A stretch of DNA of 64,000 nucleotides, taken from positions 5,084,001-5,148,000 of the forward strand of contig OY754468.1 in NCBI GenBank assembly GCA_963575645.1, given 5' to 3'. The translations under genes and the position numbers were made by a program. Positions 1-64,000 of this stretch are shown here, one piece after another. This DNA is from Xanthostigma xanthostigma. Its lineage: Eukaryota > Arthropoda > Insecta > Raphidioptera > Raphidiidae. Numbering within the stretch: position 1 is the stretch's first letter; every line of letters begins with the position of its first letter. The notes beneath the pieces are model-generated. The model saw nothing but the letters and a program-made list of their open reading frames with translations, ran no database searches and had not been told where the DNA came from.

Positions 1-400
1 TTTTAATCAATTATATCAATTGTACACACTGTTTCCATGCGGACGAAGTCGCGGGTAAAAGCTATTAAAAACTATAAACCCAACAATATAATATGTATTA
101 TTTATAAATATAAATACATAAACTACTACAGTGTAAACTCCATTTTACGTCACTCGATATAACGACAAATTCAAATTAGTTCTTTTTTTGTTTGTTGGGA
201 TTATCTTTCATATGTTTAGCTCAGCTGCTAATCGATAAGTTATCATATTCTTAGTTGCCCACAAACTGTTTGTTGGTCAGTTGTAAATTTTATATATTAT
301 ACATATTATAGTAAAAAAATATTAATGGATTATTTCTTCTCTCCGTTTAACGACAACTCTCAATAACGCCACAAAGTGCACAGTCCCTTAAGTGTGATAT

Positions 401-873
401 GGGGCCATCCATAAATTACGTCACACGAATCTTAGAACTTTTTAACCCCTCCCCCCGTCCTTTCGCAGGTTGTCACATTTTCAGAACCCCCTCCCTCATG
501 ATGTGATGACACACATTTTTCAAATTTGTGCATGTATTTAAAAATAATCAAAAGAACACAGTTATTTTTATTTTTTTCTTATTTTTATTATATAATCGAA
601 AATCAACATGAAGTCAAATATTTTAGATAACAACGCCGCTCTAGAAGCTTAAAACTGTTGTTGCTTGAGAGATAATCTCATAGCGAGAGTGCTAAATTAT
701 TAATGATAGAATTTTAGTTTTTTTATTCACATATAAATTTCGCGTTATTGATTTTGAATTTTAACATGTGACGTCACAAAGCTTTTGAGCCCCCCCTGCC
801 CCTTGTCACACTATGTCACATTCCGGTGATACCCTCCCCCCATTAACGTGTGACGTAATTTTTGGATGACCCC
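401..873. mobile_element. Non-autonomous DNA transposon (MITE) with GGGGCCATCC / GGATGACCCC ends
   Basis: The two ends are inverted relatives: the left reads GGGGCCATCCATAAATTACG and the right closes with CGTAATTTTTGGATGACCCC. TA dinucleotides sit at or next to both edges. Runs of C just inside each end (around 447-455, 789-795 and 833-841) are also mirrored. No transposase frame is present, so this is a passenger of about 470 bp. The superfamily is uncertain; Tc1/mariner-type TA targeting would fit. Confidence 0.6.
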
Positions 874-1139
874 TATTTTGAAGTTAAAATGGCTCCTTCG
901 CCCAATTGACTGGCATTTTTTCCTAATAAGTACGTGTTTGTTTCTAGTATAATTAAGTGAAAAAAATATCCAAAATCGTGTTTGCGACAGTTGACTAGGT
1001 CGTGTGTAAAAAGTCCGCCAAGTTTTTCAGTTTTCAAAAAAATGTTTAGAGATCGTTTAACAGCAACAGTCAATCCGCTATCATTATAAAGTGCAGTTAA
1101 ATATCTGCAGCCAATTAGCAAGTAGAGATAACAGTTGAT

Positions 1140-1470
1140 TGAGATTATAAATGCACCGTATTAGGTTTGAAATTAATGAGCTGAATACGTGCGTACACAT
1201 TCCTGGTACAGTGCAACTCCAATAAACAGAACGGATAACACATTTTAACTACTTTGCTTACGGTATTTTCATAGTGTAACACGTCTATTATTAGTTTCAA
1301 TGTAATTTATTGAAAAGATGTTTCAATAAATATGATATATGAGGTGTTGGATGCAAGTCAGACAGTGGAGTCAGCACGCGTCGGCGTAATATATAGTTTA
1401 AACTGTGTTACAAATTGGCGCCCAACGCGGGGCACCGATTTGTAACAAGTTTATTAATTGATATCGGTGT
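1140..1470 (+). mobile_element. LTR retrotransposon fossil: LTR end plus tRNA-Lys primer-binding site
   Basis: At 1423-1440 the sequence TGGCGCCCAACGCGGGGC is a near-exact match to the 3' end complement of tRNA-Lys, the usual minus-strand primer site of many LTR elements. The roughly 280 bases before it have LTR features: two AATAAA motifs (near 1221 and 1324) and an end close to ...GTTACA. I see no intact gag or pol downstream, so it looks like a broken remnant. The left LTR boundary was not determined. Confidence 0.5.
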
Positions 1471-1611
1471 AATTTTTTGAAAACATGAATTAATAATTGC
1501 TAATTTTTAAATTTCCAACTACAGCATATTTTTGCACTGAATTAGTGAAAGCATTATATTAAACGATTTTATCGTCCTAATATTTTAGAAGGCAATATAT
1601 ATAAGAAAAAT

Positions 1612-1690
1612 TTAAATGTCACTGTCAGGACTTGAACCCGAAACAACCAAATTTTCGCGTTGGCTGAGTTACATTACTCTACGGTGATAA
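1612..1690 (-). other. tRNA-like module, possible SINE head
   Basis: Read on the minus strand this stretch contains GGGTTCAAGTCC, a good B box of a Pol III internal promoter, preceded by a plausible but weak D-arm region. The cloverleaf is not convincing. It abuts a transposon fragment starting near 1680. Most likely it is a decayed tRNA-derived SINE. Confidence 0.3.
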
Positions 1691-2025
1691 GTCAAAAACT
1701 TTAGTTGGCGATGATGTGTAAAAAAAAAAATTTAATAAGGAAAACTGATGTTAATCTGTTTACACTGACAGCGGAAAGTCAAATTAGGACGTCTTTATTT
1801 TACTTAATTCGCCATCAGCGCAACAGCCCGGAACACAACAAGCATTTCCAGATTTCTTAGTTTTCCTATGTTTTCTTTGTAATTAAAAAACTTTATAAAA
1901 TTATAACTACTTTCACTTTTAATAAACATTGCTCACTGACATATGGAAAATTTGAGTTTCAAGTTTTCCCTAGTGCTCACCACAAACGCTCGCATCGAAA
2001 AATTTGTAACTCCGCCTCCCTGCAC
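1680..2025 (-). mobile_element. Internally deleted relative of the 47.9-49.8 kb DNA transposon
   Basis: This segment matches, in reverse orientation, two separate parts of the element at 47,922-49,815: its right end (near 49,560-49,720) and an inner part (near 48,880-49,010). The intervening half kilobase is missing. It keeps the small open stretch with the CCVPGC peptide discussed for the larger copy. The terminal repeat is truncated by the neighbouring tRNA-like module. Confidence 0.55.
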
Positions 2026-2039
2026 ATAGCCCATAGCCT

Positions 2040-3040
2040 CAATTTTTTTTATAATTAAACATTTTTAAGCACTTTTCATAAGACTCTATGCTTGATAATC
2101 CAACTTTATTTACACTTCTCAGCCACCAGATGGTGGCATGAGGCATACACGTAGTGAATAAATCTGGGATTCTTATAACAGATTTTAACTGTACATAAAC
2201 ATTATCTCTCTTGCGGGTAGCCACTAAATTACATAGTACGTTCATGTTCACAAGACACATCCACATTTTGAGACACTATAAAGACAAATGTTTTAAAGCA
2301 CATTTTTTTTTCATACTTCATTCTGATTATTCTATACGTCACTGATTGCACGTGCTTCTTACTCACTCCCGTCTCGTAATGATCTATGGCGAGTCCCCTT
2401 AACAGTACATAGCGCACCTTAACTGCATATTTAGTTACACATCATTTTCATTAGACGCTGACACACATCCTTATATTTTACATAGTGTCAGCAATAATAG
2501 ATTAACACATAATGCAATCTAAATGAACTGTATATATTAAATTACCAAATAGAGAAATAATCATTGTCTACTCGATGATCACGCACAATACTTAATTGCT
2601 ATCCGTTCAACATTCAATCACATGTCGCCACAGATCCCCCAAAGTACGGATTCAAGTGTCAACCGCGAAGGGAATGAAGTTGTATTTTTCTTATGAAAAC
2701 TAATGTACTATGAATGCTGTAGCAAACTAAATTAATTGATCAGATAATATGTACTAAAAAGGATATGCACTAAACAATTAATATTTAGTGTTCAATCTTT
2801 CGTAATACCTATACGTATTTTTATTAGATAAGCATGTGTGTGTCATTTTGCCTTGAACACTAATTAACGTGTCTTTAGTTACATTGTGCAATGATTGCCA
2901 ATTAAAGTTTTATCTAAATAATGTCATGGAAAAGCTCCGCATTCAGCTGTAAAAATGCCATACGTTCCCGCGGCTGTCGATTATGTTAGAACAGTCTAGG
3001 TGCGCCAAGTGCGACAGAGGGGAGGCACAAAACGATAAAA
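2040..3040. other. Unassigned AT-rich sequence
   Basis: Short open frames on the minus strand (2,039-2,417) have no recognisable domain and no splice context. I see no gene, no tandem array and no clear element ends. Confidence 0.5.
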
Positions 3041-3064
3041 AATATTCAATTTTCGTTGTGTTTA

Positions 3065-3275
3065 TCTACATATACTATACTAATATTGTAAAGAGGGAAG
3101 ATTTGTATTTTTGTTTGTAATGAATAAACTCCAAAACTACTGGACCGATTTTAAAAATTCTTTCACCAATAGAATGTTACATTATCACTGAGTAATATCC
3201 AAAAACGTTAATTAGAATTTATTTAATTTAACAACATCGGTACGCGATTAAGCTGGGCAACCCATTTGCGATTTA
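3065..3275 (+). repeat. Helitron-like fragment, second subfamily
   Basis: Begins TATACTATACTAATATTGTA, followed by a 'remove-your-hand' type block in which ACTACTGGACCGATTTTAAA is shared with other insect Helitron-like copies. It stops without a CTAG end just before another copy starts at 3,280. Confidence 0.45.
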
Positions 3276-3476
3276 TCAATCTATACTAATATATAAAGCT
3301 GAAGAGTTTGTTTGTTTGTTTGATTGAACGCGCTAATCTCAGAAACTACTCTTTCGAATTGAAAAAAAAATTTTTTGTTGGATAGCCCATTTATCGAGGA
3401 AGGCTATAGGCTATATAATATAACGCTACGACTAATTGGAGCGGAACATCAATAAAAAAAATTGGTTGTCTGTAAA

Positions 3477-4056
3477 GTCGGTTTACGGACGATAGTTTTA
3501 CGTGATAACGTATTCCGTAATACATAACCTAAATTTATATAATAATTATAATAATTCGAATCTATGATATTGCATTTTTCGCTTCAAATTTAGGTTAATT
3601 TTATTTATTTAAATTACTCACCATATAATATAATTGTTTTTTTTTAACTTTCTTTCTTTCGTATTTATTTTAAGTCTCAAAGATTAGCTGTCATAATATT
3701 TATAAAACAATTGTTTCACTGTTTATATAAAATTCCAAAACCTACTTACAATATTTAAGTATTTTCATACGTCAAAAAATTGATTTTTATAATGATAAAA
3801 TTTGTAAGAAAACGATTTTTTCGAGAGATGAGACCTAGCTAAAACGATTTTTTGCCCCCCAAAATCCCTTTTCAGTAAATTTCATCCAAATCGTTAGGGC
3901 CGTTTTCGAGAAAAGCACGCACAGGGTCAGGCGGAACGTTACGAACGTTAGGAACGTTACGTTAGGAACGTTACACTTTTTCGTGCATGCAGCCGGTGTT
4001 TTATCAATTTATAAGATTGGTGATTCATCAATTTATAAGACGTTATCACGTCAAAA
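3477..4056. mobile_element. Nested DNA transposon with ACGTGATAACGT ends
   Basis: Inserted within Helitron-like copy A; copies at 13.5 kb and 40.4 kb lack this block. The outer parts carry inverted ACGTGATAACGT / ACGTTATCACGT motifs. A short version of the same element lies at 53,517-53,696. Just inside the right part is a small cluster of GGAACGTTA-type repeats (3,931-3,975). Confidence 0.5.
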
Positions 4057-4136
4057 GTGTTGCAAGATGTTCGACATATTTTATCAGGTGAAATGCCTTA
4101 ACTAAACATTGCCATATTAGTGCATGACGATCACAA

Positions 4137-4209
4137 GCCCGGATAGCTCACTCGGTAGAGCGTAAGACTCTTAATGCCAGGGTGTTGGGTTCAAGCCCGA
4201 CGTCGGCGG
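4137..4209 (+). tRNA. tRNA-Lys(CTT)-like sequence, decayed
   Basis: A 73-base stretch beginning GCCCGGATAGCTCACTCGGT follows the tRNA-Lys order: acceptor GCCCGG, D arm GCTC..GAGC, anticodon loop CTCTTAA (anticodon CTT) and a T loop TTCAAGC. The anticodon and T stems have several mispairs, so a functional tRNA is unlikely. An equivalent module lies at the same relative place in copy B (40,788-40,860), so it moves with the element. Confidence 0.5.
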
Positions 4210-4559
4210 CGAATATGTTTTAATTTTTTTTTATTTTCTATATTGCTTTAAAATAAAATAAATCTAATTAATAGCTCATTTGAAAACTGTTACAACTATA
4301 GGAAGGTACCTATATAAAAATAATTTTCCTACAGTGTTTTCAATTAAATATTTATTATGTTAAAAGAAATTTGTTACTTAAAAAAAGTATAAATACTGCT
4401 TTTTTACGACAAAAACTTTTGAACGGTAACTCCGTCATTATGAAGTTTGGACACAATATTCATCTCGGTAAACTAAGATTAATGTGCGTATTCATGTCCC
4501 TTCCTTCCTCATTCGTTCTTTTGCTCCCGGGTGAAACCGGGTGGGACTGCTAGTTTATA

Positions 4560-5560
4560 TATATAACATATAATCTTTGTCATCATCAAATAACAGATGA
4601 GGGTATATATTTCTAATACCGTATCTTGCACTAATAAGGGTTAGTTCTGCGATCCATTTTTTTTCGCACGCTTGGTTGATATAAACAATGTTTTTTTTTC
4701 AAATTACCATAATGCAACAATGAATAAGAGTGAATTTGATTGTTTATTGCAATTGCATCTTAGTTAAATCTTAAATGAAAATAAATTCGATACGGTGCAG
4801 TGAAAACGTTGTTCATTGCTGATTTAATTAAAACAACAGTATATTTATCTGTTCAAATAAAAATAAACAATAATTTTATTGAGTTTAATGACCTGGAAAT
4901 CGTTTAAAGGCCAGTGAATTTTATTTTTGCGATTTTTAAAAAACTATAGCTCAGATAATAATCAAATTACGTTATATGTACGTATTTTAATAACGTTCAG
5001 TCTTTTTTTTTATTTTTGTTTTATATATTACTTTGGTATAGGAGAGATGGTGAATTATAGACGTTCAACAGCTGAGGTCATCAGCGTCTATACTTTGGTA
5101 TAGGCCCGCCATACGCCATAATGTGTTTTGTCACGATTGGCCGCCACTGTGAACGTCTATAATTTAAAATACTCTAATCTAAACATTATTCAAAGTTAAA
5201 TTATCAGAAAGAAGAATAATAATAAAACATATTCCACCCTTTTTCAACCCATCGTCGATTAATCCATCGTTAATTTTCTATATCGAGTAGTCTTTATAAA
5301 TAAAAGAAAAACAATTTCAATAATTCAAAAAGCTGTTTATCGATTCTCTTCATCCCATTAGAGTCTTTAATTTCACTAATCAAATACATTCAACGCTGTA
5401 TAATTAATTTTGTATATTGAAAACAGGGCTTCTTTTACCCTGTTATTTGTTCCACCGTTTCACTTTGCAGCTGAATCCGTAAACTTTAATTATTTTAATA
5501 TTTGTATAAGCCTTTGAAGATGAATGTACAAGGTGGCGCAAAAAACGCTACAAATATATT
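4560..5560. other. Unassigned AT-rich sequence
   Basis: No gene or clear element. A minor duplicated phrase (CTTTGGTATAGG near 5,030 and 5,092) is the only local structure noted. Confidence 0.5.
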
Positions 5561-5599
5561 CAGACAGGGTTTTGTCTGAATGCCGTTATTTTGATATAC

Positions 5600-6770
5600 C
5601 TACCTACTTGTATAAAAATCTCGTGTCATGATGTTCGTCCGCGCTAATCTCCGAAACCACTGTACCGATTTTAATGAAATTTTGTAAATGTGTCTTGCCT
5701 AGTTCAACTTACGCTATAGTATAGTTTTCATTAAATATTTTGTACAAAATTACGGTGTTTTCTCAAAAAAACTTTTAGTAACATGTAATGACATCATATA
5801 ATTTACTTAAAGCTATTAGTTCAGAAGCAAACAAAAAAAAACTGTTTTAGTATTAAGTAACGACATCTGTTAGAATTTGCTCAAAGCTATTAGTTTAGAA
5901 GCAAATCTGGTAGAATTTGCTCAAAGCTATTAGTCCAGACACCGGACCGTAAACGAAATACATTTAGCAGAATTATATATTCTCTTGCACCAGATTGAAA
6001 CAAGGACGGCCCGCAAATAGTGCTATAAATTATACTTAAGGTTCGGTTCGGCTTCTCCCGAATTTGTAGATTGTCGCCGTTTTTTCGTCGACTTGCGTTG
6101 CAAAGTTGGTTTCCACGAAAAGCGCTCTTATTTAAACGCGATAATTACGATGAAGGAAGAAGTTATGGTTGAGGATCATAAATAAGCTTCACCAATGTTA
6201 CGCTAGTGGCCAACGTTTCGAAAAATGTATTTTCAACTTCAACTAAAACTTCTTCCTTCATCGTAACATTCTATTGGATCAACACTACTTTATGCTGAAA
6301 ACGCGATAATGTATAGCCTGTATCCATCCTGAAGGTCCATTCTAAATATTTGTGAAAAAAATTTGAGATCGGATGAGTAGTTTGGGAGATTGCCTCCGAC
6401 ATCCAAACTTACAAACTTTACCTCTTTATAGGTAATATTATAGTGGTCCGTCCCGTTTCATCCGGGTGCAAAATGTATTTCGTTTGTGGCCCGGCGTCTG
6501 AACTAATAGCTTTGAGCAAATTGCAAATTCTAACAGATGTCGCTATTTGGTACTAAAAGTGTTGTTTGTTTGCTTTTGAACTAATAGTTCAGAAGCAAAT
6601 AAACAAAACTGACTTCTGATAGAACAGATGTCGTTAAGTGTTACTAAAAAGGTTTTTTGAGAAAACACTGCAATTTTGTACAAAATATTTAATAAAAACT
6701 ATCCTATAGCGTAAGCAAGACACATTTGCAATTTGATTTTTTTGTCTGGTTGTTTGGAACATGAAGTTTG
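5600..6770. repeat. Inverted pair of Helitron-like relics around a third copy
   Basis: The plus-oriented block 5,640-5,965 reappears reversed at 6,455-6,745. Both carry the phrase AAGCTATTAGTTCAGA-type sequence and the TTTTGTACAAAATATTTAAT-type sequence. Between them a minus-strand copy of another subfamily spans about 6,005-6,443, opening with CTATAATATTACC read on the minus strand. The right relic has a CACCCGGATGAAACGGGAC-type 3' end. A 60-base scrap of the same family is at 10,457-10,517. Confidence 0.5.
6148..6298. mobile_element. Foldback insertion flanked by ACGCGATAAT direct repeats
   Basis: The left flank (6,137-6,147) and right flank (6,299-6,309) both read ACGCGATAAT, a likely target-site duplication. 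Inside, GATGAAGGAAGAAGTT is mirrored by AACTTCTTCCTTCATC. Related foldbacks at 12,336-12,640 and 21,495-21,695 share the GCTAGTGGCCAACGTTTCGA core and the ATTCTATTGGATCAACACTA end. Confidence 0.5.
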
Positions 6771-6797
6771 TAATAAACGATCCATTTAAGTTTTATA

Positions 6798-7371
6798 CAG
6801 TATGTAAACGCGTAATAAGGTGCACATAGGGAAATAAGCATTGGGAAAAAAATACTTGGATCAGAGTTAGCCATGACTGCATTAATTGTTATTTCTATTG
6901 AATTATCGTGGTAATCTTGAGGATTTCTATTTTATTTTCATTTATTTTTATTTTACTTAGCTTTTTTAATAATAAAAAGCTCTTATAAATCATTATTTTA
7001 ATTTTTTTGTACAAAAATAAAACAAAAAAAACAACTTCATCTGTTTGGAAACATCATTTAAAAATTGTCTGACTGGTATGACGTATGCGCGTTGGTAAAT
7101 CAGTGACCCAAATGTCTTTAGGTTCAACACGAATAGGTGGAGATAATATTTGATCTCGCACCATATTTAAGTATTTTTGGGAATTTAATGTTCCATTAAT
7201 AAAAAAAGTTGTAATAATTTGAGTATTTTCTTCGGTAGTATACACATTCATTTTGCAAAAGAATACCTAATATCTGTCAAATTGAAAAACAAGATTTCAA
7301 GGCTCACTCTGATCCAGTCATTTTTTCCCAATGTTAATTTCCCTATGCGCACCTTACGTGTTTACATACTG
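6798..7371. mobile_element. Tc1-like DNA transposon, internally deleted, with TA duplications
   Basis: Terminal inverted repeats of about 75 bp begin CAGTATGTAAACGCG on the left and end ...CATACTG on the right. TA occurs directly outside both ends (6,796-6,797 and 7,372-7,373), as expected for Tc1/mariner. A 65-codon minus-strand frame (7,054-7,251) reads like a short piece of transposase but lacks any catalytic motif, so the 574-bp element is non-autonomous. Confidence 0.65.
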
Positions 7372-7405
7372 TATAGTCATCGGCGTCACTACGAAGTGGG
7401 CTATT

Positions 7406-7756
7406 CTAGAACCCTACATCAAAAATAGTTTTTATATAAAGACTGTAGAAAACATTACTGTGTAAAAGACCTAATTTAAACTGTATATATTGATAAAAGC
7501 TGTATTTAATGGAAATGTATGTACAATAAAACAACAGCAAAGAACCTTTCCTTCTGTTATTTTGTCTAGAAGCTTTTGCCATTATTTCGAGATGAATTTT
7601 AATTGGGTCGGCTGTGTATTTGTGGCATGCACTTTTCATGGCATCATTCCAAAGATCAATTGTGGGCCTAATTAGTGTCTTAAAGTATATACACATAAAT
7701 ATACCGTATATATACACTTCACCGGAACGCGGTAAAAAAACTTTAGAATGCCCCAA
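7406..7756 (-). other. Unidentified 116-codon open frame
   Basis: The frame is open for 116 codons between repeats. The middle third has balanced composition; the ends are hydrophobic or low-complexity. I recognise no domain, and there is no splice or promoter context. It could be a scrap of a mobile-element protein or chance. Confidence 0.15.
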
Positions 7757-8037
7757 TTAAATCAATACTTTACCTATGAATTCCAAAGCCTAAAGTAATT
7801 CGAAAAATATAAGTGATAAGAACCGATATTCATTCCTTATTGGGACTTTAGCTGGAGGCGGAGCCCATTTCAAAAATATACAATATGGCCGCCTTATGCG
7901 AAGCGTTGTTTCAATGTTAAAATGCATATTTTCGAGGAAGAAATGTGTCGTTTGGATGACACTTATCCTCCAAAAGGTAATTACATTGAAGGGAAAAAAA
8001 TCGAGAGTGTAATGACGCTCGGGTATATAGTGCCTAC

Positions 8038-8525
8038 TAGAATCTGAATACGGATATTTGGTTTCAAGATCCGCGGATACGGATACGGATCTTAACTTTC
8101 TTAGAGTACGCAACGGTAAATATTGCACATCGACCTTTGGAAAGAGACTATCTGTTATGGGAAAAAGTTATTGACCTCTTTAAGAGTTAACTCTCATAAC
8201 AGATTGTCTCTTTCCAAAGATCGATGTGCAATATCTAATTATAAAGATAGTTTTTTAGTACCTTTGAGCTATGTACTATTGGTATGGTACTCACTAAGAT
8301 AAATGTTTGCAATATAAAGGTGCCAAATACGATTTTAAAAAATAAGAAATAATCTGAATGGAATTTAACAGTTTTTCATTATTACCTAATCACCTATATA
8401 TATAAAATTTCATATATGAATTTAAAATTAATAAGGTAAAAGATCCGCCAAAAACTAACGGATACAGATACGGATCTTTCTTCTCCCTCGGATATCCGCG
8501 GATACGGATATCCGACACATCACTA
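8038..8525. mobile_element. hAT-like non-autonomous element with 8-bp duplication GTGCCTAC
   Basis: GTGCCTAC occurs at 8,030-8,037 and 8,526-8,533. Element ends are imperfect inverted repeats (TAGAATCTG.. and ..CACATCACTA). The subterminal parts are rich in the repeated phrase GGATACGGATAC in both orientations, a typical hAT-MITE arrangement. A 40-bp-arm hairpin (8,121-8,160 / 8,194-8,233) lies inside. No coding. Confidence 0.6.
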
Positions 8526-8814
8526 GTGCCTACTAATATGTTGACGTAGAACCGTGAAATCAACGATATATGTATGAGTACATTCTCGATCACAGAAAAT
8601 TTGCTCGAATGCCGGACACTCGTGAACTATGACATTTCCTCTACTTTTTTTTTAAATGACATGTCCCAATCACCTTACTTGGCAGATATAACAAAACAAA
8701 ATTTTAAATCTGAAACCACCAAAAATAAAAATATTAATAGAACAATTTGTTCACAAAAGGCAACACACTAACAACTTTTTTTTAATGTGATTTTATAAAT
8801 GTACTGACTTAAGT

Positions 8815-8912
8815 CTTATGTACAGGGGTAGGAGGAAGATCAAACTCTGGTTTTATCCTGTCCCGATTGCCTAAATTTGTACATTTAGAGCAATAAACAT
8901 TTATTATTCTTA
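8815..8912 (+). repeat. LINE/SINE 3' tail-like fragment
   Basis: Ends in GCAATAAACATTTATTATTC, the AATAAA-plus-short-repeat tail seen on non-LTR elements. No coding remains here. Confidence 0.3.
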
Positions 8913-9044
8913 TTAGTGTATTTGCCATAAGGCACTTACACTATTGGCGTCGGTCGGATGGCGGGACCTAGGGGTCGGACCAAAATTTCTCGACGTTTCA
9001 TAAGTTTCTAAGAAGTTTGGCACCATTTTTGGAAAAGTATGTTT

Positions 9045-9051
9045 ATATATG

Positions 9052-9108
<57 letters not shown>
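9045..9108. repeat. (TA)n microsatellite
   Basis: About 60 bases of almost pure TA with one TTTA interruption, directly abutting the next repeat. Confidence 0.9.
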
Positions 9109-9110
<2 letters not shown>

Positions 9111-9111
<1 letters not shown>

Positions 9112-9625
9112 TGCGGGCAATAACTTTCGAAGGAGTTAATTGATTTTAACGAAATTTGGACCACATGTTAAAATCCATCACCGCACGAAGCCTATTTAAA
9201 ATGGGCCCGATCGGGCCACTTTAAGGGGGGCATTTAGGGGTTGAAAAATGTTTTTGGGCCCAAAAATACCGAAAAAATTCTCAGAATCGTTTCAAATTTG
9301 AAATTTAACCCTTTAGTAATTATTGAAATGTGCTGCTAAAATTTTAATAAAATCGGCCCGACAGGACCGGACTTACAAATTTTATGAAAACGCAAGTTTA
9401 TTGATATGGATTTGCATACTGAAGGGTGTATATAATTTGATACAGATGTTGAATTGGTATATAGTATTGAAATTAAGAAAAAAATGTTGTTTTAAGGGGT
9501 GTATTAAGGGATAATTTTTTTCTTTTGTCCAAAAACAAAGTTAAGTTCATACAATAGAGCCACACTGCTTATAAAAGCAAATACACTATATTGTCGGCAG
9601 GGTTTCGCACTGCGACCCGAGTTTT
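9111..9625 (+). repeat. Single-unit copy of the 28.2-29.6 kb repeat family
   Basis: Starts GTGCGGGCAATAACTTTCGA and contains one roughly 265-bp unit, then a unique tail ending near a TTGTCGGCAGGGTTTCGCAC phrase. The same head, unit and tail occur at 28,181-29,585, where the unit is present four times. Family identity is unknown. No terminal inverted repeats or coding were seen. Confidence 0.6.
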
Positions 9626-9639
9626 TTATTTATTATAGT

Positions 9640-10180
9640 CCATAAAGAATTAATTCAGAGAAACATCGCTCCAGTAATGAGAATGTTTATATAACCGTTT
9701 AATTCTAATTTTAAAATGGACGCAGACCATTCAAAACCGCGTCAAAGATTCCCCCGTTTTATATTAAAACACAACGAGTGTGTAGTGGGCTAGGGGGAGG
9801 AGGGTGGGGGTGTATAGATATAGGGGCTGGGAAACTGCGATATAGGTTATATTAGTATGTACCTTAATATAGTGTGTATCGAGAACACACTTACTCCCCC
9901 TCATGTCGTCTCTCTCGGTTACATTGCTTTGTATAGCGTGCGTGGTTTGGTCGTTACTGCTTAACATAGGGTGTACAAAATTGTACTCGTTCAGTTCAAA
10001 ATTAACCCTTCTTGTTGTTACATTATATTTTTTTAATTAGTACATACAAGTTTCGTTTCAATTAGTGTTTTTAAATCACTAAATGCTGAGCAGAGATTAT
10101 TGATTACCTACTTTATGTTGGGTTTATTTAAACGCTTAACAATTTTCAGTAAAAGATGATTCAGATAGATATCGTAGATT
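9640..10180. other. Unassigned sequence with a G-rich patch
   Basis: A purine-rich G run lies at 9,785-9,815 on the plus strand. No gene is seen. The 67-codon minus frame here has no recognisable domain. Confidence 0.4.
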
Positions 10181-10186
10181 ATTAAC

Positions 10187-10462
10187 TTACTGTTTTTTCC
10201 CAATTGTAAGATAATAAATTCTTTTTAGTTGTATGATAGATAGATATTTTGCTAGCTGAGACATACATCTATTTGACACGTCAACGAAACAAGATAAAAT
10301 TATAAAACCACCAGCAACTAAATATTCATTAAAACTATAAATGGCCCGATCTACAAAAACATGTTTAATATGTTTCTTAAAAATTGAGAAGGTATTGTTT
10401 TTCAACCTTTCAGGTAATTTATTGTAAACTTGCACTCGGATGCGATAGATATAATTCTGCAA
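10187..10462 (-). pseudogene. C-terminal fragment of a non-LTR retrotransposon (LINE) polymerase
   Basis: The 91-codon minus-strand frame includes VYNKLPERLKN followed about ten residues later by a FKKHIKHVF phrase and YSFNEYL. This order is typical of the extreme C-terminus of Jockey/CR1-type LINE ORF2 proteins. Only the tail is present, as expected from 5' truncation. The frame then runs into a Helitron-like scrap at its upstream side (10,457-10,517). Confidence 0.55.
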
Positions 10463-10516
10463 AATGTATTTCCGTTTGCGGTCCGGCGTCTGAACTAATA
10501 GCTTTGAGCAAATTCT

Positions 10517-10980
10517 TAAAGGCTTGTTGGCATAGACCTGTGACTAAAAAACCCCATAGAAAAAAATCCAGTGGGGTTAAATCACATGATCTAGGGGGCC
10601 AATTCTAATCACCGAAACGAGAGAGTACACGACCAGGACATGTCTCTTGAATTCAATAGTTTCACGGGATGTATGGCATGTGGCACCATTTTGTTGAAAC
10701 CACATGTCGTCCACATCAATATTTTCTATTTTAGGAAGAAAGAACTCTCTTATCATGTTGCGATATCGAACACCAGTAACAGTTACTGCTTGACCAGCTT
10801 CATTTTCAAAGAAGTGTGGTCCAATGATGCCTCCAGCCCAAAATCCGCACCAAACAGTGACACGTTGTGGATGCATCTTTTTTTCGATAACAACATGTGG
10901 GTTTTCTGAACCCCAAATCCGGCAATTTTGACAATTAACGAAGCCATCGAGGTGAAAATGAGCTTCATCGCTTAGAATAT
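10517..10980 (-). pseudogene. Mariner-type transposase fragment, copy 1 (inactive)
   Basis: Reads LSDEAHF, then VTVWCGFWAGG, then MWFQQNGATCHTS, the DDD transposase core of an insect mariner-like family. The second catalytic Asp, normally in QQDGATCHT, is Asn here. After ATCHT the frame shifts and meets a stop, and the RSCDLTPLDFFLWG third-Asp block continues in another frame near 10,560-10,590. The N-terminal DNA-binding part is absent. A relative lies at 50,233-50,895. Confidence 0.75.
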
Positions 10981-10984
10981 TTTA

Positions 10985-11400
10985 AAATAATATAAATAAT
11001 TAAATATTAATATTTAAAATATTGTTCAACAATGAAAACGTGTTGTTCTTCCGTGTCGATTTTCAGTAACCCTTAACTATTAGCTGTCAAACTGTCTTTT
11101 TTTTTGTTAGAAACACTTTACCTCACAAATGGCGGCAAATTCAAATCTTGCGTAAATGTTGGGACACCGTTTATGATGATGTAGGTACTGGAATTAATTA
11201 TAGAAACAGAAACAGTTGATTCGTTAACTATCAACAGTTTATCAACGCCCAATACTACCTCTGAAAATCAGAACCGGAAGTTATACTCAAAAAAATTATT
11301 ATGCCGTGGTCAAAAGTTATGGCAATATAAATGTCAGTGTATATTTTTAGCATCATTTATTTATTAAATTAATATATCAAATGAGTTTCCCGTTTGAAAG
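10985..11400. other. Unassigned AT-rich sequence
   Basis: Nothing recognisable beyond short AT tracts. Confidence 0.4.
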
Positions 11401-11830
11401 CTGCGAGAAAGAGATAGAGAGGGAGAGAGAGAGAGAAACATAGCTCTTTGTATTCGTGAAACAATAGTTCGGTCATCAGGCAGCCATATTGCTATGTCCC
11501 CTAATCATTAATTATTAATAAAGACTGTGCAGCCCTATTATTTCATAGGCAGCCGGAGGGCACTTTCGTTCCGTTCGTGATTAACAAATCCAATTATAAC
11601 CACCGCACCGTCGCCGCCGTCCTCCTTCTTCACCCCTTCGCCAGGCGGCGCTCTCTTCGTCTCCTCACCTTACCGCACACTTCGCCCCCTGTCCTGTCCA
11701 CCCTCTTGGCGCTGCACCCCCATCCCCACCAATATACCATCCGTCCGACTACCCTAACAAACGCCGGGGCTCTGTGATACACCTTCGTGCGCTATTCTCG
11801 GCACTTTTCGCTAAATTATGAAACTGAAAT
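11400..11830 (+). promoter_or_regulatory. GC-rich island with GA tract; candidate promoter or 5' exon
   Basis: A GAGA-rich run at 11,407-11,438 precedes a block (about 11,555-11,800) that is much richer in C and G than its surroundings and strongly C-biased on the plus strand. A 67-codon frame is open across it but has no ATG. GAGA tracts upstream of GC-rich non-coding first exons are common for developmental insect genes, and the LMO4-like terminal exon lies 4.8 kb downstream on the same strand. That link is inference only. Confidence 0.25.
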
Positions 11831-12330
11831 TTATTTTCGGTTTTGTTTACAATCAAAATTTTAAGTTTACATTGCCCGATTATCTGTGTGCTAAAATCGT
11901 TTTCTCTTTTTCTTTGCACTGAATTTTAAAATTGACGTACGTTTAAACATTATTCTCAAAGTTTTTTTTTTTAATAATCAAATATTATCCTAGATCAATA
12001 TTAAACTGATATTACGTATTATACTCATGGCCATATTCACTGAACGTATGTATAACTGTTATTTATTCGGTTCATTTGTTCTTCAGGTAACTGTTCCTCC
12101 GAATAAATATCGATAATTCAATTCACTAACCATAATTATGTTTACTGCAGGCATAAATCTATTTTGTCTTACTTCTAGGGTATAAATAAAAAATGATAAT
12201 GACCGCTACAGAGATCATAATACCTAACCCATAAACGTGAAGTATTATATCTACAGTTTACTTTTGCGAATTTATTTATGTTGTTTATTATAACCATTAG
12301 TGAAATGTATAGTCGTAAAACATTAAAGTT
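11830..12330. other. Unassigned AT-rich sequence
   Basis: No gene, element end or tandem structure seen. Confidence 0.4.
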
Positions 12331-12335
12331 AGTGG

Positions 12336-12640
12336 AAGTTTCGAAAAATTTATTTTCATCTTTAGGGCCTCAAGCTGGTCGAAAGGTGGTAAATTGTTAA
12401 AACAACATACATGATCATATTATTATGGGTTAAAAAATATTAATATGAACCCATAATGTATGTATGTTGTTTTAACAATTTACCACCTTTCGACCAGCTT
12501 GAGGCCCTGAAGATGAAAATAAATTTTTCGAAACGTTGGCCACTAGCAAAACATTGGTAAAGCTTATTTACTTATGATCCTCAACCAAAAACCTTCCTTC
12601 ATCGTAACATTCTATTGGATCAACACTACTTTACACTGAA
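12336..12640. mobile_element. Foldback element, about 80-bp arms plus tail
   Basis: Arms at 12,339-12,418 and 12,455-12,533 are near-perfect inverted repeats around an AT-rich loop. The right arm continues into a tail (12,534-12,640) shared with the foldbacks at 6.2 kb and 21.5 kb, ending ATTCTATTGGATCAACACTA. No coding. Confidence 0.6.
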
Positions 12641-12889
12641 GATAAAACATTTTTATTTAGTGAATTTTTTTTGATGTTTACACTATTGCCAGCGGTCGGA
12701 TTTTTAGGTGAACGTTAAAATATTCAACAAAAAGAGCAAGGAGTATAGTGCAGTATGTATTTATTCTTTAACTAACTTCTCTACCTGATATTTTGCTTGG
12801 TGAATTGAAAGTAAATTTCTGACGAATAAATTTGTTCCAAGATTAGTAACTTCTATCTTTAATAGTGTTCGATAAATATGAGCATCAAT

Positions 12890-13185
12890 GACAATATATT
12901 GTCACGTGTGAAACATGGGCAAACGCCCACAAACAAACATGGCGTCATAGTGTGTGTTCTGTTCAGAGACAATAAACGTTCACTTTTGTTAGCATTCGAA
13001 CTGTCACTGCGCGCACACCAAACCCATCTATAAAGCCAGCTTCAATGCACGCATTGTGTGAAGCGAACACACAAAAGCTATCATGAAACCGAGTGCCACA
13101 GCACATGTGAAACCTAGCAGCCAAATCTAGCAAGGAGTCTAACAGCAAAACCCACCTCGTGTGCAGCACCATTAACATTTAGAAC
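12890..13185. mobile_element. Partial copy of the TTAA-type MITE family (see 41.9 and 46.0 kb)
   Basis: Shares the phrases AAACGCCCACAAACAAACAT, ACTGTCACTGCGCGC and CTCGTGTGCAGC with the fuller copies at 41,923-42,508 and 46,046-46,524. The left end is lost; the right end reads into ACCATTAACAT. Confidence 0.55.
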
Positions 13186-13199
13186 AGAAAAAACCCAGT

Positions 13200-13550
13200 G
13201 GTTCGTTAATATTGATCAGGATGTTTTTTTGCTTTCTAATCTTTATAAGGAACTTTAAATGTATATTTGAAATTGAAACGGTCTTTACAATACGGCAATT
13301 TACAACTCAATATCGATGATTACGGAATAGAACTCGTTGTGCCTCTACTCTTCTAGAATGTATTATACATAGGTACATAGATAGGAAGGCACCCATATTT
13401 CTGAGAGAGAGAAAATTATTAGTTTCGCCCGTTAATTAGATTATATTATAGACAGTTGTTGAATTGATGTTTGCTGGTTTTCATACAGACAGAACTGATT
13501 ACAACAGGGCTGCACAATTTAACATTTCGACAATGTTATATCGTTTACAT
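13200..13550. other. Unassigned sequence
   Basis: No gene or element ends recognised. Confidence 0.4.
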
Positions 13551-13553
13551 TAA

Positions 13554-13959
13554 TCTATAAATATATAAATCTGAAGAGTTTGTTTGTTTGTTTGGTTGAA
13601 CGCGCTAATCTCAGAAACTACTGGTTCGAATTGAATTTTTTTTTGTTGGATAGCCCATTTATCGATGAAGGCTATAGACTTTAATATAATATCACGCTAC
13701 GACCAATAAGAGCGGAACATCAATAAAAAATGTTACAAAATGTAACTCAAAATTTTTCCGTCCGACAAAAACTTTTGAACGGTAACTTCGAGCATCATGA
13801 AATTTGGACACAACATTCATCTCGGTAAACTAAGATGAATGTCCAGGACAAATGAAACTGGGCAGGACCGCCAGTAATATTATATTGCCGAAAGCTCCAC
13901 CACTTTTGTCGCTACCGTGTTTCATCCCAATTGCGTGCAGAGCCGCGGGGATCAGCTAG
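13554..13959 (+). mobile_element. Helitron-like non-autonomous element, copy C
   Basis: Runs from TCTATAAATATATAAATCTG to CTAG followed by T. It contains the TTTGTTTGTTTG run, the GATAGCCCATTTATCGA block and the AACTTTTGAACGGTAACT block, but not the tRNA-like insert of copies A and B. Two 3'-end-like phrases lie in tandem (near 13,870 and 13,945). Confidence 0.6.
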
Positions 13960-14539
13960 TTGAAAATAAATATAGAAGTTTTGTGATTATAATAAATATA
14001 AATAGAAAAAAATAGTGCCAAAAAAAGAAAATATTTAAAAGGAAAATTATTAACGGATGCAGTTTATAATAAACGACTGAATAAAATTTCGTGAAGTCAA
14101 AAATTCAAGGCTTGGCACTTGGCTAGGCCCCACTATCCTTTAACCAGGTCTTCGATTTTGTATTCAGATATTAGAAAAGTAGTGTTTTCACGGTGCCTTA
14201 AGTAATTCCTCAAAATTGTTTCATAGCTCTTGGACTAATAGGTTCGTAGGGTACTTATTCGAGTGCACCGTATTAGGTATGTTTTATTTTATAATACCTA
14301 TATATTTTTAAATTAACGGTTTATAAGACATGTACGTAAGTGTATAATGAATGTTCGTTGCGTGTGAAGTGACAGGTTGAGCAGATGTATATTTTTGTGT
14401 TTATGTAAAATTGGGAGGGGAAAAATGTATTCACGCATATCTCAGATACTACACATGTGTTGGCCCCTCAGCCCTCTTACGCTGAATTATTAAATAAGTA
14501 CATGTGTAGCCAATCCATGGATGTGTTAAATTTTCTTAA

Positions 14540-15000
14540 ACCATTAATAGACGATCGAACTTGGTACGGACCGGACAACGGATATGGTCCGCTTCGTACC
14601 AAATCTGTTCGTCTAGACCAGGGGCGGGCAAATCTTTTGATCGGCGGGCCATTTAGCTGATGAAAATTTGGCTGCGGGCCGGATGGCTGACGAAAATTTC
14701 ACCGCGGGCCAAAAATTTGCAGAAAAAAAGATCCTTACATTCTATTTCCGCATTTGGAGAGCAAAAAAAAGAGGTCCTCACATTCTATTTTCGCATGTGG
14801 AGAAAAAAAAATTCTATTTCCGCTACTATTTTTCTAACATTTTCTAAAATGCTTCGCGGGCCGCCTTTTGCCCAGACCTGGTCTAGACAGTAGTCTGCGT
14901 GTCCGCGCGGTTCGATGGTTTGCATATCCGTACTTGGTCCGCTTCGTACTAAATCCGCACGTGTGTATTAAAGTATTAACAGACGATTGAACTTGGCACA
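14540..15000. repeat. Imperfect inverted repeat host of a nested hAT element
   Basis: GACGATCGAACTTGG near 14,550 and GACGATTGAACTTGG near 14,984, with two TGGTCCGCTTCGTAC-type phrases between them, suggest an older miniature element. The hAT copy at 14,619-14,880 is inserted in it. Confidence 0.4.
14619..14880. mobile_element. hAT MITE with 8-bp duplication GTCTAGAC
   Basis: GTCTAGAC flanks the element exactly (14,611-14,618 and 14,881-14,888). Ends are CAGGGGCGGGCAAATC.. and ..TTTGCCCAGACCTG, classic hAT terminal repeats. The body holds several GCGGGCC motifs. At 262 bp with no coding it depends on another element's transposase. Confidence 0.85.
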
Positions 15001-15048
15001 TATTATAACGACGTCATTAGTCAATGATCAAAATTCAAAACGTTCTGC

Positions 15049-15525
15049 AACACTAGACAGTACGCACTACTGCAGAGGTGAGAACTGTCATCATGCCATG
15101 CTAAGGAGTCACGATGCATTGCACAGCACAATACACACTCAGCTCTGAGCTCATTTTAATATGATTGTGATCTTATATTATTCGCATTTCGGATAAAGTA
15201 TAATAAAAGCTTAACAATAATAATGTTTTGTTACAATATTATATCTTTGTCAACGACGTCAATGTGAATGGTTTAAGTCACTGTTAAGCTTAGTACTATT
15301 ACACTTACACAGTGTGTCATTCAACATTAAATGACTCAGTAAAGATAACTCCGTACGTGCAAAATTCACTAGTGCCTCTATGGCCTGTGCTGTGTGCGCT
15401 CTGTAAATGTGCGAATGCAACAGTACAAAAAAGTTCAGCACAGAGTAATGCCGCTCGGAATGAGTCATTCACAAAAAAGGAAATCGTTTTCATGAACGAC
15501 TCGCTCGGGAGCGACACATCACTAC
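15049..15525. mobile_element. hAT-like MITE, left-truncated copy of the 29.7 kb element
   Basis: Ends ..GAGCGACACATCACTA and matches the element at 29,728-30,305 over most of its length, in opposite orientation. It lacks the first roughly 75 bases. Short open frames inside are shared with the other copy and are by-products of the repeat, not genes. Confidence 0.65.
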
Positions 15526-15559
15526 AAACATTGCAAGATAAAAGCTTTTAAAAGCGAAC

Positions 15560-16050
15560 TGATTGATTGATAGTTTCCACATCCCTGTGTTGTAAGGTGA
15601 GAGGAACACATATAAGTATAAATAATTAGTTCGATGTAATTAGATGGTATCTTTAATTGCTGTGTTATTCTGATAATTAATGTTCAGTAAGGTGGTCAGC
15701 GGATGTGACTGAATGTGTGTCTTCTTGTCTTGTTTTCTGTTGCTTTGCTCTGTTGTGTTCGGCCTGGCGGGCGAGGTGTGAACTCGTGCGAATAAAAAAT
15801 ACTTAACGTATTGTTTGGTCTTTTTAAAGCGTGTTTAGTGAACCACTTATTCAAAAGGCGTTGAAGTTTCAGGGCTGTTATAAAAATTATTGTTGTTACT
15901 TATACTAAGTTTTTTTTTTTTTGGAATTTTCCCATATTTATTATTAATCATGCAGTATTATAAGTTAGCAATCATGCGCTTAAAAAATACAAATAATTGC
16001 AGCGGTGATTTGTAGATACCAGACTTAATCTACCTATATCTATTATCTGT
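15560..16050. other. Unassigned sequence, probably intronic
   Basis: Lies upstream of the LMO4-like terminal exon on the same strand. No exon signal seen. A T-rich run occurs at 15,910-15,922. Confidence 0.35.
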
Positions 16051-16053
16051 ACT

Positions 16054-16180
16054 TCTATACTAATATAATATAAAGCTGAAGAGTTTGTTTGTTTGTTTGA
16101 ATTACACGCCCAAATGCGGAAAGTTAGTACGTTCGGGCGGTCGTAAAGCAAAAACAACCAATCAACTCTTGTTTCCATAG
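16054..16180 (+). mobile_element. Helitron-like 5' fragment, copy D
   Basis: Starts TCTATACTAATATAATATAA with the GAAGAGTTTGTTTGTTTG run. The body then diverges and no CTAG end could be assigned. Confidence 0.4.
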
Positions 16181-16344
16181 CAACCCTATTACATTTTAGC
16201 TAATAATCGCGAACAGCTGTCATTTTTGTATTTTTTTTACGTATAAATTCCAAGCTTGCTTCGAATTTAATTGTAATTTTATGTAATTAATACGTAATTA
16301 ATTAATGTATTTAATAAGCGTGCTTACGATCGAGGTATGAAGAA

Positions 16345-16455
16345 AAATAGTATACACCACACTGGCCGAAGGTGTGATAACTTCGCCTCAGGCATCATGG
16401 CACGCAGGGCAAGATATCACACTTTCGGCCCTTGTGGTGAAATATACAATTATTA
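16345..16455. repeat. Imperfect hairpin in the intron before the LMO4 exon
   Basis: GTATACACCACACTGGCCG near the left is mirrored by CGGCCCTTGTGGTGAAATATAC near the right, with TGTGATA/TATCACA pairing inside. It could be a small foldback or an intronic structure. Confidence 0.35.
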
Positions 16456-16593
16456 ATCATTGATGAATATTGCAAGAGGCACCCTCGACAACTTTCAATA
16501 TTCGGCGCCCATATGATAACGTTAATGATCTGTCCAATGTATGCTTGATTGAGTTGATTTTAATTAGTACGTTTGCTATTATTGTTCGCGCAG

Positions 16594-16894
16594 GTTATTC
16601 GGCAATACGGGAGCGTGTTCGGCGTGCGGCCAAATGATTCCGCCGAACGAGTTCGTCATGCGCACAAGTGTCAGCCAACAGCTCGGCGCGCCGCCCCAGC
16701 ACCAGGTGTTTCATCTGAAATGTTTCACGTGCAGCAAATGCGGCGCGCATTTAGTGCCAGGCGATCGCTACTACATGCTCAACGGCTCGTTGGTCTGCGA
16801 ACAGGACTGGCACAAACTGCTCAAAGGCTCGGCAGCCGCCGGCGGCACGGTGCGCAAGGGCAAAGTCGGCAGGCCAAGACGCAGCAGGGACTGA
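16594..16894 (+). CDS. LIM-only transcription cofactor, LMO4-like: terminal exon with LIM domain 2
   Basis: LMO proteins carry two LIM zinc fingers, bind LDB/Chip-type cofactors and tune nuclear transcription complexes. This exon follows a TTCGCGCAG acceptor. It begins with one base of a split codon and then encodes 99 residues. The LFGNTGACSACG start and the LVPGDRYYMLNGSLVCEQDW segment match LIM2 of LMO4. Zinc ligands fit the family: C8, C11, H40, C43, C46, C49, C68 and D71 (numbered from the first whole codon). The C11-H40 gap is about ten residues longer than in vertebrate LMO4. The tail is basic, with an AT-hook-like VGRPRR, and ends at TGA 16,892-16,894. LIM1 must lie on upstream exons that I could not find in this window. 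The exon is GC-rich compared with its surroundings, as expected under coding constraint. The LMO4 class is well supported; one-to-one orthology is not proven. Confidence 0.92.
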
Positions 16895-17641
16895 AATGTT
16901 GCTCCGTCGCCATCGTCTGCTGCTCAACATTTGCCACTCGATTCAACAGCTGTTGCGCTCAATTCAAATACTGAAACAGGTACATTTTATTCAACTGCTC
17001 TCAGATCTAACGATGTGTTTAATTCAAACGTGACCCGCTCACCGGCCATTGATTCAACTGCAGTTTGTTCGAATACGAAAACAGAGACAATTTATTCAAC
17101 TGCTCCTGATAATGTGTTAGACATGATTCGCTCATCTGTTGATGATACAATTGAAGTTCTTTCGAATACGAAAAAAGAGACATTTTATTCAACTGCTGTT
17201 GATTCAATGGCACTTGATACGAATGTGAAAACGGGAACGTTATGTTCTGGTATATCTGACTCGGATGTAGTTGATTCAACTGCTGATATTTTTAATATTA
17301 AAGCAGATACTTGTTATTCGGATAGAAATAAATCAACTGCGATTGATTTGTTTACAAAATCGGATGTTTCTAAATCAATTGCGAATCACACAAATGAATC
17401 ATATGTGTTTAATTCACATTTAAAAGAGTCTAATACAAATGCGATTTTATCAACTGCAGTTGATTTATCTATTATCCCGACAGCGGAAAATAGTAGATTC
17501 TGTTCAACTGCTCCAAATTTACCTTTAATTGGAACAATTGACGGGGCTATTGATGATTCAACAACGAAATTTAATGCAATGCAATATTATGCGGCAGTTA
17601 AGTGTCATCTAATTGATGGACTTTATTGTACAGGTTTGTAA
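16895..17641 (+). CDS. In-frame 248-codon extension after the LMO4 TGA (possible readthrough or alternative C-terminus)
   Basis: Directly after the TGA the same frame stays open for 248 codons to TAA at 17,639-17,641. There is no ATG near the beginning, so it is not a typical independent gene. The predicted peptide is rich in Ser, Thr, Asn and Asp, with degenerate repeats of about 35 residues built on DSTAV, SNTKTET and FYSTA. Repeat units differ at synonymous third positions (for example TCA ACA GCT against TCA ACT GCA), which hints at coding constraint. A poly(A) signal AATAAA sits 15 bases downstream. Against coding: the stop is followed by A rather than the leakier C, an 86-codon frame is also open on the opposite strand inside the repeat, and a stop-poor repetitive 3' UTR would look similar. 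No domain recognised. Confidence 0.4.
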   Translation, partial: NVAPSPSSAAQHLPLDSTAVALNSNTETGTFYSTALRSNDVFNSNVTRSPAIDSTAVCSNTKTETIYSTAPDNVLDMIRSSVDDTIEVLSNTKKETFYSTAVDSMALDTNVKTGTLCSGISDSDVVDSTADIFNIKADTCYSDRNKSTAIDLFTKSDVSKSIANHTNESYVFNSHLKESNTNAILSTAVDLSIIPTAENSRFCSTAPNLPLIGTIDGAIDDSTTKFNAMQYYAAVKCHLIDGLYCTGL

Positions 17642-17655
17642 TTTTTAAAAAATAT

Positions 17656-17661
17656 AATAAA
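17656..17661 (+). terminator. Poly(A) signal AATAAA for the LMO4-like transcript
   Basis: The first canonical hexamer after the TGA on this strand. It lies about 760 bases beyond the TGA but only 15 beyond the stop of the extended frame. Confidence 0.5.
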
Positions 17662-17699
17662 TTATCGTACATATTATTATAAAACATTTTGCTGCTAGT

Positions 17700-18430
17700 T
17701 CAGAAAACGGAAAGTTATTTTTCTATAAGAATATCAATCGCAGACTACTTGAAATAATAGGTTTGTAGTCAAGAAAATTTGTTCAGACATTTTGATACTG
17801 GTATTCAATTTAAAAAGATTTTGAGACATTGACGTATTGTATTCTAATAGATATATGACAAATTCAAAATCTAATATTTTAAAGTGGAAATAAAGTGATT
17901 TCTTTTTGTTCGGCTCTAACAAGAAACGAGCTTGGAACTATTTTTTGTCAGGAACATTCCGCGATTGTCTTTTTAGTTCAGTAGAAAGAGCATAAGATAG
18001 GAAGTGTAATCGAAATAAGTGGGAAAGTAGGGACATTTTGGGATTTTGTAGAGTTCGATGCCCTGAATGACATAAGAAAAACAATGCAAATTGTCATCGC
18101 AACCGCCAGAGCCGCCGTATTGGCAAAACGGCGCAAAAAAACAGTTTCTTTGAAATATCTCGCTTCGGGTGCCTCATACGCAAAACAAATATTTATATGA
18201 AAATAAAACAGACAATTTTTTCTACAAAATAATGTCCTACACATTTTTTTTCTAAACACTAAGTCAAGTATTTTTGACAAAATTTTGATGTTCTGGCAAT
18301 TTGCCAATAATTATTCAATGTTGACTAAATTTTGTATGTTTATTTGAGATGTATTGACCTAACAACATTTTTAGCCTAATAATTACTTGGTATATCGTAG
18401 GACGTAGGTACCTATATCTACCATAAAAAT
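17700..18430. other. Unassigned sequence downstream of the LMO4-like gene
   Basis: Minus-strand open frames at 17,734-17,922 and 17,978-18,307 show no domain. No element ends seen. Confidence 0.4.
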
Positions 18431-18431
18431 T

Positions 18432-18503
18432 GGCTACGATAGTTGAGTAGCTATAGCGTCTGCCTCGTACACAAAAGGTCGCTGGTTCGATTACAGTTAA
18501 CGC
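18432..18503 (+). tRNA. tRNA-Val-like module (pseudogene or SINE head)
   Basis: GTCTGCCTCGTACACAAAAG resembles a tRNA anticodon arm, and GCTGGTTCGATTACAG is a good B box and T arm. The D arm is degenerate and the acceptor ends pair only partly. Probably a tRNA-derived SINE head. A pogo-like element starts 22 bases downstream. Confidence 0.35.
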
Positions 18504-18524
18504 CAATATTTTTTTTTACAACTA

Positions 18525-19294
18525 CAGTGAAAGCTCTCTTGAGCGGACACCTTCGGGACTATTAAAATATGTCCGCCTAAGAGAGGTGTCCGCGTATGGG
18601 AAAAATTAAAAAAAAACATATTATTATGTATATACGTACTACACATATGTACATATATATTTTTTATTTACATAATAGGGTAGAATTTTATTGTTTTCTC
18701 ATGAAATCAAAAAATCAAACATAAAAAGTATAACTTAGTTGCCTTGAAAAAATCAATTATGGTAGTGTGACGCGTATTAGTTTTAAGCATGTTGTCTTGA
18801 AAATGTAATTCCAACTCAGATAACATCTGCATTGCTGTTGAATCTCCTTTAGTTTTGGCAAATTCTTGAATTGTTTTCACCATACCAATGGCCTTCTGAT
18901 AACTTATAGCATTAGATTGATCAGTTATGGTTATTTCTTCATCGGATTCGTCAGATTCAACTAACGTCAGGTTGTCGCCTTTTTTTACAATTTTGTTAAA
19001 AGAGGTGTCATCATCATCTTCTACTAATAAGTTATTATCGATGGTAATGAATTCGCCTAAATCATTTTTTTATAGTGCAACGTGTTGCAACATTTTTAAT
19101 TTTGTGTCCGTTTAAGAGAGATTTTTACAAGTTTTGTACTTAAATATTGCGTCCGCGTCCGCCCAAGAGAGAGTCCGCTCGAGAGAGATTATGTCTTATG
19201 GAATTCTCTTGTACTTGATTCCGGACTATCACATAGTGTCCACCTAATAGAGCTGTCCGCTCATTAGAGGTGTCCGGTATGAGAGGTTACACTG
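18525..19294. mobile_element. Pogo-like (Tigger-type) DNA transposon, internally deleted
   Basis: Terminal repeats CAGTGAAAGCTCTCTTGAGC and ..GAGAGGTTACACTG are bordered by TA on both sides (18,523-18,524 and 19,295-19,296). Further AGAGAG/GTCCGC motifs are repeated just inside each end. The 770-bp element retains only the C-terminal part of the transposase on the minus strand. Confidence 0.8.
18710..19070 (-). pseudogene. C-terminal remnant of a pogo transposase with PIP-box-like end
   Basis: On the minus strand a frame of about 110 codons reads an acidic stretch (LVESDESDEE), a short helical part and then RHTTIIDFFK. Pogo-family transposases are known to end in an acidic region and a PCNA-interacting motif of the form QxxLxxFF. 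The IIDFF core fits, although the usual Gln is replaced. HTH and DDE domains are missing, so it is not a functional enzyme. Confidence 0.65.
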
Positions 19295-19315
19295 TATTAA
19301 ATATTCTTATCTATT

Positions 19316-19503
19316 TATATAAAAAACTCAAAATCAAAATTTGTCTGTACGACAAAAACTTTTGAACGGTAACTCCGATCATCATGAAATTTGAACACAA
19401 CATTCATCTCGTTAAACTAAGATGAATGTGCGTACTCAATACTCATGTTCCCACTCCCACATTCGTTCTTTTGCACCCGGGTGAACCAGGACGGACTGAT
19501 AGT
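19316..19503 (+). mobile_element. Helitron-like 3' fragment, copy E
   Basis: Contains the AACTTTTGAACGGTAACT block and a CACCCGGGTGAACCAGGACG terminal hairpin region. It ends in CTGATAGT, a mutated CTAGT end. Confidence 0.5.
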
Positions 19504-19907
19504 ATTTATATATTTTTTTTCAATTTTTTAAAGTATTGTCTTTATTTCATATAATCAAACCAACGATTTTAGGGTTGTTTCTCGGGTGGGAGGGGAAGGG
19601 GGTTGCGATGACATTTTTGCGAGGTGTAAAGCACAGGAGCCCAGGGGAAGAGTTCTTTAAAAAACATACACGGGGCTCATCATTTTTTGACCCTTTGACT
19701 CTTTTTAGATATTGTTTACACTGCACACTACAGAAGTGAAACTCCGCTAAATGTCATATCTAAATGATATAAAATTATATTTACAGAATATGATTTGTTT
19801 TTCGTTGCCGTGACGACACAGCGTTAAAAATTTAACGCAAACGATAAACGGTCCGAACTCGTTTTTGTTTATTCGTAAGAAATATTGAAAACAAATTTAA
19901 CTCGTTT

Positions 19908-20443
19908 TTAGGGTTCCGTACCTCAAAAGGAAAAAAGGAACCCTTATAGGATCACTTTGTAGTCCGTCTCTCTGTCTGTCAAGATTCTTGGGAATCAAAA
20001 CCTGTAGGATACTTCCCGTTGACCTATCACTAAATTTGGCAAGAAGTAATGTCTTATAGTACAAGTAAATGGAAAAATTCGAAAACCGTAAATTATAATA
20101 ATGCTTTTAAACCGCAACAACATGCAATAACAGTTCTATAATACAATACAGCACAGTATGAGAACTCTCGCATACAACACGGTGCGACAGCTAGGCTCTC
20201 AGATATAGCCAGGAGGAACAATACGGTTCAATAGTCCATCTGAACTCATTGCATTTACACGCTTAATTGGCAAACTGACCGCTACGTTTGTCGATGTAAG
20301 ACGACAACAGTTTGCCAACGGCTAAGCGGGAAAAATCTTCGGGAGTCTATTCTCGCGATGGACGAACTATTTACGGTACTCACAAGTTTGTTCAGAACCC
20401 TCGGTACGCGAGTCTGACTCGCACTTGGCCGGTTTTTTACAAA
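19908..20443 (+). repeat. Dispersed repeat TTAGGGTTCCGTACCTC...TTGGCCGGTTTTTT
   Basis: The left block carries AGGGTTCCGTACCTCAAAAG and a TCTCTCTGTCTGTC run. The right block carries CAGAACCCTCGGTACGCGAG and CGCACTTGGCCGGTTTTTT. I recognise this pattern as an abundant insect family, frequent in Lepidoptera. Its class is uncertain. No coding. Confidence 0.6.
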
Positions 20444-20449
20444 CGTGAA

Positions 20450-20860
20450 TTCTTGATGATGTCAAACAACACAATTTGTCTGAACTACAAACACTATTGT
20501 TGAAAGTAGAACTGCAACTCGAATCTGTGTGGCGCTGCTACAACGAAATTCAATTATGGTTAACCTTATAATATGTATAGTGTTTATAAATGATTTATGA
20601 AACAGTGAAATACTGTCAGGACAATGAACGTTTACACTATTATTATTATTATTATGTACAGATTTTTAAAGAAATAATAATTATTGATTTTAAGTTTTGC
20701 GTTGATGTACAGAACACAAGACATAATTCTAAACACAATTTTTTATTTTGTTTGAAGCGAGTTTTTTTTTCGGAGTAGGAAATGCTCACTTCAGTTGAAA
20801 TTCGATGGAGCATTAGGATTATTGGAAAAGTATTTGAGAAATAAGAGAAACAATATTAGA
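20450..20860. other. Unassigned AT-rich sequence
   Basis: A short TTA repeat lies at 20,638-20,655. Nothing else recognised. Confidence 0.4.
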
Positions 20861-21046
20861 AGATTAAAGGATGAAACCTGGTGGCATAGGATCAATGAAC
20901 TTTGCAAATACTGAAGGTTATTTTATTGCATGACGTTTCGACAAACTTGATATCATCTTGCCGAAACAATAAAATGTAATAAAAAAACCTTCAGTATTTG
21001 CAAAGTTCATTGATTCTATGCCACGGGGTTTCATCCTTTAATCTTC
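20861..21046. mobile_element. Foldback element, about 60-bp arms
   Basis: AGATTAAAGGATGAAACC through CCTTCAGTATTTGC-type arms mirror each other around a loop that itself contains a smaller palindrome (TTTCGACAAACTT region). No coding. Confidence 0.6.
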
Positions 21047-21118
21047 AAATATTTAAACAGGATCATCATCACTCTAAATTATTAGAGTTATTTTTGGAAA
21101 CAATATTGTTATTATTAT

Positions 21119-21795
21119 TAGTGATGGGAATAAATTGAGATATGATAATCGATTCATTTGATTATTAACATATTTCGATTATAATATACAATAATATTAG
21201 TAATTCATTCGATTATCAATCATTTTACTAAAAACTTAACTACCGAGTCGAATTACTACTAAAATTAATCGAATGAACGCATGTATCGGAACGGAACACT
21301 ACGAAACACTACTAATAATCGAGAGAGAACAGAGTAGCCGATCAACAGCTAGCAGCTACACTACACATAAGTTGTGTTGCAGGGAACCGAGCGAGATAGA
21401 TACTACCAATGTGTGTTGTGACTTGTGAGATAGATACTACTAGTTTAGTAGTATCTGTCTAGCTCGCAAACTATTAAACTAGTCTTCAGTGTATATAGTA
21501 GTGTTGATCCAATAGAATGTCGCGATGAAGAAAGGTTTGGTTGATGATCAGAAGTGAGCTTTACCAATGTTACGCTAGTGGCCAACGTTTCGAAAATGAA
21601 AAAAATGAAAATAAATTTTTCTAAACGTTGGCCACTAGCGTAACATTGGTAAAACTCACTTCTGATCATCAACCAAACCTTCCTTCATCGAACTAAATTA
21701 GTAAAATGTTTCGATTATCGCAATCATTAGATTATTAAAATCATTCGATTACTAATGTCTCGATTTTCAAAATATCTCGATTATTCCCATCACTA
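21119..21795. mobile_element. hAT-like MITE with ATTATTAT duplication, hosting a foldback
   Basis: Ends TAGTGATGGGAATAA.. and ..TTATTCCCATCACTA are exact inverted repeats. ATTATTAT lies on both sides (21,111-21,118 and 21,796-21,803), though low complexity weakens that point. Subterminal CGATTAT repeats occur in both orientations. A foldback at 21,495-21,695 is nested inside. Confidence 0.7.
21495..21695. mobile_element. Nested foldback, family of 6.2 and 12.4 kb
   Basis: Nearly perfect arms of about 85 bp (GATGAAG..GCCAACGTTTCGAAA and its mirror). Carries the same GTAGTGTTGATCCAATAGAA end as its relatives. Confidence 0.6.
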
Positions 21796-21804
21796 ATTAT
21801 TATA

Positions 21805-22890
21805 AACAATACTAAGCCTCCTTCTAACATACATACTTGGTTGCGTGCTTTCTGCTTTGTCCGATTTATACGTGTATATTCAGTGGCTCACTTTGTACTT
21901 CTCCGAGCAGTTCCGATGACACTCGATTCATAACACGCGTGTTAAACAAGACCGTTAGGAATATGGTATAAGAAAAAATCTAAAAATACGTCATATTCTT
22001 GATAGATTTTCGAAAAATCAAACGAGAAGTGTCGATGCTATTCATAATACCGCACTATAAATTTTATAATTCAATTTTAATAATAATGTATTTTGTAATC
22101 AGTTCTTCAAAAGTCTAAAACGCTGTTAGCCATGTTGGAGTCCGGCGTGACGTCACTTCGTCTGTAAACTACCTATGTTGTGCTGTGTGTCATTTTGAAG
22201 TTCTTTCAAGTTATTATCACGTTTATAGACTTCTATCCCTTATTTTATTGATTTCGCATCGTGGAAGACGGTTTCGTAAAAGCAGAAAGTACTAATCTAC
22301 CAAGGATAAATACGTTTGATAAATTAAGTTTTACTCATTTTTTTTATACTTACTGGTATAGTAATAAACAAAGCAATCTACAATATTTTTAATTGTACAG
22401 TGTTACTATGGTTACTGTGCACTATCGTTATTATTTACAATCATAGTGACGTCACGAGTCGTTTTCGCGTATAAAATATTATGATAAAAATTGTAGTGCT
22501 TCTTTATCACTTTAGGATTCATTTAAAACACTTTTCAAAAAACGGTGTAATAGCCTATTGTTTCTTTTAATCATAATTATATAAAAAATAGTATTGAACA
22601 AAAAAATTACAATTAAATGATAAAAAATGAATATGTTATGTAATAAATAACGTTAGATATCAGAAAAATATTGCGAATAAATACAATCGTTGCTAAAATA
22701 TTTGGGCTGTATGTAAAGTAAAATTGGAAGAGTAAATGATGAACTGGTCCTTCTTTGATCCTAAATAATGTAAAAGCATTGCCAATATATTCCGACAACC
22801 GTCAACTTACTATAAAATACGTGGTCAGGAATGGGTATCTTTACCCTATATGACGACAGATTGTTATTAATTATTATTATTGTTATATAA
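21805..22890. other. Unassigned sequence
   Basis: No gene. Two GTGACGTCAC-type palindromes (near 22,147 and 22,445) flank the block around 22,130-22,460 and may be relics of another element. Confidence 0.35.
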
Positions 22891-22892
22891 AT

Positions 22893-23228
22893 GACCGCGC
22901 GCACTTGTCAAGCACGAACCACCACGGCCTGCATATCACAAACCGGCACGATGTCGCTCCCTAAACTAGCATGGACCAGCAACTTTTAGTGCAGACGACT
23001 GACATTGTGCAGTTTTCAAGTAGTTTTATCGATGCAAATCAATTAATGAAAACGACTAAATAGGTCCAGCACGGTCATACAAAAATTGCAGGCGACGGCT
23101 TTTGACTGCTGGTTACAGGAACCGGTCTAACGTAAGTCACTCCATTAAATAATATAGGCACGAACAGATTTTCTTGGTTAGTGCTATGCTGGTCGTGCAG
23201 GTTCAGGCTTGGCAGTGAGCGCGGTTTT
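22893..23228. mobile_element. Probable MITE with degenerate 30-bp terminal inverted repeats
   Basis: GACCGCGCGCACTTGTCAAG on the left is an imperfect mirror of CTTGGCAGTGAGCGCGGTTT on the right. The interior is GC-richer than its surroundings and non-coding. Confidence 0.4.
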
Positions 23229-23229
23229 T

Positions 23230-24370
23230 AAAAAATAAATAATCTAAACATTTTTTAATCAAAAAAGGAACAATTTAAAAAATGTTTTGAAAGTATTGTT
23301 TTGACATCTTGAAATTGTTAACAAAATGTGATCTAGCATGGAATTATGCTATAGATTTATCAATATTTGTGGGTATTTTTTAAATAATGTAATTGATCTG
23401 TTGATTGGTATTTTCAGATATAGCATTCTATAAATTATTTTTTATCTAAATAAAAATAAGTTCACTACTGTACGGTAAAAAATTGATATTTTTCAAAAGG
23501 CATTTAATTATCATCCTGATGTAATTCGGGTCTGTTTTATGGTCTAGTTCTATATTTACTTTTGAAAATAAAATAAATATAAGATGTCACGATCCTAGTA
23601 TTTTAAAAATGTAACCAAAAACGCAAAATTTATCCTGCATAAGTATAAAAATTTGGTTAGACAACTCATTGTGACAATCTTTCAGAAAGACACCATGTGT
23701 GTTTATCTTTATAGAAACATAAACTGGAATATATTTTATGATAGTCAACTTATATTTTAGATCAGATGCTGCCGTACCGAATTCAATTTGGAATATTTTT
23801 TTTGCTGGAATTAGTACAAGAGACCGTACTGATTATGAAAACGCATTACTAGGCGGTAACCTGGTATGACATTGTTTATATCAATTTTTTTTATAATAAT
23901 AAGAAGAAAAATTCAATCAAACAGTTTTTTAAAAATATTTTTTGATCGATTTCCATGAAGATAGTTCAAAACTTTTTGTCGTAAAGTTGATATTTTTATT
24001 GTTATTAATTTTTGAAAAATTAAGAAAACTCCAATCATGGGATTTCTATTGACTATGTAATACTTACATAATCAGTAAAAATCTTGATCACGATATTTAA
24101 ACAAAAGAAATTCCATGATATATATAAGATATTGAGGGGATAAACAAATAATTTTTTTTCTGAAAGTTAATACCCAAAATCTGAAGATATACTAATTTTG
24201 TATTTAAATAAAATACTTCTTTATTATATCTTTAGATCGTCAGAAAATGAAAAATTGGCGTTTTTTAAATTTAAAAATTAACAAAATATCAACTTTATAC
24301 GAAAAAAAAGTTTTGAGCATTTCTTGTTGAAAATCGGTCAAATAAAATGTTTGTTTTTTCTTCTTACTGT
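23230..24370. other. Unassigned AT-rich sequence
   Basis: Roughly 1.1 kb of AT-rich DNA. Loose inverted similarity (AAACTTTTTGTCGTAAAGTT near 23,970 against AACTTTATACGAAAAAAAAG near 24,290) suggests an old foldback of about 400 bp. Confidence 0.35.
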
Positions 24371-24373
24371 CAT

Positions 24374-24826
24374 AAAAAATATTTTATTCAACACGTGTGA
24401 GTAATTTCGGGGCCCTGCTAAATTCGGGGGAAATAATAAATTACTTCATGTTGCCGCGTAGAGTGCGAATAATGAGTCGAAACTGTACGGTAATAGTATA
24501 TTACTGCATAGTTTTTGGACCAATAAGAATGCGGTAGCGATTTGTATAGGTATATGAAAACAGCATCGCAATTCAGCGAAAGTCAGGGCCATCTTGTGTG
24601 CATCGAGGGCGGTGGGTACGTCAATCAGTGAAGTGATTTATTATTTCTCCCTCTTTTATCAGGGCCCCGATTACATATTACTCGTGTTAGTTGAATAAAG
24701 TATTATGTGCGACTATTGATCGAAGGAGAATACCACTCACGTGTTACCGCACTCGCTACGCTTGTGGGGCAAATTTCACGCTCATGGAATCTTCTCCTTC
24801 TCTCACTAGTCGCACAATATACTATT
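24374..24826 (+). mobile_element. DNA transposon relic, copy 1 of a pair (see 34.5 kb)
   Basis: TTTTATTCAACACGTGTGAG and the mirror TAGTTGAATAAAGTATTAT bound an inner part that also has inverted CGGGGCCCTG / CAGGGCCCCG motifs. A second imperfect hairpin (24,696-24,826) follows, with a CGCACTCGC..GCTTGTGGGG palindrome in its loop. The same two-part arrangement occurs at 34,474-34,946. Confidence 0.55.
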
Positions 24827-24829
24827 AAC

Positions 24830-25340
24830 AATATCATCCCATGCTTGTCACTGATTTCAGCATCAAAATTGAATCCAAATCAAATTCGGAACGGCAGCCC
24901 CGATTCAATCTTGTCTATTTACTTCATTAATATTAAGAGATGAAGCGTGACCCATCTTATATTTTTTATGTCAATTTTATATTTTCCATGTAGTGAAAGG
25001 TTTGTTAATTTTGAAAAACGTGGTTTGTTGGGTGAGTTTAGAAATATGTCTTGTGATATGTCTTAATTTTAGAAAAAATATTTGTAAATTTAGATGTTAT
25101 TTGTTATATAATTATCTGTTTCTCTTTCACGGTATTGATTACCAGTGGCGTACTCAATCTTAATGGATGGGAATTTTATTTATAATGTGTCGTTTTTAAA
25201 AATACTAAAATAATGTTAAAAATCGGTTTTAAGTGTTTAGTGTCAATGCAACGTTTCTATTTCAATATTGCACAGCTGTTATTTAAAATAACAAAATAAA
25301 AAATAAATATGTGGTTTATAAAATATCATATGTACCTACC
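24830..25340. other. Unassigned AT-rich sequence
   Basis: No features seen. Confidence 0.4.
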
Positions 25341-25343
25341 TAA

Positions 25344-26090
25344 TAGTCCAGTCACTTTAGGGTTTTGACCTCGGAAAGAAACAAAATAAGCTGAATAATT
25401 TGTACAAACCTTTATTTTGGCATTCTTAATGTTGTCTCAAAAGTCTCATAACAGGTCACGTGTGAGCGTACTTAGATATCCAAGGTCAAAGGTTGCGAAA
25501 ATCAGTTTTTGGAAATATCTCGCTTTCCTTGCTTTAAATGGTATTTGCATCTATTATAAAAGTTATAGAGTATAAAATTCTCTACAAATTTCGTCTCAAA
25601 CATTTTTTTATACGTTTAGCCGTTTTTGAGATACATGCCATAGCACAGTCAATCGCGAATCCCAGTCAGTCCATATAAATATAAATTATATAATTATAAA
25701 TATAATGTATTAAATAGTTTATTAACTAATATTTAACAAATAATTAAATTAAAAACCGTACATGGCCTGGGATTCGCGATTGACCATACGCTATGGCTAT
25801 GTGCTCCACACTCTACGCAAACGGTTAAAATTGCTTGAGCCGAAATTTGTAGAGAATTTTATACTCTATAACTTTTATAATAAATGCAAATACGATTTGA
25901 GGCAAAGAAAGGGAGATATTTCCAAAAAAAACTGATCTTCTCCAACTTTGACCTTGAATATCTAAGGACGTTCACACGCGACATTTGAGACAACATTTAG
26001 AATGCCAAAAACACGGTTTATACAAATATTCAGTTTGTTCAGTTTCATTCCGAAGTTGTCCCCTTTTTTAGCTTATTTGACTGCACTATA
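25344..26090. mobile_element. Long foldback MITE, about 300-bp arms
   Basis: Terminal TAGTCCAGTCA and TGACTGCACTA mirror each other. Continuing inverted similarity covers AATAAGCTGAATAAT, ACTCTATAACTTTTATAATA and GGGATTCGCGATTGAC blocks, with a loop of about 100 bp around 25,690-25,750. No coding. TA occurs at the right edge. Confidence 0.7.
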
Positions 26091-26204
26091 AGTACTTACC
26101 TATCGTATAAAAGTTTTAATATTTGAAAAGGTAAGACTATTTTTTTTTTTTTAATTTATAAACGGCATTTGGTACAGTGTACGAAATGTCTCTAGGAGTA
26201 CCAG

Positions 26205-26475
26205 AAGGGTTAAAAACAGATATGAATGGTTAAATTCAAAAACACAGTTCGTTAGAAAATGTCGAATTTTCTGAAATATACGTTCGGACGTCCCGATTGT
26301 ATTTTTGAAGCTAGAAGGTTCGGATGGACAAAGCGTCAGACTGCAGATACCTCAGACGAATTTTTTGACAAAAAGTTTTACCTACATGAGAACAATAGGT
26401 TATTTGACTCTATAAAAAATAAATTATTAAATTATGGAATGCGAAAATTTATCGAACAAGAAACCAACAATTAGT
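26205..26475. repeat. Diverged relative of the 30.4-30.7 kb hairpin arm
   Basis: Shares, with substitutions, the series TATTTTTGAAGCTAGAAGG, GGACAAAGCGTCAGACTGCA and ACGAATTTTTTGACA with the arm at 30,440-30,525. The 71-codon frame here is therefore repeat-derived. Confidence 0.45.
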
Positions 26476-26670
26476 GGTTTGTATATACGAGGTCGATTTA
26501 TTATTTCAATTACAGATTTTTTTTTGACATGTCGAAAAACGCTGTGCGCCATGACGATTTGAACTGTGACGTCAGACTTGTAGTAAACACACAAATACCT
26601 ATGTAAACACACGTAAGTAAACATTAAAAGCGAGCCTCGTGTAAACGATACCGAGCCTTATTTGCGCTTG

Positions 26671-27047
26671 ATTGTATACTACAAGAATGACGTCATAGTG
26701 GGTAAAAAGTTTACATTTGTACGAAATAAAAATCATTGCAAACTAAACTACGATATGGACAATTTAAGGAAATTTAAAATAAAAATAAGGGTCAAATAGC
26801 CTATTCAATACCTCTTACTTAAAAATTATTTGTGAGATGTGACTTTTTATCGAAAAACTTGTATACTACAAGAATGACGTTACAGTAGGTAAAACGTTTA
26901 CATTTGAGCGAAAAAAAATCCTTGCAAACTAAACTACGATATAAACAATTTCAGGCAATTTAAAAATAAGGGTCAAATAGCCTATTCAATACCTCTCACT
27001 TAAAAAAATTATTTGTGAGATGTGAACTTTTTATCGAAAAACGATAT
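26671..27047 (+). repeat. Tandem duplication, two units of about 190 bp
   Basis: Both units start TGTATACTACAAGAATGACG and end near GTGAGATGTGA..TTTTTATCGAAAAAC. They differ by scattered substitutions and a small indel, so the duplication is not recent. Confidence 0.85.
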
Positions 27048-27178
27048 GTATAGGGGTTGAATTCTCAAAAATCTTTTTTATTGCGTGTCTAAGTCATGAA
27101 AGGTACCTAGTGTCCAAAGTTTGTAGCTTCAGCGGTTTGACGTGAGAGTTGAGTCAGGTTGTACCGTAGACTTCTCTG

Positions 27179-27641
27179 TTTTAAGTTAATTCTCCTTTTT
27201 TAACAGCGTGTAGAAATCAAATAGACGAAAAAATATTTTAAGTAATTTTTTTTATCAGAACTCAAAAATAAGAGAGAAACAGTCGTTCAAAGTTTAATTA
27301 ATTTTTTTAAATTTGATTTAATTGATTCCGGTTAACACACGCGAAAAAGTGATAGCACGAATCGGAAATGCACCCCAATGTACAGAAGCATGGATACAAC
27401 GCACGCATCTCTGTATCCAAAAAACGGGGATAACTTCGAACAATTTCTGTGAATACTTGATAATTACATAACATATTTCCATGGTGACATAACATAACGT
27501 CAGGACCGACCTCAAAATTTAATAAAACTTCTAAAGCTCGTTTCTCTTTCATTTTTGAGTTTTGATAAAAAAAAGTTACTTGAAATATGTTTGTTCGTCT
27601 GTTTGATTTCTATACGCTGTTAAAAAAAAGATTCAACTTAA
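27179..27641. mobile_element. Foldback element, about 120-bp arms
   Basis: Arms run TTAACAGCGTGTAGAAATCA and onward through a poly-T/AGTTC stretch, mirrored at 27,530-27,641. The 220-bp centre is unique, with a CACACGCGAAAAAGTGATAG phrase. Minus-strand open frames in the centre have no domain. Confidence 0.6.
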
Positions 27642-27644
27642 AAA

Positions 27645-28180
27645 TCACCTGTATAATAGTATATCTAGATTAATTGAATTTTTCGTTATTTACCATTTTT
27701 ACTCGATCGATAATCTTGTTTTCTATGTGAACTGTACAGGTTTAACTGTTTTATAATTTATCATTTTTGTGTACGCCACTGCTGATAACTAATAAATAAT
27801 TGTAAATATGGCTGTGTAAATACTTAAATATTTTGTTTTATACTATTTAGTTAAATTAATTAATTAAGAATGACAAAAAAGAAATAATTAATTTCAAACA
27901 AAATGTTATTGTACTTAAAAATGATGTAAAGACAAAAACCTAATGTGTATTGATTAATGGAGAATCCACACGTCTCTCGAATTATTTGCATTTTATTAAG
28001 CAATAAATTTAAATTTTAAAACTTTATGTTGTTTTGTTATCATTTAAGTCAACTGTACGAATTCCTTCCCTATATACTTCGTTTTCATTATCCAATATCA
28101 TTTTTCTATCCTGACCATCCACTCAAAATTTTAAACTTCATAATACCAGTAAATGCTAGCACAATTTGGAAATGAATATG
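27645..28180. other. Unassigned AT-rich sequence
   Basis: No features seen. Confidence 0.4.
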
Positions 28181-29585
28181 TACGGGCTGTAACTTTCGAA
28201 GGAGTTAATTGATTTTAACGAAATTTGGTTCTTATGCTAAAATCCATCACCGCACGAAGCCTATTTAAAATGTTCAAATCTTTGATTAACGTCTGATTAG
28301 AATTCTTCAATAAATAAAATTATCGACCAATTTTTCAGACAAATATTTAAAATATCCCCAATCGGGCCATTTTAAGGGTGGTATTTAGGAGTTGAAAAAT
28401 ATTTTGGGTCCAAAAATACCGAAAAATTTCTCAGAATCGTTTCAAAATTGACATTTAGACCATTAGTAAAGATAGAATCGTGCTGCCAAAATTTTATTAA
28501 AATCGGCCCGACAGGACCGCACTTAAAAATTTCGGGCAATAACTTTCGAAAGAATTAATTTTAACGAAATTTGAACCACATATTGAAATTCATCACCGCA
28601 CGAAGCCTGTTTAAAATGTGCCCAATCGGGCCATTTTAAGGTGATATTTAGGGGTTGAAAAATTATTTTGGGTCCAAGAAACCGAAAAAATTCTCAGAAT
28701 CGTTTCAAAATTGACATTTAAACCATTAGTAAAGATAGAATCGTGCTGCCAAAATTTTATTAAAATCAGCCCGATAGGACCGAACTTAAAAATTTCGGCA
28801 ATAACTTTCGAAGGAGTTAATTGATTTTAACGAAATTTGATCCGTATGCTAAAATCCATCACCGTACGAAGCCTATTTAAAATGTGCCCAATCGGGCCAT
28901 TTTAAGGGTGATATTTAGGGGTTGAAAAATTATTTTGGGTCCAAGAAACCGAAAAAATTCTCAGAATCGTTTCAAAATTGACATTTAAACCATTAGTAAA
29001 GATAGAATCGTGCTGCCAAAATTTTATTAAAATCAGCCCGATAGGACCGAACTTAAAAATTTCGGTAATAACTTTCGAAGGAGTAAATTGATTTTAACGA
29101 AATTTGATCCGTATGCTAAAATCCATCACCGTACGAAGCCTATTTAAAATGGGCCTAATCGAGCCATTTTAAGGGTGAATTTTAGGAGTTAAAAAATGTT
29201 TTTGGACCCTAAAATACCAAAAAATTTCACAGAATCGTTTCAAAATTGAAATTTAATTCATTAGTAAAGATAGAAATGTACTGCCAAAATTTTATTAAAA
29301 TCAGCCCGACAGGACCGAACTTGAAAATTTTATGAAACGTTAGTTTGTAGGTGTAGATTTACATAGTGAAGGGTGTAATAATTTGATATGGTGCGGGTAT
29401 CAATTGATAATAATAATTTTTAAATTAAGAAAAAAATTTTAAGGGCTTTATTAAGGGGTTAAATTTTTTATTTAGTCCAAAAAAAAAAATAAGTTCACAT
29501 AATAATGCCATACTGCCTGAATTAGCAAATACTGAAATACACTATGTTGTCGGCAGGATTTTGCACAGCGATCCAAGCTTTTTTT
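28181..29585 (+). repeat. Repeat element with four tandem 265-bp units
   Basis: Unit starts (ATAACTTTCGA phrase) fall near 28,189, 28,539, 28,801 and 29,068, spaced about 265 bp once an 85-bp insertion in unit 1 is removed. Units 2-4 share long near-identical runs. The tail from about 29,335 matches that of the single-unit copy at 9,111-9,625, so the array arose inside the element. Each unit holds the palindromic ATCGGGCC motif. No coding found. Confidence 0.8.
28266..28352. mobile_element. Half-copy of the CTTTGATTAACGTCTGA MITE, with ATTTAAAAT duplication
   Basis: One arm only, inserted in unit 1 of the tandem repeat. ATTTAAAAT occurs directly on both sides. Two-armed copies are at 50,897-51,050 and 58,800-59,115. 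Confidence 0.65.
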
Positions 29586-29727
29586 TTAATTCTTAGAAAA
29601 TCATGTTTCAAGTACCTATAAGATAAAACTGAGTTTGTTAAGGTAAGTGATCTTACACTGAAATATATTTTTTCTATAATGACTAATTTGTGCAGGTAAA
29701 ATACAAAAACACAATAGTAAAAGTAGT

Positions 29728-30305
29728 GATGTGTCGCTCCTGAGCGAGTCGTTCATAATGAACGACTCCTTTCTCCGAGCGCCATTGCTCTGTGCTGAGG
29801 TATACTGTACTGTTGCATTCGCACATTTACAGAGCGCACACAGCACAGGCCATAGAGGCACTAGTGAATTTTGCACGTACGGAGTTATCTTTGCTGAGTC
29901 ATTTAATGTTGAATGACACGCTGTAAGTGCAATAGTACTAAGCTTATAGTGACCTAAACCATTCACATTGACGTCGTTAACAAAGATATAATGCCTATTG
30001 TAACAAAAAACATTATTGTTGTTAAGCTTTTATTATACTGTATAGTTTATCCGAAATGTGAATAATAATATAAGAACACAATCATATTAAAATGAGCTCA
30101 GAGCAGTGTGTGTAGTGTGCAATGCTACATGACTCCTGAGCATGTATAATGACAGTTAACAGTTCACACCTCTGCAGTCTGCACTCTTGTGTAGTGCGTA
30201 CTCTCTAGTGTCGCTCCTTTGAACGACTCGCTCTGAGCGACTCTTTTTAGTGAGCGGAGCGCACGGAGCCAACTCCCAATAAAGGGTCATGCGGACACAT
30301 CACTA
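29728..30305. mobile_element. hAT-like MITE, full copy
   Basis: Ends TAGTGATGTGTCGCTCC and ..GCGGACACATCACTA are inverted repeats, with several GAGCGA / TCGTTC motifs inside each end. It is a fuller relative of 15,049-15,525. The flanking 8-mers do not match well, so the duplication has decayed. Open frames inside are not genes. Confidence 0.7.
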
Positions 30306-30379
30306 TAAGGTAGAAAATGTATTATCAAAATACAATAAGATTTCTTAAGAGTATTCGTCCCTGCAAATACCCCCTGCAC

Positions 30380-30740
30380 CCTTCATCTCAAATCTTTTCC
30401 CCTCGCCTAAAAACGGTTCGCGCTCTCCCGACGCTATTTTTAAAGCTAGAGGGTTCTGGTAAACGCCAAATGAAAGACAAAGAATCAGACTACAGATCCT
30501 TCAGGCGAATTTTTTGAAAAAAAAAATCCTGAAAAAACTTACAACCTTTTGAAAAAAATAATAAGTTACGTAATATTTCACACGTAGGCGAAACTGTTTT
30601 TCAAAAAATTCGCCTGAAGGATCTGTAGTCTGATTCTTTGTCTTTCATTTGGCGTTTACCAGAACCCTCTAGCTTTAAAAATAGCGTCGGGAGAGCGCGA
30701 ACCGTTTTTAGGCGAGGGGAAAAGATTTGAGAGGAATGAT
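30380..30740. mobile_element. Near-perfect hairpin element, about 140-bp arms
   Basis: Arms at 30,382-30,524 and 30,597-30,738 are almost identical in inverted orientation over GC-rich sequence (CGCTCTCCCGACGC / GCGTCGGGAGAGCG), around a 72-bp AT-rich loop. Low divergence suggests recent origin or gene conversion between the arms. Confidence 0.8.
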
Positions 30741-30907
30741 TCCAGTGAAAAATATTCGATTGAGTGGGGAGTCAAGCCTGTGGGCTATATTGCTAGTGTG
30801 TGAAGCTAAACTGTTTCCGAATGTCACGCTCGCGGTGGTGAAATAAGAAAACTTGTGCATAGTTCGTTACTATTGTTTTCGCGTCTGTCTTAATAATAAA
30901 TCTATAA

Positions 30908-31385
30908 TACTGCTAGCGGCGCGGTCCGGCTTCGCCTGAAATTGTAGGTTGGCTATAAAAAGGTAGACATATTATGCTGCATTGGACTTTATTACAGAAT
31001 AATAGTGGTATTTGCAGTGCGTTGTCATATATATTTATTAATAATAGCCGTTAGCCGATTGACACGAAATACAGCAGCGACAACAGTATCAGGGCAACTT
31101 TTACAATTTTTCTATCCCTAAAAACCTTATTTAGACTATCATGAATATAAAAAAAAATAGCCAAATCGGTTCAGACGTTGTGAAGTGCTGCGCTTACCAA
31201 CGAACAGCATTATTTAGTTTTTATTTATATTTTTTCTGGATCTCGACAACATCGCCACCTACCGGATTCAACTATAGCTAAGAACTATCCAGGTAAGCTC
31301 ATAAGTTCAAAAAAATTTATCAAAAGCGGCCGAGCTGTTTGATGAGAAGAACACACGCACAGAGGAATTTTATATATAAAGATAA
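30908..31385 (-). mobile_element. Helitron-like element, another subfamily
   Basis: On the minus strand it ends ..GGCGAAGCCGGACCGCGCCG-CTAG and starts near a TCTTTATATATAAAATTCC phrase. This is the same architecture as the other copies with a different body. No coding. Confidence 0.5.
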
Positions 31386-31424
31386 GTGAATTAGTTTGTG
31401 ATTTTGGGATATCGTATGATAGTC

Positions 31425-32296
31425 CAAGAGCCGAACCTAAATCGACCTTCACCGAGCTGATAATAGAATGAAACATATTTTATCATGAATTTAGTAAGTA
31501 TATTAGGAAATAAATTAAAAATGGGTTTGCTAAAAAAATCCTGGACAGACTATTTTTAATTATTTAAAAAAAAATGATTTTTTATTAAATGTTGCAACAT
31601 CAAGATAATAAGAAAATTTTGTCCTGACTTGAAGTATAAAACGTATAGAATGTGCAGCCGTTGGGTTGTCTATTATTTACCTGGGCGAACTCTGGGTTGT
31701 CAGTTATAAACAGGTATGTCGATGCAAGTTACTTTCACCTGATTGGATAATAGAATCATAAGCGCTGTTTTATTGCGAACACGTTGATATAGGGTTGTCT
31801 GCGAAAAATACGGTCCTATTAGGGGTTTGCGAATTTTAAAGATTTTAATTTTGACGCGCGTGGAAGTGTGTGACAGAGAGATCCGAGGTAAGTAACTGTG
31901 TAATAATAAAGGACCCAACATCGCAGTCGCTTGTGATGGCACCCTGAATATTAGAAAGTTTACATACCGAGCACTTTCTAATATTTAGGGTGCCATCACA
32001 AGCGACTGCGATGTTGGGTCCTTTATTACCCAGTAGTTCGCCCAGGTAAATAATAGACAACCCAACGGCCGCACATTCTATACGTTTTATACTTCAAGTC
32101 AGGACAAAATTTTCTTATTATCTTGATGTTGCAACATTTAATAAAAAATCTTTTTTTTTTTAAATAATTAAAAATAGTCTGTCCAGGTTTTTTTTAGCAA
32201 ACCCATTTTTAATATATTTTCTTATACTAAATTCATGATAAAATATGTTTCATTCTTGTTACCAGCTCGGTGAAGGTCGATTTAGGTTCGGCTCTT
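31425..32296. mobile_element. 870-bp foldback element with a nested palindrome
   Basis: Outer arms of about 260 bp (31,425-31,685 and 32,035-32,296) are nearly identical inverted copies. Between them lies about 215 bp found only once (31,690-31,905), then an inner palindrome (about 31,910-31,960 against 31,973-32,025, CATCGCAGTCGCTTGTGATG and its mirror). No coding recognised. Confidence 0.75.
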
Positions 32297-32299
32297 CTA

Positions 32300-32680
32300 C
32301 TATATTTAATATAAATTAATTTTCATTGTTATCCATAAGGCAGTCGATGTTTGTAGACCTTTCTTTAAAATTTCCTGCAAAAAAAAACAAAACTTGACTT
32401 TTAAAAAAATGGATTGTTGTAATATCTTTCACTATGGTTTAATTTGTTTTACGTCGTGGGTGATGCCGGGTATTACAAATGAATATATTTAAACGTTTAT
32501 TTTTAGATATATTTATTATAATTAATAAATTTCTCACAAAAGTTCCAAAAGAATGTTATTCGTTTATATCGTACGCTAAAAACTGAAAAGTATCTCTAAA
32601 CGCAGAAAAGAGTGCTATCACTTTTTGCTGACCTATTGCGTAAGCTTTGCTTTATTACAGATGTATCTAGTAGGATACAC
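32300..32680. other. Unassigned AT-rich sequence
   Basis: No features seen. Confidence 0.4.
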
Positions 32681-32683
32681 GAG

Positions 32684-32833
32684 GTTCGTTCCAAGCAGCC
32701 GCGAACGGTAATAGAACCATACACAATCTTGTCACTGCGCGAGACTAATTTGCGCACTAGTTTAAAAATCGATACTGCGCAAGACAGTCTTGCGCAGTAA
32801 CAAGACTGTGTACGGTTTTATTACCGTACGAAC
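32684..32833. mobile_element. Small palindromic MITE, copy 1
   Basis: GTTCGTTCCAAGCAGCCG and the mirrored GTACGAAC close a 150-bp hairpin with CTGCGCAAGACAGTCTTGCG at its centre. A second copy at 59,912-60,075 has better-preserved ends. Confidence 0.7.
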
Positions 32834-32839
32834 TTATGA

Positions 32840-33480
32840 ATTATTCAACAATACCACTTTCGGTAAACGCATTGTACATATGGCACGTTGTGCCGCGGGA
32901 CTTCAGAATGGCCGATGAGACGTCGATCAGTCTGGTTTGTCACCTCACGTACGAATTTAAAGATAGGCATTGAAGCAATTTTTTCAGGGTTTTTAAAGTT
33001 ATCTTTATTATCATGCCGTGCCACTAACCATTTTTACGTAGTATTTTCCTCTGGTGGAAACTTCCTAATTATATTATTCAGTTTGAGTAGGTAATAATAA
33101 TTGCACTCGGTATAGATGATTACACAAAGTTACTAATTAATTCAAGTTAAGTACAATGACTATTAATTAACTTTCAGACTTTAGTTCACTAATTGCACTC
33201 AATCAAATACACACATACTGCCAACAGGCAGTTAATTGCAATGTTTGTGGTATAATTGCAAATGTATTTCAAACAAACAAACAAAATAACATGACAGTTG
33301 CACAGTGTTATTAGAACGCTGGCTCAAGGGTTAGTCAAGCCTTTTATTAGATTTCCTAGCTGGCGTTGTCCAGAAAACAGACACATTGAGAGTGACGACT
33401 CCAAAGTAAAACAACCAGATTATCAGATACCGTTTAAAATTTAAATACATCCATCTATTGTTATCCGTTCTATTTGTAGA
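32840..33480. other. Unassigned sequence
   Basis: Two short open frames without recognisable domains. No element ends seen. Confidence 0.35.
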
Positions 33481-33483
33481 CAT

Positions 33484-33965
33484 TTGCGCTACAAAATATT
33501 TAGAACCTATCTAACAGACATCAGTTTGTATCCAATAAGAATGAAATATCAGATATATTACTTATTCAACATGGTGTCCCACAATGTTCTATTCTTGGGT
33601 CCATTTGATTTTAATCTATATAAATGGTTTGCCCAACTATATGAGACCTTACAATACATATATATTCGTTGATGATACAAGAGAAGGCTTAAAATGGTTT
33701 TCAGCAAACAAATTCACTTTGTATTTAAGGAAAACTAAAAAAATTAAATGTTATATACATCTAAGTAGATCAAATAGCGAAGGCAGTGTGATATTTATTG
33801 GTATCTTAATTATCCTAGCTCTTAAATGGCATGACCACATTGACTACCTTAGTGATAAGTTGTCCAAGGCAATTTATGCTATTGGGAAAATAAGAGAGGT
33901 AGTATCAGGTGAGACTGCTCGAATCACCTACTTTAGCCTATTTCATACTTTTTCAACTAACTAGC
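33484..33965 (+). pseudogene. LINE reverse transcriptase fragment (Jockey/CR1-like)
   Basis: Overlapping frames read a degraded IQHGVPQ-SILGP-type block, then LILIYINGLPNYM, then FVDDTR (the catalytic F/YxDD motif, here FVDD), WFSANKFTLYLRKTKK, a HDHIDYLSDKLSKAIYAIG stretch and SGETARITYFSLFH. This is the palm/thumb order of non-LTR retrotransposon reverse transcriptase. At least one frame change and several lost residues show it is dead. 5' and 3' parts are absent. Confidence 0.75.
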
Positions 33966-34473
33966 CAAAAACTAAATATTTGAGCTTAAATTCGAAGTTT
34001 TTAGCTGAAATATTGGTCAAGATTTCTTTATAAACTGTATGAGAGCTGAAGATCTTGGAAACGGCTGAATCTAAATCCATCAAGCAAAAACCAGTATTAA
34101 AAAAAAACACATTGACATCGGTACATCCGTCTTAGAGCTACGATACCACAGACAGACAAAAAGTTCCAACTTATTACGTCCCACTTTTTGCATCGGATAT
34201 TAAAGAATAGAGAAATTACAAACAAATAAAAAAATGAGAATACTTTGGGACAAAGTGATCAGAAATTTGTGGTGAGAAATTGTGAACAATATTTTTTTTT
34301 GCTTTCGTCAATAATGTATGTAAAAGTCATTCTAGACAAGGCAAAATAGCGTTGTTGATATGCTATTTTGCCCTATCTAGAATATATTTAGCTGTACCCA
34401 CAGCATGTCTAAAAAAAATAAGATAACTTACAGGAAAACATTCTTTTATTAACAATATTATTAATAATAAAAC

Positions 34474-34946
34474 AATTTTATTCAACACGCGTGAGTAATA
34501 TGTAATTTCGGGGCCCTGCTAAACTCGGGAGAAATAATAAATTACTTCATGTTGACGCGTAGAGTGTAATAATGAATTTTCTGGACCAATAGAAACTCAG
34601 TAGCAAGCCCAAGCGCGAAATAATAAAAAAAAACTGCACGCAGCTTCTGGACCAATAGGAACGTGGTAGGCGGTATTGTATATATGAAAACAGCATCGCA
34701 ATTCAGCGAAAGTCATGGCAATCTTATTATGGGTACGTCAATCAATGAAGTGATTTATTATTTTTCCCTCTTTTATCAGGGCCCCGATTACATATTACTC
34801 CTGCTAGTTGAATAAAGTATTATGTGCGACCATTGATCGAAGGAGAATATTCCACTCGCGTGCGTTTTACCGCACTCGCTGCGCTCGTGCGGCAAATTTC
34901 ACGCTCATGGAATCTTCTCCTTCTCTCACTAGTCGCACAATATACT
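34474..34946 (+). mobile_element. DNA transposon relic, copy 2 of the 24.4 kb family
   Basis: Better preserved than copy 1: TTTATTCAACACGCGTGAGT and the mirrored CTAGTTGAATAAAG bound the inner part. The second hairpin carries CGCACTCGCTGCGCTCGTGC, a near-perfect palindrome. An internal TTCTGGACCAATAG phrase is duplicated in this copy. Confidence 0.6.
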
Positions 34947-34949
34947 ATT

Positions 34950-36605
34950 ATTATTAGTTTCTGATATTTCCTACAAAAATAAAAAATCGCGTTAGCATGT
35001 CTGTGGCGATAACAATTAAATATATTGATACTAATTATTGGAGACTGATTATTGAGACTAATAATTAATTAATCATATTATTCTTTATTTAATAACTCAA
35101 TAGGTATACCTATAGTGTTTTATTACTTTGCAATACCTATGTGTTAATATATTAGAGCTCAATACATAAAATATGATGACACCTGTCAGCAGATCTAGAC
35201 AAAGGTGTAGATATGGAGGGTAAAAAAGGTAATCCCCCCAGGATCATGGTAATAAAAAATAAAACTAAAAATATTACAAACACCTAACTAAAAAATAAAA
35301 TTTAGAAATACTACCTGAAAAAAAATTTGTAAAATTAGTTTGGTAATTACCATTTTGCTTGTTACCTTCCTTCGTAAGGATTATTGTGTTTTTAAAACTT
35401 AAAATACTGATTTTTTTGCTTTACCCCCTCCACAAAAAAATTCTACGCCCTTGGATCTAGAATCTAGACCTAGAACTTGCATATTTGCTGAGATGGTCAT
35501 ATTGCGTCTTGTACCTATTTTTATGGGGAATCGCCACATGTCTAAAGTCAAGATTTATCTCTTAAAAATACGTTTTTTTGCTGGAGATTTATTTTATAAC
35601 ATTGTCATAAATATAAGTGCTTTGCTTTTAAAATATTTACATCAAAATTGTAGTATGACGTTTATTTGCAATTTGTTTTTTTATTTTTTATATGAAGCAT
35701 TCGAGTATTGTTATAGACATAAAAATGCGTTTTCAAATGAAATCATTAAAATCCATTGAAAATTTGTGCATCCCTGGTACAAAATAATTTTGTCTCGTAT
35801 CGCTAGCTAGTAGATTCAGTGGCTAATTAGCTAATGATACGTAAAACTATTGATAGTTTTGATTGACCTTGGCATTTTAACATTATGGCAACATTTGTAT
35901 TCAAAATCAAATTAATTTATGTAGCAATTGGAAATAAACCAAACGTATCTATTATACTGTATTAAATTAATTTTGGTTTTCATTTTGTAATTCGAAACAG
36001 TGTCGTGCAAAAGGACGTTAAGTACCTACCGACTTTAGACAAGAAAAAAATCGAGTTTAAAATTTTGAAATATATGTTTATCTAAACATAATAAAACTGT
36101 AAATTATGCGTGTCTGTGCACTGAAAATATTTGCTTAAAAATAATTGCGGGAGTGAATAAGAAATGACAGAATGAATTAAGAGCATTTTTAGAATTTTTG
36201 TCTGTTTGTGCACGCATCACGTAAACACTACTGACCAAATTTGGATGAAGTTTTTAGATAACTATCATATATTGAATAAAAAGAAACTGTTAGGTTCGTA
36301 ATAAAGTTGTTTATTAAATTATTATCAATTGTTTAATAGTGAATCACAGTTTTGTTATAAAATTAACAACATTCAACAAACAGTCCTATACCTATACATA
36401 TTATCATTTATATACCTATGATATTGATGAAGTGAAAAATATTCAGTCTTATGTGCACTATTAGTAGATAAATTTAAAAAAAGCAACAAACAACTAAATA
36501 CCTATAGCTCTCTTTTAACAAAATACACAAAACTAAAAGTTTTAGTTAACCAAATCAAAAACATATACAACTATTAAGAGCACTGTGGTTAAAACAAAAA
36601 TAAAA
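34950..36605. other. Unassigned AT-rich sequence
   Basis: A 102-codon open frame at 35,451-35,759 has no domain and AT-rich composition, and I take it as chance. No element ends recognised in this 1.6 kb. Confidence 0.4.
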
Positions 36606-36610
36606 AATAG

Positions 36611-36750
36611 GTACTTCTTACCACAACAGTTTTATTTAAAGATGTACATTTCGGGAGCTGTGCTTTCATCTTTAGCAAACACTAAGAAGATGAGAGCATA
36701 GCTCCCGAAATGTACATCCGCTAATAAAACTGTTGTGGTAAGAAGTAACT
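36611..36750. mobile_element. Small foldback element, about 55-bp arms
   Basis: TACTTCTTACCACAACAGTT and onward to CATTTCGGGAGCT is mirrored at 36,695-36,750. Confidence 0.65.
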
Positions 36751-36754
36751 ATTA

Positions 36755-37470
36755 TTTATTTTTTATTTAAAAAAGATCTTTGTTAAAAAATAGCAATTTC
36801 AAACTCTTGAAAAACATCAAAAAGTCTATACCTAATTAAGTACACAGACCAAAAACCCAACAAAAGTCGTAGAGGCCGGACACGTAATTATTTGGCCCGA
36901 CACGACCGTAAAAAGCAGGACATGTCCGGCTATAGCCGGACTCCTGGTAACCTTAGTTCTATATACGTACCTACGTCTAAAATTTCACTAATAATAGCGT
37001 TTGCCCATTCAGTAGAATTTTACCTCCTCTTTAATTATCTGAGTGAAAAGGGCTTATTGAAATTGTTTAGACCAATTTACATTAAAAACAGTCGCGACAT
37101 TGTAGCAGTACAGTCGCCCGGTACTACATGTCTAATTTGAGCTTAAAACCTGTAAAAATTCAGAGTATCGGTATCCAGAGATCTATGCACTTCTGTATTA
37201 TTATATATCGGTAATCATTTTATACACGCGATTTTAATTAGCGTCGAGGTTAAACTTCCATGTCGCTTCAAACGAACTCACAGACACCCACCAGCAGGCC
37301 ACTTACCTATATGTACATTATATAGAGTGAGAGAAGAGACCGGCTGCGCCGGTGGGGCTTCGTTCTCATCTCTATGTGTATGTGTTATTATTGCTGCTGC
37401 CCTTTGTGCGGCCCCCGTAATTATTCCAGGGTTGGACACTTGAACTGACGTATATAACATTCAATTTATA
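36755..37470. other. Unassigned sequence
   Basis: Several GGCCGGAC / GTCCGGC motifs around 36,875-36,945 may be the end of a decayed element. No gene seen. Confidence 0.35.
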
Positions 37471-37474
37471 TAAA

Positions 37475-37700
37475 ACTAGCGGTCCCGCCCTGATTCACCC
37501 GGCTGCAAAATAATTTGGTCTTAATCCGCCCATCAATTCGACTTGTATTATGTTCACAGACAGACGCACAGACTTTTTCCAAAAATATATTTTTCAAAAC
37601 GAAAAAATATTCTTAAATTTGGAATGTGAATTTTGACCTAAATCAGTACCATTGTCCACTTGTGGAGATGGAATGGTAAAAACAATTCGTAGCTGAATAT
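37475..37700. repeat. Helitron-like 3' end joined to a fragment of the 43-45 kb repeat
   Basis: CTAGCGGTCCCGCCC at the left is a minus-oriented Helitron-like end. 37,545-37,690 matches the ACAGACGCACAGAGTTTTTC to CCACTTGTGGGTTGG portion of the repeat at 44,890-45,035. Confidence 0.5.
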
Positions 37701-37975
37701 ATTGAATTATTGATTAAAAAAATAATCCGCCATACACAATAATTAGCAAAACCAAAAGTGCACATAACGCAAGTTTCCAGTGTATGTATAATGAAAATTG
37801 AAAAAATAAATTTAAAAGAAACAATTGAAAAAATAAATAAAATTGAAAAAAATGAAGAAGAATATATAATATAAATATCAAGTGGAACAAAATGAAATAA
37901 AAAAAAAACTAAAATTCGATTATGTCGACAGGAATCGAATCCGGGGCCTTGTCACTACTGGCTAATAGGCCCCAC

Positions 37976-38746
37976 TCACGATCAAACTTCATGTCACAGT
38001 TCAGTATTCAGTGAAGTTGGACAGATTAATCGAAAGACTGACTGGTACCACACACAGTTCATGCAAACTGCTCATTTTTAAAAAATTTTTGTGTTCAGTT
38101 GGGTCAGTTGTTGGCATACACTCGTCGAGTATAGATAAATAATATATATTATATACATACTATAATATTATACTATAGATAATTAATAAGAACTAAATGA
38201 GTTATTTAAATGGTGAGGATTGGCTGTTCATAGCTATGGGATTGTATTTAAAACAGGGAAATAAGAAAAAAAAGAAGAATATGGTTGGAAATTTTGTTAG
38301 AAATGCGTGATTCAAGAAGTCATGATTATTTGATTAATGATTTACATCTTGAACCGCTTGATTGGAATAATTATTATTTATGAATGTATGAATTAACTTA
38401 CAATTATTTACTGAAATTAGTTACCCTATTTATTAAGAACCAGGGCACAAATATGCGAAAATCTATTTCTGCACAAGAAAGACTTGCAGCAACATTGAGA
38501 TTTTTGGCTTCTGGTTGTACAAAACACAGAACTCCAAAAACTGAACTGAAAAAAACCCACACACACAGCAGTTTACTTGAACACTGAACACTGAAGTCGT
38601 TCAAAAATCAAGATGTATTTGATGAGTTCATGCCTGACTTCAGTGTTGGTTTCAGTGTTTATTTGTCCCACACATTATCATGCTTCACTGAACTATAAGT
38701 TTGCACACTGAACTGTGGAATAAAGTTTGATCGTGAGTGGGCCCTA
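37976..38746. mobile_element. PIF/Harbinger element, internally deleted, TAA duplication
   Basis: Ends TAGGCCCCACTCACGATC and ..GATCGTGAGTGGGCCCTA are inverted repeats flanked by TAA on each side, the TWA target typical of PIF/Harbinger. Subterminal CAGTTCAGT / ACTGAA motifs recur in both arms. The interior keeps only an N-terminal scrap of the transposase gene. Confidence 0.85.
38275..38587 (+). pseudogene. Harbinger transposase N-terminal remnant
   Basis: One frame reads WLEILLEMRDSRSHDYLIND up to a stop near 38,381. The next reads YNYLLKLVTLFIKNQGTNMR followed by ISAQERLAATLRFLASG, the hallmark N-terminal region of Harbinger (DDE_Tnp_4) transposases. It then runs directly into the right terminal region, so the DDE catalytic part is deleted. 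Confidence 0.75.
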
Positions 38747-39084
38747 TAAGGCCTTATCCACTACGCCATGAAACTTCAGCAACGGTACCGCTGTTATCAT
38801 GGTAGAGAAGTATAGCACTTATTCTACGGTAATTTACTACAGTAATATTATATTTTTAACTATTAGCTGTCAAAAATAACAAATACAACTGTTTATAAAA
38901 ATTAAACTACAGAACACATTTCAGGGTTCTAGTATGATAGTAATCAAAGTGAATAAAATATAAACCAAGGCGATGCGACTAAAATTGCAATCTGTAGAGT
39001 TCGGACGTACAAATCAACCGACAACTGCTGTTAGTGATTTTCAATTACAATTTTAGAGGTAATTATAACTCTAATCGATCTAAA

Positions 39085-39535
39085 AATGGTTCAGTTTTTA
39101 ACCGACGAAAAACAAAAACGGAGGAGGTTCTCAAGTCGACGCGTATATTTTTTTTTTTTTTTTTTTTTTATGTATGACCACGCATAACTTTTTACAGAGT
39201 AGTCCGATTTTGATAAATATTTTTTTGTTTGAAAGGGTATACCCCGAAGTTGGTCCCATATAAATTTGGTAAAAAAATTCCAACCCTAAGGGTAGGAAAA
39301 CAGGGGATGATTGATTGTTCACTCACTGATTGTAATGTATGACCACACATAACTTTTTACAGAGTAGTCCGATTTTGATAATTATTTTTTTATTGAATAG
39401 GGTATACCTCGAGGCTGGTCTCATATAAATTTGGAAAAAAAATTCTTACCCTAAGGGTGGGAAAATAGGGGTGATTTATTGTTCACTCATAGATTTTCAT
39501 GCTGAGTTGTGTATTACAATTATAAATTATATAGC
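39085..39535 (+). repeat. Repeat with poly-T run and two tandem 165-bp units
   Basis: Begins with an AACCGACGAAAAACAAAAAC / GGAGGAGGTTCTCAAGTCGA head and a poly-T run (39,149-39,170), then two units (about 39,171-39,335 and 39,336-39,500) that both start ATGTATGACCAC and include GAGTAGTCCGATTTTGATAA. The head resembles a repeat common in moths. Confidence 0.6.
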
Positions 39536-39552
39536 CACAAAAAATTATAAAA

Positions 39553-39906
39553 TAAAAACTTTTTATCAAAAAAATTAAACCGCCGAAAAACTGAAAAGAA
39601 AAAAATAATAAATCTTTTTATTTAACTAAGTAGTTGAACGTACGTGACAGTCTAGTATATCTAAGTAATTTTGAGTCGGCGTCAAACAACCAATGAACAA
39701 AGATCACTAAAAGAAATAACCAAATCAAATTAGAGAACTCTCGTGAACTCTCAGAGATTTCCGGCGAAGGATTGTTGACGCCGACTCAAAATTACTTAGA
39801 TATACTAGACTGTCACGTACGTTCAACTACTTAGTTAAATAAAAAGATTTATTATTTTTTGCTTTTCAGTTTTTCGGCGGTTTAATTTTTTTGATAAAAA
39901 GTTTTT
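39553..39906. mobile_element. Foldback element, about 140-bp arms
   Basis: Left arm CGCCGAAAAACTGAAAAG through ACTCAAAATTACTTAGATAT-type sequence is mirrored on the right with few mismatches. The centre is about 85 bp. Right-arm bases read GACGCCGACTCAAAATTACT. Confidence 0.75.
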
Positions 39907-39909
39907 TTT

Positions 39910-40378
39910 AAAAAGCAACAGTTTGGATGGATTTTGTGCAAAATTAACTTAGTTACAACTTCTTGTATGAACGAAAGTCAGCTCTGACGCGCAAAGCAGT
40001 AATAGAGCACACACTGCTAGTGTAGCGGTATGTGCAATTCGGGATTATTATTTTTTTGAAAATAATTCGTAGTACAGATTTCAGGATTATTACATTGAAA
40101 AAAAAATACTCCTGGTGTAATGCGTTATTAAAAGTAACGCATATTTGCAGCCCTGTATACAGGATAAAGATGACATTTAATGATTTATAGAAAACACGGT
40201 ATAAACTGTACTTGCAAGTTAGTACAAGTTTAGTTTGACGTTACAAGTTAATTAACCTGTAACTGTACTTAGTTACTTGCTTAAGGAAGAACAAGAAATC
40301 AAGGTTCTTTCGATTATCATTAGTTTGCTAAATTAATTTATTATTGTCAATTGGATCGGCTTGTACGGATACATATTG
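39910..40378. other. Unassigned AT-rich sequence
   Basis: No features seen. Confidence 0.4.
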
Positions 40379-40379
40379 A

Positions 40380-41085
40380 CTAGCCGTCCCGTCCGGTTTC
40401 ACCCGGGTGCAAAAGAACGAATGGGGAAGGGAGGGACATGAGTACGCACATTTATCTTAGTTTACCGAGATGAATGTTGTGTCAAAATTTCATGATGATC
40501 GGAGTTACCGTTCAAAAGTTTTTGTCGATAAAAAGCAGTATTTATACTTTTTTTTATTTTAAATCAATAATTACTGTAATTAATAAAATATAATAAATAT
40601 TTAATTGAAAACACTTTCGGAAAATTATTTTTATATAGATACCTATACCTAGTTGTAACAGTTTTCGAATGAGCTATTAATTAGATTTATTTAATTTTAA
40701 TTAGTCGTAAATAAAATTAAAATAAATTTAAATGTAAGCCATAAAAGAAAGCAATGTGGAAAGTAAAAAAAAAAATAAAAATATATTCGCTTAACGTGGG
40801 GCTCGAACCCACGACCCTGATATTAGCAGTCGCATGCTCTACCGACTGACCCAGCCGGGCTTGTGAATGTGCGACCTAATATATGTAGTTACGGCATTTC
40901 ACCTGAATAGAATCTATTTTTTAGATACATTTTGCAACATTTTTCATTGATGCTCCGCTCCTATAGCCTTCCTCGATAAATAGGCTATCCAACAAAAAAA
41001 AATCAATTTGAACCAATATTTCCTGAGATTAGTGCGTTCAACCAAACAAACAAACAAACTCTTCAGATTTATATATTAGTATAGA
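40380..41085 (-). mobile_element. Helitron-like non-autonomous element, copy B
   Basis: On the minus strand it runs from TCTATACTAATATATAAATC (at 41,085) to CTAG (40,380-40,383). It is collinear with copy A without the 3,477-4,056 insert, and includes the tRNA-like module at the equivalent place. Confidence 0.65.
40788..40860 (-). tRNA. tRNA-Lys-like sequence inside Helitron-like copy B
   Basis: 73 bases beginning GCCCGGCTGGGTCAGTCGGT. The T arm GTGGG-TTCGAGC-CCCAC is perfect and the A and B boxes look sound. The anticodon stem has mismatches and the loop CTGCTAA would give GCT, unlike a true Lys tRNA, so decoding function is doubtful. Confidence 0.5.
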
Positions 41086-41089
41086 TTAC

Positions 41090-41920
41090 GTCTACTTCGA
41101 GGTACCACTTTGAACAGTTCATACAGATATGGACAAAGGCAAGGTCAATAGATTACAGATGTTACCTCGTTCCATGAAAGACGTCAACTGGCGGACCGTT
41201 CATATTTTCATCAACCACGCAATATCAACTGACAGGTTCGCCACCACACGACTGAAATAAAACTTCTTCCTGCCATAATTTGTTATTATTCACCCGAAAA
41301 TTCACAAAATATGAACTTTAAAATGATTTTACAATTTTATTCACTTTAAACTTAGAATATTTAATATTAATTTATAAAATTGTTCAAAAACGAAATGAAC
41401 AGTCTAATGTAAGACGACAGAAATATAAACATAAAGATATAATGAAAACAAAAGTAATACATTGCAATTAAGCGTAAATCTTTATTAAATATTATTTAAA
41501 GTAAGTTTACAAAACTTTTTTTTTAACAGATAGCGCCACTGGCAAGTAAAGGATGTGTCGTTCTATTGTTAGTACTGCTTATATTTTCGGCCACCTGATG
41601 GTGCCACTAGCCAGTGAAGTATTTGTCATCCTCTTTATATCTTTACTAACTTATATTTCCCTCTCAACTTCCGTTTGCCCCGCCCGATCACACTTCCGTA
41701 AAAATCTCTCATCAGGCATTCACCAGCTTACTCCCCAAGCCAAGCGTGCGTAAAGAAGTTTTACTTCAAAAATAAACGATGACTCGCACTCTCATCGAAT
41801 CGGTTCCATTGCTCCATGTCGTGCTAATCCGAACGGAGTCAATCAACTGCCTGTCAAGTCAGACCATTTGAATCTCAATTACGTATTGTAACAAAACTGT
41901 TCTTCGATGTGTAGTACTTC
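41090..41920. repeat. Low-confidence repeat region
   Basis: Short blocks recur elsewhere: CCACACGACTGAAATAAAAC mirrors 57,505-57,530, and the stretch around 41,700-41,770 mirrors 56,185-56,265. No gene or clear element ends. Confidence 0.35.
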
Positions 41921-41922
41921 TC

Positions 41923-42508
41923 TTAAGGCCCCTGCACACGAGGCTAGAAACACTGCTTGGAGTTCTGCTGACCAGTAGGCTGGGTGCAAAGCTGGAAATG
42001 ACGTCAGTGCAGGCTCGCCTGCTAGCTCACAAGATAGGTTTTAAAATTAGAACAGGGGCTATTGTACTTGCTAGATCCGCTGCTAGGTATGAGCAAGAAC
42101 CAATCAGGAAGCTGTATTTTCTCACGTGGGCAACTTGAACAAACGTTCACAAACCAACATGGCGTCATTCTGCTCGGAGTCAGACAACAGACACGTTTTG
42201 CTCTGTGTTTATATTTGACACTTCCCGGTTTTAAAATTAGAACAGGGGCTATTTTCTTGCTACGTCCGCTGCTATGTATGAGCAAGAGTCAATCAGCTCA
42301 GAGTCAGACAACAAACACGTTTTTCTCTGTGTTTATATTTAAACTGTCACTGCGCGCGCACCAGATCTATCCGCAAAACAAGCTTGAAAAGACTTCTCGT
42401 GTAAAGCGAGCACATAAAAGCAATTAAGAAAACCAGCGCTAGAAAACTAGTAGTCAAATCTAGCAAGGAATCTAGCGGTAAATCCAGCCTCGTTTGCAGC
42501 GGCCTTAA
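41923..42508. mobile_element. TTAA-type MITE with an internal 205-bp duplication
   Basis: TTAAGGCCCCTGCACACGAG and ..CTCGTTTGCAGCGGCCTTAA form terminal inverted repeats that include TTAA at both tips, as in piggyBac-targeted elements. The block starting TTTTAAAATTAGAACAGGGG occurs twice (about 42,033 and 42,231). Relatives at 12.9 kb and 46.0 kb carry it once or not at all. No coding. Confidence 0.7.
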
Positions 42509-42509
42509 C

Positions 42510-43240
42510 ATTGAAAAATAATGATTGTGATAAAGGAAATTGTTTCAAACTATTATGAAAAGCGATTGTTCACTAAAATTAGTCAAAATAAACTTTGGAA
42601 AACTTAACAGTTCTACTGATATTTAATAACTTTTGGTTAGTTTTAGTTAGTTACTTTTTTATTCAACTCAATTCAAATGGCAACACTGTAGACTTTGTCA
42701 AATAAGGTTCCTATCTAAAAGAATTGAGTGTTAACCCGCTTGCGCTAATTAGATCCACCCGTAACTTAGTACACCATCCCTATAATTTCTAAATTCAGGT
42801 AATTTTTAAATTAATTGTAGAACATTTTAAAAAAAGTTTTGAATATAAAGACAATAAATGCGGCTACCCTACAATATTTATAATATGCCAATTAAGAGTC
42901 AGTTTGTCGGGTTGGTATTGGTCTCTCAACAAGCAGTTCTGCCAACATTAATAATACATGTATAATTCCCCAATCCTTGCACCTTGGGTATATATTGTTA
43001 ATGTAAGAGAAGCATATCTAGCCTATATTATAATATGTACATAGATATCTGTGGTCATTTGGCAAAACAGTTTATCTCACATCGAAAGAAGATTACACGA
43101 TTTTTTTAAGCGACCAACAACATTGTTTAAAAAATTGTAGTTTTAAAAAAATTTAAAAAACGCTTTTATAGCAATGTGCACTAAAAAGTAAAAAATATTT
43201 TTAAATATAATGATTTTGTTCAACAGCGATAGGATGCCGC
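42510..43240. other. Unassigned AT-rich sequence
   Basis: No features seen. Confidence 0.4.
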
Positions 43241-43244
43241 CCAA

Positions 43245-45041
43245 CGTGTTTAAAAAAATTCCAGCCAATTGGGCGACGGGACCATTCCAACTTCAGAAAT
43301 GTTGACATTTGATTATAATAAAGAAAATAACATTTCTGATATCGTGTGAGGTGACGCGGGTAATCAGTGCCGGATTAAGACTCCTTGATGCCCTAAGCAT
43401 TTCCTGCCTATCGGCCCTTATCTATAACAGGAGTGTAACTCTTGTATTATCTTTATTCATGTTAAGTGTATAATTTTTTACTACTCCAACCCACAAATGG
43501 GGAATGGTACTAGTTTAGGTCAAAAATCACTTTTCAAAAATTTTACAATATCTTTCCGTTTTGAGGTCTCCTGAATCCAAAAAACATATTTTAGAAAAAC
43601 TCTGTGCGTCTGTTAGTCTGTGAACACAATACAGGTCAAACGGATGAGCGGATTGAAACCAAATTTTGGGAGGATGTTTGGTATACAAATACGAAGAGCC
43701 CTATTGTTTTTGGGAAAAATCGGCGCATGCGCAGAAGAGATATATGCTAAAACGGTGTTTTTTATACAATAATGGTATACTTTTCATAACGGCTTATTAT
43801 TCTATTTATTTTTTCAAGTAAGTTTCACCCAAAAAAATTTTCTCTATATTTTATAGTTTCGGAAATATTTTGAAAATAAAATAAAATCAGCCGCTCTTTT
43901 GTTTTATGGATCTGTCAGAAATAAACTAGTTCGGCATGCTTTGATTAATTTTTACATGGCGTGGAACATAATATTATGTAGGTAACCATTGCAACGAATA
44001 GCAAATATTATATTGAATACTAGCCATTACCCGCGTCACCTCATACGATATCAGAAATTGTTTTTCTTTTTTATAATCAAATGTCAACATTTTTGAAGTG
44101 GGAATGGTCCCGTCGCCCAATTGGCTGGAATTTTTTTCAAATTGTGAATGTCATAAGCCTAAAATTGATAGAAAAAGATTAAAAAACATGGCATTTTAGG
44201 GAAAAAATTTAATTTTACAAACAAAGCTCTCATTGAAAATTTGACTGGTTATAAAATCGATCCTTGGGCATTTTATACGGTTAATTGAAATAAATTTATA
44301 AAACTTAAAAGTTAAAAAAAATTCGCTTTCATTTTCAAAAATCAATTATTATTTTTAACTTCTGTGCTTCTAAAGGCATGGTTTGGTGAGGTACTTTTCA
44401 TTTCTGAGCTGTGATTTTTGGTGCCCCCTGAAACCTGAGTCCTAAGCATTTGCTTACAGGTTAATCCGGCACTGCGGGTAATGGGTATTCAATAGGTATG
44501 ATATTTGCTATTCGTTGCCATAGTTACCTACATAATATGTTCCACGTCATGTAAAAATGAATCAAAGCATGCCGAACAAGTTTATTTCTGACAGATCCAT
44601 AAAACAAAAGAGCGGCTGATTTTTTTTTTTATTTTCAAAATATTTCCGAAACTATACAGTTTAGAAAAAAAATTTTAACGAAACTTTCTTGAAAAAATAA
44701 ATAGAATAATAAGCCGTTATGAGAAGTATGCCATTAATATATAAAAAAAACACCGTTATAGCATATATATCTTCTGCGTATGCGCCAATTTTCCCCAAAA
44801 ACAATAGGGCTCTTTATATTTGCATACCAAACATCCTCTCAAAATTTGGTTTCAATCCGCTCATTCGTTTGATCTGTATCGTGCTCACAGTCAAACAGAC
44901 TAACAGACGCACAGAGTTTTTCCAAAAATATGTTTTTTGAATTCGGGGGCCCTTAAAACGAAAAGATATTGTCAAATTTTGAAAAGTCATTTTTGACCTA
45001 AACTAGTACCATTCCCCACTTGTGGGTTGGAATGGTAAAAA
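43245..45041 (+). repeat. 670-bp dispersed repeat, interrupted by a hAT element
   Basis: Its two parts (43,245-43,364 and 44,483-45,041) join into a sequence matching, in reverse, the inner copy at 43,473-44,143 and in part 37,545-37,690. A piece similar to its start is also at 885-935 (CGCCCAATTGACTGGCATTT). Class unknown; a Helitron-like CTAG junction occurs in the inner copy. Confidence 0.65.
43365..44474. mobile_element. hAT element with exact 8-bp duplication CGGGTAAT
   Basis: CAGTGCCGGATTAAG.. and ..TTAATCCGGCACTG terminal repeats are flanked by CGGGTAAT at 43,357-43,364 and 44,475-44,482. Most of the 1.1-kb interior is a reverse-oriented copy (43,473-44,143) of the same 670-bp repeat the element is inserted in. 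No transposase. Confidence 0.85.
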
Positions 45042-45044
45042 ATA

Positions 45045-45670
45045 TGGTCCCCTGTGTGAAAATAACCCTCACCAAATAGCCATGCCGGTTGTGTTCCCAG
45101 AAATTAATCTGTTTCTCGGCAAAAAAAATTGTCGATAGTCCATATGGAATCGATTGTAAAGAATAAATAAGTAGTAAGTTTTTAAGCAAACGTTCTGAGC
45201 ATCAAACATCGAGCATTTGTTTTACAAACTATTTTAAGTTCAGTGCTTTAAGCATAAGTGCTTAAAACAATATTACAAACACTAATTTCTCAGCACTGCC
45301 CAGCTCTGTTTGATAGCTACTTGATAGTAACGTTTTATTTAAATTAGTTATTTTCATATTACGCAACCTCTTTATTTTTGATCTTGAACTGACCTTGGAT
45401 AAATCATAACTTAATGCGAGAGGTCGTTAGATTCGTTTCAATAGCGACTACAAGTTTCCGTTAATGGCGTTAATAATGCATAATAATATGATTGGACAAA
45501 AAAATATAGAGGTGACCTTCACTTGACCTCAGTATATCAATCGAGAAGAAAATGTATTTTACTAACAAACGTCCCTCTTGAAAACTTTTTTCCCTCAACA
45601 AATACTTTCTGAAATATGTTTACTTGTAAGTTGTAACGCTTTATTGCTTCAACAATTTTACAAATAGAGG
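45045..45670. other. Unassigned sequence
   Basis: No features seen. Confidence 0.4.
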
Positions 45671-45680
45671 TACTGGACAC

Positions 45681-46022
45681 TAGAGCTGTAAAAGTAACGA
45701 GAAATTGTGTACCCGTATGTATTCGTTACTTAAAGAACCAGTACTCGTTACTTTCGTATCGTTACGTTACTCGTTACTTTTTATACGACATACAATCCTG
45801 TACTAACAGCATCAAGCATGTACCATCGCATTGAGGCGCGTCGCATACGTGATACGGTATGACTACGTTCGGATAACGTATAACCGCATCAAACGAGTCG
45901 AACTGACATGGATACGACAGATGCGAGTAACGAAATGAATTTGTAAGTAACGATTCGTTACTTCGAGTCAGACGATGTATCCGTTACTCAGTAACGAATA
46001 CATACGGTTTGTTACAGCTTTA
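45681..46022. mobile_element. hAT MITE with 8-bp duplication CTGGACAC
   Basis: CTGGACAC occurs at 45,673-45,680 and 46,023-46,030. Ends TAGAGCTGTAAAAG and ..TTACAGCTTTA are imperfect inverted repeats. The subterminal zones are dense with GTAACGA / TCGTTAC motifs on both strands. 342 bp, non-coding. Confidence 0.8.
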
Positions 46023-46045
46023 CTGGACACCTCATAGTGCGAGTC

Positions 46046-46524
46046 TTAAGGCCGCTACAGACGAGGCTAAAAACGCTGCTAGAAACACTGCTCGTACTTC
46101 TGTTGGCCGGTAGGCTGTGTATATGAAGCTGGAAATGACGTCACTGCGGGTTCGCCTGCTAATCTCACAAGATAGGTTTTAAAATTAGACCAGGGGCTAT
46201 ATTCCTTGCTAGGTCCGCTGCTAGGTATGAGCAAGAACCAATCAGGAAGCAGTATCTTGTCACGCGGGCGACTTGAATAAACGCCCACAAACAAACACTA
46301 TGCCATAGTGTGTGTTCAGTTCAGAGACAATAAACATGCACTTTTGTACCATTCTATGTATTACTGCGCGCGCACCGAATCTACCTGCAGAGCAAGCTTG
46401 TAAAGACGTCTCATGTGAAGCGAGCACATGATATAGCAATCAAATAAACCAATGCTAGAAAACTTGTAGTGAAATCTAGCAAGGAACCTAGCGGAAAATC
46501 TAGCCTCGTGTGCAGCGGGCTTTA
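46046..46524. mobile_element. TTAA-type MITE, second copy
   Basis: TTAAGGCCGCTACAGACGAG at the left and CTCGTGTGCAGCGGGCTTTA at the right. Collinear with 41,923-42,508 but without the internal duplication. The right tip has mutated from TTAA to TTTA. Confidence 0.65.
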
Positions 46525-46575
46525 CCCAGATGAGATATTCTAAAATCGGACATCTGGCAACCCTGGCGATAGGCA

Positions 46576-46902
46576 GGTATAATACGCGCCACGAACCTAA
46601 AAGGCTCGGAAGTTAGATGCGAATGCGGGCTTTCGCTTGTACAGTCTGTTGAAAAACTACAAACTCGTAACTCAAAACTAAAATAGCAATAACAACTTGA
46701 CAATAGCGTACTCGACTGTACTTTAAAGCAGGAAAGCGACAAGGGACAAAGGCAACGAGCGATCACGGCCAATCACCGACGAGCGCACGTTCCGTGCAAG
46801 TAGCAGGGAGGTGGTGGGAGTATCAACGGCTCTAAAATGTGCCTTTGCGACGCTGTTTGTGATTAACTTCTGAACATTTTTGATCCGTGGCGCGTATTAT
46901 AC
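46576..46902. mobile_element. MITE-like segment with 18-bp inverted repeats
   Basis: GGTATAATACGCGCCACG at the left is exactly mirrored at 46,885-46,902. The 327-bp segment is GC-richer than its flanks. No clear target duplication and no recognisable coding. Confidence 0.5.
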
Positions 46903-46904
46903 CC

Positions 46905-47820
46905 GAATTTTAACACCGCAGAGGGGCACGCCGTAGACGGTTCACAACAGAATGTACTGTGCGATCGGCGAAAGAAGACCGGTGGGGAAAGGGCAAGAAG
47001 TCGTTGATGTGTTCCCAAATTATCGGAATTCATAGGCGGCGCATAGCAAAGCATGCAAACAATGTATAGCTTTAAATTTTAAGGCATTATTTTGAGCCTC
47101 TAACTCGCACATTTTAATTACATTCGCTATGACCTCCCTAGCGCCACTTCTAACTGTTTTTCCCTTTTTACTTTCCATTTTGATGATATTCAGACAACAC
47201 CCCTCAACTTAGTCCGTGAACGCACACCTATGTATGATTTTTTTGTACTGTTAGCAAGTGTCGCTGTGTAGTCGTACAGCTATGGCAATAGTACAATTAT
47301 CGCGATACGACAATTGCGACACGTTTGGTCGACTAGACTCCCTTATTGCATAGAAGCGGTTCCAGGATCATTACCTTTTACCAATATAAAATACATGTGC
47401 GCTCTTCTGCAATAAGGTCATAGGACTACATACCATAGACCGGTCTTCTTTTAAAAATCCAACAGTAGAGGCTCCAATCGACCGCATCAAAAATACAGAA
47501 AGCTTATCGAAAATTTTGACGTAAGTGATTTTGTCTTTTGACCACAGATATACATACAGAAGGTAGAGCTCTGACTGACCGGCCGACAAGCCAAGTAGCC
47601 TGAGGCCATTGTAAACCTTACAACAGCCGTGTGTATATACTTCCAAGCCAGAATACACAGGCTCTCTCTCTCTGTCGTGTATGCGTGTGTGTGTGTATGT
47701 AGTGTGTACCTATCCCGCTTTGATCTGCTGCAAGAGGCAATTAGCCCACCCGCTTTTCACTTAAGCCCACATCACACTGTCAGATCAATTTACGCTCTGC
47801 AATCAGGTACGTTTTTATAA
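46905..47820. other. Unassigned, moderately GC-rich sequence
   Basis: A 95-codon minus frame (47,371-47,658) has no domain I recognise. A GTGTGTGTGT run lies near 47,688. A CAGGGGCGGACC-type hAT left end may start near 47,823. Confidence 0.35.
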
Positions 47821-47921
47821 GCAGGGGCGGACCGTGAATATGTGGGGCCCTGGGCTAACACTACTTGGGGGCTGACCTGTCAAAAAAAGTGTTTTTTATA
47901 ATGATGTATACTATAGACTGT

Positions 47922-49815
47922 GCGCACGAAGCCTACTAGCGCCGCTAGTGGGTAATAGAGAATTAATGAACTCACTTTTTATCATGTTTCTATGGTGATA
48001 AGTCAAAAACTTTAGTTGGCCATAATGTGTCAAAAAAATGTAATAATAGAGTAAGATCCCAGAGTCGCCAGACACAACCTATTTTTAAATAAATGAAACC
48101 TTACGTTTTGAGTAGTGTTTTATGTACATAGAACGCTTGGCGTACCTCCATCATTGAGTCTGTGACAAATGTACAGGTACCAGCTGAGAAAGGTGAGTAA
48201 AAATAAGAGTCACTTAATTTAAATTTAAATGGCTGATATTTGTATATGTTTTGTAAAATATCACTATAAATTAGTATCCAGTATCGCCAGTCACTTTCCG
48301 CTGACCACAACTTCTGACAGACGCTTTAAAGCTCAGAGAAAAATTAATGAACTTCACTTATTTTTAAATGCTTGATTTTTATATATGTTATTCAGACAAC
48401 TATTCCAAAATTATATTTTAACAGCCAGACAAATTGTAATGACCAAACATCCCCCCAGACGTAAAAAATAGTCATAAAGCTCTCGCGCTCATACTAACAG
48501 CTGACTATTTTTTACGTCTGGGGGGATGTTTGGTCATTATAATTTGTCTGTTGAAATATAATTTTGTAATAAAAATTAAATCTACGCCGCTGATAATACC
48601 TTAAAAAGTTGTCAAAAAATGGTTAAAGAAATGTTCAGCTAGCTTCATAAATAAAAAAGTTATGGTCAGTTTTCAGAAACGGCAATTTTCACTATTTTCT
48701 AAATAAATGCATAGGGTGTCAAAATTCAATTGTTTTTCGACGGCACGTTAACGAGCACAATTTTCTGCACTACTTTGTCCATTTAACTGACTTTCTATCT
48801 CTACTGATAACAAAGTTAACCACCCAATTACCCATGTCAGCCAACGTCGATCTGGACAACCTGTATGGGCTATGTGCAGGGTGGCGGAGTTACAAATTTT
48901 TCGATGCGAGCGTTTGTGGTGAGCACTAGGAGAAATTTCAAGCTCAAATTTTCCGTATGTCAGTGAGCAATGTTTATTAAAAGTGAAAATAGTTATAATT
49001 TCATGAAGTTTTTTAATAGGTCATATGCATGAGACTCCAAATTGGTTTAAATTTTTATTTCGAAATATATGTTAGTTCCTGATCATATCGTAATGGTTAT
49101 TTTATTAATTTAATCACTGAAAAAAATACAAGTAATAAAAAAGAAATGTAGAAAATACGCGTTATTTTCGAATTTTAGAAACGTAACGTGACGTCAGAGT
49201 ATATATCAACAACAGTTTCCATGACGACTGTGTCGTCTCACAATAAGATTATGTCAGTATTTAGAGAAAACAACAAGTAAACTTCATTTAGAACATTGAC
49301 AATTTGACATCAAGGTTTGACATGCATCATATATCATGACGTCACATAAGCCCGCCAACATGGCCGATTGTTTAAACTGTCTATTTTTGAATGTGAAATT
49401 TAATATTTTTTTCTTATGACAATATAACATTTTTAAATGATTATCAATTTTATCCCGTATTATGGTTGACTAAATAATCTATTAAACATATAAAAAAAAT
49501 ACATGAATATGACCCATTACAAAGAAAACATAGGAAAACTAAGAGATCTGGAAATGCTTGTTGTGTTCCAGGTTGTTGCGCTGATGGCGATTTAAGTAAA
49601 GTAAAAACCATTGGCGTCCTAATTTGACGTTCAGCTGTCAGTGTAAAAAAATTAACATCAGTTTTCCTTATTACATTTTTTTTTATACATCATGGCCAAC
49701 TAAAGTTTTTGACTTATCACCATAGAAACATGTCGCGATTTCCACAAAAAGTGAGTTCAATAATTCTCTATTACCCACTAGCGGCGCTAGTAGGCTTTGT
49801 GCACACAGCCTATAG
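47922..49815. mobile_element. 1.9-kb DNA transposon relic with about 110-bp terminal inverted repeats
   Basis: TATAGACTGTGCGCACGAAG / GCCTACTAGCGCCGCTAGTG at the left is mirrored at the right end (49,700-49,815). The superfamily is not established and no transposase remains. Near 49,555 a short frame reads SGNACCVPGCCADG, which resembles the start of a THAP zinc finger as found in P-element-type transposases; that is suggestive only. A hairpin element (48,406-48,566) is nested inside. Confidence 0.6.
48406..48566. mobile_element. Nested hairpin element, about 60-bp arms
   Basis: ACCAAACATCCCCCCAGACG and its mirror, extended by CAAAATTATATTT-type outer sequence, around a 30-base loop. Confidence 0.7.
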
Positions 49816-49819
49816 GTAC

Positions 49820-50232
49820 ATGTCGATTTAACAACCACTATTTTAAATCGGTTATAAAGTTTGTTATATAAAATGACGTTATTGTAAAACAAGCTTAAGG
49901 TACAAACGCAAGTCGTTGGTTGGTTAGGTTATTTTATGTTAGAACAGGTGTGTTAACAATCATTTTATTATTATTAAATTTGTGTTATTACATCATTGTC
50001 TTTGTCTGCCAAATGTATAGGTAGGCAAACCTACCTGTTCTTTGTTGATTCAAAATGTTTGAAAAATAACCGGCTGTCTTTAATACGCTAAATCAAAAGA
50101 TTATAAGTCGGCACAAAAACAATGTATTTATATTTTATGTTCATGTTTCAAATAAAACAAAGTACCTACGGGTATGCCTCATTTAAAGTCGATCCGTTAA
50201 ACATTAATCAATACCGATACCTTAATTTTTTT
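49820..50232. other. Unassigned AT-rich sequence
   Basis: No features seen. Confidence 0.4.
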
Positions 50233-50895
50233 TTTATTCGTTTGAAAGGCTTATCGATGCCATTATGTGTGGAATATAACATCTTTCAAATGTTCGCTGC
50301 ACATCCGAAATGTCCAATTTTCCATGACTGGCGCATAAATCGGGCTTAATTTGACCGATGGCATGGGTTAGCTGGCTTTTAAGGCCGCTGTGGTTTGTGA
50401 CTTATTCCGCTTAGACCTGCGACTTAAGAAATCCCCACAAAAAAAAGTCTAAGGGGGTCAAATCGCACGATCTCGATGGCCAGTTCAGTGAGATGACAAT
50501 GCCCTCACATCGCTCGTGCAGAATGTCCAATGTGGCATGAGCTGTGTGGCACGTAGCGCCGTCCTGTTGAAACCACATGTCGTTGGTGATCATATCATCC
50601 AATTCAGGCCAAAAGAAGTTGGTAATCCTCGACCTATAGCTCTCGCCGTTGACTGTGATGGTCTGGCCAACGTCGTTCTCAAAGAAATATCGACCGATGA
50701 CGCCGCCAGCCCAAAATCCATACCAAACAGTGACTTTTTCGGATTGTATTGGACGTTCTTGGATCTCATGTGGATTAGTATCGTCCCAAATTGGACAATT
50801 TTGTTTGTTCACGTACCCATTCATCCAGAAATGGGCCTCCTCGCTGAAGATGATTTTTCGATAAACATTGCCCGAACAGAACACCCATTTTGATA
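50233..50895 (-). pseudogene. Mariner-type transposase fragment, copy 2 (inactive)
   Basis: On the minus strand it reads FSEEAHFWMNGYVNKQNC, VTVWYGFWAGG, MWFQQDGATCHTA and SCDLTPLDFFLWGFLK, then two in-frame stops, then the C-terminal tail to a TAA at 50,233. The first catalytic Asp (FSDEAHF in relatives) is Glu here; the second and third Asp are kept. The spacing between them is shortened by about five residues compared with the family. A palindromic MITE cuts the gene upstream at about 50,895, and the N-terminal helix-turn-helix part is not seen beyond it. Confidence 0.8.
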
Positions 50896-50896
50896 A

Positions 50897-51050
50897 AACA
50901 ATTTTATAAATAAAATTATCGACCAATTTTTCAGACAATATATTAACAAACAATATAAAATTAATACATTATTGTTTGTTAATATATTGTGTGAAAAATT
51001 GGTCGATAATTTTATTTATTGAAGAGTTCTAATCAGACGTTAATCAAAGA
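50897..51050. mobile_element. Palindromic MITE inserted in the mariner copy, 13-bp direct repeats
   Basis: AAAACAATTTTAT occurs at both borders (about 50,893 and 51,055). Arms AAATAAAATTATCGACCAAT and its mirror pair almost completely. The right arm is longer, ending ..CTTTGATTAACGTCTGA when read reversed. Same family as 28,266-28,352 and 58,800-59,115. Confidence 0.75.
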
Positions 51051-51069
51051 TTTTAAAACAATTTTATCA

Positions 51070-51620
51070 TTTGCACGTAGGGTTGGATAACTCAGATCTG
51101 AACCGGTTCAAAGAGCCGACTCCGAAAAAAGTTCCGTGACAGCCGGCTCACTTTTTTATGAGCCGACGGATCAACGGATCCGCATAACTCAGTGAAACAC
51201 TTAACACAAATAAGTATCTGTCAGCTGAAATGACTCATGCATATGTTTGCCTATGCATTCTATACATACATTATACAACTATACAGTGTACTCACTATGC
51301 ACTAGGCGGTACAATTATTTCAGTGTTTCACTTAAGTCACAACTATTTAAGGTATTGTATTGCATATTGTAATATGCTTTCTGTAACATAGCAAGTAGCA
51401 ACCTGTAAAACCCCGCCTTATAATATGTGAGTCAGTCATTGGCATAATAATAGGTGATATGATTGACTTGACTCAACTAACTCAGTGGCTCAGTTGACTC
51501 GAATAACATATTCAGAACTCGGCTCTTTTTGTACTGGTTCAGGGAGCCGGTTCACATACGGGATCCAGATGCAAAGATGCAGATCAATAAAAAGACCCGT
51601 TTGTCTCATCTCTATTTGCG
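51070..51620. repeat. Probable hAT-like MITE rich in GAGCCGGTTC motifs
   Basis: GAACCGGTTCAAAGAGCCGA near the left and GAGCCGGTTCACATACGGGA near the right occur with several AACTCAGTG motifs. Terminal duplications could not be defined. Confidence 0.35.
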
Positions 51621-51624
51621 CTAT

Positions 51625-52535
51625 ATTTGTCCATGGTGATTTGGCAAAACAGACTGAATAAATGACAATTTGACAAATGTAGTTTCAACAAGATGGCCGC
51701 TATCAACTGTCAAAGTTTGGAAGTCCCTATTGGAAGACCCTTATTAGTGTAGTGTAGATAACTCAGTGAAATTGATATTGTATCTTAGGTTTACCAAAGG
51801 TATCAATTAGTCCTAAAAATAGGCTATTTTGCATTGATACGAGCTGTCATCCAAATAACATTTCTATTGTATCTGCAATTAAGATTCAAGAGACATTACT
51901 ATCCAGACCCTAATGAATTCATTATAAAATTAATACTGGAAGTTTGTGAGTGTAATTTCATAATAGAGCTAGAGGTGTAACTATTCTGAATTTATGCACC
52001 ATGGTCAACTGGTTCAGTTTGCTCTGCACAAATTTGTAAACGGTTCTATAATATTATATAACAGGAACTGCACAGATCAAGCAAGCCGAGGGTGATATGG
52101 GATAGACGCTTGTTTCTCGAAGGACGAATACACACTACACACAGTCCGTGCGAACGGTAACGTTGTCCGCTCCACGAAAGGTGGCCAGTAAAACAGTTCA
52201 ACGTCAAGTCATTAGATTTACCAAGTTTCGCAATTCTTGACCCATAGTGTAGAGAGAAATAACAATGAAGCCGCCCCAAGATGGCTTACTGACAGGAAAT
52301 AGTATTTTATCACGTTTATATTATCTCGCTTTTCTTGTATGTTGGGTGGAACTTTGTAATTGTTTTTAAACTAGCTTCTTGCTGAGATAGAGACTTGAAA
52401 CTTTTTACATAGCTCAGAAATAGATCACAATATAAGAAAAATACAATGAAAAAAAGAAAATATTAAAGAAATAAAAAAATTAATAATTTAATCGATACAT
52501 AATATAATTCATTCTTACTTGCTTACCGTTGTAAG
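51625..52535. other. Unassigned sequence
   Basis: No gene or element ends recognised. Confidence 0.4.
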
Positions 52536-53047
52536 CAGGGTTGCCAGATGACTGATTTTTTTCTCGTACCAGTGTTGCTAAATATCTCGTACTTTCAACA
52601 ATTAATCTCGTACAAGTATAAATTTAAAGTATATATAGATATATCGAATAAAATTTATAATTTTTGCTATTTACTGTACTATTTAACTTTGAGTAGTCAT
52701 ATTCTTTGCGCGTTTAGCTGTCAATTCAAATAAAACAATTAGAACTGATAGTGATTAACATTAGTGCAATAAGGACAACAACAAATAAATACATTAAACG
52801 GGGATTCCCCACTCAAGTTGTCTAGTTTCATATAGTGATGAGGTAGTGCATTTAGTGATGCGCCCAGTCGATCGTTTTGTGGTGTGTAAAGTAGGTAAAT
52901 ATGCAAATTCTTACACTTTGGCTGATACTTAGCGAAGGCAGTCATCATTGTTAAAATCTCGTACGAAATTGTACGAGAAATTTGTTACACTTGTATCTCG
53001 TACAAAAGTATAATGGTACGAGATTTCTCGTACGTCTGGCAACCCTG
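52536..53047. mobile_element. hAT MITE with exact 8-bp duplication GTTGTAAG
   Basis: GTTGTAAG at 52,528-52,535 and 53,048-53,055. Ends CAGGGTTGCCAGA.. and ..TCTGGCAACCCTG are classic hAT termini. CTCGTAC motifs are repeated in both subterminal parts. 512 bp, non-coding. Confidence 0.88.
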
Positions 53048-53070
53048 GTTGTAAGGCACCGGACAAAATT

Positions 53071-53143
53071 CAGTTCATAGCTCAGTTGGTTAGAGAGTCG
53101 TGCTAATAACGCGAAGGCCGCGGGTGCGACCACCCCATGGCCA
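53071..53143 (+). tRNA. tRNA-Ile(AAT)-like sequence, probable pseudogene or SINE head
   Basis: TAGCTCAGTTGGTTAGAG is an intact D arm and GTCGTGCTAATAACGCGAAG an intact Ile-type anticodon arm with AAT. The T arm is damaged (GGTGCGACC instead of GGTTCGATC) and the acceptor 5' strand does not pair well with ATGGCC at the 3' side. The hAT copy upstream landed only 24 bases before it. Confidence 0.5.
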
Positions 53144-53149
53144 TATACA

Positions 53150-53510
53150 ATTTTTATATTTTTACGATGAATTTTTGTTTTTATCACGTTTTTATTAACT
53201 AAAAAGGAGAAAATAATATAATAAATAAAAACATTTTTAGTATACCACGTTTTTAAAATGAACTAAAAAGTATAAAATCATTTTTTTAACTTGCAGGATT
53301 TGAAACGAAAAACGTGGGGCGCATGCGACACTTATATAAGAAGTATAAGTAGCTATCAATGAAAAAATGTATTTATAATATGTATAAAACGAATAATGCG
53401 CCGCACGTTTTTCGTTTCAAATCCTATAAGTTAAAAACATTATTATAACGTGGAATATTATTTTTTTTTTAATTTATTTTATTATTTTGTCTTACGTGCT
53501 CCCATATGTA
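53150..53510. repeat. AT-rich stretch with an inverted pair
   Basis: AGGATTTGAAACGAAAAACG (53,295) and CGTTTTTCGTTTCAAATCCT (53,406) form a roughly 25-bp inverted pair, suggesting a small foldback of about 140 bp. Confidence 0.5.
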
Positions 53511-53516
53511 AAAAAA

Positions 53517-53696
53517 GTCGGTTTACGGACGATAGTTTTACGTGATAACGTATTCCGCTCGAATATCATATTTAATAATCACGCACAGGGTCAGGCGGAA
53601 CGTTAGGAACGTTACACTTTTTCGTGCATGCAGCCGGTGTTTCATCTTTTTATATTGACGTGATTCATCAATTTATAAGACGTTATCACGTCAAAA
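53517..53696. mobile_element. Short copy of the ACGTGATAACGT element
   Basis: Matches both ends of 3,477-4,056 with about 400 bp of the middle missing. Confidence 0.6.
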
Positions 53697-53994
53697 AACT
53701 TTTTAAAAACAAGCTTTTATTGAAATGTAGGTACTGAAAAGAAAAAATAATTTTTGATTATTCAGGTTCATAATTACAAAAGCTTGGGTTGGGACTATTA
53801 AACGATCATAGAGTTTACAGCTCGCGCTTTTATAATTATGAATCTAAATTATTAGAAATTATTTTTTTCTTGTTTATTACATTTCAAAAAAAGCTATTTA
53901 AAAAGTTTTTTGTTACTATTATTTTATTTACCTCCGCGTTTCGGATGCGGTCCGTCGTCCAGTAATGCGCGTCTTTATCCCCGATAAAATATCC

Positions 53995-54385
53995 CAATAT
54001 CCCCCGACAAAATATCATCTTGACTAAATATTCTACGGGCAAAATATCCCCCGACATTAAAACAATTACGGGGTCGTGTCGATGCGATGGCGTTTTTTTT
54101 GCGGAGTAAAAAGGTGAGGCTGATTGGAGGAAGTTATTTAAAAAAAATACAGGGTCGTGTCGATGCGATAGTTTTTTTTGCACAGTGAAAAGGGGAAGGC
54201 GTGTGTTATTTAAAAACGATTACGGGGTCGTGTCGATGCGATGGCGTTTTTTTTGCGCAGTGAAAAGGTGAGGGCGATTGAGGGGAGTTCTTTAAAAAAC
54301 AATTACGGGGTCGTATACTTGTATACAAAGTGCGACAGTAATTCTACACCAGTTTTACTGATAGGATATTTTGTCGGGGGATGAA
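53995..54385. repeat. Minisatellite (70-85-bp units) between inverted CCCCCGACAAAATATC motifs
   Basis: The phrase GGGTCGTGTCGATGCGAT recurs near 54,070, 54,152 and 54,224, with a partial unit at 54,306, each followed by a poly-T/GCG stretch and GTGAAAAGG. ATCCCCCGACAAAATATC at the left and GATATTTTGTCGGGGGAT at the right bracket the array. Confidence 0.75.
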
Positions 54386-54389
54386 AACG

Positions 54390-55040
54390 CGCGGAATCCT
54401 GCGGTCCATCTTTATTCAATCCTTGGTCTATAATTAATCTATGTCTAAATCTTTAGAAATGTGTATATTGCTAAAAGTAATTTAAATTGGCACCTTTTCT
54501 GAAATCAGCATTATTTACAAATGTTTGGAGATTTATTAATGTTTGTATGGCTATTTAATTTGTAAATAGAAACCCGCCCCACATAAACTAAGCTTAATTT
54601 TCAATTTATGTTTGTATAAAGTGTGGATTTTCACTATAGCCATGTTATTTTACGTATATTACAACTTAATATCTTCAAATTTATTATGATATGATTTGTG
54701 AATAAATTATTTATCCCAAATAACTAATAACATTGCGATATTTACATTTCAAAATTTCTAGAAATATTTCGTTATTTATTAATTTAATTTATTATTTCAG
54801 CGCAGGTACGTATTTAATAGAATATGTGCACGATTTTTGAAAATATTTAAAATCCATTTTTTTTCTTATTAAAAGTTATCAAACACATTTCACTAAAACA
54901 TTCTTGTTGTAATAAATATTCTTTTTGGGCAAGATATTTTGATTATTCAAACGCGCCATTTGGAGCGGGATTTCTGTGACGTCATAGGTCATGTCAACAA
55001 TTTTCTTTAAATAAATTTTTATTGAAAAAGATACAATTAT
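54390..55040. other. Unassigned AT-rich sequence
   Basis: No features seen. Confidence 0.4.
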
Positions 55041-55047
55041 TCTATAG

Positions 55048-55425
55048 CAGAGATCCCCAAACTTTTTTGTCTCGTACACCACTTGTTTTTCGGTTTTGGG
55101 TAGACCCCCTGCTTATCTGATATTGATTTTTTGCAAATTCATTAATTTCAAATGTATTTTTGACAACCGGTATAGTGCTACTCATTTTGAACCTGATGCT
55201 TTAATAATAAATTTTCAACATTTGGCATAAATTTAGTTAGATTTAATCTTAAATCTCTTCGGTTAACGATGTCCAGTTTGTTTTTTTTTTTTTGTTAGAA
55301 GATTCATTATCGTCGACCCCCATTTTTATTTCATGGACCCCCAATTTTTTTTTCCGGTGACATGGACCCCTTGCAAGTTGTCGTCGACCCCTGGGGGTCG
55401 ATATAGACCACTTTGGGAATCACTG
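55048..55425. mobile_element. hAT MITE with exact 8-bp duplication TTCTATAG
   Basis: TTCTATAG at 55,040-55,047 and 55,426-55,433. Ends CAGAGATCCCCAAAC.. and ..CACTTTGGGAATCACTG are typical hAT (Charlie-like) termini. GGACCCC / GGGGTC motifs inside. 378 bp, non-coding. Confidence 0.88.
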
Positions 55426-55439
55426 TTCTATAGCAACCA

Positions 55440-56298
55440 TATGTTTACGTAGTTTTTGACTTCATACTATGGTCAAATCATCGTAACATTATCGTTACGC
55501 TGATGATTTTGTGTTCCTTCCTGTGAAAAACATCGATAACTAGAACCGCATATCAGATAGAGATCAAGGCTGCCACAATTTGTACATATAGTACCTACAA
55601 TGTAGCTACGTGTTAAGTAAACGCGATCCACTCAACAAATGTTCTCAATGATTTGCATAATGCGGAACGTTAGGAATGTCCTGTCTCGTCTTCAGAACAC
55701 ATACTCACTGTACCAACACACTAGATAGTTGAAGTTTGTGCAATTAACACCTTCAACAAATGATTCAAACACACACACACAATCACACACTCACATATAC
55801 TGCATCAGACACTCCAGCTAGAAACAGCTGTGCTATTAATGTCCTGGATATAGTTACCCACTGAGCCTATCAGATGTCATTACTCACGAGCCCTGAAAAA
55901 CACTTGTAGTTCCAGAGTCGACCGTGTGAAATATCCGGTCGACTTTTAGTACAATGTAAAATAGATGAAAAAATGACTTACCTTAAAAACGAAAAAGTTC
56001 CTCCACTTAGGAGTTTTGGTTCATTTTAGCATAGGAATGAAGAATCTGAAGAGTACATAAAAAATCTAAGCGAATAAAAGTGTTTTTGGGAGTGGGTTTG
56101 TAAAAATTTTGTAACAACCAAATATCATTTTTCAAGTGGGAAGTCGTTTTCAATTTGGCTTTTCTGAACAAGGTTCATTTTTGAAGTAAAACTTTTTTAG
56201 GCACGCTTGACTAAGCTGGTAAATGCCTGACGAAAGCGTTTACGGAAGTGCATCATCGCGAACGGTAGTTGAGAAGGAGATATAACTTAGTGAAGATA

Positions 56299-56341
<43 letters not shown>

Positions 56342-56525
56342 ACATTTCGTATATTGGAAGTTGAGAGGGAGATATAAGTTAGTAAGTGCGACAAAGATGG
56401 AGCATTAATCGAAATTATTTTTTTTTGGACAACTATTTGACGTTTAAAATGAAAACAATTGTTTTTGTATCAAAAATACATTTAATCGAATTTTGCTGCA
56501 TTTTGTAACGGGAAATAATGTAGGT
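55440..56525. other. Unassigned sequence with a (GA)n run
   Basis: A (GA)n microsatellite lies at 56,304-56,338. The block 56,185-56,265 mirrors 41,700-41,770. Two short open frames show no domain. Confidence 0.4.
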
Positions 56526-56528
56526 TAG

Positions 56529-57252
56529 TTAAGGGGTTAGGTGGGTTTCAAAATTTCAAAAAATCGATTTTTTTTTTTGCTTATCTTATAATTCAATATG
56601 TTTAGAATATTCTCTTAAAGTTTTAAAACGATCTGAGTAATATTCTAAGAGATATAGCCTTCGGATGTTCTACCCTTCAGGCTATGTTATTTGAATGTAA
56701 ATCTTTAATCGCGTTTTTCTCGAAACTACGTTTTTGAAATCGGTGGTCACGATTTCTCGAAAAATTATGAACCGATCTGTTTGAAACTTTGCACACTTCT
56801 TCAAAATAACATTATCTCGTGCTTGAACGAAGGATTTTTTTTCTATTTTAAGTGATTTTTCATGGCCATGAAGGGTGCAAATTTTACTCAAAAAAAAGGG
56901 TTTTTTTGTTCTCAACGTCGCCAAAAATGCAATTTTATTTATTTTTTTCCTTCGTCCAAGCACAAGCTTTAAGCATCTACTAACAGAAAATTTTTGGTTT
57001 TTGCATTTCCGATGAATCTGTCATGAGTTATCCTGACCACGCCGATAGAACTTTTTTTTGAGGGGTCACAGGAAACGACGTGCCCACGCCTTAATTTTCA
57101 ATATTTTTTAATGAAAATTTCACAAACTACTTATGAAATATATACCTTTTATATGGTAAATTGATGGAATGAAATATTTTGTTGGTTAAATAAAAAAAAA
57201 AATCGTAAAAATGTACCTGTTTTGAGCCTTTGAAACCCACCTAACCCCTTAA
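56529..57252. mobile_element. TTAA-bounded MITE with GGGGTTAGGTGGGTTTC ends
   Basis: TTAAGGGGTTAGGTGGGTTT at the left is exactly mirrored by AAACCCACCTAACCCCTTAA at the right. TTAA tips suggest piggyBac-type targeting. The 93-codon minus frame inside is not recognisable. 724 bp. Confidence 0.8.
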
Positions 57253-57254
57253 TA

Positions 57255-58118
57255 AATCCTTTTAAATGTATTATAAATTATGCTAATAAATATATATACA
57301 TATTTTGCCTATTAATTAATCAAAAATTATATTTTAAACATTTCGTCTTTGTAGATATGTGCTACAGAGTGAGGTTATATTGTGTTCAATAAACTTTGAG
57401 ACGAACCGACTGCATATTATTGTTCGTTTATGAATTTAACATGAGCAAATTTGAGGTATTTACGCAGTATTCTTAATAAATATATTTAAAATAATTATGG
57501 CACGAAGAAGTTTCACTTCAGTCGTGTGGTCTAAAGCACACTCGCTTTTTTATTTGAAATAATTTTGTCATCGTACATTTCCTGTAATAACTTTACACAA
57601 CTACACGTTACTTACAAAGCAAAGAATGACTTATTTTTTTATGTTCTCCCAGCAATTCAAATTAAAACTTATAAAAGAGAATAGTGATTGCAGCCTTGTA
57701 CACAGGGTGTATCACAAGAAACTGTACATAGGGAAACATAATATACATCACAAATTAGTTAAGAACAGAGATTACTTTGCCCTGTATTCAGAGTTCGTTA
57801 CCATGGTTTACATAATGAAATCTATTCGAGATAGTGGCACAATCTGGATGAACTTAAAGACAAAATCGCCGAAGTATGTTTCAAAGTGACTCCTGTAATG
57901 TTAGACCAATGAATTCAATACTGACTGGAACGGCACCGACGCAGTCGACAAGTGAGGCAAAAAGGTTGCATAGGCAACCAGCAGTCGTTACGGATATCTA
58001 TCTCTCTCTATCTTATGTTGGTTAATGGACAGAGCGCAAATTATTTCAAATATATTTTTGAAGAAAATAAGCTGTAGGTCTTAAGTTAAATAATGTAAGT
58101 AATTTCGTAGTTTTCACC
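57255..58118. other. Unassigned sequence downstream of the THAP gene
   Basis: An 87-codon plus frame at 57,626-57,889 begins with ATG and has mixed composition but no domain known to me. It could be a small gene or chance. Confidence 0.25.
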
Positions 58119-58119
58119 T

Positions 58120-59545
58120 TCAAAATGTTTTTTTTAGAACCGCATCCAAATTTTCATTGCTATGTCCGCCCTTTGAAATTGATTGAATTACGTCTTTCAT
58201 GTTGGAAATTTGTACATCCCTCCTCTTTAGTTTCTGTTTTAGTGTTTTAATTCTTCTTCGTAATAGTATATCTTTGTTGGTATATGAAACTGTTTGGGTT
58301 TCACGATCAACCAACATTCCAACTTGGGTGCTTGATGTAGAAGGTAGATTGATGTCCATAAGAGGTATAATATGCTGAACATCCTCATTATGAACATCCA
58401 CAGAGACATCCTAAAAAAACAATAACATTTATTCATCAAATAATAATAATATAATTAGGATAATAATAATAGGACAGGTGCCAATATCGTTTTTTTTTTA
58501 ATTTATATCCATAGGTACCTACCAGTTTTTTAATTTTCCTGCGAGGTTCAGCAGTTTTTGGTAACAAATGCTTAGGAAATGAAAATACACTGGGTACAGC
58601 ATCTAGTTTTAGTAATTTAGCGGTGCACCCTGGTTTGACTATGTAATCTGTTGGAAGGAAATGTTCTCCACAAAGTTTGCTGGTTTTAGATGGAGCCCAA
58701 TTATCCCTGCGAACTGCCTTTATCCATAACTTTAGGATTTCTGGTCGTTTAAATGGAAAACTGCAACAAACAAATTTTCTTTTAATATTAACAATTATTC
58801 AAAATCTTTGATTAACGTCTGAATAGAACTCTTCAAATAAATAAAATTGTCGACCAATTTTTCTCAGACAAATATATTGACAAAAAATAAAAAAATAACA
58901 AATCGGCTTTGGATCTTCTTCAGAAAAATCTAAAAAATATAAATTATTAGTATTAGTTATTTAATATGTATTATGTAATAGAGTGCACGACTAATACTAA
59001 TAATTTATATTTTTTAGATTTTTCTGAAGAAGATCCAAAGCCGATTTGTTATTTTTTTATTTTTTGTCAATATATTGGTCTGAGAAAAATTGGTCGACAA
59101 TTTTATTTATTTGATTAACAATTATTGTTAATTATTTAATATTTCATATTTTATTACCCTCTTTATGAAATTAAATGGTCTATAAAATACGTTATTATAA
59201 ATAAATAAAATAGAATTAAGACCATGTGTCAAAAAGTAAACTGTAAATAGCTAGTCCAATTTTGCCTGCATTATGATAAGTTTAATTATGAAAAAGTCAT
59301 AAAATATTCATGATACAAACTATAGTGCAGTTTCTGAAATAACTTTATAATTAGGCTAAAGGTTGTATCTAGCTATTAAAAAATTATTGCACTAGTATTC
59401 AGTATGTCAAAATTTAATTAAGTACTAGCTATATTTTTACACAAAATATATTTTTTAATTTAATATTTTTAACTTACCCATGAAAAGATATTTTCCGTTT
59501 ATCTTGCTCATTCTGGCATCCAAACGCTACACAAGAAATCACCAT
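58120..59545 (-). CDS. THAP-domain zinc-finger protein, complete three-exon gene
   Basis: THAP domains are C2CH zinc fingers that bind DNA, in host regulators and in P-element-type transposases. Exons are 59,478-59,545, 58,523-58,760 and 58,120-58,410. Donors (GTAAGT, GTAGGT) and acceptors (..TTGCAG, ..TTTTAG) are canonical and phases join cleanly, giving 198 residues. The product starts MVISCVAFGCQNEQDK. C5, C10, C53 and H56 are the zinc ligands, W35 and the AVPSVF block (77-82) are family hallmarks, and P25 follows the ISFHGF turn. The part after the domain is basic and then acidic. Residues around 145-175 (RRRIKTLKQKLKRR) look like a short coiled coil, as in many THAP proteins. No transposase catalytic region follows, so a small host protein is likelier than a transposon ORF, but a truncated element is possible. 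A MITE sits in intron 1. The ATG chosen is the only one that starts the zinc finger at its usual place. Confidence 0.85.
58800..59115. mobile_element. Palindromic MITE in THAP intron 1
   Basis: Long arms (AAAATCTTTGATTAACGTCT start; GGATCTTCTTCAGAAAAATC inner block) pair around 58,950-58,990. TTAACAATTATT lies directly on both sides. Same family as the mariner-embedded copy at 50.9 kb. Confidence 0.75.
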
Positions 59546-59549
59546 TGTT

Positions 59550-59910
59550 TTTAATTTAAAACCACAACAAAAAAGAATACGTTTTACAACCACCAACAAA
59601 TATTCTAAACCAATACAATTTAGTATTTTTTAAATACGACAGATGAAACGAAACTAATGGCGTACTAGAAGACAATGAATATATTCCCTAATATTGCAAC
59701 TTTAACAAAAATAAGCCTTCAAATGCCCCAATTTTTACCTGAGATAATTTATTCACCTAACAGGTAAAATAAACCCAATTCACTGCAACGAGTATGACAA
59801 AGAGAGGTTACCGTAACACAAGCTGTCTTTGTTTGATTTGCCCCTGACACAGTTAGCGTACTTGAAACCAACAGGCGGCACCGTTCTAGGTAGTATTTGA
59901 ATTCATTGTA
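59550..59910. other. 5' flank of the THAP gene
   Basis: Contains the likely promoter on the minus strand, but no TATA box or initiator is convincing. A palindromic MITE begins at 59,912. Confidence 0.3.
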
Positions 59911-59911
59911 G

Positions 59912-60075
59912 GTTTGTTCCAAGCAGCCGTGAACGGTAATAGAACCGTACATAGCTTGTCACTGCGCAAGACTAATTTGCGCACTAGCTCAAAAATCGAT
60001 ACTGCGCAAGACAGTCTTGCGCAGTAACAAGACTGTGTACGGTTTTATTACCGTTCGCGGCTGCTGGGAACGAAC
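59912..60075. mobile_element. Small palindromic MITE, copy 2
   Basis: GTTTGTTCCAAGCAGCCGTG and its mirror CGGCTGCTGGGAACGAAC close a 164-bp hairpin with the same TGCGCAAGACAGTCTTGCGC centre as 32,684-32,833. Confidence 0.75.
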
Positions 60076-60079
60076 TTTG

Positions 60080-60400
60080 TGTTAGACAAAGTGAGACAAA
60101 GTTTTTATAACCTATTAAGCCACTACTGAATTGAAAATGGAGGTTTATTTGAACATTTGGTTTAATTTTTTATTTTAGATGTTTGTTTGGTTCAATTATT
60201 TAATTAAAAAAATATTTTCTAAATAAAAAAATTGCTTCATTAATAAAAATAAATTCATTTAATACTGAAAAATTTATTTTAACTGATTATTTTAATTATT
60301 CATTATTAGCAATAATTGTTATAATGGTTAGTGAGCGTTATCATGGTACTCATTCTCATATGTGGCCAAAGTAATCGTTGATTGTCAAACACGAACACCA
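60080..60400. other. Unassigned AT-rich sequence
   Basis: Dominated by TTTAATTATT-type runs. No features seen. Confidence 0.4.
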
Positions 60401-60404
60401 TTTT

Positions 60405-61022
60405 ATTTCATAAAGGAAGAGTTTTCGAAAAAAAGTTTCGGACAAAAGCTGCCGAGAATCAAGGGAAAAAATATTGGTGCAGTTTTTTTATCATTTAGTG
60501 GAGGCGCCTCCGAAATATCAAGACCACTTTCATTTTCTTAAATATAGGAGCTCATATTTTTTTTATTTCGGACTATTGTTTTTTAGTCAAAGAAAATAAC
60601 TTTTGTACCACACACTTTTTGATTTGATGCAATCCTTAATCGCTATTTGGTTCTCAATTCAGCCCATGTGTGTGTGTGTGTTCAGCATCCTCGAAAACCA
60701 GTCTCATCAGACAATAGTCGGATTTTTCAGGGTTTTTTCCGACTCACACAATCCACTAAAATAGAAAACATGACATTAACTGAGAACCAAACGGCGGTTC
60801 TTATTGCATCAAATCGAAAAATGTTTGGTACAAAAGTTATTTTCTTTGACCCAAAGAACAAACAATCCGAGAAAAAAATATGGGCTCCTATTTAAAAAAG
60901 TGGAGGTGAATTTGATATCTTGAAGAAACCTTAACCAAATGATAAAAAAACTGCACCAATATACTTCCCCCTTGATGCTGTTGTTTGAAACTTTTTTCAA
61001 GAACTCTTCCTCTATGAAAAAA
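60405..61022. mobile_element. Foldback element, about 250-bp arms
   Basis: TTTCATAAAGGAAGAGTT at the left and AACTCTTCCTCTATGAAA at the right close arms that pair over ATTGGTGCAGTTTTTTTATC, TTTTGTACCA and TTTGGTTCTCA blocks. The centre (about 60,665-60,775) is unique. Confidence 0.7.
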
Positions 61023-61142
61023 AGGTCCATCCTGTAGATATCATTAACACGTCTTTATTTATAAAGATATTTTAGATACAAATAGTCTTTAAAATGACAA
61101 ATTATTGTAAACGCAATACCTATTTTAATTTAATTTTAATAT

Positions 61143-61148
61143 TTTATT
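61143..61148 (-). terminator. Poly(A) signal AATAAA for the disulfide isomerase gene
   Basis: Lies about 90 bases beyond the stop codon on the minus strand (TTTATT on the plus strand). Confidence 0.55.
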
Positions 61149-61236
61149 AAATATATATTATGCATATAATTTTCTGACGACATAATTCTTTTTAATTGTT
61201 GTCTTCTCTTCCAGTAGAAAAAGAGTCTCTTGGTGT

Positions 61237-63340
61237 TCAGAATGTTTCTGTGTCCGCTTCTTTTTTTTCATCCTTCGAAGCATTGTCTTGGGTTAGTACA
61301 TCATCGGATTTTGTAACTTCTTCATTGTTCGTAGTACTTTCTTCCTCTGGAGACTCTGTTACTTGATAAGTACCTTCAGATTCTATGAACTTGATAAGTG
61401 CTTCAAACGTGCGCGCGCCACTGTAGTGGATGGGATCTTTATTGCCTTTCACGTAAAATTTCAATGTTGGTAAATAATGTATTTCAACCTGCTTCAACTC
61501 ATTTAGATCACTATTTACTTTGGCTATGACGACATCATCACGCGACCTTTAAAAAATAAGAACAGTTACGATTTTCTTGTACTTAATTTTAAGAATTCTT
61601 TATATGAAAATAGCCGCTAGCCGCAACAATGTTTTATAGTCCATTCGCAGGGCCGTACCGACCACGGGGCAAGTGGGGCGATACCCCGAGGCCTCCAACA
61701 AAAAGGGGCTACTTTTCAGGGGTTTAAAGGTGTCCACATTCGTTCTTTACTTTTTTGGGCCCTTCCACAAATTACCTTTAGAATTGTATGTAAAAAACAG
61801 AGTGTTTTTTCCGAGGAAAAATTTGTTTTTGCTCCCTTTCTCCTGTTTCGAGAGAGAGGAAGAAAGAACAAATCGCTATTGTCGAATAAAATCTCGTGAG
61901 GCGGTAGATGTCTCCACCACGTTAGACACTCTTCTCTCATCTCTGTCTAATAGACAGAGAAGAGAAGGCGCTCGCTTCAATATCAAGCTTGGGTGCCACA
62001 CGCACCAGTTTTATCTATGTTTATTCAATAGATACAAAATGTCGGTTCGGAATTCCTTTTTTTTTTAATTCCAAACTCGCGATAGGCTGGTATACCTAAT
62101 ACGCCTGTTCTCACTAGGAACTAGCCTACCAAACCCGTATATTTTTCCGATTTTTCGTGTAGACTTATTCATGGTTCGCTGAAAAATGTATCTACCTTAA
62201 CGATCTATCATTTGAATATGTTTAACAGTTTCATCACGACGACGAAAGCAATGTAAGACACGAATGACAATCATAATTTTGAACATAATAATAAGTAATG
62301 GCCTTTTTTAAGCACTTTTTAAATTCTACGTAGGGGGCCCCAATTTAACTTCTTGCTCCGGGGCCTCCGAGGTTCCAATTACCATTCCACAGCAATAGCA
62401 GTAGTGGAGCTTTCAGCTCCACCATTTTGGTTCGACTTGCTTTACGGGGCTGTACCCCGTTCCGTAGCAACGTACTAAAACGGTGCTTGTTTGAAGGCAG
62501 GAGACCTTCTAATGAAGAGAATTTCGACTTTTGTAAGTTAATGTTCCATTACAAAACTGCGTCTGTTTGGAGACAGTGACTGAACAAGAAAACGGAGGTT
62601 AATGTTGCATTACAAAACCGTGGTTTTTGGAGGAAGTATTGCTTTCTATTGAATAAGGAAACGGAAATAAACGTCTTGAACAGTTCTGGATCCTTGTGAG
62701 AAGACACTCAGTCCATTCGTGATTTGGTACCCAAATATCTGAGTAGCAAGGGGTCGAACATGACGCTCTTCCGCAGCACCTCATTCCATGTTCTTGTCAG
62801 AATATGTTTCCAAACAGTCCTGAGAATTTAGCCCTTTCAAGGGCACAGCCCACTGTTTAGAAACAAATGTTCCTAGAATGTGGCCACCATTATCACCCTG
62901 AGGGAACAAGTGATTGTAAATGATTGCATTTATATGATAAATATTTACTTAAGTTTTTCAGCAACTTCCTCGAGAATTGGTGCCAGTTCTTTGCAAGGTC
63001 CGCACCAAGGTGCATAAAAATCTACAAGTACGTATTTCGATTCATCGAGGGTAACTGAATCATAGTTGGAGCTGACCAAAACTTTGACCGGCTTCTTGTC
63101 CCAGTCTGCTGGCAAATCTTGACTTAGCAAGTAAATTTCGAGTTGTTTATTGACAAATGCCTGCACAAAGGTTCTAATATTGTTCTCGTTGATTTCTTTA
63201 GCTTCAAGTTTATATTTTTCTTCACCATTTTTCCCGTAAGTCTGAATACGTATCGCGGGCACATCTTGCTTTTTTACACCCATGCTTTCGAGTAAATGTT
63301 GGTGGTCTTCAGAGTCGACATTAATTGCGACGAATCGAAT
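61237..63340 (-). CDS. Protein disulfide isomerase, last two exons (b' end, a' domain, C-terminus)
   Basis: Protein disulfide isomerases form and reshuffle disulfides in secretory proteins in the ER. Exon 62,949-63,340 (phase-0 start after TGATAG) joins exon 61,237-61,546 through a GTAAAT donor and an AAAG acceptor, with a split Lys codon. The visible 232 residues cover the end of b' ([27 protein letters not shown]) and the a' thioredoxin fold: [27 protein letters not shown] and the cis-Pro loop YLPTLKFY, then an acidic tail. Two departures from P4HB-type enzymes: the active site is CGPC rather than CGHC, and the protein ends KKEADTETF with no KDEL or HDEL. Reading either other frame through the A8 run near the end does not give a KDEL. 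CGPC lowers oxidase and isomerase tendency in known thioredoxins. It is likely a divergent paralogue. Upstream exons (a, b) lie beyond 63,340, probably outside the window. Confidence 0.93.
61640..62390. repeat. Repeat-rich part of the disulfide isomerase intron
   Basis: CAGGGCCGTACCGACCACGG and a CTCCGGGGCCTCCGAGG phrase mark what looks like a decayed hAT-like element with GGGGC-rich ends. The 131-codon frame inside is not recognisable. Confidence 0.4.
62395..62945. repeat. Remaining intron sequence with short duplications
   Basis: Two loosely repeated phrases (AATGTTCCATTACAAAACTG near 62,541 and AATGTTGCATTACAAAACCG near 62,602) and hairpin-forming GGAGCTTTCAGCTCC. Origin unknown. Confidence 0.35.
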
Positions 63341-63628
63341 CTATCACAAATGTTTAAAATTAAACTCTGATTAACCATTTGTATCGTAAATATTGGACAA
63401 AAAGCTGAAATTCTTATTTATTTCAGTGGGCAGATATTTGCATGATATTTCTTAGCGGATTTTTCGCCTTGCGCATCATTACGCGCAGTGCAAGAATCTC
63501 AAAATTTCTGCCCGTGTGGTGTACAGGCACTCCTCAACTTACGAACACCTTGTGTTCCCGGGACTCGTTTTTAAGTCGGATCAATAGATAGAGATTAGAA
63601 TGTATGGGGTAATACATATATGGATTAT

Positions 63629-64000
63629 GTTACAAACTCCCCGTTGAGATGACAAAGAAGTTCGTGAGACGACAATTGACTCGTTATTCTAACAAAAACA
63701 CACCGATTGTCGTGGGAGACAACAATCGGCTTCATTGTTGTTCCAAAAACAGGCATAAGTAAAAAAGGCTTTGTTGTCAAATTCCAGACAACAATGAAAT
63801 TAACAAAGCAAAGAACTATCCAGAGCCTATAAAAACTACGGGATAGATTAGTGGAGACACAGTCACACAGGGACAGTCATACAGTGTCCCTCATCGAGTG
63901 ATACATAAATTCGACATAAATTAACAGTCAGTGAATAATGCTGAGGTAACTGCTGAAATAAATAGTTTAGTATAAATAATCTCCTGTAGATAAATAAATA
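63629..64000 (+). mobile_element. Possible LTR of a retrotransposon fossil, running off the window
   Basis: Starts TGTTACAAACTCCCCG, carries a TATAAAA-type promoter box near 63,830 and an AATAAA near 63,957, in the order expected of an LTR. The 3' end, primer site and coding region would lie beyond 64,000, so the call rests on layout alone. Confidence 0.35.

Follow-up and report, generated by a model that had tools for sequence, protein, structure and literature searches.

Catalogues of stop codon readthrough in insects cover mainly flies and mosquitoes and were compiled from comparative scores. The closest precedent for the locus described here is Drosophila Drifter/Vvl, whose 286-residue readthrough tail is reported to be disordered and to alter transcriptional output (PMC8417969), and readthrough extensions in flies are described as generally disordered (PMC4999894). 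UGA is listed as the most readthrough-prone stop codon (PMC13170385), and candidates from flies and mosquitoes are enriched in TGA-C contexts, RNA structures and CAGCAGCA, the first two of which are not required (PMC5100048). Here, we describe a snakefly gene encoding an LMO4-like protein in which a long open frame follows the TGA, and we assess how this frame might be reached by ribosomes.

The window is a stretch of 64,000 nucleotides (C5:5084001-5148000), part of a 53-Mb contig in a genome of 623.3 Mb and 28 contigs; the Xanthostigma xanthostigma (Raphidioptera) assembly is reported as 623.30 Mb in 28 scaffolds, the longest of 84.21 Mb, with a consensus QV of 66.1 (PMC11871431). Control stretches consisted of 20 fetched 10-kb pieces of the same genome, 5 just upstream and 15 elsewhere. 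Several other features were seen in the window. On the minus strand, an open frame at 58436-58798 carries a THAP domain (Pfam E 3.2e-10), and an exon at 62945-63340 carries a thioredoxin domain (E 1.9e-16) and appears protein-disulphide-isomerase-like by eye. Two further minus-strand open frames, at 10577-10981 and 50411-50968, are 53% identical over 109 residues and transposase-fragment-like by eye, with no Pfam match at E 0.001. A dispersed repeat links 15083-15459 with 29774-30157 in opposite orientation (87.5% identity over 393 aligned columns).

The last known coding exon of the gene encodes a LIM2 domain, and among solved structures it matches LMO4 best (E 8.5e-24), ahead of LMO2 (1.8e-14). 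A LIM1 exon lies ~57 kb upstream of it (C5:5042903-5043073), and the junction between the two is in phase: the LIM1 exon ends in ATGAG|GTAAGG, the LIM2 exon begins after CAG at 16594, and the G at this position completes the R-LFGN junction. Because LMO4 is the best structure match and a phase-compatible LIM1 exon lies upstream, the LMO4-like identity given in the first-pass annotation is well supported at the level of sequence, the predicted product having the two LIM domains of the LIM-only family and a LIM2 nearest to that of LMO4. The protein segment from the LIM2 exon has a basic pI of 9.6. Searches with LIM2 against viral and bacterial/archaeal collections gave no relatives, and the 8-residue C-terminus was not mentioned in the open-licence literature searched. 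An inverted repeat suspected by eye upstream of the exon was not borne out at a length of at least 16 bases. The TGA lies shortly after LIM2, which we take to be the expected end of insect LMO4 proteins.

Table 1 Features of the LMO4-like locus, in window coordinates.
Feature	Position	Strand	Basis or detail
Last known coding exon, LIM2 domain and basic C-terminus (...GRPRRSRD)	16594..16891	+	Pfam LIM E 2e-13
First stop, TGA with next base A; proposed readthrough site	16892..16894	+	sequence
Tail ORF: 248 sense codons (16895-17638) and TAA (17639-17641)	16895..17641	+	acidic, S/T/A/D/N-rich
15 tail codons ahead of the first repeat copy, without AG	16895..16939	+	+5.0 bits in frame; -23.4 and -11.5 out of frame
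Ten copies of core TCAACTGC (at most 1 mismatch), in one phase	16943..17511	+	starts 16943, 16991, 17054, 17096, 17189, 17276, 17333, 17375, 17450, 17504
Acceptor AG of the strongest splicing alternative, exon start 17005	17003..17004	+	in frame with LIM1 exon
AATAAA, candidate poly(A) signal, 14 bases past the TAA	17656..17661	+	sequence

The first-pass annotation had reported a TGA followed by 248 in-frame sense codons, a TAA and a nearby AATAAA, all of which are present in the sequence; further AATAAA motifs occur at 17327, within the tail, and at 17889. Over the tail region, the tail frame contains no stop, the other forward frames contain 8 and 32, and the reverse frames contain 26, 9 and 15. 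Antisense coding of the region was rejected on these reverse-frame counts. The remark that a chance frame rarely stays open for so long was borne out within the window, where none of the other stop-to-stop runs in six frames (8173 in all) matches the tail in length (runner-up, 185 codons). Markov simulations of orders 1-4, trained on the tail or the window, kept no frame open in 3000 attempts per model, and the probability of 248 open codons at the window stop rate is 7.8e-8. Among the control stretches, 7 of 25,455 runs reached at least 248 codons, the two longest being transposon-protein-like by eye; since such runs occur elsewhere in the genome, the length of the tail alone is inconclusive. 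Second ORFs at nine sugar-transporter loci spanned 1 to 90 codons.

The main weight of the coding argument is borne by the phase of the repeats. The degenerate repeat noted earlier in the tail is real, and its ten core copies are separated by irregular distances of 48, 63, 42, 93, 87, 57, 42, 75 and 54 bases, all multiples of 3, so that 10 of 10 cores share one phase (~5e-5 by chance, for a core picked after the repeats were seen). One extra match to the core lies outside the tail, at 16779 in the LIM2 exon. Shared 8-mers within the tail were matched at distances of 3n in 45 of 45 cases and 7-mers in 65 of 72, and the most biased of 116 window segments with at least 10 matches each reached 0.75.

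These spacings bear on an explanation in which the array grew in the LMO4 3′UTR from a stop-free unit, decayed and remained open by chance, untranslated throughout. A chance repeat-borne frame of comparable length does exist in this genome: the plus strand of one control stretch (L020, C1:10000001-10010000) has a 238-codon open low-complexity repeat frame whose 8-mer spacings divide by phase as 37/28/35, which illustrates that repeats alone can give long open frames without phase coherence. On the minus strand of another (L030, C5:20000001-20010000), a 211-codon open tandem-repeat frame, possibly a repeat protein or a chance array, had 68 of 83 matches at 3n spacing, and a regular unit of 3n bases can therefore partly imitate the phase lock of the tail. 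Against an untranslated array stand the nine irregular spacings described above. The composition by codon position also persists where the repeats are less marked, with the last 100 codons giving a chi-square P of 3.5e-9 and 416 control windows a minimum of 6.3e-6.

Scoring of codon-position composition placed the start of this signal at the stop codon itself. When each half of the tail was scored with a model built on the other, the halves reached 52.3 and 48.9 bits, whereas 9822 control segments peaked at 0.6 and 7.2; the halves share repeats, and the two cross-scores are therefore not fully independent. A model trained only on 17006-17638 scored positive immediately past the TGA and dropped around the TAA, and the stretch 16895-17005 scored +17.5 bits under it, a value matched by 0 of 50,118 control windows. 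Among control windows read in a fixed frame, 249 of 50,410 reached the score of the 15 codons ahead of the first repeat copy, as did 27 of 6816 when GC was matched, and because these codons are rich in trinucleotide-like runs, the signal there is weaker than the figure suggests. In this single genome, a frame-0 coding signature of the kind that marks readthrough genes thus lies between the first and second stops. A generic codon-usage score failed to separate the tail from background: 302 of 3720 control segments reached its value, and an antisense frame containing 9 stops surpassed it. Under a gene-trained codon-position model, the tail frame was the best of the forward frames (10.6 bits, reached by 7 of 3720 controls), and that same antisense frame scored 43.2. 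Both of these scores were given little weight because the training codons came mostly from membrane transporters, which differ in composition.

The first-pass annotation had further held that the repeat copies differ at synonymous third positions, and this did not stand. Mismatches numbered 34 of 106, 30 of 104 and 29 of 106 at codon positions 1, 2 and 3, giving rates of 0.32, 0.29 and 0.27 when pooled over six repeat pairs; the third-position excess named beforehand concerned relatives, and the comparison here, between internal copies, is flat by codon position, as an untranslated array would have it. Amino-acid changes, set against random placement of the differences, were below expectation in two of the six pairs, near it in three and above it in one (P 0.074). 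The two constrained pairs (P 0.042 and 0.021, uncorrected over six pairs) share the first repeat copy. With a pooled difference between copies of 0.29, or ~0.15 per copy, an unselected tail would stay free of stops with P 0.014, rising to 0.06 at a divergence of 0.10 per copy; these values are not very small, leave some support for the untranslated array, and are therefore moderate evidence only. The frame of the tail appears to be protected more than its residues, which drift. This pattern fits a weakly constrained disordered tail, yet it leaves room for an untranslated repeat, an explanation that we consider improbable. On the strength of phase and composition, we infer that the tail is protein-coding, and we hold this to be probable.

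Readthrough of the TGA, giving LMO4 an acidic and probably disordered tail, is the explanation that we favor, with a confidence that stays somewhat below even. It fits best because the coding signature starts directly past the TGA, where no splice acceptor is available: no AG dinucleotide occurs in 16889-16947, and GT-AG splicing therefore cannot skip the stop and retain the earliest coding-like codons. In the proposed scheme, the ribosome would normally halt at the TGA, yielding the short form of LMO4; in a subset of mRNAs, the TGA would be decoded by a near-cognate tRNA, and translation would proceed through 248 codons to the TAA. The product would carry an acidic, probably disordered repeat tail, rich in S, T, A, D and N, on a small LDB1-binding LIM adaptor. 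By analogy with Drifter, such a tail may act as a transcription-modulating region, and we infer that it could change how LMO4 functions in transcription complexes.

Apart from the TGA itself, the sequence around the stop lacks features enriched among readthrough candidates. The next base is A instead of C, RNA folding past the stop is nothing unusual in 16880-17000 (fold z +0.66), and CAGCAGCA is absent from 250 bases before the TGA through the TAA, with one CAGCAG at 16882.

The same tail codons could instead be reached by alternative splicing, in which the LIM1 exon or an unrecognised upstream exon is joined to an acceptor inside the tail, bypassing both LIM2 and the TGA. The first acceptors past the TGA give exon starts at 16950, 16980 and 17005. 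The last is a plausible acceptor and the best rival: the bases leading up to it are rich in pyrimidines, and it continues the frame of the LIM1 exon, which needs one base. This route requires no decoding of a stop, and the TAA lies just ahead of the poly(A) signal, as in a terminal exon. The phase agreement with LIM1 is, however, expected by chance in 1 of 3 cases, and with no AG from the TGA to 16948, at least the first 18 whole codons of the tail (36 with the 17005 acceptor) would be intron or 3′UTR despite bearing the tail signature. Both repeat pairs with amino-acid constraint include the first copy, and an acceptor at 17005 would place most of that copy in an intron. Skipping of the TGA from within the LIM2 exon could use 13 in-frame GT-AG pairings to 16950, 16980 or 17005; one of them, with its donor at 16594, amounts to the LIM1-to-17005 route, and the in-frame GT donors inside the exon are weak by eye. 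We regard splicing as unlikely, while ranking it directly after readthrough. From the earlier proposal of a readthrough or spliced LMO4 C-terminus, the LMO4-like assignment and a frame-specific coding signature were upheld, and the third-position excess among copies was not.

A coding signature that begins exactly at the TGA would also be expected if a long-tailed LMO4 were normal in this lineage and the TGA were a recent nonsense change or present on one haplotype. Jungreis et al. explicitly exclude such cases from their candidates (PMC5100048), and the assembly is highly heterozygous, with k-mer completeness of 76.54% for the primary and 98.88% for the combined assembly (PMC11871431). At the consensus quality reported for that assembly, a base error at the TGA is unlikely (PMC11871431). 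Third-position GC, however, is 0.75 in the LIM2 exon and drops to 0.33 over the 15 codons that follow the TGA (0.21 over the whole tail), at a stop that already sits where we would expect LMO4 to end. A new or allelic nonsense codon is accordingly rated as distinctly improbable, below an untranslated array.

The low third-position GC of the tail relative to the LIM2 exon, together with the lack of a family match, would also suit a separate gene with its own transcript, or initiation downstream of the TGA at a non-AUG codon or at the first in-frame ATG, which is codon 77 (17123). The coding signature and the in-phase repeats both extend upstream of this ATG, the former through all 76 codons, and a six-frame search of the whole genome, in which only the best candidates were scored, revealed no second copy of the tail and no matching exon. 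An independent gene or start is the least probable of the five explanations, and we give it very little credence.

The tail itself has a pI of 4.5 and a net charge of about -13. It had no significant Pfam match (top score 13.3 bits, where the cut-off is 27) and none in NCBIfam, solved structures, phage records or IMG/VR; in its own genome, it matched only itself. AlphaFold2, run on the tail alone as a single sequence, gave a mean pLDDT of 28.5 with no residue above 50, which fits disorder in the predicted tail and, coming from a model run with no alignment, proves little. We know of no LMO4 tail of this kind.

Taken further, readthrough suggests an evolutionary reading that we put forward tentatively and with less confidence than readthrough itself: a repeat array in the 3′UTR of snakefly LMO4 may have turned into an acidic, disordered domain of 248 residues that is translated only when the TGA is decoded, with selection preserving the open frame and its phase as the amino acids drift. 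If true, a protein domain would have arisen anew downstream of a stop codon. Readthrough at this locus would also extend the phenomenon, as a long and repeat-born case with a 248-codon extension, to another insect order, and would offer a clean setting for studying how protein domains emerge past stop codons and whether an open frame precedes amino-acid constraint. The open-licence literature searched yielded no report of LMO4 readthrough in Drosophila or of readthrough in Raphidioptera.

Among known systems, LMO4 (LIM-only protein 4) shares with this gene its pair of LIM1 and LIM2 exons and its structural match; the solved LMO4 chains that were matched are LIM-domain fusion constructs, and they are therefore uninformative on any tail. 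The insect candidates of Jungreis et al. resemble the locus in their frame-0 signature from first to second stop, in the use of TGA, in genes with a long intron and in the weak amino-acid constraint of the extensions (PMC5100048). They differ in that alignments of several species and conservation of the stop define them, whereas the LMO4 tail comes from one genome, and in favoring C as the next base, where LMO4 has A and no CAGCAGCA (PMC5100048). Drifter (Dfr-L) uses UAG, and its case is backed by a predicted hairpin, conservation across Diptera, antibodies and mutants (PMC8417969), whereas the snakefly locus has UGA-A, shows no RNA structure and is a candidate from the sequence of one genome. 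In addition, dfr is intronless (PMC8417969), unlike the LMO4-like gene with its widely separated LIM exons. The two nonetheless share the essential arrangement, a transcriptional regulator followed by a long in-frame ORF2 (286 codons in Drifter and 248 in LMO4) that would add a low-complexity disordered extension, poorly alignable between distant species in the case of Drifter (PMC8417969). If right, the LMO4 case is a further example of already known insect readthrough.
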